Assembly (NCBI GenBank): GCA_022818135.1
Contig: JAFMSR010000019.1
Location: forward strand, 29,997,679 to 30,061,678
Length of the DNA stretch: 64,000 nt
Direction: 5' to 3'
Origin: Saxidomus purpurata
Lineage: Eukaryota > Mollusca > Bivalvia > Venerida > Veneridae
A program made the position numbers and the translations under genes. The notes beneath the pieces are model-generated. The model ran no database searches and was not told where the DNA came from. It saw nothing but the letters and a program-made list of their open reading frames with translations. The number at the start of each line of letters is the position of its first letter. Within the stretch, counting starts at the first letter, position 1. Positions 1 to 64,000 of the stretch are shown here, piece after piece.

Positions 1-85
1 TCGTTATAGACGAAGTTTAGTGTAGATATTTTGAGGTATGGGTTTAAACGTATTGCCAATTGATCAAACGACTCTTTCCTTACAG

Positions 86-5686
<5,601 letters not shown>

Positions 5687-8238
5687 TTTGATTGGACGAC
5701 AACAGATCTGCGGATTGCTTTTGTGTTTTTACATTTTGTAATTAAACTGATCTGAGCTTTAGTATCGTTGTTTTGATTGGACAATATTATAAGACAGTGT
5801 TAAGTTAGCAGGTTGGCTCACAGTGATAACTGAATGATCTCTTGATACGTTAATCAGGTGGTATTTTGTTTTAGTGTTGTTGCTTACATTTGTTTGATAA
5901 AGTGTAACTAAAATTAAAATAAAATGATATTATGATTTGTAATCATGCTCATGTTATTTGTTCACCGCGTTTATCGAATTCCTTTTCTTAGTTTCGCTGG
6001 TGTAGGTGACTGTATGTTTGAATCAACATTAATCATAGTATACGAGTCCTGCAAGTCCGTTATGTTAAAAACCACTGATCACTTTCAATTTGCTTGTATA
6101 GAATGCTGGATTTTCATATAGAATGACGATAAAACTGTGCTATATAATCTTTAAAGCAATAATGACAGATACACTTTTTGTATACAGTAAAACTCCGTAT
6201 ATAACGAACGCCTTGGGACCATTTAAATTTGTTCCTTATATCCGGAGTTTATTATATCCATATATCATTTTTATATAAAATAAAGAAAAAATCTCGGGCA
6301 GAATAAAATTGTTCCTTATATCCGGAATTTCGCTATATCCGGAGTCGTTATATCCGGAGTTTACTGTACACTGTTTGTTGGAGTTTTAACACCTGTTCCG
6401 TCCGTATTTTCAGTCATTATAACAGGCTGACAGATAACCTCACAATCGTGGAAGAACGGTACTAGACTCCTATCCATCGCAAGAAACTCCCAAGTTTCTC
6501 ACATAAAGGGTCATGGTGGGTAGAAGGGATCGAAGCCATGGTCCTCGACCTATGAGAGGTTACAGTTGGCGCTCAATAACGGAGGCGGGTTTTTTCTATA
6601 CATAGCGTTTCTTCGCGAAAAAGCTCTGCTAGAAAGCATCTATTATTCCATGCAATAAATCTATCACTAAAATTTATACAAAAGTTAAAAGTAATTCTAC
6701 TTTCAATTTGATGCCGTGTGCTTATGAGTCTTTACAATACGTCCATCAAACGACACGGAAGAAAATTAAGGAAACCTTTGTACTAGTGAACGACAAAATA
6801 GCATGCATTTATTTATTTTCATATTCACAAGGAAGTAAAATGTGTAAACTAAAGGGAATTTTTATCTTCGAATAAACACCTACTTTGTATACGACTATTT
6901 GTTGACAAAACATTATCTATTTGTGAACCAGCTGTGCACGTTGACATGCAATGGATTGTTTAGCAAATCAAAACTGTTACAGTGACTGATTACCTGTAGA
7001 TATTTTGCCAGCAAAAAACGGATAAAACCTTGGGGGGTACCGTGTTATGGAAGAGGGCAAATTGTCAGCCCTAAAGGGGTTGTCCTTTGTTTAGCGATGG
7101 CTGAACAAGGGCTGTCACTATGAAGTGACAGCAGCTTTGACTGAACATAACAACGATTATTTCCCTTTGTTCTTGAATGCAAACAATATTCAAACTAGAA
7201 CAAGGGCGGTAACTCCAAAAAACAATAAAGCTAGACGAGACGGGGCCTGACCATGCACAAGGCATAGTATACGTTTATCAGTATGGTCTCGTTTTCTCTT
7301 CCTATTTGACCATGATTTCTTTCCTAACTATTGCTAATTTCTTTCGGGTCTTTGCTTCTTTATTGTTCTTCTAGCAAAATGAATTTATTCATTATTTTAC
7401 ATGCATTTACCCTATTTGTAATATTTTGAGAAAGTATTTTGCTAGTTATAGGGTATGCACCTTTAACTGTATAGTGGGGTATGTTAGAGACAATACGATG
7501 TAAATGGTATGCGATAATTACATAAACACCTTAAGTTTAAGTTATTACGTCTTAAATGACTAGGCCTATCACGTGACCTTGTAATGCTATCACGTGACCT
7601 TGTAAGACACATTGCTATCACGTGGACTTCCTTTATTGGGAAAAGGACGACTTTAGATATACTACATATTTTCCTCTTCTCGCGCACTAGTTCACTTTGG
7701 TCTGTAGCTGAAAGGACAACAAAAAAGGTAAAACTATTTTCGGTCTTATTTAATAGATAGATTTGACTGAAATTTAAATACATAGAGCATAGCGTTTTAA
7801 TAAGATGTCTTCGGAGATAAAATACGTGTAAACCGTAATAAATGTAGATGCTGAAATGAGTTAACATTTCGTCTGCATGTCTCAGTTTCGCTTATCTCCG
7901 AAAAAGAAACAAAGTTCTTACATAAGTTGAGAAATGTAATTTCGTTTTGTTCGATTTGTTTCCAAGAACAAACAATAAAAGTAAGTGAACTATTTTTTTA
8001 AAAAAAGGAACAGAAATTACTGTGTGCATTTAATCTTTGACAAAATGTGAACAAATTTAGATACACACAAGACTTGTTCATATAAAATGTATATTTTGAC
8101 TGCTCAATTTATAGATCGTGTCAAATATGTAAATATTTTAGTAAATAGCTGATAACTTTAAATTTACTTGCAAAATAAATTGATAAATGCATTTAGTGAT
8201 AACAAACTTGTACATATGAATAGTATTCTACGTTTCAG
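5687..8238. other. Spacer between the two cathepsin genes
   Basis: Holds the 3' UTR and poly(A) signal of copy 1 (5918), one MITE (6183-6368), and a stretch near 7565-7625 with three copies of TATCACGTG. The 5' UTR exon and promoter of copy 2 should be here, but I could not pin them down. No coding signal seen. Confidence 0.6.
6183..6368. mobile_element. CAGTAAACTCCG-family MITE, full length
   Basis: About 186 bp ending CGGAGTTTACTGTA, in the spacer between the two cathepsin genes. Confidence 0.82.
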
Positions 8239-16281
<8,043 letters not shown>

Positions 16282-16730
16282 CTGTGTTATGCGTAGGATC
16301 TGGAGACATTCCGAAACTTGAAGTCTTAAGAGATTGAAGATAGGACTGATCTGTGCTTGTTCAACACTGGACCTAAATCAATATTAACATTTGAGATTTA
16401 ATTGATCAAAGTAGTGTACATGTATTATTGTCCTCGCGTGTTGAAGAAAACTGAAACGAATAAAATTTCTTTCAGATTTATAGAGGGTTTGCTTTTTTGT
16501 CTTTGCATTTCTGACATATATTTTCCACACACACATATGATCCCAATTCAGCATACATATATTTATTTTGTATTTCCAATTGTGCAAACTGTATGAAAAT
16601 GTCTCTACGTACTATGTTGAGTATTTTGTGGCGACACACAATGGGTTGTATTATGTCCTAAAGTTGGATCCGAGACACAATGTTAATCACAATTATGCAC
16701 AGGCAAAATTTAAAAGTGTTATTTGTTATT

Positions 16731-16839
16731 TGATGTGGTATATGGGGATATATTATCCGTCTAGACTTGTATTACCCGAGCCGTCAGGCGAGGGTAATTT
16801 TATATCGAGGCGGGTAATATATCCCCATATACCACGTCG
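16731..16839. repeat. Long hairpin (foldback), 31-bp arms plus nested stem
   Basis: GATGTGGTATATGGGGATAT near 16732 pairs with the inverse ending ATATACCACGTC at 16838. Inside, ATTACCC/GGGTAAT forms a second stem. The 190-codon ORF spanning this (16568-17140) has no recognisable domain and is not called as a gene. Confidence 0.75.
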
Positions 16840-17153
16840 AAAATCAATAACAATTTTATTACCCTTCCCTTTCTTAAATTTTGAAGATTTTGGTTCATTT
16901 TGTATTCATTTAATGGCTAAACGCAAGAAGACGTCAAATACCCTTATGATACCCCAATGTCACTTCGTGACGTCACAAATCAGCACGTACAAATACATTG
17001 ACATACTTAAAGCGAACACGTTTAGCGTGAGGTACAATGACGGCGTTATGCCAAGTACAATTGCTGGCTTGCCCGTTAATATGAATTATCATTTATGGAT
17101 CATTGACCAATCAAACGGGTGGAAATTTGTGGAAGGGTAAAACATGGTTATGG

Positions 17154-17520
17154 TTAAAGCTACTCGCTCTCGGTTGTCGTTAAAAAAGATATTTTTTTCA
17201 AAAATGACATACTAAAACGTTAATATAAAACTAAAGGCTAGAATCAACAATAAAAGTAAAAATCTAGGTAGGAATTTGAAAAAATCGATTTAAAATGCTG
17301 GTTTTACGGTACTGCTACACTATATGTTAAATTGGATTTTCAAAAGCGTTTACAACGCTTTATTATTTGGTACCGTATTATTTTAAATCTACAATATACG
17401 TGACAGGAATTTATACTGGAACCTTTTTATATGACTATAATTATGTTCTAAAGTACGTTATTTTCATACATTTTGAAGAACTTTATTTTTATACCAAAAT
17501 CTGAGAGCGAGCAGCTTTAA
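17154..17520. mobile_element. TTAAAGCTGCTCGCTC-family MITE, copy 2
   Basis: About 367 bp, TTAAAGCTACTCGCTCTCGG to GAGAGCGAGCAGCTTTAA, with similar interior to the copies at 10.1 and 24.4 kb. Confidence 0.75.
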
Positions 17521-20500
17521 AGGTCCATTACTAACATAAAAACGAATTTTCCTTTAAATCTGTAATTATAACAGGGAAATACAGTTTGAAACTGGCTTCT
17601 TAAACTTTACAATAGTCGTGTAGTATTTCCCTGTTTGAAAGTCTGCTGCAGAAAAACGAGTGAATGTTTGTGTATTGACCTGGGTGGTCTTTTTGTCCTA
17701 CTTGTGCTTTATTGAATGTTGTAAACAGTCAGACATATATTTTGCACAGTATTGGAAGTAAAGTTCTTCAATCATAATTAAAAAAGGCATGCTTATTTAT
17801 GTACAACCTATTTACAGCCTCTCTCTCGGAAACTTCTGAAAAATTACAAAGATCTTGGAAAACGGGAAAACCTACTTTCGTTTATGAAAAGGCAAATATA
17901 ATTTAGCTGCTAGCCGCTTCGTTCTGTAAGAAGTGTTTTGATTGGTGACCTTGTTACACTCATGCAAGAGTCAGTTAGATCTGTCATGAACGTGAATGAC
18001 CCTCATCTTCCGCTCAAACCAATCACAACTTCGCTTTCGTAGGGTGGATGGCCCACGTGACTTCAAATTTTGACAAGAAAAACTGTGATACAACGGGCCA
18101 ACAAACAATAATGTCATGTAAATATTTTGGAAATTGGTAGTGATGGTTGATGTTGAGGCATGACCCCAAAAGAACTCGAGGAAGCCAATTCTGGTTGAAC
18201 AAACAAATTGACACGACATCACATCTACTAACTGACCTCAAGTATCGAAAATTTACTATTATCAAATAATATTTATACAGCATGTCAAAGAATGCCCTAT
18301 GTACCGTTCCTGGTACGTCTCAATTTTTCATTACCATTTTCCGTATTAACGACATCAGGGTCCGTAATATACGGACCCTGACGACATGAATGAAGATTTT
18401 TATGATTAGTTACCGTACATTATTCTTAAATGGTTTAAAGGCTAAAAGTAATGATAAAAACAGCAGAAAAAAAGTATAAAAAAATGGGTGTCGGTGGGAT
18501 TCGAACTCGTGGATTCGTAAAAATACCCTTACACAAAAGTATGTAAACTGTCGTCTCCACAATGACGAGTTATTAATACAAGGGAAAAAATGAGCTAAGA
18601 TAATATCTTTACGCGCCGCCAGGAGGCGGTGCGTATATTGGAATGCAGTAAGTAAAATTTCCATGGGGTGACGTAACTACTTTTAGACTGTAGAATGATT
18701 TCACAGTGTGTCTTTGTAACAAGCGGTCTTTTGATTTCAGATCGCGAACCAGTCTAAATTTTACGGAAATAGCCGAGTCTAAATTTTACGGAAATAGCCG
18801 ATTTTAAACGAATGACTACGAACGACTGAGATTCTGCCGACGGGTAGCGGCTGAAGATAGTCTTTTAAACCGACTTTGAAATTTTTTTCTAACAGATATT
18901 TGAATATACTTTACGAAACTACCAAGTTTATGATGTGTCCACTTCTTATTTAAAGTGTATGGGAAGTTAAATTCGTTTGTTTACATAAAGTTGTACCGCC
19001 ATTCCGAAACAAACGTCTGTATTGGTGAATAACGAAGTTATACGCTATGAAACTCGATGCCTCGGTAGCGCAGTGCAATGTATCCCCGCTTGGCACGCGG
19101 GAGATCAGAGATCGAAACCTCGCCGGAGTGGAATTAACTTTATTTATTTTATATAGTGGGGAACAAATTAATTTATATCTTGGAAATAGTTTTTCTTTCG
19201 TACAAGAATAATATAAATTGAAGCAAATTTATATGTTAGAATTCTAGACTTAGGAAAATAAAAAAAAAATTATTATTTCAATGATTTGTAATTCAATAAT
19301 GTGACAGCAGCCAATTTCCATACAGAGGAAACAATGCCTATAGACTTGACGTAGAATCATCTTTTTTAGCATTAAACATTAACAAATGGTCAGCCTTATA
19401 CAAAATTAGAGTGCAAAAAGATTAGGTTTGGTTAATCACCATACATTAAATCTGGGACGAATATATACTATCATATTATTGCTCCAGATTAAATCCAACA
19501 TTATTAATTATCGCAACCCCCACTCCATTTGGCGGCGTTCAAACATTTGACTTGTATATATTTAAAAAAGCAATCGAAGAATATTCAGTCGACTGCACTT
19601 CGTTTCCATAATGTCAAAGGCTGTATAAGTGGAAAAAGCAATCATATTTCCATTTTTCTCAGCGTAGATTGCGCCTGGAACGTGAAAAGCGCTTTTCTCT
19701 ATTTTTATTGGCGTATATTGCGCCCTCTATGAAACGAACGACAACTCTTGCTTTTCCAAAAAAAATGACTGTGTCCACAGTTTTCATCTCAGAATTACCT
19801 CAATTTTTCAACGAAGAGAGACGCATATATTCGATCTAGTGTTTAAGTCTCCATGCATCTTTTACTCACCACGTATTAAATATAGCGGCCCGCAATAAAG
19901 ACAACGACCCAAAATAAGAACAAATCGTCTCGATTCGAGTAGGTTTTTTGACGACAACTTTCTTAAGAAATAGTTTTGTCATGACCCGTGTACTTAACCG
20001 ATATTTTCACCATTCGAGAATTCAGTTGGTCAGGGACTGCAGAAAAACAACTTTTATTGACAGTACTATATATAAGCGAGTAAAGCACTCTTCATCGCGG
20101 GGTTTATGCTGAAAAAAAAACATTCTCCCATATTAAGTTATCATCAAAATACTTATCTGAATCGAGACGATTTGTTTACATTTGGGGTCGTCGTCTTTAC
20201 CAAAAAGTCAGTAGGGTCACCCATCCTATTTCAAGGTATTATTTAACTTTGCAGAGCACTCTTAATGTATTGACATCACCTATAATGTTAGTACCACTGT
20301 CAGAAGGATGCTAGCGAATTGGACCCGTAATCGCAATACACCGTCTTAAACTGTAAATGAAAGAGTCAGTTTCAAAGGACGTAGCTATTTCAACATGCAC
20401 CACCCTACCCAGCTAGACAGGACAACAGAACCCCGTAGTGGGTTGGTGATAAATATTTATAAAAGCCTGACCAGACCAGACCATATGTCTGCCATGTTCT

Positions 20501-21500
20501 ATCATACTATTATACGGCTCGGGTAATATAAATATATGCATACCCAATTGCCGAGTAAAAATGGAAATGTATAGGCAGCACCACGGGTACAGCGAGCGAG
20601 TTCGAGTGGATTAACACTTTAAATAATTGTTAACTAAACTCTTTGTACATATCTAGACGTATTGTAATGAAGGGAAGCGAAAAATGTATATTAAAAATAC
20701 AAGAAAGTTTACAAAGTGTTATAATGCTATGAATAACAAAAAAAATTACAACAGGTGTCATAACGTTAAAAATATTATTACAAATATTATTACAAATATT
20801 CCATCCCCGAATTCGAACTTACGGTGTCAAGAATGCAAGACAGAAACCTTACCAATTACTACAACATCGGTTCATTACATTCTAACGGTTCGTATTTTAG
20901 TAACTCAATGTAGTTATTGCGTAAACTAACGAAAACGTCTGTAAACATTAGCTAAGTTTAAGAGTACATATGATACTATATAATTTGTTTCTTTCTTTGT
21001 TACGGCTTGAAACGGAAGTGAAGGGTTTTAGTGGCATACGCCAATTTTCAGCCAGGTATCGTGTTACTGATTATTTATTTGATTCGCTTATTGCTTACTA
21101 AATAGGAACGCCTGTATTCAATATATGTAAAGGGAAAGGAAGAATATTTTAGAAGTTGCAGTTTCAATGACTTCGTATGACATTTCCGATTTTAGAAGAC
21201 ATTCGCTTTGAAAATTCGATGTGGGCCGGTACGTTTCATCCACCGGCGCAGCGGCCCGGCATGACCGGACAAAGACACTTAAATCCCTACAAATAAATTA
21301 AAAATTATTGAATGAATAGTTTTTTCTCATCTCATGAAAAAACAAACTTGATCGTTTAAAAAACTTATCAATATCTGTTGCCAAGATTAAAGTCAAAATG
21401 TATACTGAGCGTAAGAAACGCCGGAAACCATATGACGATGACAACGTTAAAATGACGTCATGTTTGTGATGCTTTCTGGTGATGCTTCCCGTGATTTTTG
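17521..21500. other. Intergenic, repeat fragments only
   Basis: Contains minus-strand tRNA-like B-box sequences near 18486-18560 and 20805-20865, a plus-strand tRNA-like stretch near 19066-19126 (anticodon loop TTGGCAC), and the hairpin at 18356-18380. No exon with supported splice sites was found. Confidence 0.5.
18356..18380. repeat. Perfect 11-bp-stem hairpin
   Basis: CAGGGTCCGTA, loop ATA, TACGGACCCTG. Flanked on both sides by a direct ACGACAT, which could be a footprint of an excised or inserted element. Confidence 0.75.
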
Positions 21501-21504
21501 TATT

Positions 21505-21599
21505 AGATAGAGTACTGTTTGCGAGAATAATTATGTTATTTCGAGGGGCGTAGCCCCCGAGAAATGACGTAATTATTTGAGCAAACAGTCACTCTATCT
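21505..21599. repeat. Foldback repeat, about 45-bp arms
   Basis: AGATAGAGTACTGTTTGCGA pairs with an inverse ending CACTCTATCT; the centre is GGGGCGTAGCCCCC. Mismatches are scattered along the arms. Confidence 0.72.
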
Positions 21600-22179
21600 G
21601 ATTTGTATTATGGCACGTTGATAATGGCACGTACACCATCATGTACATTTTGACACAGGCCCCAAACATCGTGTGACGTAACAAAGTGGGTGGGTTCACG
21701 TTAATATTGTTTGGTCACTCTGATCTTTGTCAGTTCCCTTAAGAACGCTAAGAAGGATAGATGAACACTGCATTATGGATATTTTAGAATTGCAGGATAA
21801 TGTTTTGTTACAGATGGCTAATGAACTTGAATTCAGTCAATTAGAAGAATTAGACGATATCATTCTTTCACAAGTTCCTTTAGATGCCGACGACATCATG
21901 CTTTCACAAATGAAAACTGCATGATATAAACTGCTCAGGAGACTCGTGTTTCGAGTTCGTGTATATGTATGTCCACCCTTCCATTCCTCTTAAACATTTA
22001 AGTTTAAGCTACATCTTTCTTCTTTGGCAATAATTGTTGCTTGTTTTTGTTTTTGAAAAAAAAATCTGAAAAGTGTTCTCTATTGCAGATAGATCATGTG
22101 CTCTATTGTAGATAGAGCACGGTCTAAGCTCCGCCCCCATACACAATGCAAATTATCACAAATACAGTACAGTGTTTTC

Positions 22180-23575
22180 CTTTACAAATATGCAGTAGCC
22201 ATGATACAAAACATTTTAATTGTCATATCAAGATTATTTCACTTGTAAACACCAAAAGTAGGTGCGCCACTTGTGAAACTATCACTTGGTGCCCACTCGG
22301 TGAAATTATAACGTGATATTTCACCGAAACCAACAATTATCCTCTATGTAAAGTGTTTGAAAATGCGCAAATGTCACTAGAAAGTAAAATAAAAAAAAAA
22401 AAAGAAAAAAAATGAAAAGAAAACAAACGTCACTGGAAAGCATAGCACACATGATATCATTAGCTCGACTTTTCTATGAAAAGGGGAGCTATCCTACTCG
22501 CCCCGGCGTCGGCGTCTGCGTCGGCGTCCGGGTTGGCGTCACACCTTGGTTAAGTTTTTCGTACCACCCCACTTTATTTCAAAAGTATTACAGGTATGGC
22601 TTTGAAACTAACCATATTTGTTCACCATCATAACCTCCATCTACAGACAAGAGTACATAACTCTGTCAAGATTTTTGACAGAATTATGGCCCTTTTTTGA
22701 CTTAGAAAGTGTATTGAGCTTGGTTAAGTTTTTCGTACCACCTCACTTTATTTCAAAACCATTGGAGGTATTGCTTTGAAACTAACCATACTTGTTTACC
22801 ATAATGACCTTCATCAACAGACAAGAGTACATAACTCTGTCAAGATTTTTGACAGAATTATGCCCCTTTTTTACTTAGAAAATACATTGAATATGGGTAA
22901 AATCCACTTATTGCCTTAACCCTTTGAGATATTGCTTTGAAACTTTGAATGCTTGTTTACATCATTACCCCCATCTGTAGGCAAGAGAAGGTAACTCTGT
23001 CAGGGATTTGTTTTAAAAATTAAGGCCCTTTATCGACTTAGAATCTTGGTTAAGTTTTTCGTACCAGTCCACTTTTTGACTAAACTGTTCGAGATATTAC
23101 TTTGAAAGTTGGAATACTTGTTTACCATCATGATCTCAAGACAAGGGCAGGAGAAGGTAATTCTGTCAAGGATTTTATATGAATTATGGCCCTTTTTGAC
23201 TTAGAAACTCGGTTAAAATTTTCATTCTTGTCCACTTGTTGACTTAACCATTTGAGATATTACTTTGAAAGTTGGAGTACTTATGAACCATCATGAGACC
23301 TACCTGTAAGCAAGAGAAGATAACTCTGTGAAAATGTTTCTTGATTTGTACTTAGAAATTCTTAGTTAAAGTAGTTAAAGTCTTGTGTGCCCTTAACTGT
23401 CAAAGTTTTGTTTTATTGGCAAGCACTAAAAAAGTCGAGCGCGCTGTCCTACTGACAGCTCTTGTTTTAATGAAGTTATCATATGATTTCAGGCATTCAG
23501 TACGCTCATTATACTTTTTGATATGTTAAGATGAATTTCACTGAATGAGCAGTGAGTGTATCAGAATATAATCCA
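22180..23575. repeat. Foldback repeat interrupted by a tandem-array element
   Basis: Left part (22180-22390) and right part (about 23488-23570, GGCATTCAGTACGCTCATTA) match the uninterrupted repeat at 8940-9310. Between them is a unit that opens AGCTCGACTTTTC near 22461 and closes GTCGAGCGCGCTGTCCTAC near 23433. It contains about five degenerate units of 165-175 bp (TTGGTTAAGTTTTTCGTACC near 22545, 22720, 23045). Confidence 0.65.
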
Positions 23576-24423
23576 ATATTAAATACATTGTTTATGTTTT
23601 GGAGAATATAATCTAGATGGAGGGAGTTTCTGTTTAAATTGCTAGATGTAGGGAGTGCCCCTTTAATCTGCTAGATGAAGAGAGTAGAGTGCCCTGAGTG
23701 TACTTCAAAATCCCTTGGTCGAAATACTCTCGGTCCAAAAATGGCATAGTAGTCATAATCCCCTCAATGGATTTTACACATTGTTACATATGGAAAAGCA
23801 TCCCCTTGTTCCAAAAATGACATAATAGTCATATCATCCCATCAATGGATTTTACATTGTTATTTCAGTACTTTTGTTATTTTTCAATCATTCGCTATAG
23901 TTACTGTTAAGTAAAACTAGTGACAAATAAAACATTTAGTACAAGTTTTTCATTCAATATAGATTTCGACCAAGAGGATTTTGAGTGTCTCTCGAGTGCC
24001 CCTTTGATATGCTAGTTTAGAAAGTTCCCCTTTAATTGTTAATAAAGACTATGTTTGTCTCTTGTTTGCAGATGATTATTGTTTGTGTAAGGTCAGCAAA
24101 TCAAGGTTTCTCAAGATTAAGATCTTCAAACACATTTACACAAACTGTCTTGAGCCAGATTCGTGTAAGTTCAGGTAAATTTATCTTATTCAGTAATAGG
24201 CCACGCCCTTTTGACCTTGTTTGGTTGAAATAGTCACCATGTGGCACCCCATCAAATTGGTATGTATTGAAATTAAGTTCAAAGCTCACCTGACCTTGAA
24301 GTCCTTTTATTCTTTTCTATTTGACTTGTCCCCCCCAAAATTATAATAACTTAGAGATTCTGTTAGTGTATAAGAAATTTGAAGAATCATCCAAGTTCTA
24401 AATGTGTGCAGCAAATTACAGCC

Positions 24424-24775
24424 TTAAAGCTTCCTTTGACAAAAATTCAATTTCTCCAAAATGATTCAAAGTAAGATATAAAATGTAAAACTAATTGGCT
24501 ATAGAATCAACAACAGAAGTAAAAATCTACATATTCATTTGAGTAAATCTGTTGAAAATGTTAGCAAGTTTGGTTTAATTGCACCACTATGCAATATGTT
24601 TACATATTACTATTTCAAAAGGGTTTGTAATGCTTAATAATTTAACAGTCATGTGAGTGAATAATTTCAAAAATTCAGAAATACTTTACAGGAATTTGTA
24701 CTGGGACAAGATTAATTTCAGAAAGTTTGAAGAACCTTGATTTTTTTCACCAAAATCTGAGAGCGGGAAACTTTA
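24424..24775. mobile_element. TTAAAGCTGCTCGCTC-family MITE, copy 3, next to dienelactone hydrolase exon 1
   Basis: About 352 bp. It ends CTGAGAGCGGGAAACTTTAA, 49 bp before the first coding exon (24825) of the hydrolase gene, so it lies in its 5' UTR intron or upstream region. Confidence 0.68.
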
Positions 24776-24827
24776 AAAAAGCTTTTCTGTATTTTGTAAT
24801 AAAACTGTTACTTATTCTTTTCAGAAA

Positions 24828-27800
24828 ATGTCTGCAGCAGTCACAGTTTCCTTCAAGTCAGAAAATTCCAAAGGTGAATGTCCAGGGGTGCTTCAGGGTG
24901 ATAAATCAGAGACTAATAAAGGAATAATAGTTTTACAGGTAAAATGCTCTTCAAACTGGCATAATGTAAGAATTATTGTGTTGCAATAATATACCGATAC
25001 AGTCAAACTTGTGAACAAAGGTCATCTTTTGAAGAGTCAAAATGTGACCTTTGTAGACAGGTAACCTTTACTCTGAGGTCAAACTGTTTTAATCAATAAG
25101 GGTTTCTGAAATACTGGTCTTTACTCACAGTGTGACCTTTATTCGGAGGTGGTTGTTAGCACAGGTTTGACTTTATATTTCAATACAGAGCAGTGCCAAT
25201 ATGTACCACGGTACAAATAACAGTACCTCGGTATTCAGAGTTAAATGAACTACTGACTTTACACATTGCTTTGCATGTAAATAAATCTGAAAAAGCAGAA
25301 GAAGATCATGTTTGACCATCTTTGCCACTCTTTGGTTACAAATGTAATATAACTTGCCCATAAGTCAAGTTAGCTTTTGATCGACAGTTTCAGCATCGCT
25401 TTTTGTCGACTTGTGGCACTGTATTTTACGAAAGTGATTTGGTCATATTCTATTTTCTTAGTATTTCTGTTACATCAATACATGGCAATATGTATTGCAA
25501 AATTGGTTGACTGTATAGTTGCACCCCTAAAGAATTAGAAAGAGTTTGAGTGTGTATTATTTCTGTATTTATAGGTTTGTTCACCTGTCTGTCTGTAGGT
25601 CACTTGGTTAAAAGACTTACCATGCTAAATTTCTTTAATGAACATCCCATGTACATCATTTATACATCATTCAATTTTAGCAGCACCAGTAATGCTTCAT
25701 TGGATGTTTACTGTATTATTTACTGTCCAATATTATAAGTATATGTTGATCTTCTCTTTTAAAAGGAATGGTGGGGAATGAATGAGCAGATAGTGGAGGA
25801 AGCCAACCAGATTGGCAGTAAATATAAGGGAAAATTTATCACACTGGTACCTGACCTGTACAGAGGTAAAATTGCCACTGATAGTGAGGAAGCTGGGCAC
25901 CTGATGAATGATCTTGATTGGCAAGGAGCTGTGAAAGATATTCAGGGAGCTGCAAAGTACCTGTTGGAAAATGGATGTACAAAGGTTTAGACATCTATTA
26001 ATTTATTTCAAGTTTTTCTTTCCTTTAACTAAAACTTTGTCTTCAGAAGGAAGAACAGAGCAAACAAGAACTGTCTTAAACAATATAAATTATGGCATTG
26101 ATGAAATGATCTTTAGCTCAGCTATTAAAAGAATAAGGAAGGCTATTACAGTCACTTTTGCGTCGGCAAACAGTTATTATTAAGTAAGATAAGTCCTGAC
26201 TGAATTTACTACAAATTATGGCCCTTGTTGAACTTAAAAACTTTGGTCACCAGGTCGAATAATATAAAAACTGTTTACACTAGAGGCCACACCTGAGCCA
26301 CATGTTTTACCAAATAATCCTGCATTTAGTCAGAATGCATGTATTGATGAACTCTCAGTCAGGTTTGAAACCATGTCATGTGCGGCCAAGAACTAGGTCA
26401 CCTGGTCAAGGCATAGAAAAACGTTGTGAACACTCTAGAAGCCACATTTGATACCCAATTTGTATGAAAAATTAGTCATACTGTTTGTCTTGGTAATTTC
26501 TAGGATGTGTTCAAATCTGGACACAATGGGACAAAAACTAGGTCACATTGTCAAATCAATGAAAATCCCCTGTGAACACTCTATTCAAATTTGTATCTGG
26601 GTCACGTGGGGCCAAAAAAATAGGTCACACGGTCAAATAAAAGAAATACTCAGTTAACACTAATTGCTGAAGGTGAGCCTTTGTGATCGCGCTGTGTCCG
26701 TCATGAGCCATTGTCAACAATTTGCTTCAAATGACATCTCCTCCTAAAGCCCTTGACAGCAGTTCATGAACCTTTGCAGGGATGTTGGTTGCATGAAGTT
26801 CTACCAAAGTTGATCAAAGAATTTGATTCCATGTAGAACTAGCTGCTTTGGCAACAAATAGGAAACATTTTAAAACTCTTCTTCCCCAAAACTGCAAAGC
26901 CCAGAGCTTAGATATTTGGCATGTAGCATCGTCTAATTGATCTCTACAAAGATTGTAAAAATCATGACCCCTAGGACAAAATTGACACCTCCTTGGGGGT
27001 CACTTGATTTTACAAAGGTTTCTATAGGAAAAACTTTAAATTGTTTCTTTTCAGAATACATGGCCAAAAGTTCACTTGTTTTACATAGGAAAACGGTTAA
27101 ATCTTCTCCAAAACCGCAAGGCTTAGAGCTAAGATACTTCGTATGTAGCATTGTCTAGTAGTCCTGTACCAAGTTTGTTCAAATTATACCCCTGGGGTCA
27201 GAATTGACCATGCCTGCCGGGGGTTCCCTTGTCTGTTTATAGAATTATAGAAAAACCCAGCTTCCAGTGAGAGCCTATAGCAACCACTAACTTACCAAGC
27301 AACCACTGACTTCCTTAGAAACTATTGACTTCCTTAGCAACCAGTGACTTCTCCTAGGAACAAGTGACTTCTCAAGCAACCATTGACTTCCTTAGCAATC
27401 AGTGACTTCTCCTAGGAACAAGTGACCTCCTTTTCAACCATTGATTTCCCTACCAACAACTTGGTCCCCTAGCAACCAGTGAAATTCCCTAGCAACCAGT
27501 GACTTCCTTAACAAGCTTTAGCATCATCTTGCCATAAGTGACTTCTTCAGCAACCATTAACTTCCTTAGCAACAAGCAACAGTTGTTTTTGGCATTTACT
27601 GATTTCCCATATTGACCAGTAATTCCTTTAGCAACCACCTTAGCAGCTGATGAGTTATAATGACCAGTGACTTTTTTAGCAACCGGTGAGTTTCCCTAGC
27701 AACCAGTGACTTCCTTAGCAACTACTGACTCCCTTTAGCAACAAGTGACTTCCTTAGGTAAGTGCACTGATACTCGGGTGAGCGATATAGGACCATCATG

Positions 27801-29047
27801 GCCCTCTTGTCCTGTACATCTGAGTACAATAAAAGTCAGCATTAGTTTCTTAAATTTAAAAGTATATAAGTGGTTGAACTACAGTAAGTTAAGCTGTGTT
27901 TACACTTTTTGCTATTTTATGCTGTTAAGAAAGTACCAGAACTGTAATTGTTACAAACTTAAGTTGTCAGCAGGTCAGACTGGTAGCCTGAATCTGCGAA
28001 TATAAAACATATTTCATGATTAGCTTAGTTTGAGAATGAAGATTTTCATCTGTAGCATAGCAAGTATGGAGAAAGTTATACAGTCATACATGTACAAAAA
28101 ATGGAGTTTTAACTCATTAAACCGGTACCCTGCTCAATTTCTAAGATGGCCTTGTTTAAAGGATTTGTTATATGTGCATGTGATGATTGATGCAAAGTCG
28201 AAGCTCAGATAATCTGAATTAATTTGTAAAATGTTGTAATGTTTTAATGCTATATTGATACATAGTCTGAGCTCAAAACTGAGTTGCGTTCTATTTTTTT
28301 TACAATCACCAGAGCCTCAATTTTGAAAATAGATATTTGTATCATTTAAGAAATGTACAGCTGAATACACTTAGGCCTGGGTTCAAAATCAAATATTTCC
28401 TATGCATTTAACTTCTGTTGAGAAAACTAATTATATATAAGAGGGTTATATGACAACAGCTTTTGGGTTTAACAGATGTTATGTAGATGACTTCTGTGCA
28501 AGTCAGATGAAAAATTGTATTGATTTCATTAAGTTTGAAGAAAGTCTGTTGAGCTCAGAAAGTTTTGATTTCCGGCCGAATTCTGAAATGGGTGAAAACC
28601 TTAAGACTCAGTAAAAAGCTGGTATAAAACATTGTCAGTACTAACCAGATTAGCATATATTTGCAGGTTGGAGTGACTGGATTTTGTATGGGTGGGGCTC
28701 TCACCCTGGCATCTGTTGCCCTTGTACCGGAAATCAGTGCCGCAGCACCTTTTTACGGAATCCCGAGCCCACAACTTTGTGATGTGAGCAAGATCGACAA
28801 ACCTGTGCAGGCCCACTTTGGGGAAGCAGATACTCTCAAAGGCTTTTCATCTAAGGAGGATGCAGAAGCTTTGAAAGACAAACAAAAAAATAACAAAAAC
28901 TTTGAACTGTTTCTCTACCCAGGCTGCGGGCATGCTTTTACTAACCCCACAGGTCCACTTGGGAATTACAAGAAAGAAGAATGTGAGCTTGCACTCAACA
29001 GGATGACAGAGTTTATGAATAAACACCTTTCAAAAGCCTTGCTGTAA
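24828..29047 (+). CDS. Dienelactone hydrolase family protein (carboxymethylenebutenolidase-like), 3 exons
   Basis: Alpha/beta-hydrolase of the dienelactone hydrolase family, expected to hydrolyse small lactones or esters in the cytosol; no signal peptide is seen. Coding exons 24828-24938, 25766-25984 and 28667-29047 join in phase 0 (37 + 73 + 126 codons) to 236 aa plus TAA, the usual family length. Junctions are CAG|GTAAAA, AAAAG|GAA, AAG|GTTTAG and TTGCAG|GTT. Family signatures: IIVLQEWWGMN with the Glu38 that in bacterial enzymes contacts the nucleophile; GFCMGG with nucleophile Cys117; HFGEAD with Asp165; GCGHAF with His199. The whole Cys-Asp-His triad is present. The EWWG.N form resembles bacterial, fungal and plant dienelactone hydrolases more than my recollection of vertebrate CMBL, so orthology is uncertain. 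The exon-1 acceptor lies about 50 bp after a MITE (24424-24775). Intron 2 is filled with tandem repeats. Confidence 0.93.
26200..27245 (+). repeat. Degenerate tandem repeats in intron 2 of the hydrolase gene
   Basis: Repeated AGGTCACCTGGTCAA-type units (26200-26660), then units with AGAGCTTAGATATTTGGCATGT (26690-27240). The second group matches the array at 32.6-33.5 kb. Confidence 0.6.
27270..27757 (+). repeat. 19-20-bp minisatellite in intron 2 of the hydrolase gene
   Basis: About two dozen degenerate units of AGCAACCAGTGACTTCCTT. Non-coding. Confidence 0.85.
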
Positions 29048-29077
29048 GAAGTTGAAGGAGATATATACAACACTTAT

Positions 29078-29325
29078 ATGCAACTTTTCAGTTTCACATT
29101 GTAACTTAATTTAACTCCTATGCAATTTTTCAGTTTTGCAGTGTAACTTAATTTAACTCCTACGCAACTTTTCAGTTTCACATTGTTACTTAATTTAACT
29201 CTTACGCAACTTTTACGTTTCGCAGTGTAACTTAATTTAACTCTTTCGCAACTTTTCCGTTTCACTGTGTAACTTAATTTAACTAATTATGCAACTTGTA
29301 GTTTCCCATTGTAACTTTTATTTTA
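29078..29325 (+). repeat. 42-bp minisatellite directly after the hydrolase stop codon
   Basis: About six units of TAACTTAATTTAACTCCT...GCAACTTTTCAGTTTC, starting about 30 bp after the TAA at 29047, so probably within the 3' UTR. The minus-strand ORF across it is a translation of the repeat. Confidence 0.85.
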
Positions 29326-29908
29326 AAGGGGCACTCTCTACATCTATCAGATTATATTCTCGCAACATAGATAATGTGTTTGATGAATAGATACATTTTA
29401 AAGAACAATGCTTCATTTTAGCACTATCAACTTGGATGCCTTTTGTAATAAATTAGTTAATATCCACCCATTAATTGTACAACAACTTTACATAGATTAT
29501 TAAATGGTTTATGGTACTGCAACATATTTTAAAACGCAACTTTAATCGAAACTGATTGGAATTTATGGCTTAAAATTAAGTTTAAGTAATGATACTTGCA
29601 AATATTCGAATATTTATGCTTTTGAAGTTATAACATTTGATACCAGTTTTAGGGAGTGCCTCTTCAATCAGTAAAATCAGCAGTACTGTAAACCATTCAA
29701 TAATCTAGGTAAAGTTTTCGTGTACAATTGATGGATGGATAGCGATTTATTACAGATCTGTATTTCAATTATTTGTGCTGAAATGAGGTATTTTTCGATA
29801 TATGTTGTTCTTTAAAATTGTTTTTATTTATCAGTTTAGTATGTTCATTGAACACATTATTTATGTTTGGAGAATATAACCTGCTAGATGTAGGGAGTGC
29901 CGCTTTAA
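29326..29908. mobile_element. 583-bp element with about 58-bp TIRs
   Basis: Left end TAAAGGGGCACTCTCTACAT, right end the inverse (ATGTAGGGAGTGCCGCTTTA). The arms extend through GATTATATTCTC...AATAATGTGTT. Fragments of the same end motif occur near 10739, 23640 and 24000. No ORF inside. Confidence 0.78.
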
Positions 29909-30599
29909 CCATCAAATGCTTTGTTTTCAGTTTAAGTAACATGGTTTATTCCATAACCTACATGGCATCAAAACTGTAAGTGAAAACAAAATAGAAGTCT
30001 GAAAACATATTCTCATAGATTTGATATTAACATGCTTTACGCAGGTCTTTTATTTTATTAGCTTTGATTTGCAGTGTGTTTTGAATTGTTTCTGTTTCTG
30101 TTTTTTATTTTTTTTTAAATGATGAAATTTTATCCATGTATTTGCAAAAGATAATGCAAAATTAACACAATGACCTTAATATTTTATTCTCACTTGACAT
30201 TTTATTTCTTCACAAATCTACTCCTTTTTGGTGTTTTATTAGGTATCAAGTGGTTTCACCCATTAGTCATTTCACTTAGTCATTTCACCCCTAGTCACAT
30301 CACCCCAATATTTGTAAGATACTGATAAAGTATGTGTGAAATGAACTATTGTTATATTGATTGATATGATTGCCAAAGATGTTTTTCAATCACAGAGTAA
30401 TCAAATATAACTTCAAAACTTGCTGTTTCTGTGTTTTTTTGAAAACAGTAAAATAAAAACTAGAATTTAGTATAAGTTTGTTGACTTATTAATAAAGTAT
30501 CAGTTCTGAAATTACTAATTGCCATGAATTTATAGAATAAATAAACTTTTTTACTTGAAACCCTTAAAATGTCTTGTGAATATTTGTTTGGAATCTAAT

Positions 30600-31278
30600 T
30601 TTAGCTCGACTATTCGAAGAATAAGGGAGAGCTATCCTAGTCACCCGAGTGTCGGCGTCGGCGTAACCACTTATGTTAAAGTTTGCGTACCACCTCAAAT
30701 ATTTTCAAAGTCCATTGACATCTGGCTTTGAAACTTTGCACGCTTGTTCACCATCATGCCCCCAACCTGTGCACAGGAGGAGGTAACTCTATCAAGCATT
30801 TTGACAAAATTATGCCCCTTTTTCGACTTAAAATTTACGTTAAAAGTTTGCGTACCACCTCAAATATTTTCAAAGTCCATTGACATCTGGCTTTGAAACT
30901 TTGCACGCTTGTTCACCATCATGCCCCCAACCTGTACACAAGAGGAGGTCACTGTATCAAGCATTTTGACAGAATTATGCCCCTTTTCGACTTAGAATTT
31001 ATGTTAAAGTTTGCGTACCACCTCAAATATTTTCCAATTCAATTGTCATCTGGCTTTGAAACTTTGCACACTTGTTCACCATCATGCCCCCAACCTGTAC
31101 ACAGGAGGAGGTAACTCTATCAAGCATTTTGACAAAATTATGCCCCTTTTTCTACTTAGAATTTACGTTAAAGTTTGCGTACACCTTAACACTAACAATA
31201 TCCTCCAGGATAGATATTATTTTAAATTGTCAATGACTGAGAATAGTCGAGTGCGCTGTCTACTGACAGCTCTTGCAA
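30600..31278 (+). repeat. Tandem-array element (about 163-bp units) with AGCTCGACTATTC / AATAGTCGAG ends
   Basis: Units start AAAGTTTGCGTACC at about 30678, 30844, 31005 and 31170. The closing end GTCGAG(T)GCGCTGTC...ACTGACAGCTCTTG is the same as that of the array near 23.4 kb. ORFs across it repeat the same peptide and are not genes. Confidence 0.75.
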
Positions 31279-31286
31279 CACAAGCA

Positions 31287-32345
31287 ACTGCTTTTCCTAT
31301 ATAAACAAAAGGGAAAAGCCTGTATTTTATTTTACGATAAAATACAGCAGGTTTTTCCAAGGAAAACGTGCGGTAAATAACATAACGCTGTGACGTATGA
31401 AAACAAGTGCGTCCAATTGTATATTGCGTTTTAAGGTTACAATGGAGTACTACTACACGTTAAATAAAGTTTGGGATAGTTTTCAAGGAAAATCACATGT
31501 AAGAATCGAAATAATAAACTGTTCCCCTTTATTTTTTTTGTTCAATAAGATACAGCCAGTTGTTTGGATGCGAAAAATAGAATTACTCCTGCTATGCACT
31601 TACTACGCATCCAACCTCCTGACTATTTTATTCAACGATAAAATACAGGGAGACATTTATTATTAACCAGGTTTTCCGAAGGAAAAATACTGGTTATTAG
31701 ATTGAGCGCGGGCGGGCGTAAACAATTTCTCCTGTGCGCAACTCCTCCTACATTTCTCAACGGATTTCAACCAAACTTTCACAGAAGTATTGTCATGAAG
31801 TGCTCTGGCGCATATTGTCGGGGTTTTGTGATTTGGTCATTTTTGACAGAATTATGGCCCTTTGTTTTTTTTTTCACATACATGTATGTAATTCTTCTGT
31901 GCGCAACTCCTTCACAGAAGTATTGTCACTAAGTGCCCTGGCGCACATTGTCGGGGTTATGTGATTTGATCATTTTTGACAGTATTATGGGCCTTTGTTT
32001 TTTTCCACATAATGTAATATATATAGAGACATACTCTGCTGTGTGCAACTCCTACATTTCTCAAGGGATTTCAACCAAACGTTCACAGAACTATAATTGT
32101 GAACTTTTGAATATATAATGTTCTGCCCCTGGTTGTCCGTCCGTCCGTCCGGTAGCAATTTTGTGTCTCCTTATTTAAGTATATATAAAAGGGATAATAC
32201 TCTGTTATTATAGAAGGGAGAATACTCTGTTATTACTGTCTATTTTAAGAATAGATTACCAGTCCTGTATACTTTGGAGTATTCTGTTACAGTAAGATGA
32301 CAAAATTTCTCATTAGACCAGCGGTTCAAACCCCATACAGAGCAA

Positions 32346-32379
<34 letters not shown>

Positions 32380-33510
32380 TTGCCTGAATTATGGCCCTTT
32401 GCTTTTTTTCCACATATGTTATATATAAAAGAATACTGTCACGTGCCCACTTCCTCCTACATTTCTCAAGATATTTAAACCAAACTCACAGAACTGTTGT
32501 CATCAAGTGCCCTCGTGCATATTGTCTGGGTTTTGTGTTTGGATCAATTTTGCCTGAATTATGGCCCTTTGCTTTTTAGCTCACCTTTTTAGCTATTAGG
32601 GTCGCATTCCGTCCGGCGTCCGTCGTACGTCCGTCCACCATTTTCTTCAAACGACATCTCTGAAACCACTGGGCCAATGTTGATGAGACTTTGCAGGGAT
32701 GTTCCTTGCATGAAGCTCTATCAAAGTTGTTAAAAGAATTCCATTCCATGCAGAACTCTGGTTGCTATGGCAACAAATAGGAAAAACATTAAAAATCTTC
32801 TTCTCTGGAACCACAAGGCCTAGAGCTTAGATATTTGGCAGGTAGCATTGTCTAGTGGACCTCTACCAAGATTGTTCAAATTATGACCCCCCGGGTCAAA
32901 ATTGACCCCGCGCGGGTGGGCACTTAGTTTTTGCATAGGCATATATAGGAAAAACTTTAAAAATCTTCTTCTCTGAAACCACAAGGCCTAGAGCTAAGAT
33001 ATTTGGCATGTAGCATTGTCTAGTGGACCTCTACCAAGATTGTTCAAATTATGACCCCCGGGTCAAAACTGACCCCGCACCGGGGGTCACTTAGTTTTGT
33101 ATAGGAATATATAGGAAAAACTTTAAAAAATCTTCTTCTCCGAAACTAAAAGGCCTAGAGCTAAGATATTTAGCATGTAGCATTGGCTAGTGGACCTCTA
33201 CCACGATTGTTCAATTTATGAGCCCCGGATCAAATTTGACCCCGCACAGGGGGTCACTTAGTTTTACATAGGTTTATGTAGGAAAAACTTTAAAAATCTT
33301 CTTCTCTGAAACCAAAAGGCCTAGAACTTAGATATTTGGCATGTAGCATTGGCTAGTGAACCTCTTCGAAGATTGTTCAAATTATGACCCTCGGATCAAA
33401 ATTGACCCCGCACCGGGGGTCACTTAGTTTTACATAGGCTTATATAGTAAAAATCTTCTTCTTTGAAACCACAAGGCCTAGAGCTAAGATATTTGGCATG
33501 TAGCATTGGC
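31287..33510 (+). repeat. Cluster of tandem-array repeats
   Basis: 31287-31690: TTTTACGATAAAATACAG palindromic pieces. 31690-32580: units with CACAGAAGTATTGTCA and ATTATGGCCCTTTG, plus a poly(T) run at about 32347. 32577-33510: about 168-bp units with AAGGCCTAGAGCTAAGATAT and ACCCCGCACCGGGGGTCACT. ORFs here are repeat translations. Confidence 0.7.
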
Positions 33511-36500
33511 TGATGTTTATGTTTAGGCCTACAAGTTCCATAGATATAGACAGTAGAAACTGCCTGTAAACAGCATTTGAAATTGCCAAATTATCAAAGT
33601 TGCTGAATATTCATCATTTCCAAGTTGGGCTGCCAGATGAAACTGGTCATCTAAACTCTCCTATTTCAAAGTTCTGTTTCAAGAGAACATCTGATACTGC
33701 AGTGATGTCATTTTGTGTATAAATAAAGGTCCTATTACTCATAATCCTCAGGAAATAGCTACTTTTTGCACTATTCACGACTACCGCATACCTATGACAG
33801 ATGACACAAACAGGAATACATCCAAATTCCAGCCAGAAATCACTGATTGGGGTCTCTATAGCCCAGGTCCAGCTTAATAATTACTAATAAAACACGGGTA
33901 CCTTAGAAGTGTGTCCTTGACACCACAGTTAGCTGTTATTTAGGGAAATGCCCCAAGTGAAAGTGTTGCTCGTACCAGTGTGCTGCAGTCAGTCAAAAAA
34001 GCTGATGAAACTGCCACATGTTCCTTGTCAGTCATTGTATCACTAACCTGTGTACAAAAAAGTGAGTGAAAAACAGTTAATATTTGATACTGTGAAGATA
34101 AATATGAGTGCAACTGCAACAGAGAAACCGAATTTTGGCACCAGCATGCAGAAATGCAAGGCCGAGAACATGTCCATCAATGTCTATCTGTGAAGAAATA
34201 ATTATTTTACAGAAAATGCACATGAACGCTTTGTGTCCACTATTCATCCGCTTAACAATGGTATTGTGGAGATAGCTAAAGCCTACCGGCAGATTGAAGT
34301 TCATCCCTCCAAAACCTCATCCCATTCCCTCGGTCAGATACAAAGAAAATGTGGAATACAAAAACAAACTGCAAAATACTGGTAAATGTGAAGTACATGT
34401 ATATCTTCCTGTCAAAGGGTTTAAACACTTCGATCATGACATCTGCAATACAAGAAATTTCATTCTACAAAGTCAATTCACAGCTTTTGGCAAAATTTAC
34501 CCCTTGTCAATCAATATCCACGTGTCATAATACAGATCACAGTAATTACAAATGCAGATGAAATTATCTCCCTTGAACTGTATTTTAGTAAATAAGTATT
34601 AAGTAATAAGTAAATAAGTATTCAGAAATGGCCTGTCCAATTATGAAGGAAAATCCCATAAATGCCTTAAATTTTATCGTTTTAATGTCATTTGTAATAA
34701 AACTCTCATTTATAAGTCAAAATTTACAAAATGTCAACTGAAACATTCACTTAAATCTTTACTTGCATTGGAAGAGTATTTTGAGTGAATTTCCACAAGT
34801 TTCCATGTACGCGGCTGCCTGTATAAAACAATCACAAGCTAAGTGCATGATAACTGATTGATTTCACAATAAAAACACCGTCATTGAACAATAAAAAGTT
34901 ATCAAATACAATTTACATCTCATGACATAATGAGTGCATTGAGAGCAAAAAGCAGATAGTTTAAAACAAAACAGTAAATAAACGTTGACAATTACCTTGA
35001 CCAGACCTGCCGGTTTTCCTGGACATCAAGCAGAGGAAAACATTTTTTCGGCATCTTAAATACATGTCTAGTATCTTGCAAATACTTACACTGAAGCCGA
35101 ATACAGTCCAATAAGACTATGTGGCCTGAACCTTTCCCCCGGTTCAGACATTTTAGTCTCTCAGTCATGGCTATACCGGGTACAAAGATCAAATGCTCCG
35201 CAACGAAATTTGGCGGCACATGAAATACATCTTTTCAACTGGGGGCCACCGATCAAATAAGGTGGTAGAGCAAGTATCACAGCTTACTGGTAAGTGTTAT
35301 GTGCAGTGTTCCATCTAGAAAGTTGGTATTTGATTAATACCGCATATTATATCCCACTGACTGCTCATTGCGACAGCACTACCCAAATGCGGCATCTCTG
35401 GTTATCCAATCTTGCTATTTCATTTATTAAACTGTATATTTTCTTTCGAATATCCCTCCATTTTTACCCTCAATTATAAATTTAAATGTACTTCATATAA
35501 AAAATCACCAATTTTTACAACAAAAAACAACATATTTTTATTATATAATATGAAATTCCTAACTTTATATAATTTCTTAATATGTTCTTACAACATATGT
35601 CTGCACTATGACCAAGTTGCACCAACATATCTTTTAATATAAACAAGTTAGTCAATATAAAAAAATCAGGGACCCCTGTTAAAGCTTCCCGCCTTTATCA
35701 GGCCCCAGAACACATTATTTTAGTATATACTCAGTTAAACATTATGGCAAGTCAGCCCGAAACGAAAAACAAACCTGTTCTGAAAAGTATCGTACAAGAG
35801 AATAAATTCTAGCAGCAGGCCTCGGACCCCAGTTATTTTTACTATATGTTCTATATAAACATTATGCCAGCTGGCAATTTCTCTGACATTCCGATCAAAT
35901 AAAACTAACCTGTTCTGAATAATATCATCCAAGTGCAACATTTTAAGCTGCAGTAAACTATAGGTTGAGCGGCATTTTTTTTTCACCATTTCAGGTCAAA
36001 GTTCAGAAGTATGAATAATTTCTGAAAATGGTCGGAACCATGCAAAATCACTACTGTAAACAAGCAGTAAAGTTAATATTTTCTGACATAAAAACTTCAA
36101 TAAAATTGCCATTTTCATGCTATTAGGTCTTCTCTGCCAATAAATGCCCTTCATCCTACATCTTTCATTCAAAAAAATTAAAATATCCAGCATCAAACAC
36201 AAGCACTATTTTACCTATAACTGCTTCCTATTGTGGTCAACCAAGGGCAAATAACTGTGATCTGATGCCAGCAGAAAACTAGGGGTTGATCTGCATTTTT
36301 TCACTATTTGAGGTCAAAGTTCATGAATATTACCTGATGGCCGGAACCATGGGAAATCACATATGTAGACAAGAAGTCACTGAATACATTCTAATATAAA
36401 AACTGAAACATAATGCACATTTACCAACTATTTCAGTTCTATTCTGACCAAAATTGCCATTTCTTTCATCTCCTCAATTTAAATATTCAATTATATCTAG

Positions 36501-37756
36501 CCTCAAACAGAGGCACCACTTACTATAATTTAAATTATTTCTTTAGTTGAACCGTCGTGAAAATAATTTAGTGATCAGTAACCTAACCCGGAATCTATTT
36601 TAAACTTCGTCGCGCATCAATTTGGTTGTTTATAATTACTACTAATTAACATAATGCATAGTAGTCAGCCGCAGGACGGAAGTCTTCATTTATCAAATCA
36701 TGGCGGGATTACTAAATTTAGATTGAAATTTAATGGTTCTGTTGATTTAAATTGTGGATGCATTTTTCCTTTGTACTTATCAATTTGAAAGTGTTTTTTT
36801 TTTTGGTGAAATGCCCTGAATCCATAGTAAAGTTTTCGTAAACGGGGCGATCATCAGTGATGATGTAAAACACTCAGTTTGGCGGACTTAGAAAGTGTAA
36901 TGCATAGGTACTTTTTTATCACTTGAAATACGCTAAAGTTTAAAGCAATGATCTGCTGGTCTAGTTTAAAGCATCCAGACAAGTTGAAGGTGCAGTAAGT
37001 GAAGCTGCAACTTGATGGGTTGAACACTGAATATGTCGTAGAAGAGGCTATACAAACTGAGGTAGATACAGCAGACATTGTAGAAGGAACAGGAACAGGT
37101 GCTTGTGGAGTGGGTTTGGAAAGCTGAAGATTGCATTCCTCATTACCAGAACTCTTGCCTTAGGTAATTTGTCAATATGTTTGACAATTTATACTTTGTT
37201 AGATCTTTTACACTATCTCACCGAAGCCTCATTTATATGACCTGTTATAAACATAATATGTCGATGTTCAAATCCGGCATCATCCAAACATTGTGTGGCA
37301 GTTGTTCTGAAACAGTGTACAGTGTTGCATGTTGCCAGTAAAAAAATCACTGTCCCGGATCTAATTATAAACAAGTATTATAAAAAATGAATTAAAAAAA
37401 CCTTAATTAGAAGTACAATTGTTAATTTTTTACTAGTACATGTAGTATGCCATATGAAAATACAATGGTTGATATATTTGAAAACAGGATTTCTTAATAT
37501 TTAGTAAGGTTCATGCGTTACAGTAACAGTATAGTATTACTCAAAACAATTTCAAAATTTATTAAAAAAACTTCTTTTTTCTTAACGTACTTCGTCGGTG
37601 TTCATTTATATGTATGGTTTTATCTTTACAGTTTAAATGAAAGAAACACTAATGCGATTTTGATGATACAATTTGACTTCACGTTCTGGCCGAGGCAGAA
37701 AATTTAGGCAAGTATTTATTTCATTTTTAAGCTGTAAGAATGATCAGAATTTAGTT
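33511..37756. other. Intergenic, no supported gene
   Basis: AT-rich, with no exon chain that I can support. A minus-strand open stretch (34992-35219) ends in a donor-like AAG|GTAATT, but it has no ATG start in frame near its beginning and no recognisable domain. Confidence 0.45.
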
Positions 37757-39744
37757 ACTAAAGTCTGTCCCACCTTATTTTGAGACCTAGATTGCTGAGC
37801 TATTTTACACAAATATTTGCTAGCCCTACTCGTACACTTTTCAAAGTAGAACAACGATATCTCTAGACGTGTTTTTTTTCTTTTTATTTGATGTTGATGT
37901 CATAAATCGTATTTTTCATATTGCTCCCATACGTCATAACGTCACTGTTTCAATATGGCGGTGCCCGCGTCAGGGGCTTACTCAAAATTAACAATGCGCT
38001 AATTACACTGGCAGACAGAATCCTCAACATGCGTTCGCGATTTTTTTTATTTTGAATTTTAACTAAAATTTAAAGTACTGAATACATCGCTTGTTTTATC
38101 AGCTTTCAATTAGGGGTCTTTTATAAAACTTTAAAAAATGTTTAAGTTACGACTATTAAAAACACCACCAACTGTACAAAAACGGACTATCGGCTTATCC
38201 GATTAATACCTTATCAATAAAAATATTGTAATACTGATGTGGCATGATAGGATGCGTTATACCATGGTCACATTAACTCTACTAAGCTTCGTACTTCGAA
38301 ATTTTGCAAAATCAAACGTACGGACATCGTAGCGAGCATCGTAAAGACTTTTTTAATTCGAAGAGGACTCGGGAACTTGGTGAAAATGTTTCACCGAGCT
38401 CCCGAGTTCTGGCCGAGCTCATAGAATTGTTTGATGTCTGGAGCAGCTCGCAAGGGCCACGATAGAGCTTAAACGGGCATCGTACGATTTGGCAACACTG
38501 CAAGACCCGTAAAAGCTTGCCGATGTTCGCACGACTGTCATAGGAGAGAAGCACGTTCAACGTAAAATGTTCGTACGATACAACGGACACCGGGTAGGGA
38601 CCTTGCGATGACTGCACGAGGCCAACAGGTTGTTACGTTCGTCGGACGGGCTCGATACGGCATCCTTGACGATTATAGTAAATAAAAAAAGAAATTTTCA
38701 GATATCGCTGAACTTGTTTATTCTTGTGCACCGTACGAGCGTCGTACGAACACATGTGCAGACCGTACAGAATTTGAAGATAATTCATTGAAACAACAAT
38801 TATGTTATGATCGTTACTTTCGCTACATATCCAAGTTTTGAAAGTTATATTTTGATTGCAAAAAATCTATAAATCGTATAGACATCGTACGGATATAGCG
38901 GTGCTTATTTTTTTTTTCTTTATCGTTTATAATTGAACACATACGTTAATCGGGCCCCGTCCGAGCAACAATGATACTTCTTCATAATTGTTGTTTCAAT
39001 GAATTCTCTTCAGAGATGTATTTCTTTAAGTCAGAAGTCTGTTATGTTTTCATTTCGTTATTTCAAAAGAAATGGATGATAACTGATTTAGTGAATTAAC
39101 CAATTTTAACAAGTCATAATTATGACTAGTACTTTCATCATTATGGCACTGGTTTTTATCCCTCGGTTTTCTACACGGTAATGCGATATTGTCGGCAGTA
39201 TGCATAAATACAATGTAGATACATATGCATTCCATTTTGTCAAATGTCATATTACATCTACAGTATGTAAGATTATTTTATAAAAATAAAAATATATTGG
39301 TGTGAACCAGGGCAATGTGAAAAGACCGCCGATTGCCGGGGATATAAACTGGTTTTTTTTTTCTTAAACATTAAAATACAAATGTATGTTTTATGAAAAT
39401 AGGCGCAAAATATTACACAGGAAAATGTGACTATAAGTCATGTCAATGTTTGAGTTTATAGGTTTGAAATTTATGAAGAAATAATATGTGGGTCCCGTCC
39501 CCTACCCCATCCGTATAATCACTCACAAATAACTATATCTTTATATGTGATAGAGATCTATATAACCTTCACTCTGTAAAGGAAGTTTAACTGGAATACA
39601 AGAGTCAAATTGCCCGTCCGTCTATCTGTCTTTCCATGTGTCTGTGCATATTTTGTTCGCGCTATTTCTCAGCAACTACTCGCACGATATCATCAATGAA
39701 CCTTTACAGGAGTGATTCTCGGCATATTTCGCTCAGATAATTTT

Positions 39745-40106
39745 AATGCCCCCGAAGGGTGGCATATTGAAATCGCACCGTCCGTCTGTCAGTCCGTCTG
39801 TCCGTCCGTCCATCTGTGCGTCCCCACTTACACATTCGTGTCCGGACTGTAACTTTGTCATGCATTGAAGGATTTTAAATAACTTGGCACAAATGTTCAG
39901 CACATCACGCCGATGTGTCGCGTGCAAGACCCATGTCCCTGCCTTAAAGGTCAATGTCAAACTTTATGTTTAAAAGTAATGGAATACTGTATGCATGATA
40001 ACTCTATCGTGCATGGAAAGATTTTAAAATTATATAGCACATTTATTTAGCACATGGAGAGGACACAGACTGTGAGACACCTCTTTCGGGGGCATTCGTC
40101 ACTAGT
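39745..40106. repeat. TGCCCCCGAAGG-bounded repeat
   Basis: Starts TGCCCCCGAAGGGTGGCAT, has a (GTCC)n-rich section, and ends CTCTTTCGGGGGCA (inverse of the start). Overlapping ORFs are repeat translations. Confidence 0.65.
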
Positions 40107-40325
40107 TATTCAAGTACACGATATTCTGAAAAGGAAACGTATCAACTAAACGAATCTTCTAACGCACCACATGCCTTTTCGTTCTTTATTTAATAATCAA
40201 CACTTCCTGTATCTGCTAGCTTATTTTTAGATGTCAGTCGAAAAAAGATCTGTACAGAATATTTTTAAGAGTTTCGAACTATGATGTGAATGCTGAGCGC
40301 ACCCCTTAATTGCTTACTTGCTCAA

Positions 40326-40790
40326 TACAATTCAATTCAATTCTTTATTCATCATGGCATATTACATGCATGTGATGCTGACATCAACAATAAACAATGT
40401 AAAACTTACAATAGAATTAAAAACACATAGGTTGACTAGACAAACATATTAATAATGCTTACCAGTATAACTACTAACTTCTAAAGAGTTGTAAAAAAAA
40501 GTTTTTCCAAAAATAAGAAACATTTTTTGAAAATTTTGTAATTTAAGTAGAGCTATATATAGAGAATGAAATTATTTGAATTTTGAAATAATAATTTTAG
40601 AGAATAACGCCAATTTAGTCAGTCTTGTTTCATCCTGACTAGATCTATTCATAAGTTTTTCTAGATTAAATGAATTTGGGTGATTTATGTAATATCTAGG
40701 AATAAAGCTATTTCTGCTATTTGTAAAAAAATTACAATCAAAAAGGTAATGACAAGACATCACTCATATTAGACTGAGACTCCGTGTAAA
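40326..40790 (-). mobile_element. LINE 3'-end remnant (minus strand)
   Basis: Minus-strand peptide with NSFIPRYYINHPNSF and KLMNRSS, resembling the end of a non-LTR retrotransposon ORF2. It is followed by a 3' end with AATAAAGAATTGAATTGAA. 5'-truncated; clade not certain. Confidence 0.55.
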
Positions 40791-41286
40791 CAATTAAAAT
40801 ATGCGAGGATCGTGTTGAACATATGCATATTACGGAAAATAAATATAATGTATAACGTAAGTAACGATTTATATTTCATTTGTTGGGAGGTAATATGATT
40901 ATTGAGTCTGTCTCTAGTCCAAAATTCCACGGTAAATCGTTCATTTTGCTTGATTTAGTGTTTCATTTAATTTTTCGAAAGTTTTGATACACCCCCTAAT
41001 AAATTCAAGGAAAAAGTGCAAGGTTTCCCGAAAAATCTCCAAAATGGCGTACATGTAAACATTAGCGTTTTCCCATAGAGAAATTAAAAGCAGCGATATG
41101 AGAAAACGAGCCAACTGATGCACAAACGTTTGAAATTCTCGAGGGTGACTTTTTTCTACATCACAAAACGGGTATTTAATTTTCAAGAAACATTCGATTT
41201 TTTTAGTGTAGGTCAAAGTTGAGGTCCCACAGTGGGATGGGACAGACTTTAGTATTAAATTATCATGATTATTTGTTAAAACTATT

Positions 41287-42825
41287 TAGGCCACACCAAA
41301 TTAATTACTTGGTTAACGGATTTCCAGCTCCATTATTTTTTAAAATCAAAACAAAATTTGTTTTTTCAATTTGAGCTTCCGCCCGCATCAATTTTATAAA
41401 CCAAGACCAAAAATTAAAAGCGGGCATTTTTGTCGCTGGGCGAACTCGTAAATTAAGTACTTTCAAACCTACAATTCAATTAAAAACGCCAGCAGAACAT
41501 GTTCCCGCTACTTTATTTGTATAATCATAACTACCATATTGTCAAAATGGCAGCAAACCAGTACATGCATGGAAATTTTCGATGCATAAAATGACCGAAA
41601 AAGACCGAAAAACAGTTTATGAAGACCGAAAACAACTTATTTTTTTAAAGAGTATATAAGGTAAAGTTTAAATGAAGAAATTCGTAAATATTGTATCAAT
41701 TAAAAAGATCGAAAAACAAATACTGCAGACCGAAAACTTTCTGAATTTAGCACTCCAGATTTTGTAATTGATGCAGCACAGGAAAACAAAACAAATAAAA
41801 AATTTCATTACATACAAATGCCTTCATTTATTTAATACTTAAGTTATAAATCGTTCGTTATCTTTTAAAAAAAATATTTTTGGTAAAGATAAATCATTTT
41901 TCGGTTCTTTTTCGGTCTTTTACGGTCTTTTTCGGTCATTCTATGCACCCGAAAATTTTAATTGTTAACATAAATCAGGGTAGCGTCGGTGGAAGACGAG
42001 TTGCTGTCTAGACAAACAACTCGGAAACATTTAAAGACATTTTGTTAAGGCTAATTCACTTCTCTCTACTGTTGTTATTATGGCACTGAAGATGAACTTC
42101 CCGTACATCTGTACATGGAAGAATTGTTTACCACATTTTCAACAGTGCGCCCTCTGTGTAAAAAGTGCCATGATAATGGCGCTGAGGCTAAAACTTGGGC
42201 AAGGAAAAAATCAAGAAACTAGCAAGTTTTTAGCATTGTGATATTGAACAATTATCTCTAGTCAAAACAAGTCAGAAAGAAGTGCAGTAAAAGAGCATAT
42301 GCCTTGACTCAACTAAAGAAGTTGTTCTGTGGGTTATTTTGATATGACTAACAAATGGGTTTCATTACAAAGTGTTTGGGCATAAATTGAAATACACATT
42401 AGTCTGATGGTTTTTTAAATGTTTCTCTTTCAAAAAAACTTATTGTATTAGCTGTACATGTATGTAAGAAAACAAAATATGGTCTTTTTAAATGAATAAA
42501 AATATTTTCTTGCAAGAAACACTTTATTATACCCCTGCAAACTTAGTACTGGTGTATATAGGAGTCACTTTGTGGTCTGTACCTTTTTGGCAATTTATAT
42601 TTAAGGTGTCTGTAGCTCTTTTATATATTTCCAAGGGTTTTTTATCTGTTTTGACAGTGAATATTTGTTTTTGTGAGGAGTTTTTTATTTTTTTTACCAA
42701 ATCGCTCTTCACCCGCTCCAAAAATGGTTGAATTGGGAAAAAAAATAAAAAAAATTTTCGCTCGCTCGCTCCCATTTTTTGAGGATATATTCCGATGAAC
42801 AAGAAACTAATTTGGTGTGGCCTTA
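41287..42825. mobile_element. 1.5-kb element with GGCCACACCAAATTA TIRs
   Basis: Left TAGGCCACACCAAATTAATT, right end the inverse (AATTTGGTGTGGCCTTA). The interior has repeated GACCGAAAA/TTTTCGGTC motifs (41590-41945) but no coding region I recognise. Confidence 0.65.
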
Positions 42826-43699
42826 TCTGTTTACTTTAAAAAATATTTGTGTTTTGTGAAAGACATTATTTATCTTAAGTATTTTAGATTAATTTGTTTC
42901 TTTTACCTTTCCTGAAGCCAAGCATTTCTACAAATGTGAGACATGCCTTTGGCTAAGAGGTTTAGTTATTATCATATCTTTATTTCCTCCAACTTTGAAG
43001 AGTGGTACATATACATAATTACAAATGAACAAATAAAGGCATGATATTATACAAAAATGGGCATTTCAGTGCCGATTTGCTTACCAAAACAAATATTTAA
43101 AGTTGTGATATAATAGCTAATGTTGTAATTTGCTTGATAGTTAGAATTAAACTGATAAGTCATAATGTATGTATATATAATAGTTTATTTGTGTCCATCA
43201 GCATAATATACATTTACATTACATAAACATGAATAAAACATAGAACCAATGTTATGCTGCCACTCAATATTGAGTTATAGGAGACTATTACTTATTATCA
43301 CAGTCAATGAAAGTTACATAGCCTTATCACAAGCTATAGTTTAATAGTTTATTCAGTCTCATCCAATACTTGTGCATATTGCTAAACATATATACTTAAA
43401 ATATAAAACACATGCAATTGGTCTTTCCACTCAAGAATAAAAAGAGACTGTTCAATATTATAAAAAATATCACAGAATTATATTAGGACTAATTACACAG
43501 AGTAAAAGTTAGATTACCATTGTAAATCCATGACTAAGAACTACCATAAAAAATAACAAATGTAAGACACTGAAAAAGGAAAAGAAGGCCCTAACGGGCA
43601 TAATGAAAAATGTCTTAAGAAATCAGATATCAGCCCTGATCAGATCAAGGATGAACTGATTAGCAATGATTACCTAAACTGAGATAAAAGATGACGACA

Positions 43700-44095
43700 T
43701 CTTCAAATAATAAGAACATTAGTTATATAAAAGATTATTTCTAGTTTTAAGAATTTTAAAACAGGTTTTGGCACTGACATTTACCATTTCTTTGTTGGAG
43801 AAAATAAACTTCAATTTAGCAGAATCCGACCAGTAACAGAAAGATTCATCTATCAGCATTGCTTCAGCAACTAAAACATCTCTGATAAACTGGTATGCAG
43901 GACAGTGTCACAGGACGTGTGTTTCATTTTCTACATAAAGTTCACAAACTGGACATATTCTTTGATCAATCGAAATATTTTGATACCTCCCAGTTTCTAA
44001 TCGTAGTGGAGCAACTCCACATCTGAATTTAGCATGATGAATGTATGTATGATGATTAAGTAACATTAACAGAGTAATATGACTGGAGTTCAATA
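43700..44095 (-). pseudogene. LINE ORF2 C-terminal fragment
   Basis: Minus-strand sense reads KFRCGVAPLRLETGRY, ICPVCELYVENETHVL, a stop, then CPAYQFIRDVLVAEAM and KLKFIFSNKEMVNVS. The CPVC...E-E-H---CP pattern is typical of the end of non-LTR retrotransposon ORF2. Truncated at the 5' side and broken by a stop. Confidence 0.65.
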
Positions 44096-46090
44096 CTGTA
44101 GTTTTTCTCAGGACTTTGAAATAAATACGAATAATTATTTTGATTGATTAATAGTATGTTTTTAATCATTGCAGCAATGACTTCCTACCTGACAGAAGAG
44201 TACAATTTCAATGCTTGCACATGGCAGTTTTATTCTTCGTAAGGACCAAGAGCATTTTTTGTGTGTGTGTTCTACAATTCTTTGATTTTGAGACAGTGTT
44301 AAAAACTCCGTACAATTTTCATCTGTGCAAACTTTCATACTGATTTTGTTTAGCTGTGGGTGAAGCTCAATACCTCTGCTGACATATTAGACGCTGAGAA
44401 TGAACCATATACCGTAGTGTTATTGGATTGGTAGTTGTAGTGACAGACTTGTGAATCGTGCTCATGTGGTTTGGAGGAATGATAGGTTTATGCTATTTAT
44501 TACTGCCCTTTCATATTTAAGAGTAGTTCTGTCATCTTCAAATTTTCTCTTGCTGGTGTCGGTGTTAAGATAGATATTCAGCACTTTCTTTGAAATGCTG
44601 TCTAAATTATCCTTTTGACCAAGACGTTCAATACGTTCTGTAAAGATAAAAATTCATTCGAAAAAAGACATTTGATATGCATTCATCCATACTTTTGATA
44701 AAATGTTTTGACTTTGCCAACTTATTGCATGCATTGAATGTTAGGAACGTGACGAGTTACACCTTTTAAGCACATGTGTATATACTATAATTATGTCGGT
44801 TTTCACAGCACGAGGCTCAGTAGCAACATATTTTTATTGAAGTTTTCATCAAACTTATAAATACTGTTATTATGTGTTAAGGATGCTTACCCTGAAATAA
44901 ATTATCACCCCAGTTGATGTTTTGTTGCGTTTTTTCCGCATACTTATTTTACCTGATGGCATCAAGATGCTGGCAGTGCTGGCATTTTCAGGTTCAAGCT
45001 TTTGGACTTAATGATCTTGCTCTGTTTCTGCAGACACAACATTTTGTTGATTTTAAATTTCGCCATTAACATCACTTGTATTTTCATTTTACCTTTGGTT
45101 TTAAAAATTCCTGTATATCAGGAGAAATTTTTAAATGTTCTGAGCCATTTTCTGCTGGCAAATACAACTCAAATGCCAAAAAAAGCTGGCGAAAAGTGTC
45201 AAAATCCGAGTTGTTGCCAGTGTTGGCTATTTTGTGTTTACTTAAAATTTGCAGACGAACTCGGCATCGATAGCCCGCGTCAATTATATATATGTCAGAA
45301 GGAACCGTTAAGAAAATAAACGAAGACATTTTTCATAAAATCTTTATTTGGACAATATTTACTTGACGCAAAAAATATAATTTGTTTGCTTATTTGGTCA
45401 AAATTCACGCCGTGTCGAAAACGTGTAGTCACTGTAAACAAAGGCATGACCAATTTATATGAATGAAAAAGTAGTCCGTCATGAACATGAATGAGTTGCT
45501 ATGAATACGAACCTGGTTAACTGTGAAATAACATGCGGGCGCTGGGACAGAAATAACCAATCAGAAAATATATTTTGCGTGATATGATTGTAAGTTGTAA
45601 TTGTAGAGCTGTAAAAAGGTATAAGCTGTGAAAGAAAACATGAAAAAGACACATAAAACTATTTAGACATTTAACAAACAAAATCGGACAGTTATTACAA
45701 CGTTCCCCTAAACTGACAGGCCGCAGTTTTCATGCATTGTTTTAAGGAGCCTTTTACACGACCTAAGTATAAATGATATTAGCCAGTTTTCTTTCAAAAA
45801 GCATATTGTTACCAGAAAATCTAAAAACCAAGATTCGTGAACTAACGGCCTTTTTAATCGAAAGTAAATGCAATGATAAAACTTCCTGAAGGAAGAATTC
45901 AATCTCTTCTTCCTAAATAACTGGATTTCCAATATAGCTACATGTATCTCACCCAATCAGAGAACTCGTGGCTACTCTTTCCTTGGTGTGAGTCTCAATA
46001 GTTCAAAATAGTTTGCACTACAAAATAAAATCCACAGTACCGTCCTTTAGATGATTTCATTGATGTTTCTAATCTATCACGTGTTCAAAC
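44096..46090. other. Intergenic, no supported gene
   Basis: Only short ORFs on both strands around 45.0-45.3 and 45.7-45.9 kb; none has a recognisable domain or credible splice context. Confidence 0.4.
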
Positions 46091-46094
46091 TTCC

Positions 46095-46814
46095 CTGGGC
46101 TGCGTTTCATCAAAGCTCCTAGGACAGAATTTAATCTTAAGTTCAAAAATTTGTCGTAGGTGCGTTTCAATAAAATTATTAGGATTGCTCTGTTCAAAGT
46201 GCAAAAATGCTCCTAACTCTAGGAGTGGTCCAGGGTTGTCCTAAGTGCAAATTTTGTCTAAAATTAACTGCATTTGTGAATAATGAGCAGTTTTAGAGGT
46301 AGTTTTCCGCTTTTTATAGGTGGTTTATAGGTTACAGGCCATATCATACAAGTATAAAGAATTTGCTGTGAAAATTGGATGGTGACAAAAAAGAATGAAA
46401 ATCAACTTTTTCTCAAATTTTGCTTCAGAATTGCTATAGATTGATAGGAAATGTTCTAACTAAGAAAATGAATACCAACAACAGTATGTTTATTTCAAAA
46501 ATAAAAATTCTACAGTCATTTTTCGATTTCTATGATGACGTGCTGTTTGCCTATAATCTATTATAATTTATTTGTTCTAACAGTATTTTTATGCAAAAAA
46601 ATACATCGTAAACCTCGATTTGTAAAAGATAAATGAATAAATAATAGGTGAAATGTAATATTTTATTCATTTCTATCTGTATTTGTGCTTGCGAAGTTCC
46701 TAAGTCAATTATATTCCTAGGAACGTTTGTTGAAACGCTCCTAGTATAAATCCTAAGATCATCCTCGGAGTGCTCCTATCTTAGCTTTCCCAGGAATTAT
46801 GATGAAACTTACTG
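46095..46814. mobile_element. TIR element (GCGTTTCATCAAAGCTCCTAGG ends)
   Basis: The left end GCGTTTCATCAAAGCTCC is matched by inverted ends near 46721-46745 (TTGTTGAAACGCTCCTAG) and again near 46790-46812 (AGGAATTATGATGAAACTT). A second left-type end lies at about 46160. Nested ends suggest one copy inside another. Confidence 0.6.
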
Positions 46815-47421
46815 ATGTATGAAAAATATGATAATCAGTTGGTTTGAAAGTTTTGTCTGTAGCACTAGGGTATGCATGTGAAACACAGCACCTGGACTAA
46901 CAGGAGTAAAACTTACGTTAAATGTGTTGCTTACTATCTTCAATATCTGAGAGATCCTTCGGTAAAACGACAAAAGGTTAGAGGTTCAAATTTCAACCAT
47001 GATTTAAGATGAACAGAATGTATTTGCCTGATAATTTTTAAACGCAAAACTTTCACTAAAGTTTGGCACGTACATAAACGCCCTCGCCGACTCGGACGTC
47101 CGGGTGAATAGAATATCTCAGCTTATTCTTCGAGTGGACGAGCTAAAAAAAGCAAAATTATTCTAGCAACGATTTCAACAACAACAGTTCTACAAGAACT
47201 TTCTTACTGCAGTTCTTCTAAACGCTGTCAATTAATCCAGGTTAAAAACTTAGTATGTAACTATAGAAGTCTCTACTTTTCAGGTTGTATTTGATATACA
47301 TTTACAGTACATTTTATAGTACATTTTATAGTACAAATTGTTATCGAGAGTAGTTAATATAAGTTGAAAGAACTTGATCTGCAATCGATGTAAAATAAAT
47401 AATTTTAAACAATCAAATTGT

Positions 47422-47646
47422 GGAGCCGCCGTGGCGCCGTGGTAGCGTGTTCGCCCCGGGTTCGATCCCTACCATAGCCATGTCGGTAGTGTCCTTAGGC
47501 AAGATAAAATCCACAAATACAAATTAATCCAAATTGCCTCTCTTCTTGAGGTTGATTCCATCTGGAATGAGTCTCGAGAGCGATTAATCTAAGTTGTAAG
47601 AACTTATTTCGCAATCGAGAAAAAATAAATAAGTATAAATTAAACA
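47422..47646 (+). mobile_element. tRNA-derived SINE, shortened copy
   Basis: Head GGTAGCGTGTTCGCCCCGGGTTCGATCCC with an internal deletion, body GTGTCCTTAGGCAAGA and TTGATTCCATCTGGAATGAG, tail AATAAATAAGTATAAATTAAA. A 5'-truncated relative lies just before it (about 47339-47413). Confidence 0.7.
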
Positions 47647-47649
47647 ACT

Positions 47650-49634
47650 AAAACGCGCGGTTAAAAGGTTGTATTAATAGTTTTTATCCGTGAGATTTAA
47701 TTTAATCACATGTTAATTTACAACTTCAATGAGCAGTAAAGCTGCCAAAAGTGGCTTCGTGCCGCAAAAATGAACAAAATGAGTCATATACCAAAATGTT
47801 CGGGAAACTCTGAAGTTTATCAGACCACCGGCATAAAATGAAAACAATGGTTAGGACTGAGAAATCAAAAATGGATTCAAGTATGGCCGCCGTTTTTGTT
47901 AATAGCATTTTTTTCTTGATGTCCATCTTTAAAATACAAAAAGGCAGATGAAAAAGAAACACACATACAAATATGTTTTGAGAAAGTGTTAAATAAGAAC
48001 GATATTGTTAGTTTCATACAAGGTCATATCCAAGACCAAAAGGACAAAACGACCACACCTCATCATATCTCGATTGCAAATGCGCCAGGATCGTTACGTA
48101 GATAACTGGTAGTGCCATTGAACAATCAATTACAATTAGCATGTGATTTTGTGAATCGGAAAAGATTGTATGAAATGTATAAAGAAAACAAAGATGAAAA
48201 AATAAATACAAAAACACCTGTATTTAGACACTACTTAAAGTTATAGACCATTAATCATGCAAGGTATATATCAAGGTCATAGTCAAGGTAAATATATTAC
48301 TAAAGAGGTACGATAACTTCTAAATGATAATGTTCATTGTAGCCTGAATGGCATATGATTCATGATTACCATAACTGTAGTTCCCAATGCAACGTCTTCA
48401 CTTATAAGGGAAAATGCCACTGATAACTAGGAACAATCTAAAATCTAAGTGGATACTTCTTTTCCTTATTTGATCGTTTGAGGTCTCGGTTTAAATTTCA
48501 AAATTCATTTTTCCTTAAACGCCTAGATATTTTAGTAAAAACAGTTAAACTATTGTGTTAAATTTACCCCATACGTTTATTCAGATAGTAATTTATCTTC
48601 CCCCAGTAAGTATCACATTGCCCTCATGCATTGCATTTTCCTTATAGATAGAAATCATATATCACTAAGATATTAACTAATGGCTAAATGGTTGTGATGT
48701 TATTAAAAAGAAATGTGAGATATGTGGCCACAGACGCCAGACAGACCAGATCTTTTTATTCACAATGGGGGTTTTCGTCAATAATTAATACTTTTTTCCC
48801 TAATGTGTATGATATTTCCATTGACAGTTGTGTTATTGTTTAACTAGTTAATATTTTCCTTAATTAAGATCGTATCTCTCCCGACATAAAGTTGCTTCTA
48901 CCGAATTACAGGCGCAACGTTCACGGTAAATTTAACAACATATCTCAATCCTTTGAAATTCAATGTTTAAGTTACGTCTCGTACCTGCTTTAGACATCAT
49001 TTTTCCAATTTATATTGTATTTAACGATAAGAGTCATTTTACCTAATTTAAAACAGAAAGAAATTGTCCTTGCTGTTTTTAAACCCCTTAGAAATTTACG
49101 TTTACATTCTTATTCCCGCTTAGGTATTATTTTGGCCGTATATGCTTCATTTTCCTAGTTATAGTTATCGTTTTCAATCAAAAGGTAAATAGTTGTCCTA
49201 AATGATTAAATTTGGACTTGGATATGTTTTAGTGTCCCCTTTCATTAAGGCTTCATTGACTTAATTTTATGTGACAAGTAGTAAACTTTCTACGTTACAT
49301 TGAAAAGTACAGTCATGGAAATGATTGTATGTTTTTCAACCTACAATAAAACTTTAATGCTAACACATTCTAACTAAGCAATTTCTTCATAAATCGAATA
49401 GGGTGTTGAGTACCAATTTCATAAACAAAATGCAGCGATTAAAAGTATGATAAACGAACAAGATAATACATGTAACTAGTTAACTGAACAAACATTCATT
49501 ACATACACTATAAGACTAGTTTGACCATTCAATTTCTATTTAAATATGCCTTGATTTTTCTACAAATACTTCATTTGTTTTGAGCGTCTTTGATGCGTAT
49601 TATCATACATGTACATTGCTTTTTTGTCGGTTCT
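47650..49634. other. Intergenic, nothing recognised
   Basis: AT-rich sequence with only short ORFs (for example minus strand 47726-47962 and 48014-48217) that show no domain. No repeats longer than short simple runs were seen. Confidence 0.4.
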
Positions 49635-50106
49635 GGTCAGATACTCCTATTGATTGTCCCATAGACTTACATTATAAGTACAGTCATAAAGTGACCCTGT
49701 ATCGTACCTTATTAAAGGGTGTTGACCTATGAAGTAAAGTTTTTTGGTTAAATTAGCATCTTAAGCACCAAATAATACTGTTTTTACATAGGGGAGACCA
49801 ACCCAGTTTTTCACAATTTTTCTTTAAAGACACCCACCCACTGAGTCTGGTGAGATTTAGAGGTCTGAACCACATATTTACACCATTTATGAAATCATCT
49901 TTTTCAGTGTCATATATTTTGATTAACAGTCTTAAAATATTCCAATATGTACCCAAGACATTGTATTTTATTTTTCTGACAAGTATTTTTCATTTGTAAA
50001 CAAAACATTTTCAACCAATCAGGTAACGTCTTAATATATCTTACGGTTTTCCCTGCACTTTTTTTAGCCAGTGCTTGAGCCAGGCTGCAATAGGATCATC
50101 TGACCT
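49635..50106. mobile_element. 472-bp unit with 19-bp imperfect TIRs, left copy
   Basis: Direct repeat of 58056-58506; the main difference is a 21-bp insertion near 49993. It opens GGTCAGATACTCCTATTG and closes with the inverted counterpart CAATAGGATCATCTGACCT, about 17 of 19 matching. Any minus-strand ORF inside (near 49753-49956) is duplicated in the other copy and is not a recognisable gene. No clean target-site duplication is visible. Confidence 0.8.
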
Positions 50107-50837
50107 AAAGACATGTTTTATTATTTTTCTAGCAGATGATTTTATGTTATTTAATAAAAATAAACTATTGCAAATGAAAATGTGCTGTTTGTTTTTTCTT
50201 AAATACAGAGTTGAGCCCATAACTGCTACTTTACTGAGACACATGTTTCAGCTGAAAATGCAAAATTTCAGAAAAAAATAAAAAAAATGAAGTAGCAAAT
50301 TTAGCTTCTATTTGAAGTTTCATATTTCAAGTTTCACTGATTCTTTTTTTAAAATTCTTTAAAACATGTGTATGGCATTAATTCCACTACACTTAGCCAT
50401 CCCCACAATACAGTCTGACACTTTTTGTGGGTTCTCGGGGTATTTTCATCCCCACGCCCCCCTTTTCTATAACAAAAAAAATCAGGTTATTTTACCCCAT
50501 TTAAAAGGCATGAGTGACAAAAATATTATACAATTTGGTTGTAGAGTTTTAAAAGAAGCTCCTGCAGTACATGCATGGTGATATATCAAAATGATAATCC
50601 TTATTGGTGACTCTTTTAAGACCTAATTAGCAGTACCACATGCTGTAGTAGAGGTGGCCATATCAGACTCCCCATCATACATACAATGCTGGACACTATC
50701 TTAACTGACCTACATTATCAAAAATACATCCAAATCCTTACCACATTTCTCTGAAAGCATTTTACTTACGTTCAGCAAAAAAAAAGTTAGAAAGTTGTAT
50801 TAAATAAATTACTATAAGGCATCATTTTAGTGTAAAA

Positions 50838-51102
50838 ATGGTAAAAGGTTACTTCAAACGACTACCGTCAAAATTTAAAAGTGGTCATAATCTCTCACCA
50901 AGGACTGGTGCTTTCAGTAATAGTGACAATAAAGTGCGGTTTGTCAGACTGGATCATGAAATGAGACAAAAAGTGGAGCAAAGGACTGTACTACCTAAAG
51001 CTGTGACGGATACCGAAACCCGTGCTAATGAACAACCAAAATACAAATTTTTACGTATATGGGTATAGATACTGAAACAGCCTCCAACAAATCACAGCAG
51101 TG
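50838..51102 (+). pseudogene. Possible first exon of a Mutator-like transposase (in-frame TAG)
   Basis: An ATG-initiated, basic reading frame (MVKGYFKRLPSKFKSG...), with RLDHEMRQKVEQ further on. It is broken by TAG at 51066 and continues in frame to a possible donor GCAG|GTAGGG at 51102/51103. It looks to me like the basic N-terminus of bivalve Mutator-like transposases and lies upstream of the main transposase block at 55791. The Naiad would then sit in the intervening intron. The link rests on position and weak resemblance only. Confidence 0.4.
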
Positions 51103-51407
51103 CAGGTAGGGCCAGTATACATATTCTTAACAATAAATTGAATGTTTCTTTAAATTTTTTTATTTCATTAATAAATAAAACAGCACATATTTCCATTCAA
51201 GATAGGTGTTTCTACCAAATGTGAAGCTTGAAATGCAAAGAATATACCAGCCACTACATAATAATGAGCAAAAACTGCCAGAGATGGCCTTTAAAATTCA
51301 TAATACTTTGTTCAACAAAGAATTATTATCATTTTTTTTAATGATATTAGGTCTATAGTGACCCAAGCTGAAAAATGTATATTCAAGGGAGACAACTCAA
51401 ATAGGCT

Positions 51408-51464
51408 TGTTTGCTTTGTATGCTAGTGTGTGTTGGTAGTGTATATGTGTGTGTGTGCCGTGTG

Positions 51465-51495
<31 letters not shown>

Positions 51496-51587
51496 TGGTG
51501 GTGTGCACTTCTGGGTGCTGTGGGGCTCGTTTTGGGGAGGCTGCGTTTTTGGTACGTGGCATTCCCTGTTTGATATTATTTTTGTTT
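51408..51587 (+). repeat. Naiad pseudo-LTR, 5' copy (contains TG microsatellite)
   Basis: About 180 bp, nearly identical to 55547-55726 at a constant offset of 4,139 bp. It includes a TG/CG-rich microsatellite and ends TGATATTATTTTTGTTT. Penelope-like elements typically carry such pseudo-LTRs, produced by partial tandem insertion; this is not a retroviral LTR. Short ORFs across it on both strands are translations of the microsatellite. Confidence 0.88.
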
Positions 51588-51654
51588 TTATGCTCACAAC
51601 TGTGTTGTTTGTGCCGTGTGGCGGCCGTAAAAAGTCTCCCCGTACATTCAATCA

Positions 51655-54600
51655 ATGTTGTTATATTTTCATCCTTCAGGGATTGTTATTCGTTCTAAAC
51701 CCTCGGCCTCTGTCAAGATGAGGAGTATTTTATACCGTGTTGAAGGTTCTGTGTTCACTGGCATTCGGGTCCATGCTAGTTATCCCGTCCTATTGTATTG
51801 TGCGACCTCCAGCGCGATTAACCAGGTTGTGTTTAATTGTCGCTTAATATTTTCACTTGACGAATTGATACTGATGACTTTTCTACCCGAACGCCACTTT
51901 TCACAGAATGGTATTACAAAATTACATTACATGAGTACATATAATATAGTTCCGAAATTAATTCTTTCACCTCTTCGGTTACACTCTGCATCATCTGTAC
52001 ATCTGCCTAATAACAACAGTACTTTTTTAAGACATACACCATCTATCTGCCTTTCTCCTTTAAAGCTACATTCTGCACAGTCATTTTATATTCCACGTAC
52101 TCATTTTAATTCTCCAGCTGTTTTTCGTAATAATCTACGTATTCGTCTATCACCTTTAACTTCTACTATACTGAAGAAATATAAAATAAAACATACAAAT
52201 TTTCCGCAGAGATGTAGAGGGTACCGTTCTATTAACAAGTGCAATGCTAAGAGGTGCGGTTGTTGCAATCATTTATCGCACAGGTCTACAATTACCTCAA
52301 ATGTTAACGGCAGAACTTTTAATGTGGTACTTAACTCTGACGTTGATTGAAATGCGTCCCACATGATTTATGTACTGACTTGAAACGCACCCAATTGTGG
52401 TATTCAGTATGTTGGGCAAACTGGGCGATCTTTAAAAATTCGTTTCCGCGAGCATTCTTACAAAATGCGAAGTCGGAAGAAGTTCACTACATTTTTATAT
52501 CAACACTTTCGTAAATCTGGCCATACAATTGATCAGGTAACCATTCAGCCAGTAGAGCAAATCGTCTATGATATAAATTGTACATCTAGTTTTAAAATCA
52601 AAGCCAGACATTTAGCAGAATTCAAATGGATTAAAAATTTACAGTCACCGTTTCCGTTGGGCTTAAATGATAATATTTATCAAGAAGGTAATATCTCTAA
52701 TAACCCTGATATCGATATATTTTCAATTTTAAATATTAGGAAACGTAAATCTAGGTCTCATGGAATTAGACGCAATGGTAATATTAAGCGCAAATCAAAA
52801 GTCAATATTTCTGTTGCAGACCTCGATATAATTCTTTCAAACTCTGGTAGACATTCAATGCTTTCTCGTCTCACATCTTTATCTATTCAGTCTCTTAAAC
52901 AACTAGACGAGGAAGCGGACCAGTACGTTATTCAAACAGATCCGTTTTACACTGTGTCATATCTTATCCAACATTACACACAACACGTTCTCCGTCCACA
53001 CATTGACACTCAATCTGATCATGATAGACATTTTCTTAAAATTCATTTCATTAATAAAGGTATTGACTTCATCGATGTACCCAGTATATTTCGTGATAGA
53101 CGTGTCATTGATTCTGTGCCTAAGTATTTCCGAAACTCCGAAGTTCCTATTATCTGTTATAAATATAAAACACCTGTTAGAAATGTTATATTCAATTACA
53201 ATAAAATTGTTTCCGACCTAGATGTTCAAACAAATACCCCTTCTTACTGCGAATGTAAAAACTCGAAATTTTGCTATTCAGATGCCGGTCATGTCATCAC
53301 TGGTAATTTTGATATTATTAAAGACAAGCGTATTCGTAATTTATTCTTTAAAGGACCAAAATACAGAATTCCTTCTGCTATTGATTTTCATGCTTGTCGT
53401 GGTCATATTGCGGAATCCATCGAAACTTTTTGTGTTAAATGGTGTCGTCGTGAGAATGCTGATCCAAATGCATTAACGTCTTGGAAACGAAGTATTTTTA
53501 ACATTGTCGATTCTCGTATAAAATTTTACCAAACAAATGAACACCTACTTCCATCAAAACCCAAGTTTACTTTAAGACATCTGAAAAAGGAAATCCAAGA
53601 ATTTCATTCTAAGTATGTCTTAGTTCCAGCAGACAAGGCGGCCAACAATATTATCATCATTTGACGCCTACATTATATTAATGTTTTACAAAACGAACTA
53701 AATAGCACTAAAGCTTATATATTGAGTCCTTCCGTTGAACAAAATGTGGTCACTGATCACATCAGTGAAGTTTCTAATTTGAAAGTTCGTATAGATGATC
53801 AACATATTAAACTTCCTACTATGTACTGGATTCCTAAATTACATAAACAACCATATAAAGCTCGTTTCATCGCTAATTCAAGCTCTTGTACCACTACAAA
53901 TATTTCAAAACTATTAACATCTTGCCTAACTGCTATAAAAGCCCACGTGAAAAGATATTGTGATAAAGTATACGAAAACTCTGGTAAACATTTATTTTGG
54001 TCGATCAAAAATTCTGGCGAAATCCTGGATAAGTTTAAAGTTAATAATTACAAAGTAACTTCAGTCAGTACATACGATTTTTCTACTCTGTATACCACTT
54101 TACCACATAATTTGATAAATGACAAGCTAACTGCCCTAATTCAAAAGACTTTTGCCAGGGAGAATGTTACATTTCTCGCCTGCAATTTCGATAAAGCTTT
54201 TTTTACTAGCTGTATTGTTAAACATTATACTATGTGGACCTGTGACGAAGTTTGTAAAGCCCTTTCCTTTTTATTGAACAACATTTATATAAGGTTTGGG
54301 AATGCAGTTTTCAGACAAGTAATCGGTATTCCCATGGGAACAAATTGTGCACCCCTTGTCGCAGATTTGTTTTTATATTGTTATGAAAGAGACTTTATGT
54401 TGAGTCTTTCTCCAGACACGCAGGCAGACATTATCACTGCTTTTAATAATACATCACGCTATCTGGATGATATTCTTAATATAGATAACCCGTTTTTTGG
54501 TCAATTGGTGGACACTATTTATCCCCGGGAACTCCAGTTAATTAAAACTAACAATTTGGATACTGGTGCTTCATTTTTAGATTTACATCTCTCTATTTAT

Positions 54601-55119
54601 AACAATATTATACATACCAAAATTTATGACAAGAGGGATGATTTTAATTTTAGTATTGTAAATTTCCCCCATTTGGATGGGGATGTACCTCGTGCTACAT
54701 CTTACGGGGTATACATTTCTCAGTTAATTCGGTTTGCCAGAGCGTGTAGTTATGTTGAGGATTTCAATGAACGTAATCAATATATTACAAATAAACTTCT
54801 TCAACAGGGCTACCGTTATTACAAATTGCGTAAATATTTTGCTAAATTTTACTATCGTAATTCTGATTTGGTTTTGAAATTCAATAGTAATCTAAAGACT
54901 CTTCTGCGAGAAGGTATTTCAAAACCCGATTTTTATGGGGATGTGGTTTACAAACTTCGTAAGATTTTGGGTCATGGCAATTTTCCAACTGTATTTGCTA
55001 AAATTATAAAACGTTTTGTTAAAAGAGGTTACGACCCAACTGTTTTGAGACACACCGCATGTTTGGTGTTCAACCCGTTTACAGTTGGACGCTATGCTTC
55101 CCTCTTTGATTGTGTCTGA
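51655..55119 (+). CDS. Naiad-type Penelope-like retroelement ORF with three in-frame UGA (probable Sec) codons
   Basis: A single frame of 1,154 codons counted from 51655 (the start is uncertain; an ATG at 51718 is an alternative). It is interrupted only by TGA at 52348-52350, 52381-52383 and 53662-53664 (codons 232, 243, 670). Domain order: Cys-rich linker (KRCGCCNHL); GIY-YIG endonuclease with MIY at 52363-52371 and YVGQTGRS from 52408; CxC motif CECKNSKFCYSDAGH from 53248; reverse transcriptase with motif A around Asp808 (TYDFSTLYTTLPH), motif B (GIPMGTNCAPLVADL) and motif C YLDD at codons 936-939. N-terminal GIY-YIG plus CxC plus RT is the arrangement described for Naiad elements; canonical Penelope elements carry the endonuclease at the C terminus. 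No TAA, TAG or frameshift is seen. All three UGAs sit where relatives, as I recall them, have Cys (before GIY, between GIY and YIG, and after the ADKA..N segment of the RT). A SECIS follows the stop, so I read them as selenocysteine. The alternative, nonsense mutations, is much less likely. Confidence 0.93.
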
Positions 55120-55130
55120 CGGAAGAGGGG

Positions 55131-55194
55131 GAGGACTCTGTGATGGGCAGTTTTTAAATCCCACTGGGACGAAACTGTTTTGATTTCTGTCCTC
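55131..55194 (+). promoter_or_regulatory. SECIS element in the 3' UTR of the Naiad ORF
   Basis: Folded by eye. Helix I: GAGGAC (55131-55136) pairs with GTCCTC (55189-55194). A symmetrical TCT/TCT internal loop and a G-U pair lead to the quartet, TGAT (55141-55144) opposite TGAT (55181-55184), giving U-U, G-A, A-G, U-U. Helix II: GGGCAGTTT (55145-55153) pairs with AAACTGTTT (55172-55180). The apical loop has the unpaired AAA at 55156-55158, 11 nt after the 5' quartet. A mini-stem TCCC/GGGA (55159-55162 with 55166-55169) makes it type II. These are the invariant features of eukaryotic SECIS elements, which recruit SBP2 so that UGA is read as selenocysteine. The base before the quartet is G, a known variant of the usual A. 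Confidence 0.92.
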
Positions 55195-55546
55195 TGGCCT
55201 GTTTCGTCGGGCCCTTAAGGGTGTTTCTCTTGGTGCTCTGCCTTCTGCAAAGGCATTGAGTACATACGTTTTTTGGTTCTCAAGGTTTGCTTTTTATATA
55301 TTTATACACGAGCATTTTTGTGTTTTACATACCATGCCTTTTGTTTCCATTGCGTGTTGTTAGAGATTCACCTAGCAGGGATTACTTTTATTTACACTGT
55401 CCTGTGACTTTGGAACATGGTGGGGGTAAGAGTGAGGTTGGGTGCGCACCATAAACCGGTTTAAGCTCCCCAGTGGTGTTTTTGCCACTGACCGTTCCAA
55501 GGCGGTGCCCCACTGTGTTCCTTTAATTGTTCGTTTTGTCCTCGTG

Positions 55547-55603
55547 TGTTTGCTTTGTATGCTAGTGTGTGTTGGTAGTGTATATGTGTGTGTGTGCCGT
55601 GTG

Positions 55604-55634
<31 letters not shown>

Positions 55635-55726
55635 TGGTGGTGTGCACTTCTGGGTGCTGTGGGGCTCGTTTTGGGGAGGCTGCGTTTTTGGTACGTGGCA
55701 TTCCCTGTTTGATATTATTTTTGTTT
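55547..55726 (+). repeat. Naiad pseudo-LTR, 3' copy
   Basis: Second copy of the pseudo-LTR. One element unit therefore runs about 51588-55726 (4.14 kb), preceded by the truncated end of an upstream unit. The stretch between the SECIS and this repeat (55195-55546) is non-coding 3' UTR of the element. Confidence 0.88.
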
Positions 55727-55790
55727 GTATAGACTGTAAAATGACCATACTGGCATAATGTGCTGATATTCTGATGTTTTTCATTTACAG

Positions 55791-57635
55791 AGAGAACACT
55801 GATACATATAAGCTGTTGCATACAGGCAAACTGTGGGAAATGGTTAACACAGTTGTTCGAGAGCACATGACGACAACACCACACTGTGACGGGGATCTCA
55901 TGTTCGATACATCTTCCTCAAAGCAGTGGGGTGCGTATTGAGTGCAAAAACTGTTCATACAAATCAAGGTGGTTTAAACTTTACAAAGAAATTGACACAA
56001 ACAAGCGCGGTGCTAAGACTGCCACAGTAAACAGAGGCGTCTGTGTTGCAATGACACAAACACCAATTTCATCAAGTAGCTTGCGAAAGATATGCCTTGG
56101 TGGAAATATTCCAGCCCCATCTTTCAAATGCTTACAGGAAAATGCTAACAAAGTGAATGATGTTGTGTTACAGGAAAACAGGAAGGACATGCAGCAGCAT
56201 AAGAGAGGAGCTGAAAACAATAAATAAATACAGAGGAGATCCAGAACATGTCGTCACTGTTCAAGTTGATGGAATGTACAACAACAACCTGTACAGCGGT
56301 GTAGGACGTACTCCCTATCAACCTGCCACACAGGCAACCTACACTGTTGCTGAAACTGTCACAAGAAAACAGCAAATTATAGCAGCAGATGCAGTCAATA
56401 AATTATGCTCAAAGCATGGCTTCCACACACAAGAAGATGCGGAATGTGATGTGAAGTGCAAGCCATGCTCAGCTACAGTTTCAATTGAAACAACCATTGG
56501 TAATGAGAGAAGATGGACAGGTAACTGTCTAAAAGACATGAAGGAAGATGGACTGGAAGTTAGTTACTTGACTTCAGATGCAGATACCGGTGCTTTCCAG
56601 GCAGCGGCGGACCTTTACAACCAGGGGATCACCAACACCGAGCCATGCCATCTGTTTGACACCCGGCATTTAGCTGAAAACCATAGAAAGCAAATGCGTA
56701 ACTGCCAGAAAATTTTGGGTATGATGCCTTGACATGTCTCAGCGTACCGTACCTACCTCCGTGGCAGGTTTTCACTTGATCTAAGTAAGAGATGTACAGC
56801 AGAGTTCAGTGCCAGGTATGAAAAAGAGAGCGGCAATTTCCTAAAAATTAGAGAGGGGATGAAGTATTGTGTAAATGCAATTAAACGGTGCTATGCTGGT
56901 GACCACTGTGGTTGTCGGCTCCATTCCCTTGTTTGCAAAGGTCTACCGACTGACAACTGGCTAGCTGCAAGTCCTTTCCTTACAAGAAATTTTAGAATTG
57001 ATCTATCTCGCCCCGAGAACCATGACATCATGCTTCAATGGATAGAATTTCGTCTGGGGGAAGACATGCTTAAAAAAACACGGCTTAATTCCAACACCCA
57101 AAACGTTGAGGGAACCAACAGATCAATTAAACGCAGCTTACCTAAGAATGTGACTTTCACCAGAAACTTCCCGGGTAGACTAAACAGTGCTATTCACTCC
57201 GTTAGTAATGGTCCAGGACAGTCCGTTATAAAACTATGTTCGGCAGCTCAATGCCCAATACCACCAACTGGAAGAGTTGCTGCTCAGCTAAACGAACTGC
57301 AACGGCTAGCTGAAAAGAAAAATAATAGGGAGGCAACTCTAGAATTTAAGCAGAAAAGAAGAAAACGGCGCAGTAAAATGTACAAATTACACGAGACAAA
57401 AAGAGAAACAAATAAATATATCAAAGCAAAGTTACTGAAAACCCGGATACAAGAATTGCGAAAAAATAAATGCAAAAACACTGATACAGTTATACAGCCG
57501 AGAGCAAGTACAAGTGACCACTCCGGATATACAAGGCCATTTCAAAGCCGGGGTGGTAAGAGGCATGGTGGACAATGCTCACAGGTCAAGATATTGCATT
57601 TAAATCCGAGACATGTTAGTAGAATGCAGCTCTAA
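55791..57635 (+). pseudogene. Mutator-like transposase, decayed by two frameshifts and a stop
   Basis: Starts after a good acceptor (TTTTTCATTTACAG, to 55790). The coding sense passes through three blocks: 55791-about 55930 (TYKLLHTGKLWEMVN...), about 55930-56185 (VRIECKNC...ANIPAPSF-like block), then one frame from about 56185 to 57635. Frameshifts lie near 55930 (a G run) and near 56180, and a TGA interrupts at 56730-56732. Recognisable blocks: CxxC (IECKNC), VTVQVDGMYNN, YSGVGRTPYQPATQATYTV, TSDADTGAF, FDTRHLAENHRKQ and NVEGTNRSIKR. These are typical of the Mutator-like transposase family abundant in bivalves and cnidarians. The Asp of VDG, Asp of SDAD and Glu of VEG are plausible DDE residues (inference). 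The C-terminus is Lys/Arg-rich. It is inactive as it stands. Confidence 0.82.
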
Positions 57636-57986
57636 AACTAAATGATGTGGATTGATGCACAGTCTGTTATTACACAAATGACTGACATCTAATTCAGCCC
57701 GATTCTCTGCTGATCTTGGCAGCTGATCCTTCAAAATTTTGTGATGTAGCATATAAGCTACCCTATGCACACTCTCAACACTTGCTCTACCACTAGGCCA
57801 GGTCACCCGCTTCACTCCATACCCATATTTGTCCTTACTCCAAGTCCAAAATAAACAAACACAATCTGGCCCACCCCCACCCACTTCAACAGAATGTTTA
57901 ATGAAACTTCTCTGTATTTTGGTCCAAAATGACACTGTATCAGCCATTTTCAAGATTTGTAACAATACTGTTAGCCCATTTGTCAA
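57600..57986 (-). CDS. His-Me finger (HNH-like) endonuclease zinc-loop protein, convergent with the transposase
   Basis: 128 aa from the first Met; MADTV at 57947 is a likely alternative start. Signatures: CVCLFWTW, then YGYG, then VHRVAYMLHH, then DVSHLCNNRLCINPHHL followed by a Glu and N-MSR. This matches the zinc-binding-loop region of homing-endonuclease-like His-Me finger proteins (pattern HR, SHLC, C-NP-H, E, N--R). The family cleaves DNA with a metal-bound His/Asn centre. The frame ends right after NMSRI, slightly short of the usual terminal R--C, so it may be truncated. Its 3' end overlaps the 3' end of the transposase pseudogene by 36 bp on the opposite strand. It lies inside the unit bounded by the 450-bp direct repeats, so it may belong to the same mobile element. 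Confidence 0.75.
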   Translation of the reverse strand: MTNGLTVLLQILKMADTVSFWTKIQRSFIKHSVEVGGGGPDCVCLFWTWSKDKYGYGVKRVTWPSGRASVESVHRVAYMLHHKILKDQLPRSAENRAELDVSHLCNNRLCINPHHLVLELHSTNMSRI

Positions 57987-58055
57987 AATACATCAAAACA
58001 AACATTTCTTACTTACATCATAGCACGAGCCAGTTCCTACCATTTTTTGACTTTA

Positions 58056-58506
58056 GGTCAGATACTCCTATTGATTGTCCCATATACTTACATTATAAGT
58101 ACAGTCATAAAGTGACCCTGAATCGTACCTTATTAAAGGGTGTTGACCTATGAAGTAAAGTTTTTTGGTTAAATTAGCATCTTAAGCACCAAATAATACT
58201 GTTTTTACATAGGGGAGACCAACCCAGTTTTTCACAATTTTTCTTTAAAGACACCCACCCACTGAGTCTGGTGAGATTTAGAGGTCTGAACCACATATTT
58301 ACACCATTTATGAAATCATCTTTTTCAGTGTCATATATTTTGATTAACAGTCTTAAAATATTCCAATATGTACCCAAGACATTGTATTTTATTTTTCTGA
58401 CAAGTATTTTTCAACCAATCAGGTAACGTCTTAATATATCTTACGGTTTTCCCTGTACTTTTTTTAGCCAATGCTTGAGCCAGGCTGCAATAGGATCATC
58501 TGACCT
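58056..58506. mobile_element. 451-bp unit with 19-bp imperfect TIRs, right copy
   Basis: Second direct copy, 8.4 kb downstream of the first. The bases on the inner side (CTTTAGGTCAGAT at 58051-58063) are the exact inverse of the inner edge of the left copy (ATCTGACCTAAAG at 50098-50110). Two copies bracketing a transposase and an endonuclease suggest a composite transposon; independent MITE insertions are the alternative. Confidence 0.78.
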
Positions 58507-58909
58507 TTCTGGAGAACGTATCGACCAATTTTTTATCACTTTAACCTGTACAAAAGGGCTATACTTCAGTCAAAAGTGTTTGAGTAAGTTACTCTTGCCT
58601 ACAAATTTAGGCCATGAAGTGATGCAAGTTTTAAAGCATTAAGTGAAATGGTTTAGACATAGCACTGACCTGTACGAGATACTTAACCAGTATAGGGATA
58701 TTTTGTGTTGTATGGAAAAAGGGCAAACCGCGGTAATACAGTCACAATCATATGAATACAGAACATGAAGGTAAACAAGTACTGAAAGGTTCAAAGGAAT
58801 GCCTGTAAAGAAGAAGATGACACATGGACTGTTATAAAAATCCTAAGCAATGTGTGACAACAGCACAGGCGTCAATACAGACACCGTGTTAGTAGGATAC
58901 CTCACTTGA

Positions 58910-60005
58910 AACTACGATTTATCGAAGAAAAACAGCAACCATTTTGGACGCAATCTTGCATTTCTCCATGACAACTAATTGTATTCATACTGAATGGTTA
59001 TAAGAAAAAACTGAAGAACAGTATTCACATTAAACAAGATTTGCTATATCGTATAGTTTTGTATCAAAAGAAAAAATAGTATCAGTGTTGAAGTTGCGAA
59101 TATATCCCAGTGAACCCTGAATATAACCTTGACAGTGACTTCGTATGAATCAAATGTACTATAATTTTGTATGTACTGTCTTTGTGCAAATACTTATGCA
59201 TGTTTAAATTCATTTGCACCTTCTTTCACAGATATATTTTATACTTTGACAAGTATAAGAACCTGCTTTCATGAAAAACGGTGGCCATCTTTGACCCCAT
59301 CTTGAATAGCACCATGTCAACTAATATTATTCAAACAAAATGTTGAAACTTAAAATTGATGTATATGTTACATTATTAATATGAAACAGGACTTGCTTTA
59401 TCATAAAGTTTGGAATCAAAGGAAGAACTAATGAGGTGACACAGTGTTTAGATTTATCAGTTTGACCTTTTGACCTTTGATATGATCTTGATAATGACAT
59501 TGACGTATGAAACTCGAAATATTGTATTTGTTTAACGCTTACGTAGTACACATGCTTATGTATGTATTTGCACTGACTTTTGTCATAAATATTTTATGCC
59601 CTGACAAGATGAGATGTAAAAATCTGCCATAGTGAAAAATGGCAAACATTTTTGACGCTATCTTGCAATGCTTCATGCTGACCAATTTCATCTGCATCAA
59701 CTAGTTGTAAAATATAGCACATGCATATAGGATATAATTTATGGCAAACATGACTTGCTATATCATACAGTTTTTAACAGAAAAAGAAATGATGTGAAAC
59801 AACGATTTCGTTTGGTTATTTTGACCTTCTTACCCTGAATATGACCTTGGTAGTGACCTTGTGTGAAACTGAAAATATCGTACTTATTTAGCACTTTCTT
59901 AGTACGTATGTTTATTTGTGTTTTATTTTTTCATCTGCCTTTTTGATAAGTATTTTATAGTTATACTTTCATGAAAAAACCTGCTATATCTTAAACGGTG
60001 GCCAT
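58910..60005 (+). repeat. Tandem repeat, about 350-bp units
   Basis: The motif TGGCCATCTTTGACCCCATC or close variants recurs near 58935, 59280, 59640 and 59998. Each is followed by ATGAC(C/A)AACTAAT and, later, a TGACCTTG(A)-rich section. About three degenerate units. Confidence 0.65.
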
Positions 60006-60837
60006 CTTGTATTTCTATGTCCCCACCAAAACTTTTCATTTTATGCCGGTGTTCCGGTAACTTCCCGAGCTTACACATTGTGGTATATGACTCAATATTT
60101 ATATTTTTGTGGCCCAGTGGAATGCTTGATATGGTGGTTTGCTGTTTTATTATTCTACGTGCTCTATCCCATCAAATTCCCAATGATAACTTAAAGTGGG
60201 TTGGTACAAAATGTAAGTCGAAAAAGGGACATTCTGGCAAAATTCTTGACAGAGTTATGTACTCTTGTCCTTTAATGGGGATAATAATGGTTAATAAGTA
60301 CTGAAGTTTCAAATCAATGTCGGCTAACCGCTAATATCCGATATCTGACTGACAATCATTTCAGCACAAACGTTTACCCTGGATGGGTGCTTTCAAGCAA
60401 ACATAGTGAAGGTATATCTAATGTAATTGCATTCTATTTCTCTTCATTCATAGTTTCTTATCATAGCTAGGTAATTGCAACATTAATTCTTCTTAAATGT
60501 TTCAACCAATACGCAAGCCGCGAAATATAGACACTTAAAAATGTTTAAGAATTATCAGAGCAATGCCAAATGGTCCCGATTTGCTATCTTTTTGAAAGAC
60601 TACACACTTTATATGTATCTCTTGCATGCAAGGGAAGACGAGACATCCAAAGGTTAAAGCTATTATGTAACGACTATCGTGTTTTTCTGTAATTTCTATC
60701 ATATTTCGTGACTATACGACCTATATTTTTTCTCTTTTCTACGGAAATACCTCTATATAGACACCGCTTTTATTTGTCGTAGTTTACGTTTGCAGATAAA
60801 CGAACTAAAACATCTGTTTCGCTAATGGGCATACTCT

Positions 60838-61462
60838 ATTGGACAGCTACTACTCAACTACTGCTACATATAAACTGCAGCTATTGCTGCGGTTCTGCTG
60901 TACTACTTCTACTGCTACGCTATTGCTACTGTTGAGCGGCTGTTGAGGTACTACTAAGCTACTGCTACTGTTCGGCTACTGCTACTACTGTGCTGCTGCT
61001 ACTGCTGAGCTACTGCTTCAGCCATGCTTCTGTTATGCTACTGATACACTTATAATGCTTAGCAACTGCTAATGCTCAGCTCTTGCTACTACACAGCTAC
61101 TGTTACTGCTGCGCTACCGCTGCTGCTCAGATACTCTTGAGAAACTACTGTGCTACTGTTACTGCTAAATTACAGCTACTGCTAAGCTATTGCTACTGTT
61201 GAGTTACTGCTACTGCTCAGATACTCTTGAGAAATTACTGTGATACTGCTACTGCTCAGCTACTGCTACTGCTGTGTTACTGCTACTGCTCAGCTACTGC
61301 CTCTGCCTTGCTGCTGCTGTGCTACTGCTACTGATGTGCCATATTGTGTTACTGCTACTGTTGTTGCACTGCAGTGCTGCTGTAGCTGCTAAGTTAATAC
61401 TACTGTTGTGCTACTGCTACTGTTGAGCTACTACTTTGCTATTGCTACTGCCCATCTACTTC
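60838..61462 (+). repeat. (CTACTG)n-type degenerate microsatellite
   Basis: About 600 bp of GCTACTGCTACTG variants. No ORF of note crosses it. Confidence 0.85.
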
Positions 61463-61525
61463 TACATTATTGGTCATAAGGTTTTACCGGTATTTTATTT
61501 GTATCCGAAACAAAGCTATTAATAT

Positions 61526-61775
61526 GGGCCTCGATAGCTCAGTGGTTAGGGTGTTCGCCTCCGGTACGGATGTTCCCGGGTTCGATCTTCAGCCCAAGCA
61601 CGGGGTGTGTCGTTGATCCTCAGTCCACCCAACTGCAAATGAGTAGCAGCGATGAAAAACTCGCTGCCATTCTCTCGCGAGCGTGGTTACATCTGGAATG
61701 GGTGTTCGAGAGCGATTCAATAAGCTACGGAGCTTTCTTTATAATCGAACTAGTATAAATTCATATAAACTAAAG
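61526..61775 (+). mobile_element. tRNA-derived SINE, copy 2
   Basis: Clear tRNA-like head (ATAGCTCAGTGGTTAGGG; GGGTTCGATC). The body matches the SINE at 3668 (GCAGCGATGAAAAACTCGCT, TTCGAGAGCGATTCAATAAG) and the tail is TATAAATTCATATAAACTAAA. Confidence 0.85.
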
Positions 61776-62099
61776 TTATTAAAATAAGATACCGTATGTG
61801 AAGGTTCTTTAGGAATCTAGGTTTGTAGAGGACCTACGATCTAAAGGGACAAATGATCTTGAATCTAGTATTTTAGGACGTCTATGATATTTTGGTCTAT
61901 AGGGATCTACGTATACGATCTTAAGAGTGTTGTGCATGATGGCGTCTTGGGTTTTCTTTTCTTCAGATACTTATGAACAATGAACTGGGAATTTCTTTTC
62001 TTGGGATACTTTTGAACCAATTCATTGTAATTAAATTTGTAATTAAAAACTAAGTTTCATCAAAGACCGAGCTTAAAATAGATCACAAAACAAACATGC

Positions 62100-62830
62100 A
62101 TACACAAGAGGCCCAGATGTGTCAAAATTGCTTCACTGGACAAATGGAACTATTCTGAGTAAGTTTTGTGAAAATCTTTTAGAACATGTGACTATTTATC
62201 AAACTTTTAAACAATTAGGCGTAGTACGGTTGATTTTCCCACAGCGTGGCTAAATTTCAATCAAATCGTCTAAAGATTGCAAGCAACCTTTCGAGCAAGT
62301 TTTGTGAAAATCCATTGAAAATGTGACCTGTAGTGTTATAAAGATTTTACAATTATAATCGTTTGTAGCACGGTTTGTTGTTTCGCTCAGTGTGGCTCAG
62401 TTTCCAAGTTTTGTGAAAATCTTTTTTAAAATGTGACCTGTTACCAAGGTTTTAGAATAATTGGCTGCTGCATAGTTGATTTTCTCACAGTGTGGCTTAA
62501 TTTCTATACCGATCAACTACAGGTTGAATGCAACCTTCTTGGCACATTTTGTGAAAACCCGTTGGAGCGTGTGACCTGTAGAGTGTTATCAAGGTTTTAC
62601 AAAAATCTGCTGTAGCACGGTCGTGGCTAATTTTCTATACAGCTCGTCTACAGATTTCAGTGAACTTTATGAGAAAGTCAAATGAAAATTTTGTGTTTTC
62701 AAGGAAAAGATGACGGAAAGACACACACACAGACAGACAGACGGACGGACGGACAGACGTCCTCGCATTTGTACATTTGTGGAGTACTTCAAATGTTAAA
62801 AAGGTGTTAAAAGTACCCAACAAACGAAAA
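62100..62830 (+). repeat. Tandem repeat, about 130-bp units, ending in (GACGGACG)n
   Basis: Units contain AGTTTTGTGAAAATCTTTT, ATGTGACCTGT and CACAGTGTGGCT. The block closes with an ACAGACAGACAGACGGACGG run near 62730. Confidence 0.7.
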
Positions 62831-62839
62831 AAAACACGT

Positions 62840-64000
62840 ACCAGGTAAGAGAACGGAATTAATAGAATTCACAATTATCTATTGTACTCTGTACCCAATA
62901 GGCCCGGGCAGACGAACGACGGACAAACCACCATGGCATAAGCTCTGCAGTAGAGCTAAGAAATAAAAAAAAAAGAAAAAGAAATCATGATAAAGATACT
63001 GTGGATTTTATTTCTGTGGCATACACAGAAAAGTGTCCCGCAAAAAGAAAATTAGTCTGTAGTGTATACAAAATAAAAATAGAGAACTCTGTCTATTATG
63101 TTGTTTATTATCCAAAGAAAAGGTACACTAAGTAAAAGATGAAAAGTAAAGCAATAAAGAACGATGTAGTTTATATATAATTTTGCTGAAATTATATAAA
63201 TGTGCTTATTAATTCTAAAATGAAAATCCCTTGAAAATGTTACTACATGTACATCTTGAAAATGCAGATACATTAAGCTATACGAGAAAGTACTTCATGC
63301 AAACGTTACACAGTTAGACAGTTTATGACATCATTAATTTGATTTAGAACAAAGAACAGTGAAATTTGTTATGAAACAAATTGTATTTTTATAACCCAAA
63401 TAAACAATAAAATTATTCTGATCTAATGATGAATTTATTGCGATACATAGCACTATCCTTATACATTTTAACAAATGCTTTCTAGAAAAATATTTTATTC
63501 TTATTACATAGTTGCAGCAACTGTGAAAACATTTTCTGTACAAAAATCCATTAGAAAACAATTGGTTTCTTCTTGAGCATGAATGTCATGATGAAATGAT
63601 TTTCAGGATGCAATAAAGCATTCATTTTATAGTATAATTCAATACTTAGTTTTATTACTTTCAAGTGGCTATTTTGTTCTGTCATTTACTGTGTAACATT
63701 AAATTAATAAAAACAAGATGGTTGCTTTTGTCAAAAAACAATGTCTCCACAATGGCAATTTGTCAATAAAAGTAATACTGAAACAGGATATCAAAATAAA
63801 ACAAAAATCTATTTAAGTAACAGTGACCTTGACCTTGAACCCCCTACCCCGCCCCAACCCCAATTATTTTTGCAGCAGCATTCAAATTTAAAACCTGAAA
63901 AATTTGTTTTTAATCTATTTTTAGTAACAGTAACTTAACCTTGACCCCCCCGCGCCGAAAAAAAAATCAAACAATTTAAAAACTAAAATAATATCAAAAC
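62840..64000. other. AT-rich intergenic end of window
   Basis: Short ORFs only. Near 63820 and 63935 there are two GTAACAGTGACCTTGACC-like repeats next to C-rich runs. No gene supported. Confidence 0.4.

Follow-up and report, generated by a model that had tools for sequence, protein, structure and literature searches.

A recently active Naiad-type retrotransposon of Saxidomus purpurata whose single protein is very probably a selenoprotein with three selenocysteines

Analysis of a 64,000-nt stretch of the Saxidomus purpurata genome (the window) identified a Penelope-like retrotransposon of Naiad type that very probably has been active recently and encodes its one protein as a selenoprotein, with selenocysteine (Sec) at residues 232, 243 and 670 specified through a SECIS element. 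The locus has the features of a selenoprotein gene: a SECIS in the 3′ UTR, UGA codons at columns occupied by Cys in relatives, and tRNA-Sec matches in the host genome. Sec-encoding Naiads of clams and spiders have reportedly been described by Craig, Yushenova, Rodriguez and Arkhipova (Craig et al. 2021). The element presented here resembles those members in apparently coding for Sec, and is a well-supported, independent new example of a kind already known. A literature search by title and the start of the abstract found no other paper on Sec in a Penelope-like element; in one spider genome paper (PMC9912274) 'Penelope' and 'selenocysteine' occur once each.

The frame extends from 51655 to 55119 (window positions, here and below on the + strand unless stated) and comprises 1,154 codons, and its translation has internal stops only at codons 232, 243 and 670. 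All three are TGA (52348–52350, 52381–52383 and 53662–53664, referred to as UGA 1, UGA 2 and UGA 3), in a frame free of TAA, TAG and frameshifts. UGA 1 lies just before the GIY-like motif MIY (residues 237–239), which begins five residues past it. UGA 2 falls between MIY and YVG (residues 252–254), and UGA 3 directly follows the ADKAANNIIII segment of the reverse transcriptase (RT). Translation bore out a preliminary description of this DNA as holding three in-frame TGAs in an otherwise intact frame, and its coordinates and motif positions were correct. Its count of about 1,154 codons also stands for the frame, but the translated part probably begins at codon 93 (51931) and not at codon 1. Position 93 or 94 is where 33 of 74 N-terminal relatives start, and residues 1–189 had pLDDT values under 50 in the structural model described below. 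By the starts of the same relatives, 51592–51930, which holds codons 1–92, is probably an untranslated 5′ leader. The Naiad ORF, with its GIY-YIG endonuclease, CxC linker, RT and three in-frame UGAs, would then occupy 51931–55119.

The ORF is flanked by pseudo-LTRs, which form a 184-nt direct repeat (99% identical, spacing 4,139). The left repeat (51408–51591) contains a (GT)n run and is the 3′ end of a 5′-truncated upstream tandem unit. The right repeat (55547–55730) includes the 3′ end of the element, after which other flanks follow in other copies. Longer partial units were found upstream in several other copies. Short tandem repeats of 3′-UTR or GT-rich pseudo-LTR pieces also lie beside copies, at positions 41–533 of L027 and 4881–5123 of L022. 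To the right of the element, in the region of 56157–56732 and 56859–57635, lies a piece of Mutator-like transposase (PF20700, E 7.6e-11), next to an ORF that had no Pfam match up to E 0.1.

Naiad elements are defined by an N-terminal GIY-YIG endonuclease and an RT in one ORF with a CxC motif between them, and are not known to carry a canonical hammerhead ribozyme. The window element is alike in each respect. Its endonuclease motifs (MIY to YVG, residues 237–254) precede DFSTLYT (54076–54096) and YLDD (54460–54471), which we take to be RT catalytic region A and the RT catalytic box. In an alignment of 53 rows including the window protein (A1), residues D808, F809 and L812 of the former and D938 of the latter were invariant, and Y936 and D939 nearly so. 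The linker motif C532-x-C534 (53248–53256) lies between the two domains, and each of its cysteines reached at least 90% conservation in A1. A further likeness to the Naiad clade is the presence of pseudo-LTRs with partial tandem units upstream, and no hammerhead ribozyme was found in the window at the Rfam gathering threshold.

The window protein gave no match when searched against Pfam or against PDB sequences, and the domain calls therefore draw on relatives, motifs and a structural model. Among the 53 A1 rows, 39 had a Pfam GIY-YIG match and 26 an RVT_1 match, the window protein being in neither group. The model, built from the 53 rows with Cys at the UGA sites, had a mean pLDDT of 77.2, a pTM of 0.63 and 611 residues at 90 or more. 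Penelope-like RTs are related to telomerase RT, and the first 14 Foldseek matches of the model in the PDB were telomerase (best E 3.5e-10), with low TM-scores of 0.21–0.29 by query length. By these features the element would be a Naiad. Canonical Penelope/Poseidon elements, as described in PMC11167929, share a GIY-YIG endonuclease, an RT and pLTRs derived from tandem repeats. In that description the endonuclease is C-terminal and the element carries a hammerhead ribozyme motif, whereas the window element has an N-terminal endonuclease and no Rfam hammerhead match.

The model also bears on whether the UGAs are real stops, with separate endonuclease and RT proteins made by re-initiation. UGA 3 was placed where strand 662–670 meets helix 671–684, in a well-modelled part of the RT, and UGA 2 lies inside the GIY-YIG core. 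Although the stops separate ORFs of 231, 399 and 465 aa, as re-initiation would require, UGA 2 and UGA 3 fall within domains, and the fragments would therefore hold incomplete domains. Re-initiation also leaves the SECIS unexplained, and we regard it as extremely unlikely.

The SECIS provides the strongest support for the Sec coding claimed in the preliminary description, which had overlooked it. An Rfam scan of the whole 64-kb window at the gathering threshold gave two matches only, a tRNA at 1282–1353 (− strand, 33.9 bits) and SECIS_1 (RF00031) at 55132–55193 (38.7 bits against a gathering threshold of 35, E 3.1e-4 in the window). This SECIS, the sole one found by Rfam in the window, begins 12 nt past the terminal stop, and UGAs 1–3 lie about 1.5–2.8 kb upstream of it. 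The stretch 55110–55220 folded with a z-score of −4.07, and 0 of 200 shuffles were as stable. In the fold, the base stem of the SECIS extends to 55114–55212, and the terminal codon (55117–55119), which is also TGA, is base-paired within its 5′ arm. Among 30 genomic copies that cover all three UGA sites (see below), 29 kept the terminal TGA and one (L031) had TCA. All four additional copies that were scanned for it (L009, L013, L020, L036) also carried the SECIS. Nine of the 62 SECIS columns varied among the 30 copies, each in a single copy, and none of them fell in what we presume to be the core by our own placing (TGAT at 55141–55144, AAA at 55156–55158 and TGAT at 55181–55184). Variation in the SECIS (0.0048) equalled that in the ORF (0.0048) and was slightly below that in the rest of the 3′ UTR (0.0063), and there is therefore no strong sign of constraint.

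Five tRNA-Sec matches were found by Rfam in the host genome (G000), on contigs C4, C6 (two), C2 and C1700, scoring 71.8–78.8 bits against a cut-off of 47 bits. Some of these may be alternative haplotypes or pseudogenes.

The three UGA codons coincide with columns that are Cys in most relatives. When the best 120 of 177 matching relatives were aligned, Cys occupied column 232 in 59 of 65 filled rows, column 243 in 61 of 67, and column 670 in 112 of 120, the other eight having Trp. Several of the non-Cys rows at columns 232 and 243 (P0002, P0010, P0011, P0013) had no recognisable endonuclease in the alignment. These counts bear out the conserved Cys of Penelope-like proteins that the preliminary description had placed at these sites. 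Twelve query columns were more than 70% Cys in relatives, as counted over columns with at least 30 filled rows, and the chance that three random codons of 1,154 would all fall in these twelve is about 9e-7. At the DNA level, the Cys-type relative L039 combines an open frame of 1,013 codons with Cys at each of the three columns, and L040, which spans column 670 only, has Cys there; neither had a SECIS at the gathering threshold. Both loci came from a scan of genome contigs and are pieces of Cys-type Naiads. Their contigs bear the labels of bacterial MAGs (Flavobacteriales; Bathymodiolus symbiont) and are probably animal DNA contaminating those MAGs. Viral contigs scanned with the window protein and alignment A2 yielded no relatives.

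The positions at which related predicted proteins end were also informative. The piece between UGA 2 and UGA 3, used as a query, gave 265 matches. Of the 120 listed, all but P0004, a member of the first set, were analysed (119). Sixty-five of the 119 ended exactly at residue 669, with the stop in the UGA 3 column (42.8–98.7% identical), and 41 ended exactly at 531, which puts the stop at column 532, where CxC has its first Cys (50.6–74.3% identical). The remaining 13 ended elsewhere; if ends were distributed at random, a given position would receive about 0.3 of them. For the N-terminal piece, all 74 matches were analysed: 34 ended exactly at 231, before UGA 1 (39.0–97.1% identical), four ended at 242, before UGA 2, and 36 ended elsewhere. 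The relatives in other families were seen as proteins only, and the identity of the codon as TGA at the DNA level applies to the window's family alone.

Relatives continuing past these columns mostly carried Trp: 12 of 22 at column 232, where one had Cys and nine had other residues (Arg in three, Ser in two, and Lys, Leu, Gly and Asp); 11 of 14 at column 243, with two Cys and one Asp; and all eight at column 670 among the 119 relatives. The Trp residues look like TGA translated with a TGA=Trp table, but in proteins alone could equally be TGG. The nine residues at column 232 that are neither Cys nor Trp probably come from decayed copies. The expectation that each UGA column would be Cys or Sec held for most relatives; these nine of the 22 that continue past column 232, and the one with Asp at column 243, depart from it.

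Trp at the UGA columns of many related predicted proteins, together with Arg at 232 in a few, would also fit read-through by a near-cognate tRNA (Trp, Arg or Cys) with no selenocysteine involved. Such read-through is at odds with the presence of both a SECIS and tRNA-Sec, and with column 670, where all 112 non-Trp relatives of the 120 listed have Cys. Ten rows, moreover, carry Trp at both 532 and 670, which looks like the product of a TGA=Trp table. Near-cognate read-through is therefore considered highly unlikely. Decoding of the UGAs by the host Sec machinery, with Cys-to-Sec replacement in both the endonuclease and the RT, as the preliminary description had proposed, is the reading supported by the SECIS, the tRNA-Sec and the Cys columns.

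Copies of the element were sought in the host genome (1.135 Gb). A DNA search with 54000–55200 found at least 40 places at 100% identity (rounded) and one short one. With P0033, a 37% identical relative, 44 places were scored, 43 of them with exactly three TGA and one with five; TAA or TAG was also present in five of the 44. With P0001 (61–62% identity), 58 places were scored, of which 56 had two TGA and two had three, with TAA also in two. Two TGA are expected in the P0001 span of the window copy, namely UGA 3 and the terminal TGA. The P0001 search was aimed at a second, diverged Sec family, and all 58 matches appeared to belong to the window's own family. Both protein searches returned the best-scoring candidates, with stops given as numbers per place, and their counts are lower bounds.

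UGA 1, UGA 2 and UGA 3 were TGA in all 30 copies covering the three sites, the window's own included. The TAA, TAG or random codons in sister copies that would have spoken against Sec coding were found at none of these sites. There were 28 distinct right flanks among the 30 copies, two pairs sharing a flank. In six copies the frame is incomplete ahead of UGA 1, by as much as 154 aligned codons, and several copies carry an additional stop or frameshift at other positions. L001–L008 were left out of the copy counts, being partial or duplicates of L019 and L017. Agreement among the 30 copies is weak evidence by itself because they differ by only 0.8% on average (mean pairwise divergence). At about 0.5% variation, the nine bases of the three UGAs should show roughly one change across all 30 copies, and the constancy of TGA is therefore not key evidence. 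The copies are young, so deeper conservation weighs more.

Selection on the frame was assessed as pN/pS relative to the window copy, which was 0.32 before UGA 1, 0.52 between UGA 2 and UGA 3, and 0.40 after UGA 3. Apart from the window's own, the copies had been selected for high protein scores; such selection enriches for intact copies and biases these values down. Ratios below 1 had been named as a check in the preliminary description and were obtained in these three segments, but not between UGA 1 and UGA 2 (codons 233–242), where nine nonsynonymous and no synonymous differences over ten codons are too few to judge.

The same data were weighed against a dead element, in which a master copy acquired three stop mutations and an intact partner then propagated it in trans. 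The copies are young and near-identical, and their three TGAs could descend from one ancestor. However, a SECIS directly follows the ORF, the coincidence of three stops with Cys columns has the very small chance given above, and pN/pS is below 1 in the long segments. The 44 and 58 scored host candidates included only the TGA-bearing, family-like set and no Cys-type partner, in searches of a kind that the window's family swamps. Relatives whose frames end at the same columns, down to 43% identity for UGA 3 and 39% for UGA 1, should outweigh the agreement among young copies. A dead element is accordingly given next to no weight, and an element with a functional, Sec-containing protein is preferred.

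A fourth Sec site may exist in related families. Column 532 (53248–53250), the first Cys of CxC, is Cys in the window copy and a stop or Trp in many of those families. Within the smallest clade holding at least 70 Sec- or Trp-type rows, 52 of 119 rows had a stop or Trp at this column, compared with one of 93 outside. The clade was taken from a quick tree of 211 of 239 proteins plus the window (212 rows), with long branches flagged. State changes needed on the tree numbered two at column 670 and 20 at column 532, and when the rows that end at 531 are treated as one group, well-supported branches force at least 12 changes. With the rooting used, the Sec clade has a support of 20 and includes one row with Cys at 670 (P0003) and many rows of unknown state; five Sec- or Trp-type rows lie outside it. 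The positions at which the proteins end and the Trp residues point to column 532 as a putative switchable Sec site in these families. The C-termini of P0001, P0002, P0191 and P0306 have SDSMMVPT-like stretches resembling a translated SECIS start (ATGATG). In these proteins, this suggests that the ORF overlaps its own SECIS in the families concerned.

These observations are consistent with the following mechanism. Host Sec-tRNA, guided by the 3′ UTR SECIS, would decode the UGAs at 232, 243 and 670 as Sec, at positions where cysteine is conserved, both in the GIY-YIG endonuclease and in the N-terminal portion of the RT. Decoding requires a minimal spacing between a UGA and the SECIS. The fourth UGA, 12 nt before the SECIS, would be too close to it, and translation would terminate there. 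The full protein would then nick DNA and reverse-transcribe its own RNA, giving tandem copies that bear pseudo-LTRs. In selenoprotein P, several UGAs are likewise decoded with a 3′-UTR SECIS. The window element resembles it in these two respects and differs in that one SECIS would serve three UGAs, in that the gene is part of a mobile element, and in that the final stop is also UGA.

UGA 2 occupies the position at which Cys-type relatives carry the leading Cys of a CxxC motif, probably part of the metal-binding set of the endonuclease. A selenolate–metal site is therefore plausible at UGA 2. A more speculative reading, to which we give a low but appreciable probability, is that transposition is gated by selenium. 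Here the RT Sec is fixed and the CxC site toggles between Sec and Cys, host selenium and SECIS decoding act as a brake, and the final UGA, 12 nt from the SECIS and paired into its stem, stops translation by distance alone. If this were true, production of the full-length enzyme, and hence transposition, would depend on the host's selenium supply and SECIS decoding.

A selfish element that borrows the costly Sec machinery of its host three times per protein would be a natural experiment on the reasons for retaining Sec at sites where Cys would suffice. With many related families, in which one site is nearly fixed and another switches, the question of Sec versus Cys becomes testable by comparison. 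The young, near-identical copies in S. purpurata would in turn offer a system in which to measure the decoding of multiple UGAs and the selenium dependence of transposition.
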